From assembly GCA_019359745.1 (NCBI GenBank), contig JAHHGT010000007.1, positions 124,001 to 188,000 of the forward strand: a DNA stretch of 64,000 bases, written 5' to 3'. The position numbers and the translations under genes are program-made. The notes under the pieces are model-generated. The model ran no database searches, was not told the origin of the DNA, and saw nothing but the letters and a program-made list of their open reading frames with translations. This DNA is from Aphanothece saxicola GSE-SYN-MK-01-06B (GTDB lineage: Bacteria > Cyanobacteriota > Cyanobacteriia > PCC-6307 > Cyanobiaceae). Positions 1-64,000 of the stretch are shown in pieces (the stretch's first letter is position 1; each line of letters begins with the position of its first letter).

Positions 1-369
1 GTCTCCGAAGACGTGCTGCACGGCTTCTTCATCCCGGCCTTTCGGCTCAAGCAGGATGTGATCCCCGGCCGGGCGATCGACTTCAGCCTCACCCCCACCC
101 GCCTGGGTCGCTACCGCCTGCGCGACTCCCAGTTCAGCGGCACCTGGTTCGCCGCCAACCAGGCCGATGTGGTGGTCGAGACCGCCGAAGACCATGGCCT
201 CTGGCTGAAGCAGGCCGCCGCCGCCCCCCTGCAGAGCGGCCTCAGCGTCGCCGCCGCCGAATACACCGAGCAACAGACCAATCCCCGCGGCGGCTGGCCC
301 ACGGTCGTGCCGGCCCCCCCGCCCCAGGTGAACGTTCCCGGTTCCAGTTCCCTTCCCCACGACGCCTGA
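1..369 (+). CDS. ctaC: Cytochrome c oxidase subunit II, CuA-less type (3' end only)
   Basis: This is the C-terminal 122 residues of a heme-copper oxidase subunit II; the 5' part lies before the window. The cupredoxin fold is recognisable from DVLHGFFIPAFRLKQD and the following PGR and TP segments, and ctaD and ctaE follow. In cytochrome c oxidases the CuA site is built by CSEICGSNHSFM-like residues. Here the aligned stretch is DSQFSGTWFAAN, so both Cys, the Glu, the second His and the Met are gone; only the first His (DVLH) remains. The protein therefore should not bind CuA or take electrons from cytochrome c. This matches the known cyanobacterial alternative respiratory terminal oxidase (ARTO), thought to be a quinol oxidase in the cytoplasmic membrane. 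A proline-rich tail ends the protein. The family call is firm; electron donor is inferred. Confidence 0.88.
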   Translation, partial: VSEDVLHGFFIPAFRLKQDVIPGRAIDFSLTPTRLGRYRLRDSQFSGTWFAANQADVVVETAEDHGLWLKQAAAAPLQSGLSVAAAEYTEQQTNPRGGWPTVVPAPPPQVNVPGSSSLPHDA

Positions 370-373
370 GTCC

Positions 374-2044
374 ATGACCAGCACCGCCCTCTCCCCCGAA
401 CCCCCCGCCTCCTGGCGGCGTTACTTCGGCTTCAGCACCGATGCCAAGGTGATCGGCATCCAGTACATCGTGGTGGCCTTCTTCTTCTTTCTGGTGGGTG
501 GCCTGCTGGCCATGATCATGCGGGGTGAGCTGATCACACCGGAGGCTGATCTTGTGGATCGCACCGTGTACAACGGCCTCTACACGATGCACGGAACGAT
601 CATGTTGTTCCTGTTCATCTTTCCGGTGCTCAACGGGCTCAACAACCTGCTGATTCCCACCATGATCGGAGCCCCCGACATGGCCTTCCCGCGGCTCAAC
701 ACCGCCGCCTTCTGGCTGGTGCCCGTGTTCGGCATCCTGCTGATCGCCAGTTTCTTCCTGCCCAGCGGCCCGGCCACCTCCGGCTGGTGGTCCTATCCGC
801 CGGTCAGTCTGCAGAACCCGCTCGGCCACCTGATCAACGGTGAGTTCCTCTGGGTGCTGGCGGTGGCCCTCTCCGGCGTGTCCTCCATCATGGGGGCGGT
901 CAACTTCGTCACCACGATCCTGCGCATGCGAGCTCCGGGCATGGGCCTCTTCCGCATGCCCGTGTTCTGCTGGACGGCACTCGCCGCCCAGACGCTGCAG
1001 CTGATCGGCCTGCCCGCCCTCACCGGCGGCGCCGTGATGCTGCTGCTTGATCTGAGCGTCGGCACCTCGTTCTACAGACCCGAAGGGGGTGGCGATCCGG
1101 TGCTCTATCAGCACTTCTTCTGGTTCTATTCCCACCCGGCGGTGTATGTGATCATCCTGCCGGTGTTCGGTATCTTCTCGGAGCTGTTCCCCGTCTATTC
1201 GCGCAAGCCACTGTTCGGCTACGTCTACGTGTGTCTGGCGTCGTTCATCATCGTTGGCCTTGGCCTGATCGTCTGGGTGCACCACATGTTCCCCAGTGGC
1301 GTCACCCAATGGATGCGCAACCTGTTCATGGTCACCACGATGCTGATCGCCGTGCCCACCGGTGTGAAGGTGTTCGCCTGGCTCGGCACCCTGTGGGGCG
1401 GCAAGATCCGGCTCACCACCCCGATGCTGTTCTGCCTCGGCGGCCTGTTCAACTTCGTCTTTGCCGGCATCACCGGCATCATGCTGGCCACCGTGCCCAT
1501 CGACATCCACGTCAGCAACACCTACTTCGTGGTGGGTCACTTCCACTACGTGATCTATGGCGCGGCCGTCATGGGCGTCTTCGCCGCCATCTACCACTGG
1601 TTCCCCAAGTTCACCGGCCGCATGCCCTACGAGGGTCTCGGCAAGCTGCATTGTCTGCTCACCTTCGTGGGTGCCAATCTCAGCTTCCTGCCCATGCATC
1701 CGATGGGTCTGATGGGCATGCCCCGGCGGGTCTCCTCCTACGACCCGGAGTTCGCCTTCTGGAACGTGCTGGCGAGCCTCGGGGGCTTCCTGCTGGGGGT
1801 GTCCATCATTCCCTTCCTGCTCAACATGATCAGCTCCTGGGCCCGTGGTCCAAAGGCACCGCACAACCCCTGGAACGCCATCGGCCTGGAATGGCTGCTG
1901 CCCTCACCACCGGCGGAGGACAACTTCGGCGAGCACGTTCCCACCGTGATCAGCCGCCCCTACGGCTACGGCACCGGTGAACCGCTGGTGGAGCACCAGG
2001 CGGACATCGAGCGCGCGCTCACCCTTCAGGAGGCCATCCGATGA
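374..2044 (+). CDS. ctaD: Heme-copper terminal oxidase subunit I, A2 type
   Basis: Catalytic subunit of a proton-pumping O2 reductase, 556 residues, about 12 membrane helices. All metal ligands are visible: an early heme a His in YTMHGT, CuB/heme a3 region His254 with Tyr258 (YSHPAVY, residues 252-258), CuB His303-His304 (VHHMF), and His389/His391 (GHFHY) for hemes a3 and a. The D-channel Glu found in HPEVY of A1-type enzymes is Ala256, while Tyr252-Ser253 precede the His. That YSHPxV signature defines A2-type oxidases, so proton transfer is probably still supported. The ATG at 374 lies 4 bases after the ctaC stop, and the 3' end overlaps ctaE by 4 bases. With the CuA-less subunit II this is best read as an ARTO-type enzyme. 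Confidence 0.96.
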   Translation: MTSTALSPEPPASWRRYFGFSTDAKVIGIQYIVVAFFFFLVGGLLAMIMRGELITPEADLVDRTVYNGLYTMHGTIMLFLFIFPVLNGLNNLLIPTMIGAPDMAFPRLNTAAFWLVPVFGILLIASFFLPSGPATSGWWSYPPVSLQNPLGHLINGEFLWVLAVALSGVSSIMGAVNFVTTILRMRAPGMGLFRMPVFCWTALAAQTLQLIGLPALTGGAVMLLLDLSVGTSFYRPEGGGDPVLYQHFFWFYSHPAVYVIILPVFGIFSELFPVYSRKPLFGYVYVCLASFIIVGLGLIVWVHHMFPSGVTQWMRNLFMVTTMLIAVPTGVKVFAWLGTLWGGKIRLTTPMLFCLGGLFNFVFAGITGIMLATVPIDIHVSNTYFVVGHFHYVIYGAAVMGVFAAIYHWFPKFTGRMPYEGLGKLHCLLTFVGANLSFLPMHPMGLMGMPRRVSSYDPEFAFWNVLASLGGFLLGVSIIPFLLNMISSWARGPKAPHNPWNAIGLEWLLPSPPAEDNFGEHVPTVISRPYGYGTGEPLVEHQADIERALTLQEAIR

Positions 2045-2643
2045 GCAGCACCCCCGTCCCCCCCAGCAGCCCGTCCGCCGCCCACGGCGAAGGCCAGCAC
2101 GCCAACCACAACCTCACCGGCTTCATCATTTTTCTGTGCTCTGAGAGCGTCATCTTCCTGGCGTTCTTCAGCGGCTACGCCATCCTGCGCCTGGCCGCCC
2201 TCGACTGGCTGCCCGCCGGTGTGGACGGCCTGGAATGGCGCATGCCGCTGATCAACACGGTGGTGCTGGTGTCCAGCTCGTTCACGATGGTGCTGGCCGA
2301 GCATTTCAAAGGCAAAGGCAAGATCTGGCTGTTCCGCGGCTTCTGGCTGCTGACCATGGCCATGGGGGCCTATTTCCTCTATGGCCAGGCGGTGGAGTGG
2401 AGCGGCCTCACGTTCGGCTTCACCTCGGGCACCTTCGGAGGCACCTTCTATCTGCTCACCGGCTTCCATGGTCTGCATGTGCTCACCGGCATCCTGCTGA
2501 TGGGCCTGATGCTGGCCAAGTCCTTCGTCCCCGGCAACTACGACGGTGGCGAGCAAGGCGTCATCGCCACATCCCTTTTCTGGCACTTCGTGGATGTGAT
2601 CTGGATCATCCTGTTCGTGCTGCTCTATGTCTGGAGAGCCTGA
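2041..2643 (+). CDS. ctaE: Heme-copper terminal oxidase subunit III
   Basis: A 200-residue integral membrane protein of the cytochrome oxidase subunit III family, with five hydrophobic helices and the family segments TGFHGLHVLTGI and FWHFVDVIWIILF near the C-terminus. Subunit III carries no metal but stabilises the catalytic subunit. Its length fits the short five-helix form of bacterial oxidases. Translation starts at an ATGA overlap with ctaD, so the two are translationally coupled. The next gene, a GMC flavoprotein, begins 3 bases after the stop, placing a dehydrogenase directly in the oxidase operon. Confidence 0.95.
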   Translation: MSSTPVPPSSPSAAHGEGQHANHNLTGFIIFLCSESVIFLAFFSGYAILRLAALDWLPAGVDGLEWRMPLINTVVLVSSSFTMVLAEHFKGKGKIWLFRGFWLLTMAMGAYFLYGQAVEWSGLTFGFTSGTFGGTFYLLTGFHGLHVLTGILLMGLMLAKSFVPGNYDGGEQGVIATSLFWHFVDVIWIILFVLLYVWRA

Positions 2644-2646
2644 ACC

Positions 2647-4161
2647 ATGATCATTGACGACAACCATTACGACGTGATTCTGATCGGCAGCGGAGCCGGT
2701 GGCGGCACCCTGGCCGCCAGCCTCGCCGATGCCGGCCACACGGTGTTGCTTCTGGAGCGCGGCGGCGTGATGCCCCAGGCCGATCAGAACGTCAACGAGG
2801 TGAGTCTGTTCCGCAAACAGCGCTATCACCCCGAGGAGAAGTGGTTCGGTACTGATGGGGATCCCTTCTCCCCCCAGATGGTGCATGCCATCGGCGGCAA
2901 CACCAAGATCTGGGGTGGCGTGCTCGAACGCATGCGTGAGCAGGAATTCCATGGCGTGCCCCTCCAGGAGGGGCCCTCGCCGGACTGGGAGCTGCGTTAC
3001 GACGACCTGGCCCCCTGGTACGACCAGGCGGAATCGCTCTATCGCGTGCATGGCGTGGCCGGTGCCGACCCCACCGCCCCGGCCCGCAACAGCGCCTACC
3101 CCGCCGCACCACGGCCGGTGGAACCCTTTCTGGTGGAGCTGCGTGCCGCCCTGGAACGCCAGGGCCTGCATCCCTACGACCTGCCGCTGAGTTGGTCCGA
3201 TTCAGCGGTCGATCCCACCGGGGATGCCGAACTGTTCGGCATCGATCCGGTGCGCTCCTGCGGCGGTGTCACGGTCAAGGAGCACGTCCGGGTGATGCAG
3301 CTGCACGTCAACCCGTCGGGCCAGGAGGTGCGCGGCGTCGAAGCGGAGATCGACAACCAGCGCTGGCTGTTCCACGGCCACCAGGTGGTGCTGGCCGCCG
3401 GGGCCATCGGCACGCCGGAGATTCTGCTGCGCTCCGCCACCGATCACCACGCCCGCGGCCTGGCCAACGGCTCCGATCAGGTGGGCCGCAACCTGATGAA
3501 ACCCCAGCTCACCTCGATCCTGCAGCTGGCCGCTGCCCCCAACTCAGGCCGCTACAGCCGCGGCCATGGCATCACCGACTTCTACTGGGGCGACAAGAAC
3601 GTCGACTTTCCGCTCGGTTCGATCCAGAGCGGTGGCGGAGTGCTCCAGGACGCCCTGTTCGCCGAATCGCCGCCGGTGCTCTCCCTGGTGACCCGGCTGC
3701 TGCCGGATTTCGGCCTGGAACAGCTCGCGGCCCGCTCCATCACCTGGTGGGCGATGAGCGCCGTGCGGCCGGATCCCCACAACCGGGTCGCCCTGCGGGG
3801 CAACCTGCTGCAGATCCATTACACGGCCAACAACCGGGAGGCCCACGACCGCCTCGTCTACCGCTGGATCGACTGCCTCAAGGCCGTGGAGGCCGACCCC
3901 CTGACCCTCGTGGCCAAGGCCGCCCCCACCCACCCCCGCGGCGAGGCGCCCCTGCCGGTGATCGGCGGCGCCTGCGGCACCTGCCGCATGGGCTCGGATC
4001 CGGCCACCTCGGTGGTGAACCTGGAGGGGCGCAGCCATGAGGTGCACAATCTCTGGATCGTCGATGCCAGCGTGCTGCCCTTCTGCCCCTCGGTGGGCGT
4101 GGGGCTCACGGTGATCGCCAACGCCCTGCGCATCGGCGCCGCCCTGAAGGCCACCCTGTGA
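2647..4161 (+). CDS. GMC family oxidoreductase with degenerate active site
   Basis: An FAD-dependent glucose-methanol-choline family protein of 504 residues. The N-terminal dinucleotide fold is intact (GSGAGGG, residues 14-20, then LLLERGG to residue 40), and the C-terminal block CGTCRMGSDPATS to VIANAL is characteristic. Two catalytic positions are changed. The His that precedes GT in GMC enzymes (HxxGTCRMG) is Gly here (GACGTCRMG). The Asn-Pro of the last motif (NPxLTxxANAL) is replaced in SVGVGLTVIANAL. The paralogue at 6878 keeps both, so this copy may be a non-catalytic partner or use other chemistry. There is no signal peptide. It is 3 bases from ctaE and overlaps the following hydrolase by 4 bases (GTGA), indicating one operon. 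Substrate unknown. Confidence 0.85.
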   Translation: MIIDDNHYDVILIGSGAGGGTLAASLADAGHTVLLLERGGVMPQADQNVNEVSLFRKQRYHPEEKWFGTDGDPFSPQMVHAIGGNTKIWGGVLERMREQEFHGVPLQEGPSPDWELRYDDLAPWYDQAESLYRVHGVAGADPTAPARNSAYPAAPRPVEPFLVELRAALERQGLHPYDLPLSWSDSAVDPTGDAELFGIDPVRSCGGVTVKEHVRVMQLHVNPSGQEVRGVEAEIDNQRWLFHGHQVVLAAGAIGTPEILLRSATDHHARGLANGSDQVGRNLMKPQLTSILQLAAAPNSGRYSRGHGITDFYWGDKNVDFPLGSIQSGGGVLQDALFAESPPVLSLVTRLLPDFGLEQLAARSITWWAMSAVRPDPHNRVALRGNLLQIHYTANNREAHDRLVYRWIDCLKAVEADPLTLVAKAAPTHPRGEAPLPVIGGACGTCRMGSDPATSVVNLEGRSHEVHNLWIVDASVLPFCPSVGVGLTVIANALRIGAALKATL

Positions 4162-6881
4162 CCACCAGCGTCCCCGGCCGCGCCGCGATCGACGCCCTCA
4201 CCCCGTCGGAAACCCGCCGCATGGCCGAGCGCGACCACGACGTCGCCGCCTGGAGCCTGTGGGGCAGCTACCTGAGCGAGCGCCAGTGGGGCACCGTGCG
4301 CGAGGACTATTCCGCCGACGGGGACGCCTGGACCTCCTTTCCCCACGACCATGCCCGCTCCCGCGTCTACCGCTGGGGCGAGGACGGTCTGCTGGGCCTC
4401 TGCGACGACCAGTGCCGCCTCTGCTTCTCGCTGGCCCTCTGGAACGGCGTTGATCCGATCCTCAAGGAACGGCCCTTCGGGCTCGGCAATCCAGAAGGCA
4501 ACCACGGCGAGGACCTCAAGGACTACTTCTTCCACCTCGCCAACACCCCCACCCACAGCTTCATGCGGGCGCTGTACAAGTACCCGCAACGGCCGTTCCC
4601 GTACGAAGAGCTGCGGGCGGAGAACGGCCGCCGCGGCCGCGACCAGCCCGAGTATGAACTGATCGACACCGGGATCTTCGACGACAACCGCTACTTCGAT
4701 GTCCTCATCGAATACGCCAAGGCTGGACCGGAGGACCTGCTGATCCGCCTGCGGGCCACCAACCGCGGCCCCGAGGCGGCACCGCTCACCCTGCTGCCCA
4801 GTCTGTGGCTGCGCAACACCTGGCGTTGGGGCTATCCCGATGAGGTCGAGCACCGGATCTGCCCACGCGCCGGCGCCGGCGATGCGGCCAGCAGCCCTTC
4901 GATCGTCACCGATGGAATCCCCCATCTGGGGGTGTATCAGCTCGACTGCGATGAACCCGGCCGCTGGATCTTCACCGACAACGAAACCAACAGCGAGCGG
5001 CTCTGGGGCCAGCCCAACGCCACGGCCTTCCAGAAGGACGGTTTCCATCGCCATGTGGTCGACGGCGAAGCCGGTGCGGTGAATCCGGCCCTGCAGGGGA
5101 GCAAGGCGGGCCGTCTGCTGCAGCGCACCCTGGCCGCCGGCGAGGAATGGGTGGTGGAGCTGCGCCTGCACCGCACCGACGGCCCCGCACCGGCCCGTGC
5201 GCTGGCTCGGGACGCCGTCACAGCACTCTTCGCCGAGCGCGAACGGGAGTGGCTGGAGTACTTCGAGCAGCGTGTGCCAGGGCTGTCCGAAGACGACCGG
5301 CGCATCCACCTGGCCGGCACCGCCGGGCTGCTGTGGTGCAAAAAGTATTACGGCTGGAGCGTGATGCGCTGGCTGGAAGGCGACCCCACCGGCACGCCCC
5401 CACCGGCCCAGCGCCGTCACACCCAGAACGCCTACTGGGAACGGCTGCACGCCCACGACGTGATCTCGATGCCGGATTGCTGGGAGTATCCCTACTTCTG
5501 CCAGTGGGACCTGATGTTCCACGCGGTGGCCTTCGCCATCTTCGATCCGGCGACGGCGAAGGAGCAGTGCATGCTGCTGCGCAAGCCCCATTACACCGCC
5601 CCCAACGCCCAGACCCCCGCCTACGAATGGGCCCTGTCCGATCCCAATCCGCCGATCGGCGCCTGGGCGGCGATGCGGATCTATCAGATCGATCGCAAGA
5701 ACTCCGACAGCGCCGATCTGGCGTTCCTGAGGGCGGCCCTGCGCAAGCTGATCCTGGAGTACGGCTGGTGGGCGAACCGCAACGACCGCTCCGGCGACAA
5801 CGTGTTCGAGGGGGGTTTTCTGGGCCTCGACAACATCGCCGTGTTCGATCGGCGCTTCCCCCTGGCCGACGGCAGCGTCATCGAGCAGTGCGACGGCACC
5901 GCCTGGATGGCCTCGCTCAGTCTCAATCTGCTGCAGATCGCCGTGGAACTGAGCCACGAAGAGCCGGAATACGCCGACATCTGCGAGCGCTTCGTGGTGG
6001 ATTTCGTGCAACTGGCCATCGGCCTCAACAATCCCTCCGGGCGCAACTACCTCAACTGGGACGAGGAGGACGGCTTCTATTACGACGTGATCAAGCGGCC
6101 CGACGGCAGCGTCGACTACCTGCGCACCCGTTCCGTCTCCGGCCTGGTGCCGCTGCTGGCGGTGCAGAGCTTCGACATCGACACCGTGGCCCGGCTGCCG
6201 ATGCTCGATGTCGCCAACTCCCTGGCCTGGTTCACCCACGAGCGCACCACGCCCTCCTGGATGGTGCAGAACCTGGCGATCTGGCACAACGACCGGGTGC
6301 TGTTCACCCTGGTGCCCAGGGAACGCCTGCAGCGCATCTGCGAGCGACTGTTTGACGAGGAGGAGTTTCTCTCCCCCTATGGCATCCGTTCCCTTTCCAA
6401 GGTGTACGAACAGCACCCCTACACCTACACCGAAGGCAGCGAAAGCCAGACCCTCGCCTACAGCCCGGCCGACAGTCCGGTGGCGATGTTCGGGGGCAAC
6501 TCCAACTGGCGCGGGCCGGTGTGGATGCCGATGAACTTCCTGCTGATCGAATCGCTGCAGAAGTTCGCCCACTTCTACGACGACAGCTTCAAGGTGGAGT
6601 TCCCCACCCGCTCCGGCCACTGGATCAGCCTCTGGGAGGCCTCGCTGGAGCTGGAGAAACGGCTGGTGGATCTGTTCCGTCGCAACGGCGAAGGCCGCCG
6701 TCCCTTCAATGGTGGCGTGGAGCTCTTCCAGAGCGATCCCCACTGGCGCGATCTGATCCTGTTCAACGAATACTTTCACGGCGACAATGGCAGCGGCGTC
6801 GGGGCCTCCCACCAGACCGGCTGGAGCGCCATGGTGTGCAAGATGCTCAACCAGCTCAACCGCTACACCCCCCCGTCATGA
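4158..6881 (+). CDS. GH63-like glucosidase (MGH1-like glycoside hydrolase)
   Basis: A 907-residue protein of the large GH63-related glucosidase family with an (alpha/alpha)6-barrel C-terminal half. Supporting segments are EGGFLGLDNIAVFDRRFPL, EQCDGTAWM, NLAIWHNDRVL and WRGPVWMPMNFLLIESLQ, all typical of this family. Members act on alpha-glucosidic or mannosidic bonds, including compatible solutes such as mannosylglycerate or glucosylglycerate; the substrate here cannot be read from the sequence. It starts at a GTG that overlaps the preceding GMC gene by 4 bases and ends in an ATGA overlap with the second GMC gene. No signal peptide is visible, so it probably acts in the cytoplasm. Its position between two GMC dehydrogenases suggests that the released sugar or polyol is oxidised by them, which is an inference. 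Confidence 0.82.
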   Translation: MTTSVPGRAAIDALTPSETRRMAERDHDVAAWSLWGSYLSERQWGTVREDYSADGDAWTSFPHDHARSRVYRWGEDGLLGLCDDQCRLCFSLALWNGVDPILKERPFGLGNPEGNHGEDLKDYFFHLANTPTHSFMRALYKYPQRPFPYEELRAENGRRGRDQPEYELIDTGIFDDNRYFDVLIEYAKAGPEDLLIRLRATNRGPEAAPLTLLPSLWLRNTWRWGYPDEVEHRICPRAGAGDAASSPSIVTDGIPHLGVYQLDCDEPGRWIFTDNETNSERLWGQPNATAFQKDGFHRHVVDGEAGAVNPALQGSKAGRLLQRTLAAGEEWVVELRLHRTDGPAPARALARDAVTALFAEREREWLEYFEQRVPGLSEDDRRIHLAGTAGLLWCKKYYGWSVMRWLEGDPTGTPPPAQRRHTQNAYWERLHAHDVISMPDCWEYPYFCQWDLMFHAVAFAIFDPATAKEQCMLLRKPHYTAPNAQTPAYEWALSDPNPPIGAWAAMRIYQIDRKNSDSADLAFLRAALRKLILEYGWWANRNDRSGDNVFEGGFLGLDNIAVFDRRFPLADGSVIEQCDGTAWMASLSLNLLQIAVELSHEEPEYADICERFVVDFVQLAIGLNNPSGRNYLNWDEEDGFYYDVIKRPDGSVDYLRTRSVSGLVPLLAVQSFDIDTVARLPMLDVANSLAWFTHERTTPSWMVQNLAIWHNDRVLFTLVPRERLQRICERLFDEEEFLSPYGIRSLSKVYEQHPYTYTEGSESQTLAYSPADSPVAMFGGNSNWRGPVWMPMNFLLIESLQKFAHFYDDSFKVEFPTRSGHWISLWEASLELEKRLVDLFRRNGEGRRPFNGGVELFQSDPHWRDLILFNEYFHGDNGSGVGASHQTGWSAMVCKMLNQLNRYTPPS

Positions 6882-8518
6882 GCTCCCCGTCCCCCAGCGC
6901 CGCCATCGCCGGTCCGAGTGTTCACAGCTCGCCCCTGCCGGCCGCGGCCCAGCTGCAGGTCAGCAACGGGGCCCACTTCGACGTGGTGATCATCGGCAGC
7001 GGCGCCGGTGGCGGCACCCTGGCCCGCCACCTGGCCCCCACGGGCCTGAAGGTGCTGGTGCTGGAACGGGGCGACTGGCTGCCCCAGGAACCCCAGAACT
7101 GGGACGCCGAAGCGGTGTTCCAGCAGAACCGCTACGTGTCGAAGGATCCCTGGCTCGACAAACACGGCAAGACGTTTCAGCCGGGCAGCCATTACTTCGT
7201 CGGGGGCGCCACCAAGATGTATGGCGCTGCCCATTTCCGCCTGCGCCAGCAGGATTTCGAGCAGCTGGCCCACTTCGATGGCACCTCGCCGGCCTGGCCC
7301 CTGCGCTACGCCGACTTCGAGCCCTGGTATCAGAAGGCCGAGGAGATCTACCACGTGCACGGCCAGCGCGGTGAGGATCCCACCGAGCCGCCCTGCAGCG
7401 GCCCCTACCCCCATCCGCCGGTGGCCCATGAGCCGCGGATGCAGAAGCTCGTCGACGACCTGCGCTCCGCCGGGCTGCACCCGTTTCATGCCCCCAGCGG
7501 CGTGCAGCTGGATGAGGCCAACATGGCCTTCAGCCGTTGCCGCAAGTGCAACTGCTGCGATGGTTTCCCCTGCCTTGTGCACGCCAAATCGGACGCGGAG
7601 GTGCTGGGACTGCGGCCGGCCCTGGCGGCGCCGAACGTATCGCTGCTGACCCGGTCCCAGGTGAAGCGCCTGATCACCGATGAATCCGGCCGCACAGTGA
7701 AGGCGGTGGAACTGGAACGGGACGGCGAACCGCTGACCGTCAGCGGTGATGTGGTGGTGGTGAGCTGTGGCGCCGCCAACAGTGCCCGGCTGCTGCTGAT
7801 GTCAGCCAACGACAAGCATCCGGGTGGGCTGGCCAACGGCTCCGACCAGGTGGGCCGCCACTACATGTTCCACAACAGCAAGGCGATGGTGGCCCTGGCC
7901 CATGAGCCGAACCTCACCATCTTCCAGAAAACGGTGTCGATCAACGACTGGTATCTCGGGGATGCCGACTTCGACTACCCGATGGGCAACATCCAGATGA
8001 CGGGCAAAACCAACGGCACGATCATGAAGGGCTACGCGCCGCTGGAAACCTTCATGATGCCCGGTTGGAGCATGGACAAGATCGCCCAACATGCGCTCGA
8101 CTTCTGGATCTCCAGTGAGGATCTGCCCGATCCCAACAACCGCGTGACCGTGACCGGCTCCGGCCAGATCCAGCTCAGCTACACCCCCAACAACCTCACC
8201 GCCTCGGCGCGCCTGGTCAGCCGGCTGGAGGGCCTGCTGGATCGCCTCTACCTGCGCAAGCATCTGGTGGAGCGCCAGTTCTACATCGCCAACAGCATGG
8301 GCATCGCCGCCGTGGGCCACCAGGCCGGCACCTGCCGGTTCGGCAGCGATCCGGCCAGCTCGGTGCTCGACCTCAACTGCAAGGCCCACGAACTCGACAA
8401 TCTCTACGTCGTTGATACCAGCTTCATGCCGACGATCGGCGCCGTGAACCCCTCCCTCACCGCCATCGCCAATGCCCTGCGGGTGGGCACCCACCTGGTG
8501 GAGCGGCTGCGGAGCTGA
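6878..8518 (+). CDS. GMC family oxidoreductase with Cys cluster
   Basis: FAD-dependent GMC oxidoreductase of 546 residues, starting at an ATG that overlaps the glucosidase stop by 4 bases. A longer reading frame exists upstream but lies wholly inside the glucosidase gene. FAD motif GSGAGGG is at residues 40-46. The catalytic His is present (GHQAGTCRFGSDP), and so is the C-terminal Asn-Pro (AVNPSLTAIANAL). A cysteine cluster C221-RK-C224-N-C226-C227-DGFP-C232 followed by HAK sits where many GMC dehydrogenases have a shorter Cys-rich loop. This is probably the active partner of the degenerate GMC at 2647. It may pass electrons to the quinone pool and on to the operon's oxidase (inference). Confidence 0.87.
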   Translation: MSSPSPSAAIAGPSVHSSPLPAAAQLQVSNGAHFDVVIIGSGAGGGTLARHLAPTGLKVLVLERGDWLPQEPQNWDAEAVFQQNRYVSKDPWLDKHGKTFQPGSHYFVGGATKMYGAAHFRLRQQDFEQLAHFDGTSPAWPLRYADFEPWYQKAEEIYHVHGQRGEDPTEPPCSGPYPHPPVAHEPRMQKLVDDLRSAGLHPFHAPSGVQLDEANMAFSRCRKCNCCDGFPCLVHAKSDAEVLGLRPALAAPNVSLLTRSQVKRLITDESGRTVKAVELERDGEPLTVSGDVVVVSCGAANSARLLLMSANDKHPGGLANGSDQVGRHYMFHNSKAMVALAHEPNLTIFQKTVSINDWYLGDADFDYPMGNIQMTGKTNGTIMKGYAPLETFMMPGWSMDKIAQHALDFWISSEDLPDPNNRVTVTGSGQIQLSYTPNNLTASARLVSRLEGLLDRLYLRKHLVERQFYIANSMGIAAVGHQAGTCRFGSDPASSVLDLNCKAHELDNLYVVDTSFMPTIGAVNPSLTAIANALRVGTHLVERLRS

Positions 8519-8526
8519 GGGTGGCG

Positions 8527-9798
8527 ATGGAAACGTCCGAGGAAGCGTCGGAGCTGCAGGTGCTGCTGGCCCTCGGCGCCGCCTGGGCCCTGACCGCCGG
8601 CTGGTTCCTGTTCTGGCCGGTGCCCACCGAGGTGATCGGCCGGGGGGTCGTGATCGTGCCCGGCGGTGCCACGGTGATCGATGCCCGGGCCGAGGGCCAG
8701 ATCCTCAGCCTGCCGGTGCGGGTGGGCCAGCGGGTGAGCCGGGGCCAGACCCTGCTGCGCCTCTACCTGCCCACCCTGGAGCAGCAGTTGCGTCGCCAGC
8801 AGAAGGATCTGGCGGAGCTGATCCGCATCAACGCCGATCTCGACCGGCGCGACCAGGCGCGGCTGGCCTCGGCCCGACGGCTGCGGGACACGGCCCTGGC
8901 CCAGCTGGGGGGCAACCGCGAACGCCTCGACGCCCTGCGTCGCGTCTACGACCAGAAGGTGGCCGATTTCCGCCATCTTGCCCGCCGCGAGGTGGTGGCC
9001 CCCCTGGCCGGGGAGGTGGTGGCCAGCGAAGACCGGGCCATCCAGATCGACAACGACGTCGCCGATCTCGGCATCCGCGAGCGGGAGGCCCTCGACGCCT
9101 GGGAGACGGTGAAGCTGGGCATCGAGACCGAAGCCCAGCGGCGGCGCTTTGCCATCAGTGACGCCCGCCGCGCTGTGGGGGTCACCCAGACCCGCCTGGG
9201 CTTCGACGGCAGCCTCAGCGCCACCCGGGATGGGCGGCTGCTGGATCTGCAGGTGGTGCGTGGTCAGACGGTGAAACCGGGCCAGCGCCTCGGCACCCTG
9301 GGAGGGCCCGAGGGTGGGCAGACCCTGCAGGCCGTGGCCTACTTCGCCCCGGCCGATGCGCGCCGCCTGCGCCCCGGCCTGGCCATGGAGGTGGTGCCGG
9401 ACTGGAACGAGCGGGGTCGCTTCGGTGGCCTCCGCGGTCGCGTCGTGCGCGTCAACCTGCTGCCCGCCACCCGCGAGGACATCAACACCACCATGGGCAA
9501 CCCCCAGCTGGCGGAGGCCCTGGTGCGCCACGGACCGGTGCTGCGCACCGAGATCGCCCTGCAGCCCTCGGGCAACGCCCCCGGCTTCGATGGCTTCCGC
9601 TGGACCCTCAGCCGTGGCAGCAGCGTCTTTCCGATCCGCGAGGGGCTGACCCTCAAGGCCCACGGTTATGTGGAATGGCGCCCACCGGTCAGCTATGTGC
9701 TGCCGATGCTGCGCGACCTCACGGGCAGCTACCGCACCCTGCGGCAACAGGAGCGCCAGGACCAGCCCCCGCTGCAGCAGCGAGAGGCCCTGCCATGA
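8527..9798 (+). CDS. HlyD-family membrane fusion protein
   Basis: Periplasmic adaptor-type protein of about 423 residues. One membrane segment lies near the N-terminus (LLALGAAWALTAGWFLFW). A biotinyl-lipoyl-like half-motif follows (IDARAEGQILSLPVRVGQRVSRGQTLLRL), then a long coiled-coil hairpin rich in Arg, Gln and Leu (about residues 80-210), a second lipoyl half (GRLLDLQVVRGQTVKPGQ) and a beta-barrel region. This is the layout of HlyD proteins that link an inner-membrane pump to TolC. I chose the ATG at 8527 because TGAGG at 8516-8520 gives a 6-base spacing; the GTG at 8521 is possible. No ABC or RND pump gene is in this cluster. A TolC-like gene converges from the other side. Confidence 0.84.
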   Translation: METSEEASELQVLLALGAAWALTAGWFLFWPVPTEVIGRGVVIVPGGATVIDARAEGQILSLPVRVGQRVSRGQTLLRLYLPTLEQQLRRQQKDLAELIRINADLDRRDQARLASARRLRDTALAQLGGNRERLDALRRVYDQKVADFRHLARREVVAPLAGEVVASEDRAIQIDNDVADLGIREREALDAWETVKLGIETEAQRRRFAISDARRAVGVTQTRLGFDGSLSATRDGRLLDLQVVRGQTVKPGQRLGTLGGPEGGQTLQAVAYFAPADARRLRPGLAMEVVPDWNERGRFGGLRGRVVRVNLLPATREDINTTMGNPQLAEALVRHGPVLRTEIALQPSGNAPGFDGFRWTLSRGSSVFPIREGLTLKAHGYVEWRPPVSYVLPMLRDLTGSYRTLRQQERQDQPPLQQREALP

Positions 9799-10010
9799 CC
9801 CGCGAACTGCCCTGGCTGGTGCTCCAGGCGGCCCTGCTGGTGGTGCTGCTGCACGCCAACGCCCCGGAGGTGTGGTTCTGGTTCGCGGTGCTGCTGGTGC
9901 TGCTGCTGTGGCGCTCGGTCGCCTGGCGCCAGCGGCGCTGGCAGCGGCTGCAGGAGCGGCAGGGTGGCGCTCAGGAGCCGCCCAGCACCAGCGGCAGCGC
10001 CACCGGCTGA
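9795..10010 (+). CDS. Small membrane protein, unknown function
   Basis: A 71-residue protein starting at an ATGA overlap with the HlyD-type gene. It has two hydrophobic stretches (LVLQAALLVVLLHA and FWFAVLLVLLLWRSVAW) followed by an Arg/Gln-rich tail, so it is likely a two-helix membrane hairpin with a cytoplasmic basic end. The last 40 bases overlap the 3' end of the convergent TolC-like gene. Translational coupling to the adaptor suggests it is an accessory subunit of that exporter. I recognise no family. Confidence 0.6.
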   Translation: MTRELPWLVLQAALLVVLLHANAPEVWFWFAVLLVLLLWRSVAWRQRRWQRLQERQGGAQEPPSTSGSATG

Positions 10011-11629
10011 TCGGGCCGGTCCGGCACCGGCAGCAGTTCGCGCAGCAGCTGGGCATAGCTGACGTTCGCCAAGGTGGTGGATTCGGCCACCCCCTCCATG
10101 GCGCCGGTGAGGGTGGCCACGGTGGTGGCCACATCGCTGTAGTCGGCCAGTCCGAGCTGGTAACGGGCCCGCACATCCCGGAAGGCCTCCCGGGAGGCGC
10201 TGTAGGAGGAGCGGGCCGCCACGATCTGGCGCAGGGCGGCCCGATGGTCGTAAAAGGCGGCCTCAAGGCGCTGGCGGATGGCATTGCGTTCGCGGGCCAG
10301 GCTCTGATCAGTGCGTGCCGCGGCGCTACGGCTGGCGGCCACGGCGCCGGCCGTGACACCGCCATCGAAGAAGCGCCAGTGCAACTGCAGGCCCGCGGCC
10401 CAGTCGGAGCGCTGGTTGAGCAGCTGGGGAACAAGGGCCGAGCTGCAGCAGCCCTCCAAGCGGATCACCGGCTGGGTGATCAGCCCCTGGCCGTAGCCAC
10501 CGGTGGCCACCAGCCGCAGGCTGGGCAGCAGTTCGGCGGCGCGGCGATCGGCCTGGCGCAGCAGGGCATCGCGGGCCGCCTGCAGGGCCCGCAGCTGGGG
10601 GTTGTCGCGCCAGCCGCGCACGATTGTCTGCTCCAGATCCAGGGGCCAGGGGGGCTGGAGCCGCACCGCCTCGCTGGCCCGCAGGCTGACGTCGAAGGGC
10701 ACATTGATCAGGTTGCTGAGCTGGCGCTGACGGCTGAGCTGCAGGGCCTCGGCCTGCTCAAGCCGATACAGGCTCTGCTGCAGGGCGGCCTCGGCCCGGA
10801 GCCGATCCAGCCGCGGCACCAGGCCCGCCTGCTGGAGCGCCGCCACCTGGTCGCGCACCACCGTGTCGCTGTCGGCGACGGCCCGGCGGATGCGCTGCAA
10901 CTGGTCGGCGAGCTGCAGGCCGTAGTAGGCGACGCTCACATCCAGCTGCAGCTGCCGCAACCGATCGGCGTAGCGCTGGCGGGAGGCCTTGAGGCCGTCG
11001 TCGGCCTCGGCGATGCTGGCGCTGCGGTAGGGGCTGATCAGCTCCCAGCCCAGCTCCATCCGGGCGGCGGCCGCACCGACATTGGACTGCACCACATTCC
11101 AGCCCTGGTTGCGGACCAGAAACGGGGAGCCCGCTGGATAGATCCCGGCGTTGTCGGTCCAGACCTGGTTGTAGGAGCGCTCCTGGCGGAAGCCACCGGC
11201 CAGGTTCAGGCTCAGTTCCGGCCACCAGCGTCCCCGGGCCGATCCGGCCAGATCCTGCTGCTCACGCACGTTGAGCACGGCGGCGGCCAGATCGGGATCG
11301 TTGCGGACGGCCACCGCCAGGGCCTCGGCCAGGCTGAGCCGCCGGCGTCGCTCGATGCGCACCGCCTCAGGAACCTGCGGCAGGGCCGTCGCGGCCGGGG
11401 CCGGCAGGTCGGCCGCCTCTGCAGGGCCGGGGCTGTCCGCCTCCGGCGCCGCCGGCAGCAGGCTGCGGTCAAGCCGTTCGAGATCCTGCTGGAACCCCTG
11501 GAGGCTGCGCAGCAGCGCCGGGGAGGGGGGCGGCAGGCGCCGGCCCTGGGCCCGGGCCGGGGCCATCGCTGCCAGCACGGCCAGCGCCAGGGCCGGGGCC
11601 AGCCAGCGGTGGGCGTGGCGCCGGATCAT
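9971..11629 (-). CDS. TolC-family outer membrane efflux protein
   Basis: Outer membrane channel protein of 552 residues. It begins with a Sec signal peptide (basic MIRRHAHR, then a hydrophobic stretch ending AMAPARA). The mature part contains the repeated long helices typical of TolC, starting with LSLAEALAVAVRNDPDLAAA and, in the second repeat, LEQTIVRGWRDNPQLRALQAARDALL. The Gly-rich loop segments (GGYGQGLITQP) fit beta-strand regions. The start at 11629 overlaps the upstream small membrane gene by 4 bases; the open frame extends further but only through other genes. It probably forms the outer-membrane conduit for the HlyD-like adaptor encoded convergently next door. Confidence 0.88.
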   Translation of the reverse strand: MIRRHAHRWLAPALALAVLAAMAPARAQGRRLPPPSPALLRSLQGFQQDLERLDRSLLPAAPEADSPGPAEAADLPAPAATALPQVPEAVRIERRRRLSLAEALAVAVRNDPDLAAAVLNVREQQDLAGSARGRWWPELSLNLAGGFRQERSYNQVWTDNAGIYPAGSPFLVRNQGWNVVQSNVGAAAARMELGWELISPYRSASIAEADDGLKASRQRYADRLRQLQLDVSVAYYGLQLADQLQRIRRAVADSDTVVRDQVAALQQAGLVPRLDRLRAEAALQQSLYRLEQAEALQLSRQRQLSNLINVPFDVSLRASEAVRLQPPWPLDLEQTIVRGWRDNPQLRALQAARDALLRQADRRAAELLPSLRLVATGGYGQGLITQPVIRLEGCCSSALVPQLLNQRSDWAAGLQLHWRFFDGGVTAGAVAASRSAAARTDQSLARERNAIRQRLEAAFYDHRAALRQIVAARSSYSASREAFRDVRARYQLGLADYSDVATTVATLTGAMEGVAESTTLANVSYAQLLRELLPVPDRPDQPVALPLVLGGS

Positions 11630-11871
11630 GGCTGCCGGGGGCCCGGGGCTGGCGCCGCGTCCTTGGGGAGGGAGGCCTGGATCAGGTCGTGGAGGCCCAG
11701 GCTGGTGCGGGCCAGACAGCCGATCGAGAAGCAGATGGCGGCACTGCCGAACAGACCCAGCTGCGCTTCGCGGGTTTCGCCTTGAATGCGCGTCATCGCC
11801 AGCAGCACCACCCCGGCGGCCAACCAGGGCAGGGTGACCACCATCCCGAGCTGGGAACGGGTCATCGCCAT
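11626..11871 (-). CDS. Small membrane protein with FGxAAICFSIGC motif (copy 1)
   Basis: An 81-residue protein with two hydrophobic segments: LGMVVTLPWLAAGVVLLAM, and LGLFGSAAICFSIGCLA. The second contains a motif that recurs almost exactly in the gene just upstream (AWGLFGNAAICFSIGCVC). The two are tandem paralogues, yet the rest of each protein differs. It overlaps the TolC-like gene by 4 bases (ATGA) and shares one base with the upstream paralogue, so all three are translationally coupled. The tail is Pro/Ala-rich. No known family is recognised; the conserved pair of Cys within a helix suggests packing or a metal or redox role, which is speculation. Confidence 0.62.
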   Translation of the reverse strand: MAMTRSQLGMVVTLPWLAAGVVLLAMTRIQGETREAQLGLFGSAAICFSIGCLARTSLGLHDLIQASLPKDAAPAPGPRQP

Positions 11872-12143
11872 CAGCGCAGACCCAGCTCCTGGCGCAGCTG
11901 CACCTCCAGCTGGCGCACGGCGTTGAACCGCGCCATGGCCCAGGAGAGCTGGCAGACACAGCCGATCGAGAAGCAGATCGCCGCGTTGCCGAACAGGCCC
12001 CAGGCATGGCTGTGCAGGTTGAAATCCTCGGCCAGCAGCAACCGCAGCGCCAGGATCACCAGCAGGCCAGCCACCACCCAGGGGCCATACACCCAGCCAA
12101 CGAAGAACTGATCGACGAACAGCCGACGCGGCGGCGGGGCCAT
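11871..12143 (-). CDS. Small membrane protein with FGxAAICFSIGC motif (copy 2)
   Basis: A 90-residue protein with hydrophobic segments YGPWVVAGLLVILALRLLL and WGLFGNAAICFSIGCVCQL. It is the paralogue of the downstream 81-residue protein; the shared motif is also conserved in the DNA, with about 21 identical bases at 11716-11736 and 11958-11978. I placed the start at the ATG 12143 (MAPPPRRLF); in-frame codons exist up to 12191. A GTG or longer form cannot be excluded. It is first in the minus-strand group copy 2, copy 1, TolC, and so is probably co-expressed with the channel. Confidence 0.6.
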   Translation of the reverse strand: MAPPPRRLFVDQFFVGWVYGPWVVAGLLVILALRLLLAEDFNLHSHAWGLFGNAAICFSIGCVCQLSWAMARFNAVRQLEVQLRQELGLR

Positions 12144-12222
12144 GACACCGGAAGCCAGGGAGCCAAGTCTGCCGCTGGCCACCGGCGACACAAGCCGCCC
12201 CAGCCGCAGGTCCAGCTGGCCC

Positions 12223-13173
12223 TCAGGAGCGGCGCCGCCTCAGGGCCAGCAGCAGCGTCTCGAACACCTCCGGCAGGGGCGCTTCGCACACCAGCCGCTC
12301 GCCGCTGATCGGATGGTCGAGGGCCAGCCGCACCGCGTGCAGGGCCTGGCCGCTGAGGGCCACCGGCAGCTTGCGGCAGCGGCCGTACGTGGCATCCCCC
12401 ACGATCGGGTGGCCCGTGTGGGCGCAATGCACCCGGATCTGGTGGGTGCGGCCCGTGTCGAGCTTGAAGCGCAGCAGGGAGTAATCGCCCAGGGGTTCGA
12501 TCAGGCGCCAGTGGGTGCAGGCATGGCGGCCGCTGCTGTCCGAGACCACGGCGTACTTCTTGCGATCGACCGGATGGCGGCCAATGGCTCCCACGATCGT
12601 GCCACTGTCCGCCGCAGGCTGGCCATGCACGACCGCCAGGTATTCCCGCGAGGCGATGCGCTTCTGGATCTGCACCTGCAGCTTCACCAGCGCCTCCTGG
12701 CTCTTGGCAACGACGATGCAACCGGTGGTGTCCTTGTCGAGCCGGTGCACGATGCCGGGGCGCATCTCACCGCCGATGCCCGGCAGGTCGGGGCAGTGGT
12801 GCAGCAGGCCGTTCACCAGGGTGCCGTCCTTGTTGCCGGGAGCCGGGTGGACCGTGAGCCCGGCGGGCTTGTTGAGCACGATCAGGTGGGCGTCCTCGAA
12901 CAGCACGTCCAGCGCCATCGGCTGGGCCACCAGGTAGGGCAGGGGCTCCGGCGGCGGCATCCACAGCTCGACGGTGTCGTCGGTGCGCAGGGGCGTCTTG
13001 GCCCGGCCCGTGACGCCATTCACCCGCACGTAGCCCGCATCGATGAACTTCTGGATGCGGGCCCGGCTCTGCTCGGGCCGCTGGGACACCAGCCAGCGGT
13101 CGAGCCGCATCGGCAGCGGCTTCGGGTAGTGGAGCGTCAGCAGCTCCCCTTCACCTTCCCCGAAGGCGGCCAT
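12223..13173 (-). CDS. rluD: RluA-family pseudouridine synthase (RluD-like)
   Basis: Modifies specific uridines in rRNA to pseudouridine. The 316-residue protein has an N-terminal S4 RNA-binding domain (MRLDRWLVSQRPEQSRARIQ to GYVRVNG), then the catalytic domain with VLNKPAGLTVHP, the active-site motif GIVHRLDKDTTG with its nucleophilic Asp, and KLDTGRTHQIRVH near the end. This arrangement and length fit RluD, which acts on the helix 69 region of 23S rRNA; other RluA-family members are possible. The ATG at 13173 is preferred to a GTG one codon upstream. Upstream lies a structured intergenic region rather than a close gene. Confidence 0.9.
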   Translation of the reverse strand: MAAFGEGEGELLTLHYPKPLPMRLDRWLVSQRPEQSRARIQKFIDAGYVRVNGVTGRAKTPLRTDDTVELWMPPPEPLPYLVAQPMALDVLFEDAHLIVLNKPAGLTVHPAPGNKDGTLVNGLLHHCPDLPGIGGEMRPGIVHRLDKDTTGCIVVAKSQEALVKLQVQIQKRIASREYLAVVHGQPAADSGTIVGAIGRHPVDRKKYAVVSDSSGRHACTHWRLIEPLGDYSLLRFKLDTGRTHQIRVHCAHTGHPIVGDATYGRCRKLPVALSGQALHAVRLALDHPISGERLVCEAPLPEVFETLLLALRRRRS

Positions 13174-13432
13174 CACGGCAGGATCGTCGGTGAGGCACTC
13201 CGCCTATGGACCCATCGGAGGGCGCTGGGGAGAGACCGTGCGGCAGTTTCGATAACCAGACGTCTGCATCACCACTTGGACTCCGACCATACGGTGAGGC
13301 GTCAACGGTCTGGACACCGTCCAGAAGTCCAAGTGGGCTGGGCACGAGCAAAATCCATGCCTGCAGGAGGGCGGGTCAACGGGTCAGTCCGCAACGCAGC
13401 TTCTCTCCTCCATTCCAACCCACGCGGGCGTC
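13174..13432. other. Intergenic region with nested inverted repeats
   Basis: This 259-base gap between divergent genes contains a strong branched inverted-repeat structure and no convincing gene. CAGACGTCTG at 13257-13266 is a perfect 10-base palindrome. The outer arms CCACTTGGACT (13272-13282) and AGTCCAAGTGG (13326-13336) are perfectly complementary over 11 bases. Inside them TCTGGAC-acc-GTCCAGA (13309-13325) forms a 7-bp hairpin that abuts the outer right arm. Such an arrangement could fold as a multi-branched RNA or a cruciform. It has no T-run. Promoters for the divergent genes may also lie here but I cannot place them. Confidence 0.7.
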
Positions 13433-15127
13433 ATGAATCCCAGCAGCTTCCAGCCGTGGCTTCACCGACAGCAGCGGCGACGATCTGGCCATCGATGGGA
13501 GTGGTTCTTCTGGACGCTGGCAAGCCTCTCGACACTCCTTTATCTGGCTGCGGCGGGAAACGACAACAGCTTTCATGATTTCCTCGGAGGGCGTTTTCCA
13601 GTCGCAGACGGATACGACTGGCTCAAGGCGTCTCTGGATGCTGCCAGTGGCTACCGCACGGACTATGGGGTCCGAAGGCCTTGGAACCTCCCGTTCAATG
13701 TGACCTCCCTCTGGCTCGGTCACCGCCTCGGCCCTGACCCTCTGGTGAACGAGCTGGCCATCAAACGACTCTTAGCCCTGGCGAGCATCGCCGCCGTTCT
13801 GGCGGCACTCCGTCCGCGCCTGACGCTGATTGCCACAGCGGGGCTCGGCGCTCTACTTGTGAGCACCTTACCCAGATTTGAACCGTCTCCGTTTCTGGCC
13901 TTCAGTGGACAAGGCCTGGGCTACACCCACGGCTCCGAACTCAATGCCTTCATCTTTGTGAATGTCGCCCTTGCGTGGTTCATCCTGGGGATCGAGTCTC
14001 TCGAAGGCGGCAGATTTCGTGAGCACGCCATCCGAAGCACCGCTGGCTTTCTTCTGCTCACCCTGGCGCTTCAGGTACGCCCAGGAACTCTGGGATTGCT
14101 GCCTTCCCTGGTGGTGCTGTTAGCCATGGCCGCGGGCTGCCTTGGGTCCCAGGGGAAGCGCCCGTCCTGGGCCTGGAGGCGCATCCTCCCCATCGTGCTG
14201 CTGGCACTTCTTGGCTGGTTGCTGATCTCGGCAGGACAGTTGGCACTGGAACAGAAACTGGCCAGATCCACCTGCGGGTCCATCGGCTCCAACTCGGGGA
14301 GTTCCATCATGGGAATGGCCACCGGCCAGACCTGGCGCGAAGCCTTGAAGGAGACCAACGAGACCGAACTGCCTGGGTGTGGCCGTGATCTATCGAGGCT
14401 CCAGAGAAGCATTGGCATCGAGCGCATTCGAAGCAACCCTTTCCCCTTCCTCAACCTCCTGAAGGGCAATATGGTCATGCTTCTTTCTCTCCCTTCGGTC
14501 CTATTGACCTTGGCTTGCACTGGGATCTTGATCTTTATCTTAGCCATGCAGAAACAAGCCTTAAGACGGGGAGAGGACGCGACAGATCATGGCGGACTTC
14601 TGATCATCGTACTTGCCATCTGCGGAAGCTTAAGCATCTTCGCTTTTCAGAGCTTGTTCCTTAGAGAAGCAGGATTAAGACCATCAATCCCCTACAGCAT
14701 CTTCCCGTTTCTAGTCTTTATTGGCACTATCAACAAAAGCCTTGTCGTCGCCTTTCCTTCACTTTCTCCCGCAGCAATTGACCCAAGGCCTGCTCCATTG
14801 GCTATCCCCCTCATGACAGTGCTACTGGCTGCTTATCTGGCCTTGGGAATGTTGCTGATCCAGCGTCAAGCCCTGCTCAGCACTGGCTATGGTCAGGTCA
14901 CTGGATCCATACAGGTCACTCCGGCATGGCTCAAAGAATGGATGTATTACAGGGCTATTTCACCATCCATTGGGATCATGTACGACTTCCAAACCTCTCC
15001 AGATTTTGCGATGATGGCGGCACCAGAGCGCCAAGGGACGACGCCATTGTGCGTTGATTACAGTCGCAAGGGTTTGCCTTGGGGCTTGCCCTACGGAAAA
15101 CTGACGATCACCCCTGGACGCTGTTGA
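13433..15127 (+). CDS. Polytopic membrane protein, unknown function
   Basis: A 564-residue protein with roughly ten hydrophobic helices, the first near residue 25 (FFWTLASLSTLLYLAAA). Between them are soluble loops, including one with paired Cys (STCGSIGSN and ELPGCG, about residues 280-325). The overall look, with a conserved-looking loop after the first helix (GRFPVADGYDWLKAS) and many helices, recalls membrane glycosyltransferases or dolichyl-phosphate-mannose-type enzymes, but no diagnostic motif is present. The gene, especially the last third, is visibly poorer in G+C than its neighbours and uses AT-ending codons, suggesting acquisition by transfer. The ATG at 13433 is the only well-placed start. 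It stands alone, with no operon partner. Confidence 0.65.
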   Translation: MNPSSFQPWLHRQQRRRSGHRWEWFFWTLASLSTLLYLAAAGNDNSFHDFLGGRFPVADGYDWLKASLDAASGYRTDYGVRRPWNLPFNVTSLWLGHRLGPDPLVNELAIKRLLALASIAAVLAALRPRLTLIATAGLGALLVSTLPRFEPSPFLAFSGQGLGYTHGSELNAFIFVNVALAWFILGIESLEGGRFREHAIRSTAGFLLLTLALQVRPGTLGLLPSLVVLLAMAAGCLGSQGKRPSWAWRRILPIVLLALLGWLLISAGQLALEQKLARSTCGSIGSNSGSSIMGMATGQTWREALKETNETELPGCGRDLSRLQRSIGIERIRSNPFPFLNLLKGNMVMLLSLPSVLLTLACTGILIFILAMQKQALRRGEDATDHGGLLIIVLAICGSLSIFAFQSLFLREAGLRPSIPYSIFPFLVFIGTINKSLVVAFPSLSPAAIDPRPAPLAIPLMTVLLAAYLALGMLLIQRQALLSTGYGQVTGSIQVTPAWLKEWMYYRAISPSIGIMYDFQTSPDFAMMAAPERQGTTPLCVDYSRKGLPWGLPYGKLTITPGRC

Positions 15128-15160
15128 TCGAGATCGCAAATCCCCTCTCCCTCGCTCGTT

Positions 15161-16096
15161 TCAGCTTTGGGGAGTGACGGGCAGTTCCAGGGAGATCGGC
15201 CCTAGCAACGAGCGGCGGAAATCATCGAGCAGGCGCTGAGCCATGCGGGCCGTGTCACCGCTGGTGTGGCGTGCCGCGGCGGCGCTCAGCCAGGCTTCAG
15301 CATCGGGAACGGGACTGCCGGGGGTCCCGCCGGACAAGGACGGCACTGCCACCCCATAGCGCCGCTCCAGCAGCCCGGCGGCCACCCCAGCTGCCGCCAC
15401 CGGCTCCAGCTGGGCCAGCAGGCGCAGGAAGGCCTGGGCCACCGCCTCGCCGTCGTAGGAGGCCTGGCCGATGTCGTCGCAGAGGGCCAGCCGCAGCCCG
15501 GCCAGCTGGTCGTCGAGGCGGGGGGGCAGCACCCCGGGGGCGTCAAGCAGGTCGAGGTCCTGGCCCAGCCGCACCCAGCGCAGGCTGCGGGTGACCCCGG
15601 CCCGGCGGGCGCTCTCAACCACTTTCTGGCGCACCAGCCGGTTGATCAGCGCCGACTTGCCCACGTTGGGGAAGCCGAGCATCAGGGCCCGCACGGGCCG
15701 CGGCTTCATGCCCCGGCCGGCGCGGCGGGCGTTGAGGGTCTCACCGGCCCGGATCGCCGCCTGCTGCAGCTGTTTGACGCCGGTGCCCACCTTGGCGTCA
15801 CACCACCAGGGCACCTCGCCCCGCTCGCGGAACCAGCCGTCCCAGGCCAGGCGGGCCGCCGGGCTGACCATGTCGCGGCGATTGATCACCAGCAGGTGCT
15901 GCTTGCCGCGGATCCAGCGCTGCAGGCGCGGGTGGCCGGTGGCCAGGGGGATGCGGGCATCGCGCACCTCGATCACCAGATCCACCTTTTCCAGGTTGGC
16001 GCTGAGGGCCTTTTCAGCCTTGGCGATGTGGCCTGGGTACCACTGAATCGGTGGGGCAGCCGTACTGAGGCGGACCGTGTCGCCGACGTCCGGCAT
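15161..16096 (-). CDS. Ribosome biogenesis GTPase, YlqF/RbgA type
   Basis: A 311-residue circularly permuted GTPase of the YlqF/RbgA family, which helps late assembly of the 50S subunit. The motif order is diagnostic: the N-terminal PPIQWYPGHIAKAEKAL, G4 NRRD (a variant of NKxD), then G1 GFPNVGKSALINRL, then G3 DAPGVL. A short C-terminal helical RNA-binding region follows. The start shares one base with the stop of the upstream usp gene (TGATG), so the two are likely coupled. The substitution of Lys by Arg in G4 is seen in some members and need not abolish guanine binding. Confidence 0.9.
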   Translation of the reverse strand: MPDVGDTVRLSTAAPPIQWYPGHIAKAEKALSANLEKVDLVIEVRDARIPLATGHPRLQRWIRGKQHLLVINRRDMVSPAARLAWDGWFRERGEVPWWCDAKVGTGVKQLQQAAIRAGETLNARRAGRGMKPRPVRALMLGFPNVGKSALINRLVRQKVVESARRAGVTRSLRWVRLGQDLDLLDAPGVLPPRLDDQLAGLRLALCDDIGQASYDGEAVAQAFLRLLAQLEPVAAAGVAAGLLERRYGVAVPSLSGGTPGSPVPDAEAWLSAAAARHTSGDTARMAQRLLDDFRRSLLGPISLELPVTPQS

Positions 16097-16479
16097 CAGG
16101 GCACCACCAGCACCGGACAGGGCGCCAGCTGCAGCACCCGGGCGGCGGTGCTCTGGTGGTCGCCCTCGAGGGTGATGCCGCGGGTGCCCATGACGATCAC
16201 ATCGGCGTTGATCTCATCGGCCACGTCTCCGATCACGAAGGCCGGCTTTCCCTCCCGCTCCAGCACCTCGCAGGCCACGCCGGCCTGGGTGAAGCTGGCG
16301 CGGGCCTGCTCCAGCAGCCGGGCCACATCGGCGGGATCGTGCATCACACCTTCTTCGGCCTCCACCACCGACAGCAGCACGATGCGGCTGCCGTGGCGCT
16401 GGGCGAGCTGCAGGGCGACGGCCGCCGTTTCCATCGTCTGGCGGCTCTGGTCGATGGGGAACAGGACGGTGTCGAACAT
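16096..16479 (-). CDS. Universal stress protein, UspA family
   Basis: A single-domain 127-residue UspA-fold protein. It begins [14 protein letters not shown] and ends with the nucleotide-binding signature region [33 protein letters not shown]. The GxRG-x(9)-G[S/T] pattern of ATP-binding Usps is only partly kept (GTRG, then STAARV), so ATP binding is uncertain. It is the first gene of a two-gene unit with the RbgA-like GTPase and is divergent from pgk. Usp proteins are usually induced by starvation or stress; nothing here defines the signal. Confidence 0.86.
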
Positions 16480-16619
16480 GGCGGAAGGCCCAGCCCCCTT
16501 GTCCTAGCGCCGACCGCTGCGGCCGCCAGGGACGGGGGGTGGGAAGAACCGAATCGCGCCGGTGGTGGGGCTGGAGGCGCCGGAGGCTAATCTCCCCCCG
16601 CCTTTCCCTATACGTAATC

Positions 16620-17825
16620 GTGGCGAAGCGTTCCCTCTCCAGCCTCAGTGCCGATGATCTCCGCGGCAAGCGGGTGCTGGTCAGGGTCGACTTCAACGTG
16701 CCCCTGGATGACGCCGGCGCCATCACCGACGACACCCGCATCCGGGCCGCCCTGCCCACGGTGCGTCACCTGATCGACCACGGCGCCCGGGTGCTGCTGG
16801 CCGCCCACTTCGGCCGGCCGAAGGGCCAGGTGAATGAAGCGATGCGCCTCACCCCGGTGGCGGCCCGCCTCAGCGAGCTGCTGGGCAAGCCCGTGATCAA
16901 GACCGACAGCTGCATCGGCCCCGACGCCGAGGCCAAGGTGGCCGCCATGGCCGATGGCGATGTGGTGCTGCTGGAGAACGTGCGCTTCTTCGCCGAAGAA
17001 GAGAAAAACGACGCCGGCTTCGCCGAGACACTGGCCGCCCTGGCGGACGTTTATGTGAATGACGCCTTCGGCGCCGCCCACCGGGCCCACGCCTCCACCG
17101 AGGGCGTGACCAAGTACCTGAGCCCCAGCGTGGCCGGCTTCCTGATGGAGAAGGAGCTGCAGTACCTGCAGGGGGCCATCGATGAGCCCAAACGCCCCCT
17201 GGCCGCCATCGTCGGTGGCTCCAAGGTGAGCAGCAAGATCGGCGTGCTCGAGTCGCTGATCGACAAGTGCGACAAGGTGCTGATCGGTGGCGGCATGATC
17301 TTCACCTTCTACAAGGCCCGTGGACTGGCGGTGGGCAAGAGCCTGGTGGAAGAGGACAAGCTGGAACTGGCCAAGGAACTCGAAGCCAAGGCGGCCGCCA
17401 AGGGCGTCCAGCTGCTGCTGCCCACCGATGTGGTGCTGGCCGACAACTTCGCCCCCGACGCCAACAGCCAGACCACTGCGATCGACGCGATCCCCGATGG
17501 CTGGATGGGCCTCGACATCGGCCCCGATTCGGTGAAAGCCTTCCAGGACGCCCTGGCGGACTGCCAGACCGTGATCTGGAACGGCCCCATGGGGGTGTTC
17601 GAATTCGATGCCTTCGCCGCCGGCACCAACGCCATCGCCCACACCCTGGCCGAGCTCAGCGGCAAGGGCTGCTGCACGATCATCGGCGGTGGTGACTCCG
17701 TAGCCGCTGTGGAAAAGGTGGGGGTGGCCGAGAAGATGAGCCACATCTCCACCGGGGGCGGCGCCAGCCTGGAACTCCTGGAAGGCAGGGTGCTTCCTGG
17801 CGTGGCCGCCCTCGACGAAGCCTGA
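16620..17825 (+). CDS. pgk: Phosphoglycerate kinase
   Basis: Interconverts 1,3-bisphosphoglycerate and 3-phosphoglycerate in glycolysis and, in cyanobacteria, in the Calvin cycle. The 401-residue protein has [13 protein letters not shown], the substrate-binding [21 protein letters not shown], the hinge and nucleotide-binding [13 protein letters not shown], and [14 protein letters not shown]. The length is normal. I start it at GTG 16620 (MAKRSLSSL); the frame is open upstream but that stretch is not PGK-like. No Shine-Dalgarno sequence precedes the GTG, and a -10-like TATACG lies at 16609-16614, so the mRNA may be leaderless. The gene converges on a secreted-protein gene 9 bases away. Confidence 0.97.
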
Positions 17826-17836
17826 GGCCCGGCTTC
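17817..17836. terminator. Stop-embedding inverted repeat between convergent genes
   Basis: GAAGCC (17817-17822) and GGCTTC (17831-17836) form a 6-bp stem with an 8-base loop that contains the pgk stop codon and reaches the stop of the opposite gene. There is no T-run, so it is at best a weak or factor-dependent terminator. Similar arrangements occur at two other convergent junctions in this window. Confidence 0.35.
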
Positions 17837-18272
17837 AGATCGTGCCGGGGGTGCTGGGCCGGCCCTCACCCCATTTCCCCTTGCGCTCGCCTTTGCCCCA
17901 CTGGGGCATGGCGATGCCGTTGCGTTCCAGCAGGGCCTTCATTGCCGCCCGATGCTGCTGACGCTGGCGCTGGCTGGCTTCGCGCTGCTGCTTCATGCAG
18001 GACCGCAGGGCTTCGCTGCTTGCGGCGGCGGACAGGCAGCGCTCGCCGCTCTGGAGGATGGCGATGCGGGCCTGCTGATCGCTGATCGCCAGACGTTTCT
18101 GCTCCGGAAAAATCCTCTGCATCTGGGCGGGCGTGGGCCGGGTGGACTCGGTGGGGCCGCTCTGGGCCATGGCGACACCGGTGGAGCCGATGACCGCCGC
18201 CAGAACGGCGATCCGCAGCGACTGAAGCAAGTTGGGGGCCATGGGGGGGAGAACTGTCTTGAACAATCCCAT
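17835..18272 (-). CDS. Small exported protein, unknown function
   Basis: A 145-residue protein (or 135 from the ATG at 18242) with a Sec signal peptide, MAPNLLQSLRIAVLAAVIGSTGVAMA, cleaved probably after AMA. The mature part is helical and rich in Gln, Arg and Glu, with two Cys about 13 residues apart (ERCLSAAASSEALRSCMKQ) that could form a disulfide in the periplasm. The end is Gly/Lys-rich (QWGKGERKGKWGEG). Neither candidate start has a good ribosome-binding site. Many picocyanobacteria carry comparable small secreted helical proteins without known role; I do not recognise a family. Confidence 0.62.
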   Translation of the reverse strand: MGLFKTVLPPMAPNLLQSLRIAVLAAVIGSTGVAMAQSGPTESTRPTPAQMQRIFPEQKRLAISDQQARIAILQSGERCLSAAASSEALRSCMKQQREASQRQRQQHRAAMKALLERNGIAMPQWGKGERKGKWGEGRPSTPGTI

Positions 18273-18345
18273 CGTGACGGGAAGGTGTGACGGGAATCGG
18301 ACTGGCTGAGCGCCACCTATGTCCGGATGCGACCGTCGCGCGGCC

Positions 18346-19749
18346 TCACCCCCCCGGCAGGGGCCAGGCCCTCAGGGCCACGGCGAAGCGTCCCGACGAT
18401 GGCTGGGCACCGGCAGGGGCCTCCAGCCGGCGCAGGTCACCGCCATGGTCGCGGGCCACCTTGGCGGCAATGGCCAGGCCCAGGCCGCAGTGCCCCTCGC
18501 CGCCGCGAGCCTGATCGAGCCGCTGGAAGGGGGTCATGGCCTTCTGCCACTGCGCCGGGTCGATCCCCTCACCACAGTCCCAGACCTGGATCTCGAAGCC
18601 GCTCTCCACCGGACCGGCGTCGCTGGGGGGGCGCACCGCCCCGTCCGCCGGGCCCAGGGGCCGCAGCACCACCCTCAGGGGCGGCCGGCCATAGGTGAGG
18701 GCGTTGTCGAGCAGGTTGCCCACCGCCCGAGCCAGCGCGATCGGGCGCACCCGCCGCACCAGGGGCTCCAGATCCAGCTCCAGGGGCACCTCCCCCACCG
18801 CCGCCGCCGACTCCGCCAGCAGGCCATCGAGGGGCACGAGCACCGGCGTCTCATCGGCTTCCGCCCCCGCGAAGATCATGAACTGGCGGGTGATCCGCTC
18901 GATCGAGCGGATGTCGGCCTGGGCCCGCTCCAGCTCCTGGGGCGCCATCGGGCCCTCGGCGGCGAGGGCGAGGCGCAGCCGCAGCCGGGTCAGGGGACTG
19001 CGCAGGTCGTGGGCGATGCCGGCCAGCATCGTGGTGCGCTCCCGGCCGGAGTCCTCCAGCCGCAGGAGCATGGCGTTGAAGCGGGCCAGCAACTGCCGCA
19101 CCGCCGGGGCGCCCTGGTCCGGCAGGGCCTCGGGCAGGGCTTCGAGGCCCACGTCGGCCAGGGCCTCCTGCAGGCGGGTCAGGGGCCGCTGGATCTCGAG
19201 GGTCAGAAAGAGCAGCAGGGCCCCGAGCGCCCCCAGGCCGATGGACAAGGTCAGCAGCAACGGATCGGGCGGCCAGCCGCGCGGAGACGGCTGCGAGACA
19301 AACAGCCAGACCGGCTCGAGGGGGGAAGCCATCTCCACCCAGACCCCCCGCCGCGGGGAGAAGGCTGGCTTTACGGCCGGACAACGGCCCAGGCGGCGGC
19401 ACAGTTCCGTCTGGAGCTGTTGGGTTTGCCAGAGCAGCCGCCGGTCTGCCCAGCCCACCCGGGCGACCGTTGCCGCCGGCTCCGGCTGGCGACCCACCAC
19501 CAGCTGCATGCCGCTGATCTGGCCGAGCACCTTCGGGCTGAAGCGTTCCAGGGCCACCTCCCCCAGCACCAGGTTCGAGGCCACCTCCGAGCCGGTCTGG
19601 ATCAGCAACTGCTGGGCCAGCCGCCGACCCAGGAGCAGGTGCAGCAGCAGCAGGCTGAGGGCCGCCGCGCCGGTGCCAGCCAGCAAGTAGGCCAGCGTGC
19701 GTCCCAGGGACGGCCGCCAGAAGCGATCAGGACTGGCGGGGCTTGCCAT
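18346..19749 (-). CDS. Two-component sensor histidine kinase
   Basis: A 467-residue EnvZ-like membrane histidine kinase. A first membrane helix lies at about residues 18-40 (LAYLLAGTGAAALSLLLLHLLL), a periplasmic sensor region at about 41-162, a second helix at about 164-184, and a HAMP-like linker beginning EIQRPLTRLQEALADVG. The phosphoacceptor is His247 in GIAHDLRSPLTRLRLRL. The ATPase domain shows the N box (GNLLDNALTYG), G1 (DCGEGID) and G2 (GHCGLGLAIAAKV). The ATG at 19749 overlaps the response regulator gene by 23 bases; an ATG at 19770 is also possible. It works with the adjacent OmpR-type regulator. Signal unknown. Confidence 0.92.
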   Translation of the reverse strand: MASPASPDRFWRPSLGRTLAYLLAGTGAAALSLLLLHLLLGRRLAQQLLIQTGSEVASNLVLGEVALERFSPKVLGQISGMQLVVGRQPEPAATVARVGWADRRLLWQTQQLQTELCRRLGRCPAVKPAFSPRRGVWVEMASPLEPVWLFVSQPSPRGWPPDPLLLTLSIGLGALGALLLFLTLEIQRPLTRLQEALADVGLEALPEALPDQGAPAVRQLLARFNAMLLRLEDSGRERTTMLAGIAHDLRSPLTRLRLRLALAAEGPMAPQELERAQADIRSIERITRQFMIFAGAEADETPVLVPLDGLLAESAAAVGEVPLELDLEPLVRRVRPIALARAVGNLLDNALTYGRPPLRVVLRPLGPADGAVRPPSDAGPVESGFEIQVWDCGEGIDPAQWQKAMTPFQRLDQARGGEGHCGLGLAIAAKVARDHGGDLRRLEAPAGAQPSSGRFAVALRAWPLPGG

Positions 19750-20452
19750 CGGGGACGAACACGTAGCCATAGCCCCAGACCGTCTGCACGTAACGGGGCC
19801 GGGCCGGCTCCGGTTCGATCAGCCGCCGCAACCGCGACACCTGCACGTCCATGCTGCGGCTGTCGGTGTCGCTGCCCGGGCCCCGGGCCAGTTCAATCAG
19901 CCGCTCCCGGGACAGGGGCCGATGGGGGTGCTGCACAAAGGCCGCCAGCAGGGCGAACTCACCGCCGGTGATCGTCAGCGCCTCCCCGTGCCGTTCCACG
20001 GTGCGCGCCGCCAGATCCACCTCCAGGTCGCCGAAGCCGATCCGGGCCCCGTCGGGCTGGGGCAAGCCGCCGGGGAGGGTGCCACGGCGGCGCAGCACCG
20101 CCTCGATCCGGGCCGTCAGCTCCCGGGGCAGGAAGGGTTTGGCCAGGTAGTCGTCGGCCCCCTGCTCCAGGCCGATGATCCTGTCCACCGCATCGGCCCG
20201 GGCCGTGAGCATCAGCACCGGCAGGTCGTCCTCCCCGTCCCGAAGGCGCCGCAACAGGGTGAGGCCGTCGTCGCCGGGCAGCATCAGGTCGAGCACCAGC
20301 AGGTCGGGGCGCTGGCCCTCGAGCCGGGCCATCAGCTGGGCGCCATCGCCCATGCAGCGGACCTCGTAGCCCTGGTCCCCCAGGTAGGTGGACAGAAGAT
20401 GGCGCAGATCCGGGTCGTCATCCACCACCCAGATCCGATGCGGTCGGCCCAT
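19727..20452 (-). CDS. OmpR-type response regulator
   Basis: A 241-residue two-domain regulator. The receiver domain carries the acidic pair in VVDDDPDL, the phosphorylated Asp55 (LLVLDLMLPG), the conserved Thr (LMLTARAD) and Lys (YLAKPF). The C-terminal winged helix matches OmpR/PhoB proteins (LTITGGEFALLAAFVQHP, then SRSMDVQVSRLRRLIE and VQTVWGYGYVFVP). It is the upstream gene of a pair with the histidine kinase, with which it overlaps. Its own upstream neighbour, an exported unknown protein, ends 3 bases before its start, so all three may be co-transcribed. Confidence 0.94.
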   Translation of the reverse strand: MGRPHRIWVVDDDPDLRHLLSTYLGDQGYEVRCMGDGAQLMARLEGQRPDLLVLDLMLPGDDGLTLLRRLRDGEDDLPVLMLTARADAVDRIIGLEQGADDYLAKPFLPRELTARIEAVLRRRGTLPGGLPQPDGARIGFGDLEVDLAARTVERHGEALTITGGEFALLAAFVQHPHRPLSRERLIELARGPGSDTDSRSMDVQVSRLRRLIEPEPARPRYVQTVWGYGYVFVPDGKPRQS

Positions 20453-20455
20453 GGG

Positions 20456-21247
20456 TCAGGGCTCGAGCGATTGGCGATCGGCGACGACGCGCACCCGCTT
20501 GGTGGCGCTGACGATGCCGTCGGGGTGCACCAGCAGCACCGCCCAGGTCTGGGAGCCGGGGGACAGGGGGGCCTGGACGATCTTGAACAGCCCGCCGCCG
20601 CCAAGGGCACCGAGCTCCATGCTCGGACTGGCCATCGCCGCCTGCTGCTGGGGGGTGATGGCGGCGATGCCGCCGGCGGCAAGGGCCCCATCGAGGGGTT
20701 CGTCGAAGATCACGTCGACGTCGTAGCGCTGGCCGGTCAGCACCGCGTCGGGAATCAGCAGGCTCACCGGCAGGGGCTTGTCACCGCTTCGCAGCAAGGA
20801 TCGCTCCCGCAGCACCGTCTGGCCGTTGATGCGGGTGCCGTCGCTCTGCAGGGCCAGCTGCTGCTCCGCCTCCAGCCGGTAGGTGGTGCCACCCTGGCGT
20901 CGGGTGCCGTCCACCCGGAGGGTCACCGTCGGCTGGCCGTTGCGCAACTGGGTGCCGTTGCGCAGCTGCCAGCGGGCATCGGGAAACTGCTGGCGCAGCA
21001 GGCGGCGTCGGCTCTCCAGCTGGGCGGGATCCAGCCCGGGGCCGGCCAGCAGCAACCCGGCCAGGGCGGTGTCGGAGCTGCTGTTGAGGGCGCTCTCGAG
21101 GGCCTGCAGCTGGGCGGGGGAGGGGGGGGCCGCCAGGGCAGGGGCCACACCGGCGCCGGCCAGCACCATGGCCGCCAGGAGGGGGCCAAGCCGCTGCGGC
21201 GACCGAACGGGGGACAGGGGGGCGTTCGGCGGACGGGACGGGGCCAT
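20456..21247 (-). CDS. Exported protein, unknown function
   Basis: A 263-residue protein with a Sec signal peptide (hydrophobic LGPLLAAMVLAGAGVAPALA, cleavage near ALAAP). The mature part has a helical start (SPAQLQALESALNSSSD) and then a region rich in beta strands (LRNGQPTVTLRVDGTRRQGG and TYRLEAEQQLAL), ending in two further strands. It appears to be a periplasmic protein. It lies 3 bases upstream of the response regulator, so it may supply a sensory input to the kinase, which has a periplasmic domain; that is inference. No family is recognised. Confidence 0.65.
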   Translation of the reverse strand: MAPSRPPNAPLSPVRSPQRLGPLLAAMVLAGAGVAPALAAPPSPAQLQALESALNSSSDTALAGLLLAGPGLDPAQLESRRRLLRQQFPDARWQLRNGTQLRNGQPTVTLRVDGTRRQGGTTYRLEAEQQLALQSDGTRINGQTVLRERSLLRSGDKPLPVSLLIPDAVLTGQRYDVDVIFDEPLDGALAAGGIAAITPQQQAAMASPSMELGALGGGGLFKIVQAPLSPGSQTWAVLLVHPDGIVSATKRVRVVADRQSLEP

Positions 21248-21324
21248 GGAGAGGGGGGGAACCGGAGCGGCGGTGAGCGGACCGGAATCGGCTTTTAAGT
21301 TAGGCGCGCTTGTCCCACCCGCCC

Positions 21325-22407
21325 ATGCCGACCCTGCTGATCGCCGCCAGCGGCACGGGTGGCCACCTGTTCCCCGCCCTGGCGGTGGCCGAAGCCCTGC
21401 CCGCCGACTGGCGGGTGCACTGGGTGGGGGTGCCGAACCGGCTGGAGACCGACCTGGTCCCGAGCCGTTACCCCCTGCACATGGTGCGGGCAGGCGGACT
21501 GCAGGGCCGGGGGCTGCGGAAGCTCTGGAACCTGCTGCAGCTGCTGCTGGCCGTGCTGCCGATGCGGCGCCTGATCCGGCGGGAGGGGGTGAGCGCGGTG
21601 TTCAGCAGTGGGGGATACATCGCCGCGCCGGCGATCCTGGCTGCCCGCTGGTGCGGGGTGCCGGTGGTGCTGCACGAGAGCAACGCCATCCCCGGGCGGG
21701 TGACCCGGCTGCTGGGCCCCCTCTGCACGCGGGTGGCGGTGGGCCTTCCCCAGGCAGCCGAGCGGCTGCCCCGCTGCCGGCCCCTGGTCTGCGGCACCCC
21801 CGTACGACGGGACTTCCTCACCCCCACCCCCCTGCCGGCGTGGGTGCCCGGAGGTCACGGCCCCCTCCTGCTGGTGATGGGGGGCAGCCAGGGGGCCCTG
21901 CGCCTGAACCGCATGGTGCGGCCCCTGCTGCCGCAGCTGGCGTCCAGCGGCTGCCGGATCGTGCACCTCACGGGCAGCCAGGATCCCGAGGCCGGAACGC
22001 TGCGCCTCGACGGGGTGGTGGAGCGGGACTTCAGCGACGAATTGCCCGGGTTGCTGCAGCACTGCGATCTGGCCATCAGCCGCGCCGGCGCCGGCAGCCT
22101 CAGCGAACTGGCCGTCTGCGGCACGCCGGCGATCCTGGTGCCCTTCCCGGCAGCCGCCGACCGGCATCAGGACGCCAATGCCGCCGCCGCCGCCAGCCTG
22201 GGCGCCGCGGTGATCGTCTGGCAGCACGAGCCCGGCGAGCCGGCCCTGGAGCGGGCCGTGTGGCGGCTGCTGGGTCCCCGCCTGCGGGGCACCGCCGCCG
22301 GCGCCGATCCCCTGGGGCCGATGCGGGCCGGCATGGAGAGCCTGGCGGTGCGGGACGCCGACCGGCGGCTGGTTCAGGTGCTGGAGCAGGTCATCGGCCG
22401 CGGTTGA
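21325..22407 (+). CDS. murG: Undecaprenyl-PP-MurNAc-pentapeptide N-acetylglucosaminyltransferase
   Basis: Adds GlcNAc to lipid I to make lipid II for peptidoglycan, on the cytoplasmic face of the membrane. The 360-residue GT28 protein has the N-terminal Gly-rich loop [41 protein letters not shown], the second loop [12 protein letters not shown], and the UDP-GlcNAc-binding [24 protein letters not shown] use the ATG at 21325; a TTG 15 bases upstream is in frame but unnecessary. The 3' end overlaps the convergent CobD-like gene by 17 bases. Confidence 0.96.
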
Positions 22408-23626
22408 GGCTCTGCAGGGCTCGCAGAACGCGGCGGTTGCCGGCCCTGCTCTGCAGGGCGATCCGCAGCCAGTTCTCCCCCAGGCCATCGAAGGAGCGGC
22501 AGTCGCGCACCAGGATCCGGTGCTGACGTTCCAGCGCCAGCCGCAGCGGCTGGAGCGAGCCAGCCCCAGGGGTGCTGCGCACCAGCAGGTAGTTGGCGGC
22601 CGAGGGCAGGGGCTCCAGGCCGGGCACCGCCGCCAGACGGGCCGCCAACCGGGGACCCTCCACGGCCACCCACTGCTGCACCCGCTGCTGCCAGCGCCGC
22701 AGGCCGGTCTGGTCGGCCATCAGGCCCTGCCCCACCGCCGCCGCCAGACCGTTGACGGGCCAGGGGTCCCGCCAGGCGGCCCAGCGGGCCAGCCGCTCGG
22801 GGCTGCCCAGGGCGTAGCCGAGCCGCAGGCCGGCGATCGAGAACAGCTTGGTGAGGCTGCGGATCACCACCAGGTTGGGATGGGCCGCCAGCAGCGGCAC
22901 CAGCGACTGTTCCTCGCCGGCCGGCACCAGCGGCAGAAACGCCTCATCCATGATCACCAGGGCGTATCGCTCCAGCAGGGGCTCCAGCGAGGCCCGGCTC
23001 CAGAGCTGGCCGGTTGGGTTGTGGGGATTGGTGAGCCAGAGCACGGCAGCGCCGGATCCGACGGCCTCGGTGGCCTCGGCGGCCTCGGCGGCAGCCTCGG
23101 CCAGGGGCCAGGAGCCCGGCCCGGCCCCGTACCAATCCAGCGGCAAAGGCAAGCTCCGCCACTGGCCGCCCCAGCAGTCGAGGGCCCGGCGGTAGTCGGC
23201 GAACCCCGGCGCCGGCACCAGGCTCAGGCCACTGGCGGTGGCGTCCCGCGCGGCCCAGGTGAACAGCTCGGCCGCCCCGTTGCCGGGCAGGACCCGGGCC
23301 GGATCCAGCCCGTGCCAGGCCGCGATGGCGCCGCCCAGGGCGCCGTAATCCCGGTCGGGATAGTCGCGCAGATCGGTGCCCAGCGCCTGGCGCAGCAGGC
23401 GCTTCAGCCGCGGCGGAGGACCGAAGGGCACCAGGGAAGCGCTGACATCGAGCAGCTGGTCTGGACGGCAGCCGAGGCGTCGGGCGGCCGCCTGGAGGTT
23501 GCCCCCATGGAGCTCCGGCGGTTCAGGAGGTCCCGTCACCGGGTGGGGAGCTGGCACCGGCTCCAGGGAACATTCAGGCGGTTGTAACACGGATCGGTGG
23601 CGGGGCTGCTGCAATGGGTGGGCCAT
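22391..23626 (-). CDS. cobD: PLP-dependent aminotransferase fold, threonine-phosphate decarboxylase-like
   Basis: A fold-type I PLP enzyme of about 411 residues, closest in appearance to CobD (CobC), which decarboxylates L-threonine phosphate to give the aminopropanol arm of cobalamin. Supporting features are LHGGNL near the N-terminus, [19 protein letters not shown], the [10 protein letters not shown] motif, and the PLP Lys in [19 protein letters not shown]. Histidinol-phosphate aminotransferases share these motifs, and the HGGN start favours CobD. The ATG at 23626 gives a long Pro-rich N-terminus; the true start may be nearer LHGGN. It converges on murG. Confidence 0.75.
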
Positions 23627-23645
23627 CGGTGCGCCGCACTCCCCC

Positions 23646-24557
23646 GTGCCCCCTTCCCCCCTCCAGCCGGTGATCAGCGCGATCGGAGAGGTGTTGCTGG
23701 GCAAGGAGCACGAGGTGCGACTGGCCCTGGCCTGCCTGCTGGCCCGCGGCCACCTGCTGATCGAGGACCTGCCCGGCATGGGCAAGACCACCCTGGCCGA
23801 GGCCCTGGCCCGCAGCTTCGGGCTCGGTTTCAAGCGAGTGAGCTTCACCAGCGACCTGCTGCCCGCTGATCTCACGGGCCTGAATGTGTTCGACCCCACC
23901 GCCGCCAGCTTCCACTTCCAGCCCGGTCCCCTGTTCAGCCAGGTGCTCCTGGCTGACGAGATCAACCGCGCCAGCCCCCGCACCCAAAGTGCGCTGCTGG
24001 AGGCGATGGCCGCCGGCAGGGTGAGCGTGGACGGCACCAGCCATCCCCTGCCCCGGCCCTTTCTGGTGATCGCCACCCAGAACGGCCTCGACCAGGGGGG
24101 CACCTCAGCCCTGCCGGAATCCCAGCTCGACCGGTTCCTGATGCGCCTCAGCCTCGGCTATCCCCCCCGCCAGGCCGAGCGGGCCCTCCTCCAGGGCGAG
24201 GGCCTGCGGCCCGACGGCCTCAGCGGCGCCTTCGGCCCGGAGGATCTGCTGGCGCTGCAGGCCCGTTGCGACCGACAGCACTGCAGCACCGCCCTGCTCG
24301 ACTACGTGCTCGACCTGCTGGAGCGCAGCCGCCACCAGCAGGCCCAGGGCCATCCCCTCTCCCCCCGGGCCGGCCTGGCCCTGGTGGCCGCCGCCCGCGG
24401 CTGGGCGCTGCTGGAGGGCCGCGACCATGTGCTTCCGGACGACGTGCAGGCGGTGCTGGCTGCCGTCTGCGAGCACCGCATGGACGGCGGCCAGCGCGGG
24501 GGGAACGACGGGGAACTGAGCCAACGGCTCCAGGCGGGTGTCGATGGACTTCGGTAG
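23646..24557 (+). CDS. MoxR-family AAA ATPase
   Basis: A 303-residue AAA+ chaperone of the MoxR family. Walker A is EDLPGMGKTTLAEAL, Walker B VLLADEINRASPRTQSALLEAM, and sensor 1 IATQN; LPESQLDRFLMRLSLGYP is the conserved MoxR block. These ATPases help assemble or activate partner complexes, often with DUF58 proteins that carry or resemble von Willebrand A domains. I place the start at GTG 23646; the frame is open upstream, into the divergent gene. Its stop lies inside the next gene's start region, so the MoxR, DUF58 and transglutaminase genes form one unit. Confidence 0.9.
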   Translation: MPPSPLQPVISAIGEVLLGKEHEVRLALACLLARGHLLIEDLPGMGKTTLAEALARSFGLGFKRVSFTSDLLPADLTGLNVFDPTAASFHFQPGPLFSQVLLADEINRASPRTQSALLEAMAAGRVSVDGTSHPLPRPFLVIATQNGLDQGGTSALPESQLDRFLMRLSLGYPPRQAERALLQGEGLRPDGLSGAFGPEDLLALQARCDRQHCSTALLDYVLDLLERSRHQQAQGHPLSPRAGLALVAAARGWALLEGRDHVLPDDVQAVLAAVCEHRMDGGQRGGNDGELSQRLQAGVDGLR

Positions 24558-25455
24558 GCCCCAGCAGGGGGAGCGGGTGCGCCTGCGGATGCGCAACCTC
24601 TACATCCTGCCGACGCGCTTCGGCTGGCTCTGGCTGGCGGGCACCGTGCTGCTGCAGGTGATCGGCGTCCAGATGCAGAGCAACGGCACGTTGTTGCTGA
24701 GCTTTTTGATGCTCAGCCTGTTCCTGCTCACCCTGCATCTCACCCACTTCAACCTGCAGGGCGTGGAACTGGGTTGCGGCACGCCGGCGCCGGGCTTCGC
24801 CGGGGCCCCGGTGACCTATCCGATCCAGTTGCGCTGTCCCGGCCGCAGCGAAGGGGTGCGTCTACGGCTGGCGGGAGAGGCGGCGGGGGCGCCGCTGTCG
24901 CTGCCGCCGGGGGACCATGAGCTCAGCGTCGCCTGGACACCTCCTGGGCGGGGCTGGCACAAACCGGGCCTGCTGCGGATCCAGACCACGGCGCCCCTGG
25001 GGCTGTTCTGCTGCTGGTCGCGCTGGTACCCGGAAGCGGCCCAGCTGATCTACCCGGCCCGGGAGGCCGGGCCGGTGCGGCTGCTGGCCGCCGGGTCGGC
25101 ACCGGTGGCCGGCGAGCCGGCCCTGGCCAGCCGCCAGGACGGCAGCGACGACTGGCGTGACCTGGCCCCCCATCGCCCCCAGGACAGCCCCAGCCGGCTG
25201 GCCTGGAAGCTGCTGGCCCAGGGAAGAGGCGAGTACGCCAAGCGCTTCCTGGACCACCCCGAAGCGGCCCCCCTGCTGGCCCCGGAACCGGGGGTGCCCC
25301 TGGAGACGGCCCTCGAACACCTCAGCGAGCGCATCTGGAGCTGGCACGGCCGGGGCCTCAGCTACGGCCTGGTGCTGAACGGCCAGAGCGTCGGGCCCGG
25401 CCGGGGTGTGGCCCACCGCGACCAGTGCCTGGCGGCCCTGGCCTGTTACCGATGA
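24544..25455 (+). CDS. DUF58-family membrane protein
   Basis: A protein of about 303 residues with two adjacent hydrophobic helices near the N-terminus (FGWLWLAGTVLLQVIGV and LLLSFLMLSLFLLTLHL). A beta-rich region follows, then the DUF58 core, here DDWRDLAPHRPQDSPSRLAWKLLAQGRGEYAKRFL. The core differs from typical members in lacking the usual RxIxWxxSAR wording, but the arrangement is recognisable. DUF58 proteins pair with MoxR ATPases. The start may be ATG 24544 or GTG 24538; both overlap the MoxR gene. The stop overlaps the transglutaminase start (ATGA). Confidence 0.8.
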   Translation: MDFGRPQQGERVRLRMRNLYILPTRFGWLWLAGTVLLQVIGVQMQSNGTLLLSFLMLSLFLLTLHLTHFNLQGVELGCGTPAPGFAGAPVTYPIQLRCPGRSEGVRLRLAGEAAGAPLSLPPGDHELSVAWTPPGRGWHKPGLLRIQTTAPLGLFCCWSRWYPEAAQLIYPAREAGPVRLLAAGSAPVAGEPALASRQDGSDDWRDLAPHRPQDSPSRLAWKLLAQGRGEYAKRFLDHPEAAPLLAPEPGVPLETALEHLSERIWSWHGRGLSYGLVLNGQSVGPGRGVAHRDQCLAALACYR

Positions 25456-27296
25456 GCCGCGCTGCCGCCCCCCTGCAGTGGCTCACCATGGGCCTGCTGG
25501 CGATGGGGCTGCTGGGCCTCTCACCGGCGCTGTCCCTCAGTCTGCTGGCCTTCGGCCTGGCCGTGCTGACGGCCCTCAAGCTGCGCGAAGCCCGCACGAT
25601 CGAGGAACGGCGGGTGGTGGCCCTGCTGCAGCTGGTCTGCGCCGGCCTGCTGGCAGCCCTGCGCCCCGAACTGGGCCCGAGCCTGCTGCAGGGCCTGGCC
25701 ATCCTGATGGCCCTGGCCGGCTTGCTGGCCCTGGAGCTGGGAGCGGGGCCCGACTGGAAAGCCCTGATGCGGCGCAGCCTGCAGGTGCTGCTGGCGGCGC
25801 TGCCGATCGCCCTGGTGCTGTTCCTGCTGCTGCCCCGGCTGATGCCCTTCACCAACTTCGGCGCGGGCCAGGGCATGGGGGCCATGACCGGCCTCAGCGA
25901 CACCATGGAGCCGGGCTCCATCGCCAGGCTCGCCGTCAGCCGCCAGGCGGCGGCCCGCGTCGCCTTCCCCCTCGGCGGCGGGCCACCCCCCCAGGAGCAG
26001 CGCTACTGGCGGGTGCTGGTGCATGAACGTTTCGATGGCCGCCGCTGGCGCAGCGCCGCCCCACCGTTCGCCAGGCCAGCGGCCGGCCAGCCCACCCCAC
26101 CGGCGCCGCCGCCCGCCGCTCCGGAGGAGGGGATTCAGCTCTGGCTGATCGAACCCAGCGGCCTGTCGGCGGTTCCCTGGAGCGGTAGCGGCCGGCCCCT
26201 CTCGGCCGACCTCAGCCTGCAGCGCAGCGGCGAACTGCTGAGCCGGGCACCGGGCAGCCAGCGGCGGGTCTACGCCCTCACCCGGACGGCCGATCCGGGC
26301 GATTGGCGCACCCAACTGCCCGGACCCATCGATCTGGTCCTGCCCAGGGGCGAGAACCCACAACTGGAAGCCCTGGCCTCCAGTTGGCGGCGCCTCGGCA
26401 GCGGCCGGGAGCGGCTGGACGCCGCCGGGGCCTGGTTCCGCAGCCAGCCCTTCCGCTACACGCTGGAGCCCGGGGCCCTGCCCCGTCAGGCCCCGCTCGA
26501 CCACTTCCTGTTCGAGAGCCGGCTCGGCTTCTGCGGCCACTACGCCAGTGCCTTCACCACCCTGATGCGGGCGGCGGGAGTGCCGGCACGGGTGGTGAGC
26601 GGCTACCGGGGGGGGCAGTGGGTGCAGCCGGTGGGCGGCACCGGTTATGTCGACCTGCGCCAGGCCGACGCCCACGCCTGGAGCGAGGTGTGGCTCGAAG
26701 GGGAAGGCTGGCAACGGGTCGATCCCACGGCCTGGGCCGATGGGGACTCCCTGGCGCGCGCGGTGGCCGCCGGTGCGTATCGTGCCGGCATCGCCCCCTG
26801 GAACTGGCTGCAGCAGCAGTGGTGGGGCCTCGACATCGCCTGGGCCCGCTGGTGGCTGGGGTACGACAGTGAGCAGCAGCAGGCCCTGGTGGCCAGGCTG
26901 CTGGGCGACCAGCGCCACCTGCTCGGGCTGGTGGTGTTGCTGGCGGTGGCCATCAGCCTGGCCGCCAGCCTGGGGGGCCTGGGCTGGCTGGGCCGCCGCC
27001 GCCGGGGTGATCCCCTGCGCCTGGAGCTGGAGCGCACCCTGCGGGCCTTCGCCCGGCAGGGCATGGCACCGGTGGCGGGGGAAAGCCTGGGAGGCTTCGC
27101 CCGGAGGCTGGCCCAGCGCTGGCCGTCCCTGGCCGATCCCCTGGAGGCCTACGTGGTGACCTACCAGCAGCAGCGCTTCGCCAGCACCCCCAGCCGAACA
27201 GGACGACGGCAGGCCCACCGGCTGGGACGGGCCCTGCGCCGTTCCCTGCGAACCGGCACCCACTCGCCGGAAGCGGTACAACGGGAGCACCCCTGA
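25452..27296 (+). CDS. Membrane-bound transglutaminase-like protein (DUF3488/TGc)
   Basis: A 614-residue protein. The first 140 residues are a block of about five or six membrane helices. A long extracytoplasmic region follows, with a transglutaminase-like Cys protease fold: Cys361 in RLGFCGHYASAFTTLMRAAG, then His in DAHAWSEVWLEG and Asp in WQRVDPTAW, the expected triad order. One more helix lies near residue 500 (LLGLVVLLAVAISLAASLGG), and a C-terminal DUF4129-like cytoplasmic tail follows. The ATG at 25452 overlaps the DUF58 stop. MoxR/DUF58/TGc triads are common in bacteria but their substrate is not known. Confidence 0.88.
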   Translation: MSRAAAPLQWLTMGLLAMGLLGLSPALSLSLLAFGLAVLTALKLREARTIEERRVVALLQLVCAGLLAALRPELGPSLLQGLAILMALAGLLALELGAGPDWKALMRRSLQVLLAALPIALVLFLLLPRLMPFTNFGAGQGMGAMTGLSDTMEPGSIARLAVSRQAAARVAFPLGGGPPPQEQRYWRVLVHERFDGRRWRSAAPPFARPAAGQPTPPAPPPAAPEEGIQLWLIEPSGLSAVPWSGSGRPLSADLSLQRSGELLSRAPGSQRRVYALTRTADPGDWRTQLPGPIDLVLPRGENPQLEALASSWRRLGSGRERLDAAGAWFRSQPFRYTLEPGALPRQAPLDHFLFESRLGFCGHYASAFTTLMRAAGVPARVVSGYRGGQWVQPVGGTGYVDLRQADAHAWSEVWLEGEGWQRVDPTAWADGDSLARAVAAGAYRAGIAPWNWLQQQWWGLDIAWARWWLGYDSEQQQALVARLLGDQRHLLGLVVLLAVAISLAASLGGLGWLGRRRRGDPLRLELERTLRAFARQGMAPVAGESLGGFARRLAQRWPSLADPLEAYVVTYQQQRFASTPSRTGRRQAHRLGRALRRSLRTGTHSPEAVQREHP

Positions 27297-27306
27297 ACAG
27301 GCCACC

Positions 27307-28158
27307 ATGACCAGCGTCCATGGGTCCGCCCGGAGCCTGTCCTGGGCCGGCCGGGGCCACCTCAGGGGTCTGCTGGTCAGCGGATCGGCGCTGCTGACCC
27401 TGCTGCTGGCGCCGGCTCCTGGTCAGGCCAGCAGCGACACCGACCTGATCCGGCTGCTGAATCAGCGGAACTGCCCCCGCTGCAAACTCCAGGATGCCGA
27501 TCTCGTCCATGCCGACCTGCGGGATTCTGATCTGCGCGGGGCCAAGCTCCAGCGCGCCAATCTGGGCCAGGCCAAGTTGGATGGGGCGCAACTGCAAGGA
27601 GCCGACCTCCGCTTCACCAGCCTCCAGGGAGCCTCACTGCGGGGCGCCGATCTGCGCGGGGCCAACCTGGAGGGCACCGACCTGCGCCAGAGCGATCTGA
27701 GCGGCGCCCAGCTCGATCCAGGCGGACTGGCCCGCAGCCACTGGCAGGACGCCCGCGGCGTGGGGCCGTCGGTGCTGAGCTATCCCGAGCTGCACAACGC
27801 CGGGGTCACCGCAGCCCTCGAGGGTCGCCATCCGCAGGCGGAGCAACTGTTTTCCGAGGCCATCCGCCTGCAGCCGGAGGCGGCGATCAGCTGGGTGGCC
27901 CGGGGCCTCAGCCGCACGGAACAGGGCAAAACGGAACTGGCCGCCCAGGACATCAACTACGCCGCCGTCCTCTACGGCCAGGCCGGCGAGGAGGCCCAGG
28001 CCAAACAGCTGACCGAAGTGGCCACCGCCTTGCTGAAACCCGGCAAGAAAGCCAACCAGGGCAGCGGCATGGGCGGGCAATTGCTCACCGGTGCCGCCGG
28101 ATTTGCCTCGGCCGTGGCCCCCTTGGCCATGAAGTTCCTTCTGCCTCTGGCCTTCTGA
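27307..28158 (+). CDS. Secreted pentapeptide-repeat protein
   Basis: A 283-residue protein with an N-terminal signal or anchor segment (GLLVSGSALLTLLLAPAPGQA). Pentapeptide repeats follow at about residues 57-140 in the A(D/N)Lxx pattern (ADLRDSDLRGAKL, ANLGQAKLDGAQL, ADLRGANLEGTDL), which fold into a right-handed quadrilateral beta helix. The next part (about 160-240) resembles a pair of TPR helices (ALEGRHPQAEQLFSEAIRLQP), and the C-terminus is hydrophobic (ASAVAPLAMKFLLPLAF), possibly membrane-inserted. Cys-x2-Cys (NCPRCKL) lies just before the repeats. It follows the transglutaminase gene by 10 bases and converges on pilQ. Function unknown; such repeats are frequent in cyanobacteria. Confidence 0.82.
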   Translation: MTSVHGSARSLSWAGRGHLRGLLVSGSALLTLLLAPAPGQASSDTDLIRLLNQRNCPRCKLQDADLVHADLRDSDLRGAKLQRANLGQAKLDGAQLQGADLRFTSLQGASLRGADLRGANLEGTDLRQSDLSGAQLDPGGLARSHWQDARGVGPSVLSYPELHNAGVTAALEGRHPQAEQLFSEAIRLQPEAAISWVARGLSRTEQGKTELAAQDINYAAVLYGQAGEEAQAKQLTEVATALLKPGKKANQGSGMGGQLLTGAAGFASAVAPLAMKFLLPLAF

Positions 28159-28180
28159 TCAGGGCGTGGCCCTTGATCAG
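28155..28180. terminator. Hairpin spanning both stop codons, pentapeptide gene and pilQ
   Basis: CTGATCAGGGC, a GTG loop, and GCCCTTGATCAG form an 11-bp stem with one bulged T. The stop codons of both convergent genes (28156-28158 and 28177-28179) lie inside the arms, so the hairpin occupies the whole intergenic space. There is no T-run, so rho-independent termination is uncertain. Confidence 0.5.
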
Positions 28181-30558
28181 GGGGCCATGGAGGGCTGGGG
28201 CTCTCCACCGAGGAAAGCACGCGTGGCCGGCGTCGATGGTTGGTAGCCATAGCCGAAGGTGCCTCCCTCGGTGTCATTGATGATCCGCGGCGTCACCATG
28301 ATCACGAGCTCCCGCTTCTCGCGGTTGTTGGACGAGGCGCGGAAGAACTGGCCGATGATCGGAATGTCTCCGAGGATCGGCCATTTCGACACCAGAGCCC
28401 GGTCGAAATCGGAGATCACGCCGGTGAGGATCAGGGTCTGGCCATCGCGGACGCGGACCACCCCGGTATCCAGCCGACGAATCCGCAGGATGCTGATCGG
28501 GGGACACTGGTTACCGGCGCTGACTTCCCGTTCCACCGCAGAGATGCTGGGGGAGAGGGAGAAAGTGACAAAGCCGTTGTCGTCAATCTTCTGAACGCGG
28601 GCTCCCAGCACCAGCCCCGCCGTCGAGAGTTCACTGATGGTGCAGCTCACCGTGGCCGATGTGCCGGTCACATTGGAGGTGACGTTGGTGGGCACATTGA
28701 TCCCCACCCGCACGACCCCTTCGTTGCCGCGCTTGCGGCCGATCGGGGCATCGATGTTGTCGAAGGAGGAAGAGAAGAGGCTGGAGCCAGCGGTGTCGCC
28801 GCCGCCAGCGCCAGCGCCCCCGGCGGAATCGTCACGCAGGATGGAGGGATCCTCCTGGAGAATCAGGGTTGGATTGGCCAGGACCTTGGAGTTGTCGGCG
28901 AGAATGCGAGCCTGGAAGAAATCAAAGAAGTTGTTGTTGGGATAGAGCGGTTGACCCGTCGCTCCGACAGCGGCACCGGGGTTGGTCTGCCCGACGAAGC
29001 CGGCGAGCGGCTGTCCAGGAAGGAGGGGAGCGTCAAGGCTTCTCTGGAAGGAAGAGCCCCCGAGGACGCCACCGAAGTTGGCCGCCAGGGTGCCGTTGTC
29101 GTTGACGATGAAGTTGTTACCCCACCGGAAGGCAAAACTGTTATTGAGATCAGTGTCGTTCTGGAGATTCACATCCAGAATCCTCACCGACAGGGCCACC
29201 TGGCGCTGACGCAGATCCAGCTGCTTCAGATACTGCTCGGCGATGGCCACCAGCCGCGGGGCGCCCACCAAGGTGATGGTGCCGAGACGGGTGTCAGTGG
29301 TGGCCCGCAGCCCGATCAGGGGGCCGTTGGTGGCCCCGAAGGATTCAACCGTGGTGGTGGTGCTGGCTGTGGTGGTGGAGGCCGTGGGGCTGCCGGCAGG
29401 TGCGGCCGTGGCGGCGACGCCCTCTGAGACTGCCGTGGTGATCGTGTTCGTCTTGGTGACCTGGGCCCCCAGGTTGGCGAGGTAGTCGGCCGCGGAGTTG
29501 GCGGGCACCTGGTTCAGCCGGTACACCTTCGAGAGCTGGGAGCCGAAACTTTTGGCCAACACATTCGGACCGGCGAAGATCGTATTGCCATCGCGCTTGC
29601 CCTGCAGTCCGGCGGCCAGGAGGGCCGAGTTGATGGCCCGGCCGTAACTCTCGCGGCGGAAGGAGATTGAGATGGGCCGCATCCCCGCACTCGGCGTTGT
29701 CGCCGAGCCAGTTGCACCGGGTGTTGTGGATTCATCCACGTAGACGAATCCATAGCCGCCCAGTTGGCTGAGGGCCATGAGCACATCCTTGGCAGGGGCA
29801 TTGCGGAGGGTCATGGTGACCGGTGGCCCGCTGACGCTCACATAGCTGGGGTTGCTGATCGTCATGGTGCCTACCGCCATGTCACCCAGCGGCGGGGCCA
29901 CGGCGCGCGGCTGCAGGGGTGGGATGAAACCGGGCTGGGGCACCCTGCCTGGGGTGTTGACGTTGGGGGTCAGGGTCTGAAGGGTGCTCAGCGCCGGGGC
30001 GTTGAACGTCAGGATCAGGCTGCGGCCGTCGGCGCTGACGACGGGCCGGCCGACCGGGAAGCCCGGGGTGGGAGAGACCTTCAGCTCAAAGAGATTGCCC
30101 GAGCCGTCGAAGCTGATGTTCTGAAGTCCGGCTTCCGGCAGGGAGAGCCGCACCGGTCCGCGACGCAGGGACATGGGAACGGCCGTCTGCAGCCTGCCCA
30201 CCCATTCCGCCCCCTGGGTGGTCTGCTGGAGGACAGGGGAAGGGCCGGTCCCTTCGATGATCACCTCAACGGAATCAGGCAATCGCCGCAGCTTGAGCTC
30301 CAAGGCGCCACTGGCCTGCACGCCGCCACCTTGGGCAATGTCGGAAAGCCGGGCGCTGGGAGCAACCGAAGGGGATGGAACGGCCGCAGCCGCCAACGCA
30401 GAGAAACCGAACCCTTGTTGCAGAGTCGCCACGCCAAGAGAAGCAAAGAAAACGTGCCGCCACTGACGTTTTGCCACGTTGCTTTGATCTCCGAATCGGA
30501 CGAATGGTATCCGTGATTGTGCAAAACGGCCAGTTGCCGGATCCGGTTGCATCGGCAT
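28177..30558 (-). CDS. pilQ: Type IV pilus secretin PilQ
   Basis: The outer-membrane ring through which the type IV pilus passes; in cyanobacteria it serves motility and DNA uptake. The 793-residue protein has an N-terminal hydrophobic export segment (FFASLGVATLQQGFGFSALAAAA), an AMIN-like region at about 75-180, secretin N0/N1-type domains (VTMTLRNAPAKDVLMALSQLG; YRLNQVPANSAADYLANLG) and the C-terminal secretin domain, including VRDGQTLILTGVISD and WPILGDIPIIGQFFR. A Thr/Ala-rich linker lies in the middle. I prefer the ATG at 30558, one base after pilO; an ATG at 30552 also fits. The open frame runs further upstream but overlaps pilO. Confidence 0.93.
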   Translation of the reverse strand: MPMQPDPATGRFAQSRIPFVRFGDQSNVAKRQWRHVFFASLGVATLQQGFGFSALAAAAVPSPSVAPSARLSDIAQGGGVQASGALELKLRRLPDSVEVIIEGTGPSPVLQQTTQGAEWVGRLQTAVPMSLRRGPVRLSLPEAGLQNISFDGSGNLFELKVSPTPGFPVGRPVVSADGRSLILTFNAPALSTLQTLTPNVNTPGRVPQPGFIPPLQPRAVAPPLGDMAVGTMTISNPSYVSVSGPPVTMTLRNAPAKDVLMALSQLGGYGFVYVDESTTPGATGSATTPSAGMRPISISFRRESYGRAINSALLAAGLQGKRDGNTIFAGPNVLAKSFGSQLSKVYRLNQVPANSAADYLANLGAQVTKTNTITTAVSEGVAATAAPAGSPTASTTTASTTTTVESFGATNGPLIGLRATTDTRLGTITLVGAPRLVAIAEQYLKQLDLRQRQVALSVRILDVNLQNDTDLNNSFAFRWGNNFIVNDNGTLAANFGGVLGGSSFQRSLDAPLLPGQPLAGFVGQTNPGAAVGATGQPLYPNNNFFDFFQARILADNSKVLANPTLILQEDPSILRDDSAGGAGAGGGDTAGSSLFSSSFDNIDAPIGRKRGNEGVVRVGINVPTNVTSNVTGTSATVSCTISELSTAGLVLGARVQKIDDNGFVTFSLSPSISAVEREVSAGNQCPPISILRIRRLDTGVVRVRDGQTLILTGVISDFDRALVSKWPILGDIPIIGQFFRASSNNREKRELVIMVTPRIINDTEGGTFGYGYQPSTPATRAFLGGEPQPSMAP

Positions 30559-30559
30559 G

Positions 30560-31351
30560 TCAGTTGGGAGTTGGGGGGGTCGCTGGAGCCGCTGCCGGTG
30601 CTGGAGCCGCTGCGGGTGGCAGCGTTGCTGCGGCGGGCGTGGCGGGGGGCGTGGCCGGGGCCGGGGAACGGCTGTAAAGGCCAAGGGTGAGCTTCATCAC
30701 CACGTTGTTGCTGTCATTGCGCTGGCCTGGCTGCGTCGGTCCCGCCTCGGGGAGGGAGAGGTTGAGGTCGCTTTGCACCACCAGCACGTTGAGGGCTTCA
30801 AGGCGGCGCAGAAAGGCCAGAAGAGAAGGGAACGAACCCCGGGCCGACACCAGCAGGGTGCGCTGGATGAGACCCTGCAGGGCGAGCGGATCGGCCGGTG
30901 GAGCACCGGCTGCGGGGGGCGTGCCCGGTGGCGGGGCTGCCGCAGGGGGCGCCGCAGGCGGGGCACCTGGGGCGGGGGCCGCCTGGGTGGGCTCGAACAG
31001 GGTCAGCTCAACGGCCGAGGCCCCGGCCTCACGGTCGAGCATGGCCAGAAAGGTGGACAGGTCGCCGTTGCCCGTGATCAGCCGTTCGATCTTGGCCTTG
31101 CTGGCCATGGCGGCCTCGGTGTTCTCCTGGGTGGCCACCAGTTGCCCGCGCATCAGCGCCACCTGATCGCGCAGCTGCTCCAGCTCCTGGAGTCGCTGGC
31201 TGTCACGCTGCAGCGCCGCCCACAGGGGCAAAAGACCGGCCAGGACGACGAGCAGGCCCAGCCCGCCAAGAACGGCCGCCGGCAGGACCAGCCAGATCAG
31301 GCGCAGGGTGGAGACGGGGAGCCTGGAGGACCCCTGCTGAAGATTCGTCAT
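30560..31351 (-). CDS. pilO: Type IV pilus assembly protein PilO
   Basis: A 263-residue single-pass inner-membrane protein. The helix is near the N-terminus (LIWLVLPAAVLGGLGLLVVLAGLLPLW), a coiled coil follows (RDSQRLQELEQLRDQVALMRGQLVATQ), then a periplasmic alpha/beta domain, and a Pro/Ala-rich tail. A long Pro/Ala/Gly linker sits in the middle (about residues 125-165). Position, topology and the downstream secretin identify it as PilO, which with PilN forms the periplasmic alignment complex between PilM and PilQ. It starts in a 4-base overlap with pilN. Confidence 0.83.
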   Translation of the reverse strand: MTNLQQGSSRLPVSTLRLIWLVLPAAVLGGLGLLVVLAGLLPLWAALQRDSQRLQELEQLRDQVALMRGQLVATQENTEAAMASKAKIERLITGNGDLSTFLAMLDREAGASAVELTLFEPTQAAPAPGAPPAAPPAAAPPPGTPPAAGAPPADPLALQGLIQRTLLVSARGSFPSLLAFLRRLEALNVLVVQSDLNLSLPEAGPTQPGQRNDSNNVVMKLTLGLYSRSPAPATPPATPAAATLPPAAAPAPAAAPATPPTPN

Positions 31352-32055
31352 GGGATGAGGCCCTCCGCCTGTAGAAGTTGAAGCCGGCGCGCCATACCCT
31401 CCGATCCAAGCTGCCGCATGACGACCAGCTGACGGGCCGGCGGCAGGGTGGCGAAGGGTCCGGACAACTCGAAGCTGACGGCGGCGGGGGCCACCTGTCC
31501 GGTCTGTCCAGGGACCGGGGCGGCCGCGGGGACGCGCTCCAGCTTGACGAGGGTCACCCCTTGGGACTTCAGCAGGGGAGAGCGGGCCAGCTCCAGCTGC
31601 AGCGCGTTGATGCGGGCGAAGGCCAGGGGATCGAGGGCCTGCCCCTTCAGCACCAGGGTCTCGCCCTCGGCCTCCGCGCTCTTGAGCTGGACACCCTCGG
31701 GGGTGCGCAACTGCAGTTCGGCCAGGAGAGCCGAGGAGGTGCGCAGGGTCGTGAGGCCTTCCGTCAGGCTGCGGTTGGTGGCGGTGAGCTGGTCAAGTTT
31801 TGCCCTGCTGGCGGCCATGTCGGCCTGAAGCTGGGTCGACTCGGCTTCGAACCGGGTCAGCTGGGCGGTCTGGATCCTGATGTACTGGTAGCGGAGGAAG
31901 ACCAGGGCCGTGCAGGCCACAGACGCCCCCAGGACAACCGCTCCGATCAAGGCGCCCCGCAACAGCAAGGGACGCCGATCCAGCAGGGCCGGGATCATGC
32001 TCTCCTGGCCGAGTTCCTTGCGCCTCTCCCGCAGCAGATCGAGGGGTGCCGTCAT
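31348..32055 (-). CDS. pilN: Type IV pilus assembly protein PilN
   Basis: A 235-residue membrane protein with a cytoplasmic N-terminus (PLDLLRERRKELGQE), one helix at about residues 30-55 (LRGALIGAVVLGASVACTALVFL), a coiled coil (ESTQLQADMAASRAKLDQLTA), and a small periplasmic ferredoxin-like fold. In type IV pilus systems the PilN N-terminus binds PilM, and its periplasmic domain pairs with PilO. It overlaps both pilM and pilO by 4 bases, confirming a single operon. Confidence 0.84.
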   Translation of the reverse strand: MTAPLDLLRERRKELGQESMIPALLDRRPLLLRGALIGAVVLGASVACTALVFLRYQYIRIQTAQLTRFEAESTQLQADMAASRAKLDQLTATNRSLTEGLTTLRTSSALLAELQLRTPEGVQLKSAEAEGETLVLKGQALDPLAFARINALQLELARSPLLKSQGVTLVKLERVPAAAPVPGQTGQVAPAAVSFELSGPFATLPPARQLVVMRQLGSEGMARRLQLLQAEGLIP

Positions 32056-32954
32056 CGGACCCGCTCCGCCATGGCCAGGCCCTGCAGGACCAGGGATCCG
32101 TAGGGCTCGGGGGTGAGGATCTCAGCCCGCACCCCCAACACGTCCTGGAGATTGTCCTGGCAAGGCAGCGGCGCGCTGAGCAACAGCCGCAGGCGGCGGA
32201 CAGACGGATCCCGGCGGCGGTAAAAGGCCACGCAGCGGTTCACTTCGCGCACAAGGTCGCCATCCTCCTCCGGCAGGGGCCAGTCGAAGACCGGCTCGGC
32301 ACGGCGCAGCAGGAGCAGGCGGCCCCCTGTCGGCAACGGATTGATCAGCAGGGTGAGTTCATCGTCAGGGGCCTGCTGCAGCAAGGCATTCACCGCAGCC
32401 AGCCGGCAGGATTGGGGGGGGGCCAGCCGCTCCAGCTGGGCACCAGCCAGGTTGAAGACCTCGATCCAGTCGTCCACCAGCGTCCTGGAGGCCACGGCCA
32501 GCAGCATGCGGGGTGTGGCGCCCTCGAGGGGCCGCAGGTCGATGGTCGCCTCGGCCAGGGGCACCCCGAAACTCAGGGTCGGGTCAATCGTGCGCAGCGC
32601 TTCAATCGGGTCGTCGGGGATGGCCTCCGCTGGCCAGTCGATGACACGCCACTCCACGGCCCCCTCGGGCAGAGACGCCAGGACAACCGCATCAAGCAGG
32701 TTGTAACGCACCAGCAGATCGCCGATCAGATCACCCAGGGGCTCTTTCTCCAGGGGCTGACCATCCAGGCAGGTGAGCGGTGGTAAGGGCAGGTCGATGC
32801 TCACCGGCTCCGGGTCACCTCCCTTGAGCACCTGGCCCATCAGGGCGTCGTCTTGAAGCTCCAGCAGCAATTGACGCGGAAAGAGCTGCGCGCGGATCGG
32901 TCGGAGACGATCATCCAGATCATCTTTCAAGCCGATCAGGCCAGAAAAAACCAA
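32052..32954 (-). CDS. pilM: PilM-like type IV pilus assembly protein, shortened
   Basis: First gene of pilMNOQ by position. The 300-residue protein has actin-like features such as LLVRYNLLDAVVLASLPEG, TPRMLLAVASRTLVDDWIEVFNLAG and LTLLINPLPTGGRLLLL. The usual N-terminal phosphate-binding motif (GxDxGSxxxK) of PilM is not evident, so this is a shortened or diverged form. No ATG lies near the N-terminus; I use TTG 32954, which has GGAG two bases upstream. An in-frame stop occurs 11 codons further up. PilM sits in the cytoplasm and links the pilus motor to PilN. Confidence 0.7.
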   Translation of the reverse strand: MVFSGLIGLKDDLDDRLRPIRAQLFPRQLLLELQDDALMGQVLKGGDPEPVSIDLPLPPLTCLDGQPLEKEPLGDLIGDLLVRYNLLDAVVLASLPEGAVEWRVIDWPAEAIPDDPIEALRTIDPTLSFGVPLAEATIDLRPLEGATPRMLLAVASRTLVDDWIEVFNLAGAQLERLAPPQSCRLAAVNALLQQAPDDELTLLINPLPTGGRLLLLRRAEPVFDWPLPEEDGDLVREVNRCVAFYRRRDPSVRRLRLLLSAPLPCQDNLQDVLGVRAEILTPEPYGSLVLQGLAMAERVR

Positions 32955-32987
32955 GGCTCCGATCCGATGCTTGCGAAAGTTACCGAA

Positions 32988-34175
32988 TTATGGGAGCCAA
33001 GGCATCCCCGAACCTACAACTTCAGAAAGCGTCCGACAGCCATGGCGATCGAGCTGGCGTATCAATCCCTCCAGAATCGATGGCACAAGTGCAGGGCCTT
33101 CGTAAATCCAACCCGTGTAGATCTGGATCAGCGAGGCTCCTGCACTGATCCGCTCCCAGGCGGACTCGGCTGAATCGATGCCGCCCACACCGATCAGCGG
33201 CAGAGCCGGACCTGCGGTCGCCCGCAACCGTCGCAGCACCTCCACCGCCCGCCGCCGCAGGGGCCGGCCGCTCAACCCTCCGGTTTCCTCGGCGAGGGTC
33301 AGACCTGTGGTCGCCAAACGGCGCCCTTCGAGTCCAAGTCGGTGGACCGACGTGTTCACAGCGATCACTCCGGCCAGGCCCTCTTCGTAGGCGAGTCGGG
33401 CAATGGTATCGATGGCATCATCTTCGAGATCAGGGGCGATCTTCACCAACAGGGGAGGGCAGGCGGGCAGGCGCCGCAGACGCTCCACCAGTCGCCTGAG
33501 CTGGGCCTCCTCCTGCAGGTCGCGCAGCCCCGGCGTGTTCGGCGAGCTCACATTGACCACCCCGTAATCGGCCAGGGGGGCCAGAAGCTCCAGGGAGGCG
33601 GCGTAATCGTCGGGGGCCATCTCCAGCGACACCGCCTTCGATTTGCCGAGGTTGATGCCGAGCACCGCGGGTCGCTGCCCCGGCGGGGGCAGACCCTGGC
33701 GCTCCAGGGTCCGGCGCACGCCCCTGGCCCCGTCGTTGTTGAAGCCCATGCGGTTGAGGGCGGCCCGCTCCTCGGCCAGCCGGAACAGCCTCGGCCGGGG
33801 ATTCCCCTGCTGGGGCTGCCAGGTGATGGTGCCCAGCTCGGCGAAGCCGAAACCGAACAGATGCCAGATCGCGGCCGCCACCCCGTTCTTGTCGAAGCCG
33901 GCGGCCAGCCCCACCGGGTTGGCAAAGCGACAGCCGAACAGCGTCTGCTCCAGGCGGGGATCCCGCCGCTGCAGCTCCGCCCCCAGCCCCGCCAGGCTGC
34001 CGCTGACCAGGGGCCAACGGCGCCGCTGGGAGGCCTGGCCCAGGGCCAGAAGCGTCAGACGACTCAGCTGTTCGGCGTCGGCACCGTCATCGCGGCGCAG
34101 CAGCGGCTCGACGAACCGGGCGTAGAGAGCGCCGGTTCCCACCTGGCCGCCGCCGGCCGATTGCTCCTGCGGCAT
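32988..34175 (-). CDS. pyrD: Dihydroorotate dehydrogenase (quinone), class 2
   Basis: Oxidises dihydroorotate to orotate in pyrimidine synthesis, passing electrons to quinone at the membrane. The 395-residue protein matches class 2: an N-terminal helical quinone-binding extension ([12 protein letters not shown]), then [37 protein letters not shown], the catalytic Ser in [27 protein letters not shown], and the FMN phosphate-binding end ([27 protein letters not shown]). It ends 33 bases before pilM, and the rnhA gene starts 10 bases upstream on the same strand. Confidence 0.95.
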
Positions 34176-34185
34176 CCCTTTCTCC

Positions 34186-34962
34186 TCACTGCGGCCTGGC
34201 CAATCCTCCCGCGCCGCGCTCCAGACGCCAGCTCCCGTTGCCCAGGGGCCTCACGAGCCAGTCGCGCCAGAGCCAGGGATCGCTTTTCCCCTCGAGGGTC
34301 GCGGTGGGCACCTCCATCAGCCGGGCGAGCTCCACGGCCCGCAGGCTGTAACCGCCCGCGGCGAGCCGATCGGCCAGCTCCAGGCGGGACAGCAGCTCCT
34401 GCAGCGACCTGGGGGCCGGATCCACGGCGCCTGGAACCGCCACCGTCTCTGCCGCCGCCACTGCCTCAGGGGCGACGCCGGACCGGCTTTCCACCGCCAG
34501 GGTCGGGGCCTGGCCGCGGGCATAGGCGACGGCGATGGCATCGCAGCGGTCGTTGTCCGGATCGCCGCTGTGGCCGCGCACATGACGCAGGGCCAGCCCC
34601 GGCAGCCTGGCGGCATCCAGCAGCTCCCAGAGGTCGCGGTTGAGCACGGCCCCCCCGGAGGCGGTGCGCCAGCCCTTGCGCTTCCAGCCGGCCATCCACT
34701 TCTCGAAACCATCGATGAGGTAGCGGCTGTCCGTGCGCAGCACCAGATCGGGATGGCGCGGCAGGTCGCGCAGGGCCTCCAGCACCGCCAGGGCCGCGGT
34801 GAGCTCCATCCGGTTGTTGGTGGTGGCCGGGGCCGCGCCCCCCAGTTCACGCTGGGAGCCGTTCTCGAAGCGCAGCAGGGCACCCCAGCCACCGGGGCCG
34901 GGATTGCCGCTGCAGGCCCCGTCGCAGGCGGCGGCCACTACCCGCACCGGACGATCACCCAT
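34186..34962 (-). CDS. rnhA: Ribonuclease HI with C-terminal extension
   Basis: Cleaves the RNA strand of RNA-DNA hybrids. The N-terminal RNase H domain has all four catalytic acids in context: Asp in [19 protein letters not shown], Glu in [12 protein letters not shown], Asp in [11 protein letters not shown], and the last Asp in [12 protein letters not shown]. After about residue 150 there is an extra section of about 105 residues absent from classic RNase HI; it looks helical and contains [14 protein letters not shown] and [14 protein letters not shown]. The start is the ATG at 34962, preceded by AAGGGGA. The frame continues upstream to a GTG-like start at 35037 but without a good start signal. 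Divergent from the DUF3747 gene. Confidence 0.92.
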
Positions 34963-35035
34963 GGAGTCCCCTTGACAGCATCGCTTGAATTGGACCCTCT
35001 CTCCCGGAGAACGCCCGGGTCCTGGAGGTGTTCCC

Positions 35036-35776
35036 ATGCAGCGAACCTACCTGGCCCTGGCGGGCCTGGCCCTGGCCGGAGCCGGCCTGCCGATGGTGCA
35101 GCCCAGGCTGGCCATGGCCTCCGGCCTCTTCCAGAGCACGGAGGTGGACGCCGATCGCTTTGCGGTGCTGGCCAGGCCTGTGGGCGACAGCGATTGGACC
35201 CTCCTGGTGCTGGAGCAGCTGGCCGCCCAGCCCTCCTGCTGGCAGGCCCGCCCGGACGGGCTGGTGGATCCGACCCTGAACCGGTTCGACTACACCGGCA
35301 TCTGCAATCGCTACCTCGACAGCAACGGCTACTCGCTGCGGGTCGCCGACCAGGACCTGGGCACCACCTACCGCCTGCAGGTGCAGCAGGTGGGATCCCG
35401 CCTGGAGTTGCAGGCCGTCTCCCCCCGAAGCTCCGCCGTCCTGGTGGTGGGCAGGGCGGAGGTGCCCCTGCGCGATCGCGACGGCTTCGTGTCCCTCAAG
35501 CTCGAACCCGGCTGGGATCTCCAACGGCGCACCTACCAGGAGAGGTCCCTGACCCACCTCTACTTCGCCAGTCCGGCCCCACTGGAGCAATTGATCGCCC
35601 GGGCCGGCGGCGTTCAGACGTTCCGGCGTCCCCCGGGCAGGGCCGAACTCCCCGGCCTTGCCGCCACCCTGCCGACGCTCGACCAGCGCGACGACAGCAT
35701 GGGCACCGACCGCTCCGGTCGGGCGATCGCCCTTCAGGTCATTCCTTACTCCGAGGCCAATGGAGGAGGACTCTGA
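35036..35776 (+). CDS. DUF3747-domain secreted protein
   Basis: A 246-residue protein with a signal peptide ([17 protein letters not shown], with cleavage near MASG). The DUF3747 core follows: [21 protein letters not shown], then [35 protein letters not shown] and a strand-rich remainder. This family is largely cyanobacterial and its role is unknown; it is probably periplasmic or outer-membrane associated. Two Cys (SCWQ, GIC) could pair. The start is ATG 35036 after GGAGGTG, a good ribosome-binding site. Confidence 0.88.
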
Positions 35777-35829
35777 CCCCAAGGCTTGATCCCGTCCTGG
35801 CCCACGTCCGGGACCAGTTGAATCACCGG

Positions 35830-35883
35830 ACTCCTCACCCCGCACCTGCCTTCCCCGCCACTTAATCTGATCTGGTGAGGAGT
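35830..35883. repeat. Inverted repeat around a -10-like element
   Basis: ACTCCTCACC (35830-35839) is the exact reverse complement of GGTGAGGAGT (35874-35883). The 34-base spacer contains TTAATCT, a possible -10 element. The right arm would be the start of the candidate small RNA. Confidence 0.5.
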
Positions 35884-35970
35884 GAAGGACGCTCTTCCAG
35901 GGTCGAAACGAGGACAGACTCCCGGAATCGTTCCATCTCCAGAGCCCTGCCTTCGGCGGGGCTCTTTTTT
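35875..35970 (+). ncRNA. Candidate small RNA with strong terminator
   Basis: A transcript of about 96 bases is suggested by a -10-like TAATCT at 35863-35868 and a terminator ending at 35970. It could fold into several short stems: GAGTG/CGCTC around AAGGA, GGGTC/GACTC around a GAAACGAGG loop, GGAA/TTCC, and the terminal stem. There is no convincing reading frame or neighbouring gene it would naturally lead. The GAAAC-containing loops recall abundant cyanobacterial sRNAs, but I cannot assign a family. No good -35 element is visible. It could alternatively be only a read-through terminator of the DUF3747 gene. Confidence 0.45.
35941..35970 (+). terminator. Rho-independent terminator
   Basis: AGAGCCC (35941-35947) pairs with GGGCTCT (35959-35965), with an inner GCC-TTC-GGC cap, followed by six T. 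It ends the candidate small RNA and/or the DUF3747 transcript. Confidence 0.88.
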
Positions 35971-36032
35971 ATGGCTGGCCATGCGTTCACCGTACCGAGG
36001 GGCGCGCCCAACCTTCAACGGTCACGACCATG

Positions 36033-36058
36033 AAAAAGCCGGCCCCGCAGGGCCGGCT
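36033..36058 (-). terminator. Terminator of the ribosomal protein operon
   Basis: Read on the minus strand, AGCCGGCCC, a TGC loop and GGGGCCGGCT form a long GC-rich stem followed by TTTTT. It lies about 45 bases past the rplL stop and is the expected end of the secE-to-rplL transcript. Confidence 0.88.
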
Positions 36059-36103
36059 CCAAAGCGCGGGGTTCGCCGGGCCAGGAGGCCCGGCGTTGGC
36101 TGG

Positions 36104-36490
36104 TCACTTGATGGAGACCTTGCCACCCACTTCTTCGATGCTCTTTTTGAGAGCTTCGGCATCGTTCTTGGAGATGCCTTCCTTGACGGCCTTGGGAGCG
36201 GCTTCCACAAGGGCCTTGGCTTCGCCCAGACCGAGGCCGGTGGCCTCGCGGACGGCCTTGAGCACCTTGATCTTGGCGGCCGGATCGAAGCCATCGAGGA
36301 TGACGTCGAATTCGGTCTGCTCTTCAACCGCCTCGGCGGCGGCGCCGGGGGCGGCGGCGGCCATGACGACGCCAGCCGAAGCGGCGGCGGACACGCCGAA
36401 GGCCTCTTCGATCTGCTTGACGAGCTCGGAAGCCTCAAGCAGCGAAAGGGTTTTCAGTTGTTCGAGAATCTGGTCGGTGGTAGCGGACAT
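36104..36490 (-). CDS. rplL: 50S ribosomal protein L7/L12
   Basis: Forms the flexible stalk of the large subunit that recruits translation factors. The 128-residue protein has the N-terminal dimerisation helices ([28 protein letters not shown]), an Ala-rich hinge, and the globular C-terminal domain ([40 protein letters not shown]). It lies downstream of rplJ, 63 bases away, and is the last gene of the operon, followed by a terminator. Confidence 0.98.
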
Positions 36491-36553
36491 GGGGGGGGAA
36501 TCAGCAACAGAACGGGAGGATCGGTGGAGCCCAGGGGTTCGCGAAAGGCGAAC

Positions 36554-37081
36554 TCAACCTTCGCCGGATTCGGCGTGCTGCTTGAGCGCCCTGGCGAGAC
36601 CGGACGGAACCTCGTTGATACCCACAGCCAGCTTGGTGGCCAGGCCATTGATCGCACCGGCGATCTGGGCCATGAGCACCTCCTTGGAGGGCAGATCCCC
36701 GATGGCCTGGATGTCGGAGGGGGACAGGAGCTTGCCTTCGAAAAGGCCTCCCTTCACATCCGACTTCTTGGTGTCCTTCTGGAAGGACTGCAGGGCCTTC
36801 ACCGCACCGCCGACATCGCCCTTGACCAGGACGAAAGCATTGGTTCCAGTGAGCAGGGAATCGAGATCCGACCAGGCGCTGTCACCATCAATGGCACGGC
36901 GCATCAAGGTGTTTTTGGTCACCTTGCACACACCGTTGCTGGCCTGCAGACGGGTCCGCAGATCAGTCATCTCCTTGATGGTCAGGCCCTTGAAATCGAG
37001 GACCAGCGCCATTTCGGCTTCACCGAGGAGCCCTTTGAGCTCTTCGACGATCTGTTGCTTGTTCTCCAGCGTGCGGCCCAT
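36554..37081 (-). CDS. rplJ: 50S ribosomal protein L10
   Basis: Anchors L7/L12 dimers to the ribosome. The 175-residue protein begins [19 protein letters not shown]; the globular domain and the C-terminal L12-binding helix ([10 protein letters not shown]) are both present. I chose the ATG at 37081; nine codons upstream there is another in-frame start but it carries no L10-like sequence. The upstream region carries an L10 leader, so expression is probably autoregulated by L10(L12)4. Confidence 0.97.
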
Positions 37082-37227
37082 AGGAAGTGGATCGGATCGG
37101 GGGAACAAGCAGGGAACGCAGCCCGGACAGCCCCCCGGAAAGGGAAGCTTCGAGGCCGCTCATCGCTCCGCTCCGATCTGAACGACTCCGGTGGAGTCGC
37201 CAGCACAGGCAAAAACCAATCGCGTGC

Positions 37228-37293
37228 ACCTCGGCAGGACTTACGAGCGGGAACGAGCGACCGGAATCGACGACCCTTTCGACCTGCTGTCTT
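37228..37293 (-). promoter_or_regulatory. L10 leader (ribosomal protein autoregulatory RNA)
   Basis: On the minus strand the two hallmark halves of the L10 leader are visible: AAGACAGCAGG (complement of 37283-37293) and TAAGTCCTGCCGAGGT (complement of 37228-37243). The CAGCAGG and CCTGCCGAGG segments form the kink-turn stem that the L10-L12 complex binds in other bacteria. The element is about 150 bases upstream of rplJ and just past the SGNH gene stop. A perfect hairpin CGACTCC-acc-GGAGTCG follows at 37183-37199. The exact boundaries are approximate. Confidence 0.82.
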
Positions 37294-37340
37294 GGGTTGG
37301 GCGCGTGCCCTTCTGGACGAATCCAGTTGTTCAACCTACA

Positions 37341-37988
37341 TCACGGCAGGCCCAGTTCCCGCAGCCTTGCCTGCCAACGGGCGTAGCCGGCGGCGTTGAG
37401 ATGCACGCCATCCACCGTGTAGGCACGCTTGAGACCATCGCCATCCGCCATCACCGGGGTGAGATCGATGAAGTCTCGGGGGGGAGTCTGACGGGCGAGC
37501 AATTCGTTGAGTTCCGCCACCCGCCGAACCCCATCGGCGCCACAGCGGAACCGGGCACAGGGAATGGTGGACTGGACGATCACCCGCGCCCCGGTACCCA
37601 TCTGCAGGCCGGTGCGCAGCCACTGGATCCGGCCGGCGATGCGACCGGGGTCGTAGCCCCAGACGATGTCGTTGATCCCCACCATCACCAGGTAGGTGGC
37701 GGCACCGGTCTGGCGGATCGCCGGCAGACGGGCCATTAGCTGGAAGCTGGTGTCGCCACTGACGCCCAGGTTATGGACAACCCGATCGGGGAACGCCGCC
37801 TGCCAGTTGCCCTGGGCCGTGAGGGAATCGCCGACGAAGGTGACCGGACCATCGCCACGGCTGGACGGTGATCCGGAAGACTCCGGCGGCAGAGCGCCTG
37901 GCTTGGAGCGCAGGCCCCACCCCAGCATCAGCAGGGTGAGCGGAACCGCCACCCAGCCACCGATCCGCACCCAGGTCGACGCAGGCAC
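37341..37988 (-). CDS. SGNH/GDSL hydrolase
   Basis: A 215-residue esterase-like protein with an N-terminal membrane anchor (GGWVAVPLTLLMLGWGL). Block I is TFVGDSLTAQG with the catalytic Ser; block III is MVGINDIVWGYD with the oxyanion Asn; block V is TVDGVHLNAAGY with the catalytic Asp and His. The catalytic domain therefore probably acts outside the cytoplasm on an ester or acyl group, substrate unknown. It is inserted between rplA (10 bases upstream) and the L10 leader, an unusual place for such a gene, and so would be co-transcribed with ribosomal proteins. Confidence 0.9.
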   Translation of the reverse strand: MPASTWVRIGGWVAVPLTLLMLGWGLRSKPGALPPESSGSPSSRGDGPVTFVGDSLTAQGNWQAAFPDRVVHNLGVSGDTSFQLMARLPAIRQTGAATYLVMVGINDIVWGYDPGRIAGRIQWLRTGLQMGTGARVIVQSTIPCARFRCGADGVRRVAELNELLARQTPPRDFIDLTPVMADGDGLKRAYTVDGVHLNAAGYARWQARLRELGLP

Positions 37989-37997
37989 GGCCGGGCT

Positions 37998-38705
37998 TCA
38001 GCTGTCCTGCTTGATGTCCTGGAGCGCAGCGAAGTCGACCTGCACCGAGGGGCCCATCGTGGAGGCCAGATAGAGGCTCCTCCAGTAACGGCCCTTGGCA
38101 CCGCTGGGCTTGTTGCGGTCGATGGTTTCCTGCAGGGCCTTGAGGTTCTCCAGCAGCTTGGCACTGGGGAAGCTGGCCTTGCCGAAACGCACGTGCACGA
38201 TCCCGGCCCGGTCGGCCCGGAACTCCAGTTTGCCCGCCTTGAACTCGTTGATGGCGCCAGCCAGATCGGTGGTGACGGTGCCGGCCTTGGGGTTCGGCAT
38301 CAGGCCGCGGGGTCCGAGCACCCGACCGAGCTTGGCCACCTTCGGCATCATGTCGGGGGTGGCGATCAGCAGATCGAAGTCGATGGCGCCGCCGGCGATC
38401 TGATCCACCAGCTCATCGTCGCCGGCCAGGTCGGCACCGGCGGCCTTGGCTTCGGCCACCTTCTCGCCCCGGGCGATCACGGCGATGCGGATGGTCTGAC
38501 CGGTGCCGTGGGGCAGGGCCACGGTGGTGCGCAGCTGCTGGTCGGTGTACTTGGGGTCGATGCCGAGGCGCACATGGGCCTCAATGGTTTCATCGAAGCG
38601 CGCGGTGGCGGTGTCCTTGACCAGCTCAATGGCTTCGAGCGGTTCGTAGGAGCGGTCCTCGACCTTGGCGGCGAGGGCCGTGAAGCGTTTGGAGATTTTT
38701 GTCAT
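37998..38705 (-). CDS. rplA: 50S ribosomal protein L1
   Basis: A 235-residue L1 protein, starting [15 protein letters not shown] at ATG 38705. Signature segments are [30 protein letters not shown], and [18 protein letters not shown], which binds 23S rRNA helix 76. L1 forms the mobile stalk at the E site and in many bacteria represses its own L11-L1 mRNA. It follows rplK by 76 bases. Confidence 0.98.
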
Positions 38706-38781
38706 GGCAGGAAGGGGTGCGGACGACCGCGGGCGGTCTCCCCCAGGTAGGTGAATGGAATGAAACGACGCCCGGGGAGGG

Positions 38782-39207
38782 TCAGTCGCTGACGGCAACG
38801 CCCATGTTGCGGGCGGTGCCTTCGATGATGCGCATGGCCGACTCAACGCTGGCGCAATTGAGGTCGGGCAGTTTGGTCTTGGCGATCTCCTCGAGCTGGG
38901 CGCGGCTGATCGCACCCACCGATCCTTTGGCGGACGTGGCGGCACCTTTGTCGATGCCGGCGGCCTTGGAGATGAGCACCGAGGCGGGCGGGGTCTTGGT
39001 GATGAAGGTGAAGCTGCGGTCTTCAAAGACCGAAATCTCCACCGGGATCACGTACCCGGCTTTCTCCTGGGTGCGGGCGTTGTATTCCTTGCAGAACGCC
39101 ATGATGTTGACCCCGTGCTGACCGAGGGCAGGGCCCACCGGTGGTGCGGGGTTCGCTTTGCCGGCCTGGAGGGCCAGCTTGATCACAGCTACGACTTTCT
39201 TGGCCAT
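38782..39207 (-). CDS. rplK: 50S ribosomal protein L11
   Basis: A 141-residue L11 protein. The N-terminal domain has [32 protein letters not shown], and the C-terminal RNA-binding domain ends [15 protein letters not shown]. Length is standard. Upstream are two tandem GNRA-capped hairpins in the 158-base gap after nusG. Confidence 0.98.
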
Positions 39208-39219
39208 CGGCTGGGCTGG

Positions 39220-39268
39220 GGGACGGAACTCCCTTGCGGGAGAGCGGGACGGAACTCCCTCGCGGGAG
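39220..39268 (-). repeat. Tandem hairpin repeat upstream of rplK
   Basis: Two 23-base copies (39220-39242 and 39246-39268) differ by one base, with a period of 26. Each forms, on the minus-strand RNA, CTCCC-GCxA-GGGAG with GCGA and GCAA loops, both GNRA tetraloops. They end about 13 bases before the rplK start. Confidence 0.75.
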
Positions 39269-39331
39269 CACTGCGGATGGCCGGGGCGTTGGCCGGCCCG
39301 GCAGCGTGGCAGTCCTGTGAGGGACCACCCT

Positions 39332-39362
39332 GGGCCGCCCTCCGCAGGGAGGCGGCCGCCGC
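39332..39362 (-). terminator. GC-rich hairpin after nusG (possible attenuator)
   Basis: Just past the nusG stop, GGCCGCC..CTCC and GGAGG..CGGCC-type arms form a strong hairpin on the minus strand. There is no T-run, so it may act as an RNA stabiliser or processing site instead of a terminator. Confidence 0.35.
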
Positions 39363-39365
39363 TGA

Positions 39366-40091
39366 TCAGCTCTGTTTGCTGATCTGGGAGAACTCGAGCT
39401 CGACCGGGGTCTCCCTGCCGAAGATCGACAGGAGAGCCTTGAGCTTGCTGCGCTCACCGGAAACTTCAATCACCTCGCCCTGGAAGTCCTTGAACGGACC
39501 AGCCGTGACGAGGATCTGGTCGCCTTCGGTGAGGTCGACCTTGAGGACAGGCTTCTTCTCGGCGGCACGCTTGAAGATGCGATCCACCTCCTGGCGGCTC
39601 AGGGGCCGGGGCCGGATGTGCCCCCGGGCCTTGCCGGTGGCGCGGCGTTCCTCCTGACCCACGAAGTTGATGACGTTGGGGGTGCTGCGCACCGCCATCA
39701 TCGTGTCCTCATCGAGGACCATGCGGACCAGCACGTAGCCGGGAAACACCTTCTCCTCGATGGACTGGCGGCTGCCGTCCTTCTTGAGCTTGACACCAGG
39801 GGTCTGGGGAATCTCGATCTCGAGGATCCGGTTGCTGACCCCCAGGGTGACGGCCCGCTGCTCAAGGGTGGCCTTCACCTTCTTTTCGCAGCTGGAGGCC
39901 ACCTGAACCGCAAACCATCGGGCCACCTGGGGCTTGGTGGCTTCGCCCGCCTCGGCCGCAGCATCTGCGGTGGCAAGCTCGCCCCCCTCGGCGGCAAGGC
40001 CAGGGCCTTCGCCAGGAAGCTCCAGCACCTCGGGGGCGTCCGGTTCGATCTCGGGCACGGTCTCGGGCACGGCAGACAGGGGAAGGGTCAT
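39366..40091 (-). CDS. nusG: Transcription antitermination protein NusG
   Basis: A 241-residue NusG. The NGN domain ([23 protein letters not shown] to PGYVLVRM) binds RNA polymerase, and the KOW domain is [21 protein letters not shown]. In front of the NGN domain there are about 55 extra residues, acidic and Ala-rich, not present in E. coli NusG but common in cyanobacteria. The start is ATG 40091, which shares one base with the secE stop. The preceding TTG is less likely. Confidence 0.96.
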
Positions 40092-40423
40092 CAACGGAAG
40101 ATCTGGGCCGATCCCCAGTGATAGAAGCGATCGATCGCGGCGATGGCCGCGGCCGAAAGGCTCACCATCAGGATCACCGCCACCGATTCGCTGAACAGCT
40201 GCTGGCGGCTCGGCCAGACAACCTTGCGCAGTTCCGCGAGGGTGACCGCGAGGAAACCGGTGGGGGTCTCCTCTTCGGTGGCAGCACCATCCGGCCCCTC
40301 GTCGGGTTCGGACAGGCCATTCCGCTGGGCCAGGGGCCCGTCGGGACTGCTTGTGGTGGTGGTGGCGGGGGGGATGGGTTCCACGGTGTGGATTCCGATG
40401 GCTGCCGTTACGTCGGCAAGCAT
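40091..40423 (-). CDS. secE: Preprotein translocase subunit SecE
   Basis: A 110-residue protein with the SecE core at the C-terminus: TLAELRKVVWPSRQQLFSESVAVILMVSLSAAAIAAID, an amphipathic helix then one membrane helix. It supports SecY in the translocon. The first half is a low-complexity extension (PPATTTTSSPDG) of unknown purpose. The gene starts 10 bases after the ClpB-like gene and is coupled to nusG. Confidence 0.93.
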   Translation of the reverse strand: MLADVTAAIGIHTVEPIPPATTTTSSPDGPLAQRNGLSEPDEGPDGAATEEETPTGFLAVTLAELRKVVWPSRQQLFSESVAVILMVSLSAAAIAAIDRFYHWGSAQIFR

Positions 40424-40433
40424 CGACAAACGA

Positions 40434-43256
40434 TCACCCTACCGGACGTCCTTCCCCCTGGGTCCCCAGGGGAACGAAGCGAAAGCCCGCTTCCCCTGGG
40501 CCGGCGAGCTCCAGCCGCACACCCCTGGCACCACTGAAGTGATCCTCCAGCAATTCGGTGGCCAGCGGGTTCTCGATGCGACGCCGCAGCACCCGCCGCA
40601 GCGGACGGGCGCCGTACTCCGGCTCGTAGCCCTGCTGGGCCAGGGCCACCACGACGGCCTCATCCAGCTCCAGCTCCAGGTGCTGCTCCCGCAGGAGGGC
40701 GGCCAGCTCCGCCAGCTGCAGCCGCACGATGCGCTCGAGATCGGTGCGGGCGAGGGGCCGGAAGCGGATCACCTCATCGATGCGGTTGAGAAATTCCGGG
40801 CGGAACTGGCGCGACAGGGCCTCTTCCACCGCCAGATCAAGAGCACGCTCCTGGGCCAGCTCACCGTCCTGCGGATGATGGGGATCCCCGCCGCCAGCAG
40901 GACTGGAGCCGGCGCGGGCCCTCTCCAGGATCGCCCGGCTGGCCAGGTTGCTGGTCATGATCACCACCGTGTGGCGGAAGTCCACCGTGCGGCCCTGGGA
41001 ATCGGTGAGACGGCCGTCGTCGAGCACCTGCAGCAGCAGGTTGAACACATCGGGATGGGCCTTTTCCACCTCATCCAGCAGCAGCACCGCGTAGGGGCGA
41101 CGGCGCACGGCCTCGGTGAGCTGGCCCCCCTCCTCGTAGCCCACGTAGCCAGGGGGTGCCCCCACCAGGCGGGCGACGGCGTTGCGCTCCATGAACTCGC
41201 TCATGTCCAGCCGCACCAGGGCCTCCTCCTCATCGAAGAGGGCCGCGGCCAGGGCCTTGGCCAGTTCCGTCTTGCCCACACCCGTCGGCCCCAGGAACAG
41301 GAACGACCCCACCGGCCGAGTGGGGGCCTGCATGCCGGCCCGGGAGCGGCGGATCGAGGCCGCCACCGCCGCCACCGCCTCCGGCTGGCCGATCACCCGC
41401 CCAGCCAACCGCTGCTCCAGCTCCAGCAGCTTCTGGCGTTCGCCGGCCAGAAGCTGCTGCACGGGGATGCCGGTGGAGCGGGCCACCACATCGGCGATGT
41501 CCCCCTCCTCCACCTGCTCGCGCAGCATCGGATCGCTCTGCAGCTCCGCCTCGACGGCGGCGCGGCGTTGCTGCACCCCGTGCAGCTGGTCGTACTGAAG
41601 CCGGGCGGCCTCCTCCAGGTCGCCATCCCGCTCCGCCTCGGCGATGGCGTGGCGCAGGTCTTCGTCCTGGTGCATCAGCTCGCGCAGCTCCTCGAGGCGC
41701 TCCCGCTCCCCCGCCCAGCGGCGCTGCAGCCGATCGAGCTGCTCGTGGGCGAGGCGCCGCTGCTCCTGCAGCTGCAGGCGCTCCTCCAGCGGTGCCCCCT
41801 CGGCCGCCAGCAGATCGAGCTCCACCCGCCGCAGGTCCGTCTCGGCCGCCTCCACCACCTGAGGCTTGGAGGTGGCCTCCATGCGCAGGTTGGCCGCGGC
41901 CTCGTCGATCAGGTCGATGGCCGAATCGGGCAGGCAGCGGTCGCTGATGTAGCGGGCCGCGAGTCGTGAGGCCGCCACCAGGGCCCCATCGGTGATGGTG
42001 ACGCCGTGGTGCAGCTCGTAGCGCTCCTTCAGCCCCCTCAGGATTTCGAGGCAGGTGGGGCCGTCGGGCTCGCGGATCACCACCTGCTGAAAACGGCGCT
42101 CCAGGGCCGGGTCCTTTTCAATGCTGCGCCGGTAGTCCTCCGGGGTGGTGGCGCCGATGCAGCGCAGGTCGCCCCGGGCCAGCACCGGTTTGAGGATGCT
42201 GGCCGCATCGGTGCCGGAGCGGTCGCTGCCCACCACCGTGTGCAGCTCGTCGATGAACAGCACCACCCCGCCAGCACGGCCCTGCACCCCGTCGCTGTCA
42301 CGGACCTCGGCCAGCACACTGCGCAGGCGCTCCTCGAACTGGCCGCGGAACTTGGCCCCGGCGATCAGGGCCCCCAGGTCCAGGGCCACCAGCCGCAGGC
42401 CCCGCAGCGCATCGGGCACCTCGCCGGCCACGATCCGCTGGGCCAGGGATTCGGCCACCGCGGTCTTGCCGACGCCGGGCTCACCGATCAGCACCGGGTT
42501 GTTCTTGCTGCGACGTGAGAGCACCTGGATCAGACGGCGGATTTCCGGATCCCGTCCCACCACCGGATCGAGTTCTCCGGCCCGGGCGGCGGCGGTGAGA
42601 TCACGGCCGTAGCGGTCCAGGGCGCCGGGTTCGGGATCCCCCTCCCGCCGCAGGGTCAGGCTGGTGTCCGGCACAGACGCCGGAGCCGATGCCGGCGCAG
42701 GGGCGGGTGCCGGCGGCGCTGCGGGAGAGGACATGGCGGCGGGGGGCATGACAGCGGGGGGATCGGCAACGGCCGGCAGCGGCCGCCATTGCCGCAACAG
42801 CAGGTCCTCGCTCAGCCCCTCCTCCGCCAGGAGGGAGGCCCCAATCCGGGGGTCCACCAGCAGGGCCAGCAGCACGTGGGGCACATCCAGCAGCCGGGAT
42901 CCCCAGGCCGCCCGGCGACGGTCGGCCTCCTCCAGCAGATCCTCGAGGGCATCGCCGATGTAAAGCGTGCTGCCATCGCCGGCTGGCTGCTCGGCACAGA
43001 AGCTTTCCAGTCGATCCAGCAGCCGGTCTTCGTCGAGGGGCAGCGGCGCCACCCAGGTGGCGAAGCGCCGGTTCAGCAGCAGGGTGAGCAGCAGGTGCTC
43101 CACGTCCATGGCGCCATGGCGCCAGCGCCTCGCCTGCTCCTGGGAGGCGATCAGCAGATCCCAGGCGGCGTCGCTGAAGCGGTCGGGGTCGCTGGTGAGG
43201 CTGGCGGGAGCGCCCGCCGGTTCCCGGTCATCGCGCAGGCGGGAATCAGGGCGCAT
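40434..43256 (-). CDS. clpB: ClpB-like Hsp100 AAA+ ATPase
   Basis: A 940-residue double-AAA protein. The N domain (about residues 20-155) is only loosely Clp-N-like and is joined by a Pro/Ala-rich linker (about 165-200). AAA1 has Walker [16 protein letters not shown] and Walker [15 protein letters not shown]. The M domain is a long coiled coil (about 450-560). AAA2 has [15 protein letters not shown] and [15 protein letters not shown], then [11 protein letters not shown] and [10 protein letters not shown]. The presence of a full M domain and the absence of a ClpP-binding IGF loop point to ClpB, a disaggregase. Cyanobacteria often have a second diverged ClpB beside secE, and this gene fits that. 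It overlaps gloA by 11 bases. Confidence 0.88.
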
Positions 43257-43647
43257 CGGACCGTGACGACGTCTGGATCAGTTCCACCTTGTAGCCGTCG
43301 GGATCCTCGACGAAGGCGATCACACTGGTGCCGTGCTGCTTCACGCCGGGTTCGCGCACCACCCGGCCGCCCTTGGCGGCGATGGCCGCGCAGGTTTCAT
43401 AGATGTCATCCACGCCGATGGCCAGATGGCCGAAGCCGGTGCCGGGTTCGTAGGCCTCGGTGCCCCAGTTGTGGGTGAGCTCCAGCACCGTGGTGTCCTT
43501 TTCTTCGCCATAGCCCACGAAGGCCAGGGTGTAGGAGCCACCGGGATAGTCCTTGCGGCGCAACAGTTTCATGCCGAGCACCTCGATGTAGAAGCGCAGG
43601 GAGCGCTCCAGGTCGCCCACCCTGAGCATGGTGTGAAGCAGTCGCAT
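43246..43647 (-). CDS. gloA: Lactoylglutathione lyase (glyoxalase I)
   Basis: Converts the methylglyoxal-glutathione hemithioacetal to S-lactoylglutathione. The 133-residue protein keeps all four metal ligands in their standard positions: His5, Glu56, His74 and Glu122. Its length and [24 protein letters not shown] match E. coli GloA, a nickel-type enzyme. It overlaps the ClpB-like gene by 11 bases and is the first gene of the operon leading to rplL. Divergent from eno. Confidence 0.96.
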
Positions 43648-43752
43648 CGGCGCCGGACCAGCTCAGGCCATTCTGACGACGGGGCCGGTGGCTCGGGCCA
43701 TCGCCGGACGGTGGTGCAGGGAACACAGGCAGGGGTGGAGGGCCACCCATAG

Positions 43753-45072
<1,320 letters not shown>

Positions 45073-45090
45073 GCCCCGGGGGCACGCCCC

Positions 45091-46113
45091 ATGCTGATCC
45101 TCAGCATTGCAGCCCCTCGAACCGGATCCTCCCGGTTTTGCCAACTGCTGCAATCGATGCAGTCCGGCTTTCTATGCGAACCCTTCCACCCGCAGGCCTT
45201 CATCCACTGCGCGAAGGGCCCGAAAGGGCTGCGCTTCTATGACAAATCGCCATACATTCTGAGTGATTTCGGCAGAGAAATGGCGGCAGATCCCCTGATC
45301 AAGGAGATCCTGCCGACCCGGGCCCTTCGCATGCAAGCCGCACCCCGCCGCACGGCAAGCTATCTCCATCGGATCAGTCAACGACTCAAGAAAAAGGAGA
45401 GCCTGAAGCCGGCTCGGCTTCTCTCCGTCCTGCTCGAGAACGCAGGCACGACGATCGGGCCGGCCTACAACATTTTCCGCGAACCCAGAATCGCCAAACG
45501 CGTCTGCGAGCTTCTCGATGCCACGGAAGAGGCCTACACGCTTGAACTCTTCCCCAACCATCTCGCACCGGAATGCCATGACGTCCTCTGCAGAACCTAT
45601 CCGTTGATTCTTCATCAACGGAAGCTGATTGACAGCTATATCTCGCTGATGAAAACCAACTCACGACGCTGGAGCGGCGTCAACACCACCGGTTACCGAG
45701 TGAGAATCTGTCCCGAATCCTTCGTGACCTACTGCCGATCCATCTCCGGCTACTACCTGCGCAGCCTCCAGGCAGCGAACGATCCCAGGGAACCCTGCGC
45801 GACGCCGACCCAGGGGAGCCAGCCCAGGAGTTGCGTCATCAATTACGAAGACTGGTGCGACCATCCCAATCACGAGCAGGGGGCCAGGGTGTATCAACTC
45901 CTTGAGCAGAAGGGTTTCTCCCACGTCTTTCAGAAACCAGAGGCCGCGGGATCATCCGATGCACTGAACCGGCAGGACCAGGCCAGCGACTGGGCTCACA
46001 AGGTGACGAATGCGGCAGAGGTGATGGATGCACTGAAGCAGCGCTCCCTGCAACAGTTGCTGGATGCCCGTCCACTGGAGATCCCGGCCCTGGGTATCCC
46101 GCTGCACCACTGA
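45091..46113 (+). CDS. Sulfotransferase-like P-loop protein
   Basis: A 340-residue protein that begins SIAAPRTGSSRFCQLLQSM, resembling the 5'-phosphosulfate-binding loop of PAPS-dependent sulfotransferases (SxPRSGS-type). A later IFREPRIAKRVCE and LILHQRKLIDSYISLMKT may correspond to the 3'-phosphate-binding part, with RKxxDxYxS matching the family pattern. It therefore probably transfers sulfate to a carbohydrate or other acceptor; similar genes accompany cell-surface polysaccharide synthesis. The G+C content is visibly lower than that of eno and the genes beyond, suggesting transfer. It starts 18 bases after eno. Confidence 0.68.
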   Translation: MLILSIAAPRTGSSRFCQLLQSMQSGFLCEPFHPQAFIHCAKGPKGLRFYDKSPYILSDFGREMAADPLIKEILPTRALRMQAAPRRTASYLHRISQRLKKKESLKPARLLSVLLENAGTTIGPAYNIFREPRIAKRVCELLDATEEAYTLELFPNHLAPECHDVLCRTYPLILHQRKLIDSYISLMKTNSRRWSGVNTTGYRVRICPESFVTYCRSISGYYLRSLQAANDPREPCATPTQGSQPRSCVINYEDWCDHPNHEQGARVYQLLEQKGFSHVFQKPEAAGSSDALNRQDQASDWAHKVTNAAEVMDALKQRSLQQLLDARPLEIPALGIPLHH

Positions 46114-46140
46114 GCTGCACCACACCGCAGGGCCGGCCGC

Positions 46141-47841
46141 TCAGGAACCGCCCCTGGGCGGCGTCGCCACACCCGGCAGCTGATCCAGGCGGCCATCGCG
46201 CTTGAGCCTTGATTGCAGCTTCAGCCAGGACAGGCCCACCGGCACTCCCAGCACCAGGGGCACCGCCACCAGGGCAGGGCGGCTGCTCACCGCCAGCAGC
46301 GAGGCCGCCACCGCCAAGGCACCGAGCAGGAAGGACTGGCCGGCACTCTGCTGGGCCAGGGCCAGGCGCCGCAGCAGCCGGTCCGTCTCGCCGGCCCGGA
46401 TCAGCACCTGCAGATCACCCTGTTCGATGCGGGCCAGGCTCTCGTCCAGCCGCCGCGGGATTCCGAAGGCGCGGCTGCCCACCTCGGCCGCCTGGCGGGA
46501 GAGCTCGCTGAACAGTTCGTTGGGGCCGTTGCCGCTGGCGGTCATGAGGGGCAACAGGTAAGGACGGGCGATGGTGATCAGGCTAAAGCCCGGATCCAGG
46601 CTGCGACCCACCCCCTCGAAGGTGGAGAGGGCCCGCATCACGAAGATGAGCTCGGGCGGCAGCCGGAACGGCTGGCCATAGACGAGTTCGTAGAGGTCCC
46701 CGGAGAGCTTGTCGATGACGTTGGGACTGAAGGGTGGCGTGAGGGCATCGGTGAGCATCACCCGCACCAGCCGCCGCACCGGCCCCTGATCGATGCCGGC
46801 GGCAATCAGCCCGGCCTGCTGGAGCTCGTCCACCAGGGTGGAGGCATCCCGGGCCGCCGCGGCCCGCACCATGCGCCCGAGCCGACTGCGCAGGCGCTCG
46901 GAGATCTGGCCCATCATGCCGAAGTCGTAGTAAATCAACGACCCGTCGGCGGCGACCGCCAGGTTGCCCGGATGGGGATCGGCATGGAAGAACCCGAAGC
47001 GGACCAGCTGCTGCAGGTAGCTGGCGGCCCCCTTTTCCGCCACGGCCGCTGGGTCGATGCCGGCGCGGACGAGGGCCTCCCGATCGTTGATCTTGATGCC
47101 GGGGACGTAGTCGAGGCACAGCACCCGACGGGAGCTGAGTTCCCAGATCACCGCCGGAATGCGGATGCCGGGATCATCAAGAAACTGCTGCCGGAATCGG
47201 GCGGCATGCTCCGCCTCCAGGCGGAAATCCAGCTCCCGCAACAGCACACGCCGGCATTCCTTGGCGATGCCCACCCAGTCGCGGCCGGCACCCCAGCGGG
47301 GATGGCGCTGCACCACCGCCGCCACCTGCTGCAGCACCTCCAGATCCAACCGGAACAGCCGCTCCAGCCCCGGCCGCTGCACCTTGAACACCACCTGACG
47401 GCCGCTGCGCAGGCTGGCCCGGTGCACCTGGGCCAGGCTGGCCGAACCGAGCGGCTCCACCTCCAGATCGATGATCTCGGCCCGGCGCTCCCCCAGCTCC
47501 TGCTCCAGCAGGGTCTCCACCACCGGGAAGGGGAACGCTGGCACCCGGTCCTGCAGATGGGCCAGCTCCTCCACCACATCGGCGGGGAGCACGTCGGGGC
47601 GGGCCGAAAGCAGCTGCCCCAGCTTGATGAAGGCGGAGCCGAGCTCGAGGAACTGGGAGGTGAGCCAGCGGGCCCGGCGGCGCTGGCGAGCGGCCTGGCG
47701 TTCGGGGGTGCGTCCCCCCGGGTAGGTCCAGGGCCGGCCATCCCACCACAGGCCGGCCAGCAACTGGACGACCAGACGCCAGATGCGCAGCGGCCGCCAG
47801 AAGCGGGACAGCAGGACCCCGGGGCTGGAAGGGGCCGCCAT
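46141..47841 (-). CDS. ABC1/UbiB family atypical kinase
   Basis: A 566-residue protein-kinase-like protein of the ABC1 (ADCK/UbiB) family, which supports quinone synthesis in bacteria and plastids. The motifs are in order: the KxGQ motif FIKLGQLLSARPDVLP, the Ala/Ser-rich loop PLGSASLAQVHRA, the Lys in VVFKVQRPG, the catalytic HADPHPGNLAVAADGSLIYYDFGMMG. The C-terminus has two hydrophobic helices (LLGALAVAASLLAV and VAVPLVLGVPVGLSWL). Cyanobacteria carry several such proteins, likely related to plastoquinone or tocopherol metabolism. It starts one base into the upstream small gene. Confidence 0.92.
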   Translation of the reverse strand: MAAPSSPGVLLSRFWRPLRIWRLVVQLLAGLWWDGRPWTYPGGRTPERQAARQRRRARWLTSQFLELGSAFIKLGQLLSARPDVLPADVVEELAHLQDRVPAFPFPVVETLLEQELGERRAEIIDLEVEPLGSASLAQVHRASLRSGRQVVFKVQRPGLERLFRLDLEVLQQVAAVVQRHPRWGAGRDWVGIAKECRRVLLRELDFRLEAEHAARFRQQFLDDPGIRIPAVIWELSSRRVLCLDYVPGIKINDREALVRAGIDPAAVAEKGAASYLQQLVRFGFFHADPHPGNLAVAADGSLIYYDFGMMGQISERLRSRLGRMVRAAAARDASTLVDELQQAGLIAAGIDQGPVRRLVRVMLTDALTPPFSPNVIDKLSGDLYELVYGQPFRLPPELIFVMRALSTFEGVGRSLDPGFSLITIARPYLLPLMTASGNGPNELFSELSRQAAEVGSRAFGIPRRLDESLARIEQGDLQVLIRAGETDRLLRRLALAQQSAGQSFLLGALAVAASLLAVSSRPALVAVPLVLGVPVGLSWLKLQSRLKRDGRLDQLPGVATPPRGGS

Positions 47842-48176
47842 CAGGCCTGCCCCGGAGACCGCGGCGGACCGTCGGGGGCGGCGTCTGGGACCTGATCGAG
47901 GCGTCTGGAGAGTTCGGCCACCTTGGCCCGCAGGGCGTCGATCCTCTCCTGGGGGTCGTCGTCCCTTCCTGGGGCCGCGGCTGCGCTGCGGTCGTTCTCG
48001 ATCCGTTCCGCTTCCATGGCCACCTCTTCCCAGAACAGGCTGAGTTCCTGCTGTACGCGGCTTGGGGCCTCCTGGGCGAGCACCGCCAGGGTGGCCGCCG
48101 CATCGGCCAGGCCGCTGCCCAGGCGGGCGGCCAGGCGGTTCATGGCCGCCATGGCGAGGGACTGCGGCGCGCTCAT
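47841..48176 (-). CDS. Small helical protein, unknown function
   Basis: A 111-residue protein, mainly helical: an Ala-rich N-terminal half (NRLAARLGSGLADAAATLAVLAQ) and a charged coiled-coil part (ERIDALRAKVAELSRRLDQV). It shares one base with the ABC1 gene (TGATG), so the two are coupled. It could be an accessory factor for the kinase. No family recognised. Confidence 0.6.
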   Translation of the reverse strand: MSAPQSLAMAAMNRLAARLGSGLADAAATLAVLAQEAPSRVQQELSLFWEEVAMEAERIENDRSAAAAPGRDDDPQERIDALRAKVAELSRRLDQVPDAAPDGPPRSPGQA

Positions 48177-48210
48177 GACAAGGCCGGAGGGGTCACCGAA
48201 CTGTGGCAGA

Positions 48211-48807
48211 TCAGGGCTGGGTTCCGGGGGCCGGTGGGGCGCTCAGCGGAGGCGGAGCCACAGGCGCGGGACCGGCGGCCTCCCGCTCGCGGGCCGGCGG
48301 TGTTCGTGGTGCCGGCAGGGTGGGGCCCGGTGACGGCCCGGCCTCGATGGCCCCAGGCGCGGCCGGCTGGTCGCTCTGCAGGGGATCCTCGTTCGGCTCA
48401 AGCAACCGCTGCCGCTCCTGCGCTTCGCGCTCCTCCATCTCCCGTCGTCGCTCTTCGAGGTCGGCCTGCTCCTGCTTCTGCTGCTGCTCCAGGTCGATCA
48501 GGTCGAGGTCACCGCGAATCTCCCGGGCCTCGCCGCCGAAGCGCTGACGCAGGGATTCCAGCGTCGTTCCAGGGGCGGCCTGGACATCGAAGCGCTGACG
48601 GGTGCCCCGCTCCTCCTCACCGCCCAGACTCAGCAGCCGGAGACTGGCGGCGTACCCGAGTCCGAAGCAGAGGCCGACGATCCACCACACCCGCCAGTCC
48701 CAGCCAGGGCGGGAGCCGGCGCGGGCGCGGGGCCCGCTGGGGGGTACCCCATTGGGCGGGGAGGAGGGCCTGGCCGTGACCATCGACGTCAGCGCAGTCG
48801 CTGCCAT
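48211..48807 (-). CDS. Membrane-anchored coiled-coil protein, unknown
   Basis: A 198-residue protein (190 from the ATG at 48783). One membrane helix lies at about residues 40-60 (VWWIVGLCFGLGYAASLRLL). An acidic-basic coiled coil follows (LDLIDLEQQQKQEQADLEERRREMEEREAQERQRL), then a Pro/Ala-rich tail. The layout suggests a periplasmic or cytoplasmic scaffold, similar in style to small cyanobacterial envelope proteins. Located between argJ and the small helical gene, same strand. Confidence 0.58.
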   Translation of the reverse strand: MAATALTSMVTARPSSPPNGVPPSGPRARAGSRPGWDWRVWWIVGLCFGLGYAASLRLLSLGGEEERGTRQRFDVQAAPGTTLESLRQRFGGEAREIRGDLDLIDLEQQQKQEQADLEERRREMEEREAQERQRLLEPNEDPLQSDQPAAPGAIEAGPSPGPTLPAPRTPPAREREAAGPAPVAPPPLSAPPAPGTQP

Positions 48808-48853
48808 CTTGCCCAGGCGTGGCCCCGGCGCCCGCGAGGGTCAGCCGGTGGGA

Positions 48854-50116
48854 TCAGGTGGTGTAGTCCGCGTTGATGCGCACGTACTGATCGGAGAGGT
48901 CGCAGCCCCAGGCGCTGCCGCGGCCGGGGCCGTCCCCGACCCGCAGGCGAATTGCGATGGTGTCATCGCCGAGGTAGGCGCCGGCGGCCCGTGCCCGCAT
49001 GTAGGCCGAGGCCGCCGGACGGTCGAAGTTGAGGGGCTGGCCGGCCGCCATCAGCTGGTGCTCCCCCAGCCAGAGGGCGACGGCCTCGGGATCGAACGCC
49101 ACCCCGGCCCGGCCGGCAGCGGCCAGGATGCGGCCCCAGTTGGGATCGCGGCCATGGATGGCCGTCTTCACGAGGGAGGAGCCACACACGGTGCGGGCGA
49201 TGGCGCGGGCGACGGCGTCGTCGGCGGCACCCTCCACCCGCACCTCAATCAGGCAGGTGGCCCCCTCGCCATCGCGGGCGATCGCCCGGGCCAGGTGCTG
49301 CGACACCGCCGTCAGGCCGGCCTCCAGCGCGTCGAAGTGCCCCGGGTCCAGGGGCTCGCCGGCGGCAAAGGCCAGGTACGTGTCGTTGGTGCTGGTGTCG
49401 CCGTCCACCGTGATCGCGTTGAACGAACGATCCACCGCCCGCTGCACCATCGCCTGCCACGCCGCCGCCGGCACGCCGGCATCACAGGTGAGATAGGCCA
49501 GCATCGTGGCCATCTGGGGATGGATCATCCCCGAGCCCTTGGCCATGCCGCCGATCCGCACGGTGCGGCTGCCGAGACTGGCCTCCAGGGCGATCTGCTT
49601 GTCGACCAGATCGGTGGTGAGGATCGCCGCTGCCGCGGCAGCGCCACCCTCCCGGGAGAGCCCCGCCACCAGCGGTTCCATGGCGGCCAGCAGCGGCGGC
49701 AGCGGGATGGGCACGCCGATCACCCCGGTGGAACAGATCAGCACCTGCTCCTCGGGCAGGCCCAGCCGCTCCGCCAGGGCGGCCGTGGCCCGCAGGCTGT
49801 CGCTGCGGCCCCGCTCACCGGTGCAGGCGTTCGCCTGGCCGGAGTTGGTGAGTACGGCCCTGGCCTTGCCGCCCGAGGCGGCCAGCCGTTCAGCGCAGAG
49901 GTCGACGCAGGCCGCCCGCACCCGGTTGGTGGTGAAGCTGCCGGCGCAGACCGCCCCCTCCGGCGCCAGCAACAGGCACAGATCCGGCTTGCCGGAGGGC
50001 TTCAGGCCCGCCGTGAGGCCCGCCGCCAGAAATCCCTCCGGCGCCGTGATGCCGCCCTCAATCGGATGCCAGGGGCCAGGGACGCTCACCACGGAACCAA
50101 TGCACGCTGGTCCCAT
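48854..50116 (-). CDS. argJ: Bifunctional glutamate N-acetyltransferase/amino-acid acetyltransferase
   Basis: Recycles the acetyl group between N-acetylornithine and glutamate in arginine synthesis. The 420-residue precursor autocleaves before Thr of the motif GMIHPQMATMLAYLTCDA to form alpha and beta chains; the Thr is present. Other family signals are GSFTTNRVRAACV, LTNSGQANACTG and ICSTGVIGVPIPL, and the C-terminal SDQYVRINADYTT. I place the start at ATG 50116; the frame is open further upstream but that overlaps coaE. The start overlaps coaE on the opposite strand by about 50 bases if coaE begins at its only ATG. Confidence 0.95.
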   Translation of the reverse strand: MGPACIGSVVSVPGPWHPIEGGITAPEGFLAAGLTAGLKPSGKPDLCLLLAPEGAVCAGSFTTNRVRAACVDLCAERLAASGGKARAVLTNSGQANACTGERGRSDSLRATAALAERLGLPEEQVLICSTGVIGVPIPLPPLLAAMEPLVAGLSREGGAAAAAAILTTDLVDKQIALEASLGSRTVRIGGMAKGSGMIHPQMATMLAYLTCDAGVPAAAWQAMVQRAVDRSFNAITVDGDTSTNDTYLAFAAGEPLDPGHFDALEAGLTAVSQHLARAIARDGEGATCLIEVRVEGAADDAVARAIARTVCGSSLVKTAIHGRDPNWGRILAAAGRAGVAFDPEAVALWLGEHQLMAAGQPLNFDRPAASAYMRARAAGAYLGDDTIAIRLRVGDGPGRGSAWGCDLSDQYVRINADYTT

Positions 50117-50851
50117 CCTGAAGGGGCGCCGGACGCCAAGGATCTGCCTCGGCGGCGTCCATCGACGGGCGCCAGGCCCCAGAGTGCAGCCCAGCGGATC
50201 CAACGCGCCCTGAGCCTGCCCCAGCGCCGCATCGGACTGACCGGAGGAATCGCCACCGGCAAGAGCACGGTGGCCGCCCTGCTGGAGCAACTCTTCGGGC
50301 TGCCGGTGCTGGACGCCGACCGCTTCGCCCGCGAGGCCCTCGCGCCAGGCAGCCCCGGAGCGGTGGCGGTGCTGGCGCGCTACGGCGAGCAGGTACGGGC
50401 GCGCACTGGGAGCTCCCTGAGCGCCTCCGACGCTGGCCCCGCCCTGGACAGGGCCGCCCTCGGGCGGATCGTGTTCGCCGATGCGGACGAGCGGGCCTGG
50501 CTGGAGGGCTTGGTGCACCCCCTGGTGCGGCAACGCTTTGCCGTCGAACTGGAACGGCTCCAGCAGGTGCCCACCGTGGTCCTGATGATCCCTCTGCTGT
50601 TTGAAGCGGGGCTGGAGAGCCTCTGCAGCGAGGTATGGCTGGTGGATTGCGACGAGCCTGAGCAGCTCCGACGCCTCATGGTCCGCGATGGGCTCGCGGC
50701 TGGGGAGGCCACCGCCCGCCTCCGGGCCCAGTGGCCCCTGGCACGCAAACGGGCCCTGGCCCAGGCTGTGATCGACAACTCCCGTGCGAACAGCGACCTT
50801 CCCCTGCAGCTGACCAACCTGCTCCGGTCCCGTTTTCACGGAACCCGCTGA
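50066..50851 (+). CDS. coaE: Dephospho-CoA kinase
   Basis: Phosphorylates dephospho-CoA, the last step of CoA synthesis. The P-loop GLTGGIATGKSTVA, the DADRFAREAL segment and the lid region MVRDGLAAGEATARLRAQWPL are all present, and LMIPLLFEAGLE matches the family. The core starts near base 50225. No ATG, GTG or TTG lies between there and ATG 50066, so I use 50066 (261 residues); this gives an extra 50 or so residues unlike CoaE and overlaps argJ. A non-ATG start (CTG near 50210) is possible. Confidence 0.86.
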   Translation: MPGARDAHHGTNARWSHPEGAPDAKDLPRRRPSTGARPQSAAQRIQRALSLPQRRIGLTGGIATGKSTVAALLEQLFGLPVLDADRFAREALAPGSPGAVAVLARYGEQVRARTGSSLSASDAGPALDRAALGRIVFADADERAWLEGLVHPLVRQRFAVELERLQQVPTVVLMIPLLFEAGLESLCSEVWLVDCDEPEQLRRLMVRDGLAAGEATARLRAQWPLARKRALAQAVIDNSRANSDLPLQLTNLLRSRFHGTR

Positions 50852-51056
50852 GCGTTGTCATCCACGCCACATCGGCAAGGTTGTCATCCAGGTAGCGCCG
50901 AAGATGTGTCTCACAAGCTGATCACTCCAGGGCCGATCGAACAAAAATAAAGGGCTTCGAACAAAACCATGAGGTAAAGATTCTTGCAGAGATGAAGCAT
51001 CGGCAATTCCAGTATGGGAGCTCCACTGAAAATGACGGCTCAATGAAGTAGCACAG
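50852..51056. other. Intergenic region with direct repeat
   Basis: A 205-base gap, AT-richer than its surroundings. GTTGTCATCCA occurs twice (50854-50864 and 50880-50890, period 26). No gene or clear promoter is seen; the lower-GC character continues into the following gene. Confidence 0.55.
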
Positions 51057-52187
51057 ATGTCGCGCACCATTCGTTACTTCGCCACCAACCGCGATCGCGA
51101 GAAACTTGGGCGGGCCTTTGATGAGGCTCAACGGATCAAGCTGCAGCGCGGTGGCTACCACTGGATCGACACCAAGGCCTGCATGGCCCAGTATCTGGGC
51201 AGCACCAATCCCTCCAGCATTCCGATCGAGGCCGTGGTGGCCGGTCAAGAACGCGAGGAGCTAAGAAGCTTCCTCGCCAAGCCGTGCATCCGCATGGTGG
51301 TGATCGGCATTCATGGCTTCAACGTGCCGCTGCACGGTGCCATCACCTCCTTTTCCATGCTGGCCGAGTTGCTGCAGCAGCATTTGGCCCAGCAGGGTCG
51401 CTCACTGTTGATGGGTCCTGACAGCATCGACGAGAGCAAGGAACACATCGCCTGCATCGGTTTCTCCTGGCCGTCCGATGGCAGCGTGCTGGCCTACCAG
51501 TCGGATCGCAACGAAGCGTCCAATTCCGCCGCTGCACTGGCCAACACCATCGCCACGATCCGGACGGTGAATCCCAACGCCAGCATCGCGCTCATCGCCC
51601 ACAGCATGGGCAATTATCTCACCTGCCACATGCTGGCCAACCTTCTCAATGAGGAGAGCTGGCCGAAGCAGGCCTTCGTCGACGATGACAACGGTCGTCG
51701 GCTGACCGGACGCCTGTCACGAAGGGAAAACAACGGCGGCGAATCCTTCGTGGATCAGTACATCATGCTGGCCCCCGATGTGGAACGGCGGGAAGTCACC
51801 CAGTGCCCGAATGTGCAGATCGACTCGAAACGCTTCCACTATCTCGGCCCCTTCCACGATGGACTCCAGCATCTGGTCGGTCACACCCACCTGTTCTATT
51901 CACGCCACGACAGCGCCCTTCAGGCTTCGGTGCTGGAGAAGGAAGCCCTGCGGGAACCGATCGAGAAGCTGAAGCAGCGGCTCACGGGCCCCGAACTCAC
52001 CAAACGCTGGGAAAGCAGTCTCGGCCTCAATCCCCTGCCCTCGCTGGCACCCCCCAACATGACGGGGCACAACGCCACCCGGCTGACCAATCGCGCCATC
52101 GACCACGGCGATTACTTCGACGCCCCGGCCATCATCAGCACCATTGCCGAGCTACTGATTCAGCCGCCGATCACCACCTGGACCTGA
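51057..52187 (+). CDS. DUF900-like alpha/beta hydrolase
   Basis: A 376-residue protein with an alpha/beta-hydrolase core: an oxyanion-type HGFNV (VVIGIHGFNVPLHG), FSWPSDGSVLAYQSDRNEA, and the nucleophile elbow IALIAHSMGNYLTCHML with the catalytic Ser. The order matches the DUF900 family. An Asp (LAPDVERR) and a His (GHTHLFYSRHD) lie in suitable positions to complete the triad. No signal peptide is present. Substrate unknown. Codon use and base composition are AT-shifted relative to coaE, and the gene is flanked by short repeats, suggesting acquisition. Confidence 0.72.
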   Translation: MSRTIRYFATNRDREKLGRAFDEAQRIKLQRGGYHWIDTKACMAQYLGSTNPSSIPIEAVVAGQEREELRSFLAKPCIRMVVIGIHGFNVPLHGAITSFSMLAELLQQHLAQQGRSLLMGPDSIDESKEHIACIGFSWPSDGSVLAYQSDRNEASNSAAALANTIATIRTVNPNASIALIAHSMGNYLTCHMLANLLNEESWPKQAFVDDDNGRRLTGRLSRRENNGGESFVDQYIMLAPDVERREVTQCPNVQIDSKRFHYLGPFHDGLQHLVGHTHLFYSRHDSALQASVLEKEALREPIEKLKQRLTGPELTKRWESSLGLNPLPSLAPPNMTGHNATRLTNRAIDHGDYFDAPAIISTIAELLIQPPITTWT

Positions 52188-52209
52188 TCGAGGAGGCTCC
52201 GCGGATCAG
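52184..52209. terminator. Inverted repeat spanning both stops, DUF900 and gatB
   Basis: CTGATC (52184-52189) and GATCAG (52204-52209) form a 6-bp stem that contains the TGA of the DUF900 gene and the stop of gatB. The two stops sit in the arms and there is no T-run. It is the same arrangement as at 28155-28180. Confidence 0.38.
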
Positions 52210-53702
52210 CCCTTGAGCTGCTCGCTGAGGATTCGGTTGGCCAGCTTGGGGTCGGCGCGGCCGCCGGTGCGCTTCATCAGCTGCCCCACGAAGAAGCCCT
52301 GCAGTTTGTTCTTGCCGCCGCGGAAGGCCTCCACCTCCTCCGGGTGGGCCGCCAGCAGCTCCGCCACGATCGCGGCGATTGCCGCTGGGTCGGAGATCAT
52401 GCCCAGCCCGCGGGATTCCACGATCTCCTTCACAGATCCGCCCTTCTCGAGCAGTTCCGGCAGCAGGTCCTTGGCGATCTTGCCGCTGATGCTGCCGGCC
52501 TCGATCAGCTGCACCATCTCGGCCAGCTGCTCGGGTCGCAGGGGCAGCTCGGTGATCGACAGCCGGTTGGCGTTCACATGGGCGGCGATGTCGCCGGTGA
52601 CCCAGTTGGCCACGGCCTTGGGGTCGCCCCCGGCCGCCACCGCCGCCTCGAAGTATTCGGCCATGGGACGCTCATCGGTGAGCACCCGGGCGTCGTAGAT
52701 CGAGAGCCCCAGGCTTTCGGCATAGCGGTGGCGCTTGGCGGCCGGCAGTTCGGGCAGTTCGGCCAGCCAGCTTTCGCGCTGCTCGGGGCTCACCTCGATC
52801 GGCCCCAGATCAGGGTCCGGAAAGTAGCGGTAGTCGCTGGCCCCTTCCTTGCTGCGCATGCTCTTGGTGAGCTGCTTGCCCTCATCCCAGAGGCGCGTTT
52901 CCTGCACCACCGGCTCACCGGCTTCATAGGCCTTGATCTGGCGGGCGATCTCGAAATCGATCGCCTTCTGGATCGCCGAGAAGGAGTTCATGTTCTTGAT
53001 CTCCACCTTCACACCGAAGGGGGCGTCCGGCCCTTGGCGGACCGAGATGTTGACGTCGCAGCGCAGGGAGCCCTCCTGCATGTTGCCGTCGCTGACGCCC
53101 AGATAGCGCATGATGCGGCGAATCTCGGAGGCATACTCCGCCGCCTCCCGGCCCGTGCGCAGATCCGGCTTGGAGACGATCTCAGCCAGGGCCACCCCGG
53201 CCCGGTTGTAATCGACGAGCGAATGGGTGGAGCCAGCGAGGCGGTCGCTGCCGGCGTGCACGAGCTTGCCGGCGTCCTCCTCCATGTGGAGCCGCTCAAT
53301 GCCCACCGTCTTGAGGTAAGTCTCCTTGCCCTTTTCGGCCACCTCCACCTCGATCCAGCCGTCCTCGGCGATCGGTTGGTCGTACTGGGAGATCTGGTAG
53401 TTCTTGGGCAGGTCGGGATAGAAGTACTGCTTGCGGTCGAACTTGCTGTGCTCGGCCACCTGCAGGTTGAGGGCCAGGGACGCCTTGACCGCGTACTCAA
53501 GCACCTTCTGATTGAGCACCGGCAGGGTGCCGGGCAGGCCGCACACGACTGGATCGATGTGGGTGTTGGGATCGTCGCCGAAGCTGGTGGAGGCGGCGGT
53601 GAAGATCTTGCTGGCGGTGCCCAGCTGCACGTGGGTTTCCAGGCCGATGACGGCCTCCCACGCCGCCACGTCCTTGCCTTCAGCCCTGTTCCCTTCAGCC
53701 AT
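52206..53702 (-). CDS. gatB: Aspartyl/glutamyl-tRNA(Asn/Gln) amidotransferase subunit B
   Basis: Part of the GatCAB complex, which converts Glu-tRNA(Gln) and Asp-tRNA(Asn) to the amide forms. The 498-residue protein begins AWEAVIGLETHVQLGTASKIF and contains CGLPGTLPVLN, FDRKQYFYPDLPKNYQISQYDQPI, HMEEDAGKL, SLVDYNRAGVALAEIV and SDYRYFPDPDL, with a C-terminal YqeY-like helical domain that binds tRNA. The start is ATG 53702; the open frame continues upstream in argument-poor sequence that does not resemble GatB. Confidence 0.97.
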   Translation of the reverse strand: MAEGNRAEGKDVAAWEAVIGLETHVQLGTASKIFTAASTSFGDDPNTHIDPVVCGLPGTLPVLNQKVLEYAVKASLALNLQVAEHSKFDRKQYFYPDLPKNYQISQYDQPIAEDGWIEVEVAEKGKETYLKTVGIERLHMEEDAGKLVHAGSDRLAGSTHSLVDYNRAGVALAEIVSKPDLRTGREAAEYASEIRRIMRYLGVSDGNMQEGSLRCDVNISVRQGPDAPFGVKVEIKNMNSFSAIQKAIDFEIARQIKAYEAGEPVVQETRLWDEGKQLTKSMRSKEGASDYRYFPDPDLGPIEVSPEQRESWLAELPELPAAKRHRYAESLGLSIYDARVLTDERPMAEYFEAAVAAGGDPKAVANWVTGDIAAHVNANRLSITELPLRPEQLAEMVQLIEAGSISGKIAKDLLPELLEKGGSVKEIVESRGLGMISDPAAIAAIVAELLAAHPEEVEAFRGGKNKLQGFFVGQLMKRTGGRADPKLANRILSEQLKG

Positions 53703-53811
53703 GGTCGCGAGTCCTGCCGGCGCTGTCGGCCCCCCGCGCTCGGCCGGAGGCACTGGGGCGATCCTAGGCAGCGGCAGGCGGCCGCTTGAATGGGGGCCTT
53801 CCGAGCTGGAG

Positions 53812-54960
53812 ATGCGCCCCCTGGCTGGCCCCCCTCCCGATGCCGAACCCATCCTGATCCTCGGTGGTGGCCTCATGGGCCTGGCCATCGCCCACCAGCT
53901 CGCCCGTCTCGGCCGCGGCGCCACCGTGCTCAGCCGCCGGCGCAGCGAGGCGGCGGGATTCGTGGCCGCCGGCATGCTGGCCCCCCACGCCGAAGGGCTC
54001 AGCGGGGCGATGCTGGCCCTGGGCCAGGCCAGCCTGGAGCGGATACCGGCCTGGGTGGCCCGCATCGAGACCGACAGCGGCCTCCCCTGCGGCCTGCGGC
54101 CCTGCGGGATCGTCGTTCCCTTCTCCGGCGCCGCCGAGCGCGACGCCTACCCCACGGCCCCCTTCGGCGAGCCCCTTGACAGGGCGGGCCTGGAGCGGGA
54201 GGTGCCCGGGATCGGGCCCGCCTGGCGGGCGGGTCTGCTGTTCGCCCAGGACGGCCAGATCGACAACCGCCGCCGCCTGATGCGCGCCCTGGAGCGGGCC
54301 TGCGTGGCCCTGGGGGTGCGCTTCGAGGAGGGCACCGAGGTGCTGGAGCTGCTCACCGGCGACGGCGGGCGTCTGCGGGGGGTGCGGCTGCGCCGGGTCG
54401 AGGGGGGCGAACACACGATGGCCGCCACCACGGCCGTGCTCGCCTGCGGCGCCTGGAGCGGCCGGCTGCTGCCGTCACTGCCGGTGCATCCAGTGAAGGG
54501 GCAGATGCTGTCGCTGCAGGGCCCCAGGGCCAGCCTGGAGCGGGTCGTGTTCGGACCCGGCACCTACCTGGTGCCGCGGGAGGACGGCCTGCTGGTGGTG
54601 GGCGCCACCAGCGAACCGCAGGCGGGCTTCGACGACGGGCTCACCCCCGAGGGCCAGAAGCAGCTGCAGGCCGGCATCGCCGCCCTGCTGCCGGAGGCGG
54701 CCCTGTTGCCGCCGATGGAGCGCTGGTGGGGCTTCCGGCCCGGCACCCCCGACGACGCCCCGCTGCTGGGCCCCGGCCCCATCGAAGGGCTCTGGCTGGC
54801 CACGGGCCACCACCGCAACGGCGTGCTGCTGGCGGCCATCACCGCAGAGCGGATCGCTGAAGCGATCACCACAGCTGACCAGGGCTCCGGGGCGGCCGCG
54901 GCGGGCGACGCGCTGCTGGCGCCCTTCCACTGGAGCCGGCCGTTCCCGCCGGCGGCCTAG
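53812..54960 (+). CDS. thiO: Glycine oxidase ThiO
   Basis: A flavoprotein that oxidises glycine to iminoglycine for the thiazole of thiamine. The 382-residue DAO-family protein has the FAD dinucleotide motif ILGGGLMGLAIAHQLARLG, AAGFVAAGMLAPHAE, a Q/G-rich middle, and the C-terminal FRPGTPDDAPLLGPGP and GHHRNGVLLA. In cyanobacteria ThiO is usually fused or adjacent to ThiG; here it stands alone. The ATG at 53812 follows GGAG. The stop TAG overlaps the stop of the opposite cyclase in a shared CTAG palindrome (54957-54960). Confidence 0.9.
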   Translation: MRPLAGPPPDAEPILILGGGLMGLAIAHQLARLGRGATVLSRRRSEAAGFVAAGMLAPHAEGLSGAMLALGQASLERIPAWVARIETDSGLPCGLRPCGIVVPFSGAAERDAYPTAPFGEPLDRAGLEREVPGIGPAWRAGLLFAQDGQIDNRRRLMRALERACVALGVRFEEGTEVLELLTGDGGRLRGVRLRRVEGGEHTMAATTAVLACGAWSGRLLPSLPVHPVKGQMLSLQGPRASLERVVFGPGTYLVPREDGLLVVGATSEPQAGFDDGLTPEGQKQLQAGIAALLPEAALLPPMERWWGFRPGTPDDAPLLGPGPIEGLWLATGHHRNGVLLAAITAERIAEAITTADQGSGAAAAGDALLAPFHWSRPFPPAA

Positions 54961-56798
54961 CCCGGGCCTGCCCCCGCAGCCTGCAGCCCCTGAAGGGCGT
55001 ACACCTCCAGGGGCACGGGCCAACCCTTGATCCGGTGACTCCCCAGCGGCTGCACCACCAGCTCCCCCGGCAGCAGCGCCAGCAGGTCGCCGCTGACCAG
55101 GATCGGGTGCTCGGGGAACAGGCGCGTCAGTCCTTCCAGGCGGCTGGTCACGTTGACGCTGGCCCCCACCACCGTGAACTCCAGGCGCTGGGAAGAGCCC
55201 AGGTTGCCGGCGATCACCTCACCGAAGTGGAGCCCGATCCCGTGCCGCAGCGGTGGGGTGCCCGCCGCGGCCAGCTCCAGGTTGAGGGTCTCCAGGCGCT
55301 CCTGCATGGCCAGGGCGGCCCGCACCGCGGCCCTGGCCTCCTCGGCATCCCCCCGGCTGCGGGGCACCCCGAACTCCGCCATCACCGCGTCGCCGATGAA
55401 CTTGTCGAGCAGGCCCTCCTGCTCCAGCACCGCCCCGGCCATGGCCTCGAAGTAGCGGTTCAGCAGGGCGAACAGCTCGGCCGGCTCCAGCACGGCACTC
55501 AGGGGCGTGAACCCCACCAGGTCGCTGAACAGCACGGCGCAGCGGGCCCGGCTGCCCACCGCCTGGTTCCACAGCGGCCCGGGGCTGCGCAGGATGTCGC
55601 GCAGCAGGGTGGGGGAGACGCGGCGGCTCAGCACCTGGTGCAGGTAGGCCCGCTCCCGGCTCTCCGCCAGCCCCTGGCCCACGGCCCGCACCCCGCCGCC
55701 GGCCACCGGGGCCAGCAGCAGGGCCGCCAGGGGCAGGCGCAGCTGGGCCACGGCCCACGCGGCCCCGCCGGCGAGCAGGACCGCGCCCGCCAGGGCCAGG
55801 GCCAGCTGCAGGGTGCGGCCAGCGCTGGCGGGACGCCGCAGCAGCAGCCCCGCCAGGGCGCCCCAGCCCAGCAGCAGCAGCCCGTCCCCCGCCAGGGGCA
55901 GCCGCCCCAGCCCCCGGCCCTGCAGCACATTGGCGACGGCCACCGCCTGGATCTCGGTGCCGGCCATGGGGCCGAAGGGCGTCTCCTGCAGATCCCCCAG
56001 GCCCGGCGCCGTGACGCCGATCAGCACCGTGCGGCCCCGCCAGGTGGACGCCGGCGCCTCCAGCAGCTTCCAGGCCGGAACGCGGGGCATGGTGCCGGCG
56101 GGACCGGGAAAATCGAGCCCCATCGGCGCCGGCGTCGGCGGCGCCGGGCGCACCAGGAAGGCCATCGGCCGGGGCAGGGGCGGCGGGAAATCGCCCAGCC
56201 GGGCAGCGATCCACTCCTGGCCCGGCACCGCCTCCACCACCCCCCGGGGGGACTGGAGCAGGGTGGTGAGGCCGGGGGCACCGAGCGGGTGGATGGGCAG
56301 CCGCAGCCGGCTCTGCACCAGCCCCCCCTCCTCCTGGACGCCGTACACCGCCGCCAGGTGCACCCGCTGGCGCCAGGGGGCGAGGGTGGCGGCAAAGGCC
56401 CGGTCGTCGGCGGGGCCGAAGCGGCTGGGCTGGCTGAACTCGATGTTGAACAGCACCCGGGCCGCCCCCTGCTCGAGCACATGGGCCGCCAGCCGAGCCT
56501 GCAGGGCCCGGGGCCAGGGCCAGGGGCCCATCTGCCGCCACAGCGGCGACGCCTGGCGTTCGCCCGGGGCCAGCAGTTCCCCCAGCTCCAGGGAGTCGGC
56601 GTCGATGGCCAGGATCACCGGGTCGGCCGGGGCGGGACGGGGCCCCCGCAGCAGGAAGAAGGTCTGGACAAGCTGGTCGTCGAGCAGCCGCGGCCCCTGG
56701 CCCAGGGGGGTGAGGGGCGCCCGGTCGAGGCCCGCCAGCAGGGGGGCGGCCAGGGCCAGCCACCAGAGCCGGCGCCCCAGCCCAGGCCAGGCGGGCAT
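54957..56798 (-). CDS. CHASE2-domain class III nucleotide cyclase
   Basis: A 613-residue membrane cyclase that probably makes cAMP or cGMP. The layout is an N-terminal helix (LWWLALAAPLLAGLDRAP), a periplasmic CHASE2 sensor (about 35-290, with DPVILAIDADSLELGEL and RTVLIGVTAPGLGDLQETPFGPMAGTEIQA), three helices (about 305-380), and a C-terminal class III cyclase domain. Both metal-binding Asp are visible (LFSDLVGFTPLS and DKFIGDAVMAEFG), and the domain ends EFTVVGASVNVTSRLEGLTRLF. I could not decide between AC and GC. The upstream FecR gene stops in a TGATG junction with it, so they are coupled. Confidence 0.93.
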   Translation of the reverse strand: MPAWPGLGRRLWWLALAAPLLAGLDRAPLTPLGQGPRLLDDQLVQTFFLLRGPRPAPADPVILAIDADSLELGELLAPGERQASPLWRQMGPWPWPRALQARLAAHVLEQGAARVLFNIEFSQPSRFGPADDRAFAATLAPWRQRVHLAAVYGVQEEGGLVQSRLRLPIHPLGAPGLTTLLQSPRGVVEAVPGQEWIAARLGDFPPPLPRPMAFLVRPAPPTPAPMGLDFPGPAGTMPRVPAWKLLEAPASTWRGRTVLIGVTAPGLGDLQETPFGPMAGTEIQAVAVANVLQGRGLGRLPLAGDGLLLLGWGALAGLLLRRPASAGRTLQLALALAGAVLLAGGAAWAVAQLRLPLAALLLAPVAGGGVRAVGQGLAESRERAYLHQVLSRRVSPTLLRDILRSPGPLWNQAVGSRARCAVLFSDLVGFTPLSAVLEPAELFALLNRYFEAMAGAVLEQEGLLDKFIGDAVMAEFGVPRSRGDAEEARAAVRAALAMQERLETLNLELAAAGTPPLRHGIGLHFGEVIAGNLGSSQRLEFTVVGASVNVTSRLEGLTRLFPEHPILVSGDLLALLPGELVVQPLGSHRIKGWPVPLEVYALQGLQAAGAGPG

Positions 56799-57502
56799 CA
56801 GGGGGTGAGTCCGAGTTCGCGCTCGAGCACCGGCAGCGTCTCCATCGGCGCCCCGAAACCGTTGAGCAGCTCGCTGTTGCGCCGCCGCAGCCTTGCCTCG
56901 GTGGCGTCGATCCGGCGCGGCCCCTTCCAGCCCCCGGGCGTGGCCTCCAGCCGCTGGCCGCTGCTCAGCCGGTACACGGTCCCGTCATCGGCGCGCACCT
57001 CCACCTCCCCCTCCCAGCTCAGGAAGAGCACGGAGTCGGCGGTGTCCTCGATGAAGACCGTGGTGCCCTGGATGGAGGCCGTCCCCACCCGGGTCTTGAT
57101 CCGCAGGGGGGTGGGACGCTTCGCCCCGGGAGAGATCCAGGCGATGATCCGGCCGCGCACCAGATCCAGCAGCGTCGGCTCGATCCGCAGCAGGGCGTTG
57201 CCCCCGAGCCGGAAGCTGCGGCCATCGGCCAGCAGGATCTGCAGCCGGCCGGGATTCTCGGTGCGCAGCACGGTGGACGGCTGCAGCACCTGGCCCACAA
57301 GGGCCGGCCGCTCCGGCGCCGCCGGCGGCATCACATAGGCCGGCCGGGAGGGCACATCCACCACCCGGGGCACCCGGGGGGCCGCCGTGGCCCCGGCGAG
57401 GGGGCCGGCGGCGGGCAGAGCAACCACCAGGCCGGCGACCAGCACGGCCGCGGCCGCCAGCTTCAGCGGCCTGGGAGGCCGGAGGCTCCTGCACAGCACC
57501 AT
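56798..57502 (-). CDS. FecR-domain protein
   Basis: A 234-residue exported or anchored protein. A hydrophobic segment lies near the N-terminus (LKLAAAAVLVAGLVVALPAAGPLAGATA). The FecR-like beta domain follows: STVLRTENPGRLQILLADGRSFRLGGNALLRIEP, then VRGRIIAWISPG, TRVGTASIQGTTVFIE, and a C-terminal extension. FecR domains act as periplasmic sensors or regulators. Coupling to the CHASE2 cyclase gene by a shared base suggests that it modulates the cyclase sensor, an inference. The start is ATG 57502; an upstream start at 57637 is unlikely. Confidence 0.85.
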   Translation of the reverse strand: MVLCRSLRPPRPLKLAAAAVLVAGLVVALPAAGPLAGATAAPRVPRVVDVPSRPAYVMPPAAPERPALVGQVLQPSTVLRTENPGRLQILLADGRSFRLGGNALLRIEPTLLDLVRGRIIAWISPGAKRPTPLRIKTRVGTASIQGTTVFIEDTADSVLFLSWEGEVEVRADDGTVYRLSSGQRLEATPGGWKGPRRIDATEARLRRRNSELLNGFGAPMETLPVLERELGLTP

Positions 57503-57536
57503 GGCCCGGGGACCCGACGATCCCCAGAATGGCGGC

Positions 57537-57995
57537 TCAGGGCTCGACCCGCCACACCTGGTCGGCCGGCGTCCACGCGCACAGCTCGGAGGGCTGGAAC
57601 CAGAGGCCAATCTCGAACGCGGCCGTTTCCGGCGCATCGGAACCGTGGATGACGTTACGGCCGATGTTCACCGCCAGGTCGCCGCGGATGGTGCCGGGCT
57701 CGGCCTCCAGGGGCTTGGTGGCGCCGATCAGCTTGCGGGCGCTGGCGATCACGCCGTCGCCTTCCCAGACCATGGCCACCACCGGCCCGCTGGTGATGAA
57801 CTCCACCAGGCCGGCAAAGAAGGGCCGCTCCCGATGCACGCCGTAATGGCTCTCGGCCAGGTCCCGGCTCGGCACCAGCTGCTTGAGGCCCACCAGCTTG
57901 AAGCCCTTGGTCTCGAAACGGCCGAGGATCTCGCCCACCAGGCCGCGCTGCACCCCGTCGGGCTTGATGGCGAGGAAGGTGCGTTCGGTGGCCAT
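57537..57995 (-). CDS. ndk: Nucleoside diphosphate kinase
   Basis: Transfers the terminal phosphate between nucleoside triphosphates and diphosphates. The 152-residue protein starts [21 protein letters not shown] and has the active-site His117 in NVIHGSD, with [14 protein letters not shown] before it. Length is normal. It is 34 bases upstream of the FecR gene on the same strand, so it may be co-transcribed with the cyclase module; ndk maintains the NTP pool that the cyclases use, although no functional link is shown. Confidence 0.98.
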
Positions 57996-58039
57996 GGAAA
58001 CAGACGTGGAGATCCGAGCCATCGTCCGTGGCGGACGTC

Positions 58040-60634
58040 CTAGTTGGCAAGCACAGGACCTTCCGCCTCCAGGCGGGCGGCCATGTGGGCCAGAAGGCCG
58101 CGGCCGAAGTGGCGTGAGCGCCGCAGCAGCTCTTCAAAGACCTGGGTGGGCAGAACGAACAGCGTGGCCCCCTCCTCACCGGCGGCCACGCTGGCGCTGC
58201 GGGGGTCACCGGTGATCACACCCATCTCGCCAACGGTCTGACCCACGCCGATCACCACCGGCTGCCCGGCGGCCGTCTGCAGCCGCACCTCGCCCTGCAG
58301 CACCAGGGCGAGGCCATCACTGGGAGCGCCGCGGTTCATCAGGATTTCGCCGGGCTCACACGCCTGCAGATGACCCTGGTGTGCCACCCAGAGGATGCCC
58401 TCCGGCAGCAGATCGGCGAACAGCTCGGCGCCGGCGATCGCCGGGAACTCCTCACGGTCGGGAGCGTTCTCGCCGCGGCGCTGGCTGAGCAGGAACGGCG
58501 ACGCCGCCAGACCCGTGCGGGGATCCTGAAGATGGCGGGCAGCCCGCTGCGGGTCGCGCTCGCGGGCCAGCATCAGCACCCAGCCGGCGGTGTCCGGGTC
58601 GGGATCCCGCCACAGCAGATCCAGGGCCTGATCGAGCTCACCGCAGGCCGGCACCGAGGCCGGCAGCGGCTCGAGACCCGCCGCCACCAGACGACGATCC
58701 AGTTCAAAACGGGGCCCCTCGGTGCGCTGTGCCATGGCCTGCACCAGCGGCTGCAGCAGGGGATCTCCGGCCGCCAGCTGCCCCAGCCGGGCCCGCAGTC
58801 CCGCCTCCTGGATCCAGGCCGCCCGCTGCTCCACCAGGTGCCGGCGCTCCAGTTCCCCCCGGGGGCCGAAACTCTCCAGCACCGCCTGCCAGTGGCCCTC
58901 ATCGAGGCCACTCTCCGCCTGGAGCTGGTCGAGCCGCTCCTGAAGGGCCGGTGGCAGACGCTCCGGTTCCAGCACCTGCAGACCCGCCAACCGCAGCAGC
59001 TCGTCGATCGCCTCCTGGGCGGCCTCGCGGCGCAGGTCGTCGACCTGGCGCTGCAAGGGATCAAGCTCCAGCAGCTCGGGCTGCTCGCTGGCCAGGGTGC
59101 GCACCACGGCGTGGTGATCGGATTCATCGAGCTGCAGCGACTGGCGCAGGTCCTGGAGCTCCAGCAGGGCGCTGGCGCGATCGAGGCGGCCGGCGCGCAG
59201 CATCTCCGCCATCACGTCGCGGTAAAGGGCGCGACCCTGCTGGCGACCAAGCGCCGGCATCGCCTTCACCAGCGTGAACACCTCCTGAGGCGAGAGGGCG
59301 TCGAGGGATCGGCCATCGAGGGCTGCCTCCAGTCCGGGAAGATCGCGCAGCTGGCGGCGCAGGCTCTGGCTGGCGCTTTCGCGACGGTAGGTGGCCTGGT
59401 CCCGACCCCAGCTGCGGTACAGGGCGATGCTGGTGGCCAGGAGCACCAACAGCTGGAGCACCTCGCCCCCCTCACCGCCCAGGCCCCCCTGGAAGGGGTC
59501 CACGAACCAGAAGAAGAGGTTGATCGCCAGGAACGAGGCGAGCAGCCGGGTGCGGTGCGCCGCCCGCTCCTGCGGCTCGCCCAGACCCTCGTGGCGGAAG
59601 AGCCGCTCCAGGAGGCGCTGGAGGGCTTGAAACAGGAGCACAGAGAAAGCGACTGAGGCGCTCAGGAGCAGCGGCACCGCCAGCAGGCGGGGCAAGGGCA
59701 GCGCTGGCCAGAGCGCCTGCCAGACCCGCCGGGGCTGGCCGGCATCAAAGGCCCAGGCTCCTGAGCGCAGAAAACCGAGCGGATGGTCCTCCAGGCCGCT
59801 GCCGACACCCACCGCCTGCATCAGCAGGAAGAAGGCCACGATCAGGCCCGGATAGGAGTACCAGATCCAGCTGAGCCCGCGCTTGCCGTGAAGGTTCTGC
59901 CAGAAGGAGCGCTCGGCGTCGATGTCGATGCAGGGCACCTGGCAGGCCACACAGGCGCTCTGCTCCCGCCCCTCGGCGGCGAGAGTGCGGCACATCGACT
60001 GGGTGATCTTCGACGTTGTGGCGACATGGGCCGTGCTGCCGAGGGGCCCCCGCAAACCGGTGAGCACGGTCTGAACCGGCCCCATCGGGCACACGTACTG
60101 GCACCAGGCCTTGCCACCCCAGGCCCAGCCCACCAGGACCGCCGCCGCCAGGGTCACCAGCAGCAGGAGCGCCAGCCCGATCGGGCTGCCGTTCACCGCC
60201 AGCAGGCGCAGGCAGAGCCCGCCGATCAGCAGGGTCCACTGGAGGGTGAGATGGTGGCGGCCCAGCCACGATTCAGCCTCCACCATCACCACCTCAGGCC
60301 GCCCCTTGCGGCCGGGGCGGCTGCGCTGCCGGCCAAGGGCCCGGGCCAGCTGCGACACGAAGGCCAGCGGGCAGAGGCGCCGCCAGAGCTCATGGCTGAC
60401 GGCGCCGATCAGCAGCAGACCCACCGGCACCACGGTCCCCCAGAACAGCCGGTTGCCGGGCTGCCGATGCAGCTGACACTCGGGATCGAAGGCCACGGAG
60501 CAGGGGGGCACCAACGCCGCCGGGAGCGTGATCGCCGGCAACAGCAGCGAGGCGATCAGCAGCAGCCAGCCGATCAGCAGGGCCCAGCGCACCCGGCGCA
60601 GCTGCTGCTCCGGCAGACGACTGAACAGCTGCAT
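58040..60634 (-). CDS. Polytopic Fe-S protein with cyclic-nucleotide-binding domain
   Basis: An 864-residue membrane protein with about eight helices in the first 400 residues, in the style of NapH/NosR/CcoG-type Fe-S proteins. Cys motifs lie beside helices: RRLCPLAF after the second, then [14 protein letters not shown] (CxxxCP) and [14 protein letters not shown] (CxxCxxxC). A long helical cytoplasmic region follows (about 420-740). The C-terminal domain (about 745-864) is a cyclic-nucleotide-binding fold, with the phosphate-binding cassette [17 protein letters not shown]. Such a fusion suggests a redox or electron-transfer protein gated by cAMP or cGMP. It lies close to two cyclases. The start is ATG 60634; the frame is open upstream without a good signal. 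Confidence 0.78.
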
Positions 60635-60735
60635 GGCTCGAGGACGGCCGTTGCTCCCCGCTGTAGCAACGGCGCAGCAGGATGGCACCCCTAGATTCCA
60701 GCCACCTTCCCCGCAGCTCGTTCACTGCGCGCGCC

Positions 60736-62700
60736 ATGGCGGCAGCCACCAGCTGGTCCATCGCCGACAGCTCCGCCCTCTACGGACTTGAGCGCTGGGG
60801 AGAGCCCTATTTCTCGATGAACGCCCGCGGCCACGTGATGGTCCAGCCCCGCGGCGACCGTGGCGGCTCCCTCGATCTGGTGGACCTGGTGCGGGAGCTC
60901 CAGGGCCGCGACCTGACCCTGCCTCTGCTGATCCGCTTCGACGACATCCTCGAGGACCGACTCGAGCGCCTCCACGCCGCCTTCGAGCGGGCGATCGCCC
61001 AGTACGGCTATGACGGCCGCTACCAGGGGGTGTTCCCGGTGAAGTGCAACCAGCAGCGCCACGTCGTGGAGCAGCTGGTGGAGAGCGGCCACCGCTGGCA
61101 CTTCGGCCTGGAGGCGGGCAGCAAGGCCGAGCTGCTGATCGCCCTGTCCCTGCTCGACGACCCTGACGCCCTGCTGATCTGCAACGGCTACAAGGACCGG
61201 CGCTACATCGAGACGGCGATCCTGGCCCGGCGCCTGGGGCGCCAGCCGGTGGTGGTGATCGAGCAGGCCGATGAGGTGGAGCGGATCATCGCCGCCAGCA
61301 GCACCCTGGGCGGGGCCCCGTTCATCGGCATCCGCGCCAAGCTTTCCGCCCGCAGCACCGGCCGCTGGGGCAGCTCGGTGGGGGAGAGGGCCAAGTTCGG
61401 CCTCTCGATCCCCGACGTGCTCACAACCGTGGAGCGCCTGCGGGAGGCGGGCCTGCTCGACGACCTGCGCCTGCTGCACTTCCACGTCGGCAGCCAGATC
61501 AACGACATCGCCGTGCTCAAGGACGCCCTGCAGGAGGCGGGCCAGATCTATGCCGAGCTCACCCGCCTCGGGGCTCCGATGGGCTTTCTGGATGTGGGCG
61601 GTGGCCTGGGCATCGACTACGACGGCAGCCGCACCGCCACCGCCGCCTCCACCAACTACTCGCTGCAGAACTACGCCAACGACGTCGTCGCCACCATCCG
61701 GGAGTGCTGCGAGCCCCACGGCATCCGCCCTCCCACGCTGGTGAGCGAGAGCGGCCGGGCCCTGGCCAGCCACTTCAGCGTGCTGGTGTTCGACGTGCTC
61801 GGGGCCGGCGGTCACACCGAGTCGCTGCCGCCGCCGGCCGAAGGGGAGGCCCTGATCCTGCGCAACCTGCGTGACACCCATGCGGTGATCAGCGCCATTG
61901 CGTTGGGCGGAAGCCCCAAAGGGGAGGGCGGGGACGGGCGGTCGGTGGTGGAGCGCCTGCAGGAGGCCTGGAACGACGCCCTCAAGTTCAAGGAGGACGC
62001 CCTCAACGCCTTCCGGCTCGGCTACCTGAGCCTGCCGGAGCGGGCCACGGCCGAGCGCCTCACCTGGGCCAGCTGCCAGGCGATCGCCCGCCAGCTGGAA
62101 GGCCTGCCCGCCGACGCTGTGATCCCCCAGGAGCTGCAGGCCCTGCCGGCGGCGCTGGCCGGGACCTACTACGCCAACCTGTCGGTGTTCCGCTCGGCCC
62201 CCGACACCTGGGCGATCGACCAGCTGTTCCCGGTGATGCCGATCCACCGGCTCGATGAACGCCCCACCCGGCTGGGCAGCTTCGCCGACCTCACCTGCGA
62301 TTCCGACGGCAAGATCGCCCGCTTCATCGACCGGGGCCAGGTCAAGCCCCTGCTGGAACTCCACAACCTGCGGCCCGGCGAGCCCTACTGGATCGGGCTG
62401 TTCCTCGGCGGGGCCTACCAGGAGGTGATGGGCAACCTGCACAACCTGTTCGGCAGCACCAACGCCGTGCACATCCGGCTGGCGGCCGGCGGCAGCTACC
62501 GGGTCGACCACGTGGTGCGGGGCAACACCAACGCCGAGGTGCTCAAGGCAATGGAGCACGACCCCGACCTGCTGCTGGAACGGCTCCGCCTGGCCAGCGA
62601 ACAGGCCATCGGCCGCGGCGACCTGGCGATCAGCGACGCCCGGCGCCTGATGGCCCATCTGCGGGCCAGCCTGGAGCAGACGACTTACCTAGAAGCCTAA
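60736..62700 (+). CDS. speA: Biosynthetic arginine decarboxylase
   Basis: Converts arginine to agmatine, starting polyamine synthesis. The 654-residue PLP enzyme is of the alanine-racemase-fold type; the PLP Lys is in GVFPVKCNQQRHVVEQLV, and LEAGSKAEL, LHFHVGSQINDI, DVGGGLGIDYDGS and VSESGRALASHF are typical. The C-terminal half contains the SpeA-specific insertion and YWIGLFLGGAYQEVMGNLHNLFGS. I start it at ATG 60736; an ATG at 60682 is in frame but lies further into the opposite gene's leader. It converges on the second CHASE2 cyclase with both TAA stops within 5 bases. Confidence 0.96.
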   Translation: MAAATSWSIADSSALYGLERWGEPYFSMNARGHVMVQPRGDRGGSLDLVDLVRELQGRDLTLPLLIRFDDILEDRLERLHAAFERAIAQYGYDGRYQGVFPVKCNQQRHVVEQLVESGHRWHFGLEAGSKAELLIALSLLDDPDALLICNGYKDRRYIETAILARRLGRQPVVVIEQADEVERIIAASSTLGGAPFIGIRAKLSARSTGRWGSSVGERAKFGLSIPDVLTTVERLREAGLLDDLRLLHFHVGSQINDIAVLKDALQEAGQIYAELTRLGAPMGFLDVGGGLGIDYDGSRTATAASTNYSLQNYANDVVATIRECCEPHGIRPPTLVSESGRALASHFSVLVFDVLGAGGHTESLPPPAEGEALILRNLRDTHAVISAIALGGSPKGEGGDGRSVVERLQEAWNDALKFKEDALNAFRLGYLSLPERATAERLTWASCQAIARQLEGLPADAVIPQELQALPAALAGTYYANLSVFRSAPDTWAIDQLFPVMPIHRLDERPTRLGSFADLTCDSDGKIARFIDRGQVKPLLELHNLRPGEPYWIGLFLGGAYQEVMGNLHNLFGSTNAVHIRLAAGGSYRVDHVVRGNTNAEVLKAMEHDPDLLLERLRLASEQAIGRGDLAISDARRLMAHLRASLEQTTYLEA

Positions 62701-62702
62701 TT

Positions 62703-64000
62703 TTATCTGGAGGCCTGATCCCCGGCCACGGCCTGATCCGCGAGGGCGACGGTGAAGATCTCCACCTCCCCGAGGCTCTTCACCGCCTGGGGACCCAGGG
62801 AGCGGGCCGAGAGACCGGGGTCGGCCGCGATCAGGCTGGCGGTCTGCGCGTCACAGACCACCGCCGCGTCCACAGTCCGGGTGGCGGACTCCAGCCGGGC
62901 CGAAAGGTTGACGGTGTCGCCGATCACGGTGAACTCCATCCGCTTGGGGCTGCCGATCTGGCCCACCATCACCTGGCCGCTGGCCAGGCCGATGCCGTTG
63001 TCGAGGGTGGCGATGCCCCGCCGCGTCCAGTCCTCGTTGAGGCCGGCCAGGGCCGCCCGCATCGCCAGGGCGCAGCGCACCGCCTGGCTGGCCTCCTCGG
63101 CCACCCCCCGGCTCACCGGTGAGCCGAAGACGGCCATCACCGCGTCGCCGATGAACTTGTCGACGGTGCCGCCATGGGCCATCACCACCTCCACCATGGC
63201 GCCCAGATACTCGTTGAGCTGGAGCACGTGCAGCTCGCTCTGGCCTTCGCCGCTGCGCTGCTTGGTGAGCACCGTGAAGCCCTTGATGTCGGTCATCAGC
63301 ACCGTCACCTCCAGCAGGCGACCCCGCAGGATGCCCTGGGCCGATTCCGGGTCGGAGAGGATCTCCGCCACCACCCCGGGCGCCACATAGCGCTCGAAGG
63401 TGCGGCGCAGGCGCCGCCGCTCCTGCCCCTCCCGCAGGTAGGCATCCCCGCCGTAGAGCAGGCCCAGCAGGACGAGGCCCGAAGAGGGTGCCAGCAGCGG
63501 CAGCCAGCGGTTGGCCTGCTGCAACGCCACGACGACAAGGCCCCCCTGGAGGACCAGCACCAGAACCACCAGGGCGAGGCGCCAGCGCAAGTCGCCCCAG
63601 CGGCGGGCTGCCGCCAGCACGAGCAGCAGCGGCACCAGGGCCAGCAGGGCCCGTCCCGGCGCACGGCGGGGCCAGGGCTGCAGCCCGTCTCCCTGCAGCG
63701 AGTTGGCGGTGGCGGTGGCCAGCACCTCCAGTCCCGACAGGCGGCCGAAGGGGGTGGGGTAGCCGTCGGTCCCCTGGGCGACCACCGGGCCGAGCAGCAC
63801 CAGGGCCCCCTTCACGTTCTGGCGCAGGGGGTGGCTCTTCCAACGCTCGGGGTCGAGCACCTCCCAGGCCGGCAGGCGCAGGAAGCTGCCCTCCTGGCCA
63901 TAGAAATTGAGGGCGCTGGCCCGGTCGTCCTGGCGGCTGCGCTGGCCCCCCAGCCGCAGCAGGGTGGAGGAGAGGGCACTGTGGCCCTCGGCGCCCCGGG
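62703..64000 (-). CDS. CHASE2-domain class III nucleotide cyclase (5' end beyond window)
   Basis: The C-terminal 430 or so residues of a second CHASE2 cyclase; the frame is open to the window end. The CHASE2 part includes FYGQEGSFLRLPAWEVL and GALVLLGPVVAQGTDGYPTPF followed by about three helices. The class III domain (FERYVAPGVVAEILSDP onward) has both metal Asp in MTDIKGFTVLTKQ and DKFIGDAVMAVFGSP and ends EFTVIGDTVNLSARLES. It is similar in layout to the cyclase at 54957 but not close in sequence outside the catalytic core. It is the first gene of its strand in this window; its partners lie outside. Confidence 0.92.
   Translation of the reverse strand, partial: RGAEGHSALSSTLLRLGGQRSRQDDRASALNFYGQEGSFLRLPAWEVLDPERWKSHPLRQNVKGALVLLGPVVAQGTDGYPTPFGRLSGLEVLATATANSLQGDGLQPWPRRAPGRALLALVPLLLVLAAARRWGDLRWRLALVVLVLVLQGGLVVVALQQANRWLPLLAPSSGLVLLGLLYGGDAYLREGQERRRLRRTFERYVAPGVVAEILSDPESAQGILRGRLLEVTVLMTDIKGFTVLTKQRSGEGQSELHVLQLNEYLGAMVEVVMAHGGTVDKFIGDAVMAVFGSPVSRGVAEEASQAVRCALAMRAALAGLNEDWTRRGIATLDNGIGLASGQVMVGQIGSPKRMEFTVIGDTVNLSARLESATRTVDAAVVCDAQTASLIAADPGLSARSLGPQAVKSLGEVEIFTVALADQAVAGDQASR

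Follow-up and report, generated by a model that had tools for sequence, protein, structure and literature searches.

A Yfr2-family small RNA gene beside rplL in Aphanothece saxicola

Between a DUF3747 gene and rplL, the window (the whole stretch of 64,000 nucleotides analysed here) holds a segment in which an earlier note, made from the letters alone, had seen a candidate small RNA (sRNA). The question is whether this segment is a gene in its own right and to which family it belongs. Positions 35875-35970 of the plus strand are firmly assigned to the Yfr2 family, which resolves the open candidate to a named family. Yfr2 is a well-known cyanobacterial regulatory sRNA, thought to soak up another sRNA, Yfr1; the gene type is thus already known, and the copy described here looks genuine and highly conserved. 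The explanation that we hold with high confidence is a free-standing Yfr2-family sRNA gene, in which a putative, probably activator-dependent promoter at about 35815-35868 would drive an RNA of about 96 nt to an intrinsic terminator, the product probably acting as a Yfr1 sponge. The features concerned are collected in Table 1.

Table 1. Position and basis of the features in and around yfr2 (window coordinates).
Feature	Position	Strand	Basis or remark
DUF3747 gene	35036-35776	+	PF12565, E 3.2e-51; upstream of yfr2, same strand
Box CAGTTG-N5-CCGG, candidate activator site (possibly GntR/CGRE1)	35815-35829	+	column counts; centre about -53
Upstream arm of inverted repeat, ACTCCTCACC	35830-35839	+	exact over 10 bp; partner arm GGTGAGGAGT at 35874-35883
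-10-like box TAATCT	35863-35868	+	direct reading; ends 6 nt 5' of inferred start
Inferred 5' end of yfr2, at GTGAGGAG	35875		uncertain by 1-2 bases
yfr2, predicted sRNA of about 96 nt	35875-35970	+	RF01701 match, own model R1, covariation
5' anti-Yfr1 segment, GTGAGGAGTG	35875-35884	+	conservation, cofold
Conserved hairpin GGGTC-GAAACGAGGACA-GAC-T-CC, 12-nt loop	35900-35922	+	fold, alignment, pair counts
Intrinsic terminator (11-bp stem, TTC loop, T-run)	35941-35970	+	terminator scan, pair changes
rplL (ribosomal protein L7/L12)	36104-36490	-	PF00542 and PF16320; convergent with yfr2
rplJ	36554-37108	-	convergent with yfr2

Family assignment and structure of the RNA

A relaxed Rfam scan of 451 bases gave a match at 35869-35938 (+) to RF01701 (Cyano-1), which we take, on the strength of common features, to be the Rfam name for Yfr2. 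The match scored 36.9 bits (E 7.8e-5), and its alignment was full-length, covering model positions 1-69 of 69. The default Rfam scan of the window at the gathering threshold listed nothing, because 36.9 bits falls under the RF01701 cut-off of 41 bits, an annotation threshold and no biological feature. Besides Cyano-1, the relaxed scan of these 451 bases gave 14 further matches, each far under its own cut-off. Exactly one RF01701 match (E <= 0.001) per genome was found in 37/37 genus genomes, own genome included; 22 passed the Rfam cut-off and 15 failed, and in these 15 the cut-off would narrowly miss Yfr2. Matches were also present in 56 of 60 genomes (own genome and relatives), searched with stricter filters able to lose weak matches, and in 113 of the 121 genomes of the family, 46 of which held two to eight by hand count. 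The contigs found by pattern came from Cyanobium, Synechococcus, Vulcanococcus, and similar picocyanobacteria. A search of plasmid DNA gave no match, and no tRNA was found in the window.

The predicted fold of 35875-35972 has -42.2 kcal/mol (z -2.62), a value that 2 of 200 shuffles matched. In an alignment of 76 sequences, the consensus consists of the 12-nt-loop hairpin and the terminator hairpin; both-sided changes were observed in 9 of 17 pairs, 96.7% of the alignment cells were paired against at most 58.2% with slid partners, and 500 shuffles failed to reach any of five covariation measures. In the first hairpin, five of eight pairs are invariant across the alignment; as 48 of the 76 sequences are named loci fetched by a pattern fixing most first-hairpin letters, the invariance of those pairs in these loci is largely by construction. 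The pairs with double changes all lie outside the pattern-fixed letters, and the terminator stem shows both-sided changes in six of its nine counted pairs. A rho-independent terminator is a feature of Yfr2 and is present in the yfr2 copies read here, including the window copy, in which the hairpin spans 35941-35965 and the T's run as far as 35970. The terminator scan gave two overlapping terminator-like sites there, against 0.3 expected from shuffles.

The earlier note's proposal of an sRNA gene akin to abundant cyanobacterial sRNAs is therefore supported by the RF01701 match, the genus-wide matches, and the covariation, and its strong terminator is borne out. Its view that the family could not be fixed gives way to the Yfr2/Cyano-1 assignment, and its "GAAAC-rich loops" were overstated, a single GAAAC loop being present. 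Two of the checks that it had named, an Rfam covariance search and conservation in picocyanobacteria, were favourable, the former though the score stays under the curated cut-off.

The 12-nt loop GAAACGAGGACA sits on a helix broken after three pairs, in line with the published central loop of Yfr2, which has 12 nt and whose stem carries a bulge close by (PMC2662882). The window copy also resembles Yfr2/RF01701 in its 5' GUGAGGAGU, the GAAAC sequence of this loop, its intrinsic terminator, and a length of about 90-100 nt. It differs in lying under the Rfam cut-off, in the single match per genome of its genus, where Yfr2 usually has several copies elsewhere (PMC6778093), and in a position conserved beside rplL. 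In addition, its loop stem GGGUCGAAACGAGGACAGACUCC resembles that of Synechocystis (race primers, PMC2662882) more than the GUGGAAAC stem found in most dispersed copies of the family.

Promoter region and pairing with Yfr1

The -10-like box reported earlier was read as TAATCT, and T/A-rich boxes lie at roughly the same place in relatives (by eye). The promoter scan found no sigma-70 -35/-10 pair, and no consensus -35 is present. About 46-60 bases 5' of the inferred start lies a conserved box, CAGTTG-N5-CCGG; its anchor CA[GC]T[TCG] is present there in all 37 genus sequences, and the CCGG letters agree in 36, 35, 37, and 35 of the 37, the CAGTT letters being partly fixed by the anchoring and the CCGG letters lying outside the anchor. 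Among the named loci, 75/80 anchor on the box, with CCGG clearly weaker. The box was rejected as a unique word: when at most one mismatch was allowed, the 15-mer occurred 22 times in the genome, twice exactly, and its reversed control 34 times. Within the window it matches once, which chance alone would account for (expected mean 0.68). PMM1637, a GntR regulator of Prochlorococcus, binds yfr2 promoters containing CGRE1 (PMC6778093), and own genome encodes one GntR-domain protein over the Pfam cut-off, with a second match under it. That the box is CGRE1 is a guess, and so is the identification of the protein over the cut-off as the PMM1637 orthologue.

The 5' end of the RNA points to Yfr1. The string GTGAGGAGT is kept in 37/37 genus sequences, which were collected with the Rfam model and thus independently of that string. 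The proposed partner, Yfr1 (RF01116), is a separate gene, located at guaB-trxA, whose complementary motif ACUCCUCACAC is flanked by two hairpins; it was found in 40 of 42 genus genomes and, at 65.1 bits, on another contig of own genome, where its flanks are the trxA (thioredoxin) start and the guaB end (by eye). The motif ACUCCUCACAC is absent from the predicted Yfr2 transcript on direct reading. In the cofold, the Yfr2 5' end GUGAGGAGUG and the Yfr1 core CACUCCUCAC form a perfect 10-bp duplex, with -78.3 kcal/mol for the pair against -71.4 for both apart. When Yfr1 is paired with the initial 66 nt of Yfr2, the raw duplex energy (-46.5) is not significant against 300 shuffles (mean -41.6, sd 5.3, minimum -65.0), so the case for pairing rests on motif position, conservation, and published work. 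Yfr2 is described as having an extremely conserved 5' end of 8-13 nt, predicted to be single-stranded (PMC2662882). The window copy has the conserved 5' end complementary to Yfr1, with the reservation that only the first 4 nt at the very 5' end are free in the lone fold, GGAG being paired in the closing stem.

In Prochlorococcus MED4, Yfr1 and Yfr10 were pulled down by Yfr2, and an E. coli reporter repressed by Yfr1 was restored on co-expression of Yfr2; Yfr10 bears the Yfr1 motif and likewise binds Yfr2 in Prochlorococcus (PMC6778093). By analogy, the window yfr2 is likely to be a Yfr1 sponge: its 5' end would pair with the Yfr1 core and keep Yfr1 away from its mRNA targets, and the conserved loop may touch further mRNAs. 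Family, structure, conservation, complementarity to Yfr1, and genomic place come from our computation; sponging, GntR control, and a response to high light or to a shortage of nitrogen, through induction, are carried over from the Prochlorococcus work and could apply here in the same way.

Genomic place and alternative readings

The segment had been placed at the end of the ribosomal operon; rplJ and rplL, however, are minus-strand genes, convergent with the sRNA. Downstream, convergent rplL was found in 77/80 named picocyanobacterial loci and 36/37 genus loci. Upstream, a same-strand DUF3747 gene was found in 67/80 named loci, a count limited by the 11/80 loci holding fewer than 700 bases upstream, and a DUF3747 match in 36/37 genus loci. 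Among the named loci lacking rplL, L085 ends too early to tell and L091 and L118 have full flanks; the genus exceptions are L008, with no rplL match, and L017, with no DUF3747 match on a short flank. PMC6778093, citing earlier work, calls yfr2 loci unconserved, a statement that the steady rplL neighbourhood and the loop type of this copy qualify. The novelty is modest and consists of a yfr2 fixed beside rplL with a loop type of its own; among the open-licence PMC papers searched, no paper mentioned Yfr2 together with rplL or with Cyanobium.

Two further structures lie between the convergent genes. One (36033-36058, minus strand, by eye) is a strong, GC-rich hairpin that has a short T-run and resembles a terminator of the rplJ-rplL operon; it faces the yfr2 terminator at a distance of about 65 bases and was not among the sites given by the terminator scan. 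The other, directly past the rplL stop at 36074-36095, is a near-perfect GC-rich palindrome; the relaxed Rfam scan matches it, probably by chance, to a family of CRISPR repeats with 23.3 bits, where the cut-off is 39.

The same-strand DUF3747 gene suggests a reading in which 35875-35970 does no more than supply the DUF3747 mRNA with its 3' UTR and terminator, with no separate sRNA. Between 35776, where DUF3747 stops, and 35941, the terminator scan listed nothing, and DUF3747 read-through may therefore share the yfr2 terminator; the frequency of DUF3747 upstream in the named loci also fits. This reading is nevertheless highly improbable, since the 5' segment and the loop are far better conserved than the spacer, and since no DUF3747 or rplL match lies within about 1.5 kb of any fetched copy in G119 (4), G067 (3), and G127 (2), or of 6/7 copies in G162 and 5/6 in G137. 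Moreover, Synechocystis Yfr2a has its own mapped start, downstream of trxA (PMC2662882). That the segment is a short coding gene is hardly conceivable: a 52-aa ORF is listed from the GTG at 35875, and the frame stays open up to the 133-codon test limit in 35/115 sequences, as is common in G+C-rich DNA, but frame lengths spread from 4 codons to that limit, indels shift the frame, and the substitutions follow the RNA pairs.

The two remaining alternatives concern how the gene works. The 10-bp inverted repeat described round the promoter is indeed exact, but its conservation did not hold: the 9-mer ACTCCTCAC occurs exactly within 75 nt upstream in 3/37 genus and 2/80 named sequences, and the carriers are closely alike by eye. 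This poor conservation among relatives rules the repeat out as a general operator. A function of the upstream arm, either masking the Yfr2 5' end in DUF3747 read-through RNA or imitating the Yfr1 motif, draws on the Yfr1 core letters that it contains and on the rarity of the 9/9 match in mononucleotide-shuffled upstream regions (0.0004 per sequence), which indicates that ACTCCTCAC is not a plain composition effect. Such a function is extremely improbable given the few and similar carriers, and the arm lies outside Yfr2 itself, being upstream of the inferred start. Less easily set aside, although still unlikely, is a real Yfr2 gene that acts chiefly by pairing of its loop with mRNAs, with Yfr1 sponging as a minor role. 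The loop is almost as invariant as the 5' end within the genus, and work on Prochlorococcus assigned 404 peaks enriched with Yfr2 to 302 mRNAs (PMC6778093); against this stand the 5' anti-Yfr1 segment, unchanged throughout the genus set, and the co-occurrence of Yfr1 with Yfr2. This possibility overlaps with the preferred Yfr1-sponge explanation, and the confidences given to the two are not meant to sum to one.

Copy number and loop types

In own genome, yfr2 appears to be single-copy, because our covariance model R1, built from 76 distinct sequences including the window copy, gave 104.1 bits at the window yfr2 (itself a model member) and 23.1 bits (E 0.004) at the runner-up, followed by seven weaker places. 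The three next-best R1 loci, read over their central 180 bases, lack both the 5' motif and the GTCGAAAC loop; one of them holds a tRNA-like stretch (by eye). With one detected copy per genome in the genus, the role of Yfr2 is testable there without paralogues.

For the wider family, 40 loci were fetched from 16 genomes, one copy each being left out in G162, G072, G151, and G097. All six single-match genomes (G126, G160, G108, G087, G117, and G163) carry their copy at rplL. Among the ten multi-copy genomes, four have one fetched copy there (G162, G137, G072, and G151), and six have no fetched rplL-linked copy (G119, G067, G127, G097, G177, and G080). The GUCGAAAC loop type was found in all ten rplL-linked copies of these 40 loci; the 30 copies away from rplL comprised 27 of the GUGGAAAC type, one of neither type, and two of the GUCGAAAC type (in G127 and G067). 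In a set of 30 best-match family loci, which has nine places in common with the first set, 7/7 rplL-linked copies carry GUCGAAAC, and the 23 others divide into 20 with GUGGAAAC and three with GUCGAAAC. The GUCGAAAC type occurs in other lineages read here and in Synechocystis (primers, PMC2662882). Loop type thus follows the locus closely but with exceptions, as GUCGAAAC occurs away from rplL too.

The chances seem evenly balanced that picocyanobacteria inherited the rplL-linked yfr2 vertically as their ancestral Yfr2: it has a fixed locus and the GUCGAAAC loop, and no second copy accompanies it in the Cyanobium-like genus. Most dispersed GUGGAAAC copies would then be later duplicates whose loops, and perhaps targets, changed. 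If so, deleting yfr2 in the one-copy genus would test the Yfr1-sponge model cleanly.

Some genomes hold several near-alike yfr2 copies, such as L216 and L217 (G137) or L229-L231 (G119), which in two cases lie 1.5-1.8 kb apart, as if duplicated recently. In L222-L225 (G177 and G080), the 5' motif is altered to GTGTAGGAGG or GTGAAGGAGT instead of GTGAGGAGT, and these loci include the two top-scoring Cyano-1 matches of the family set (80 bits).
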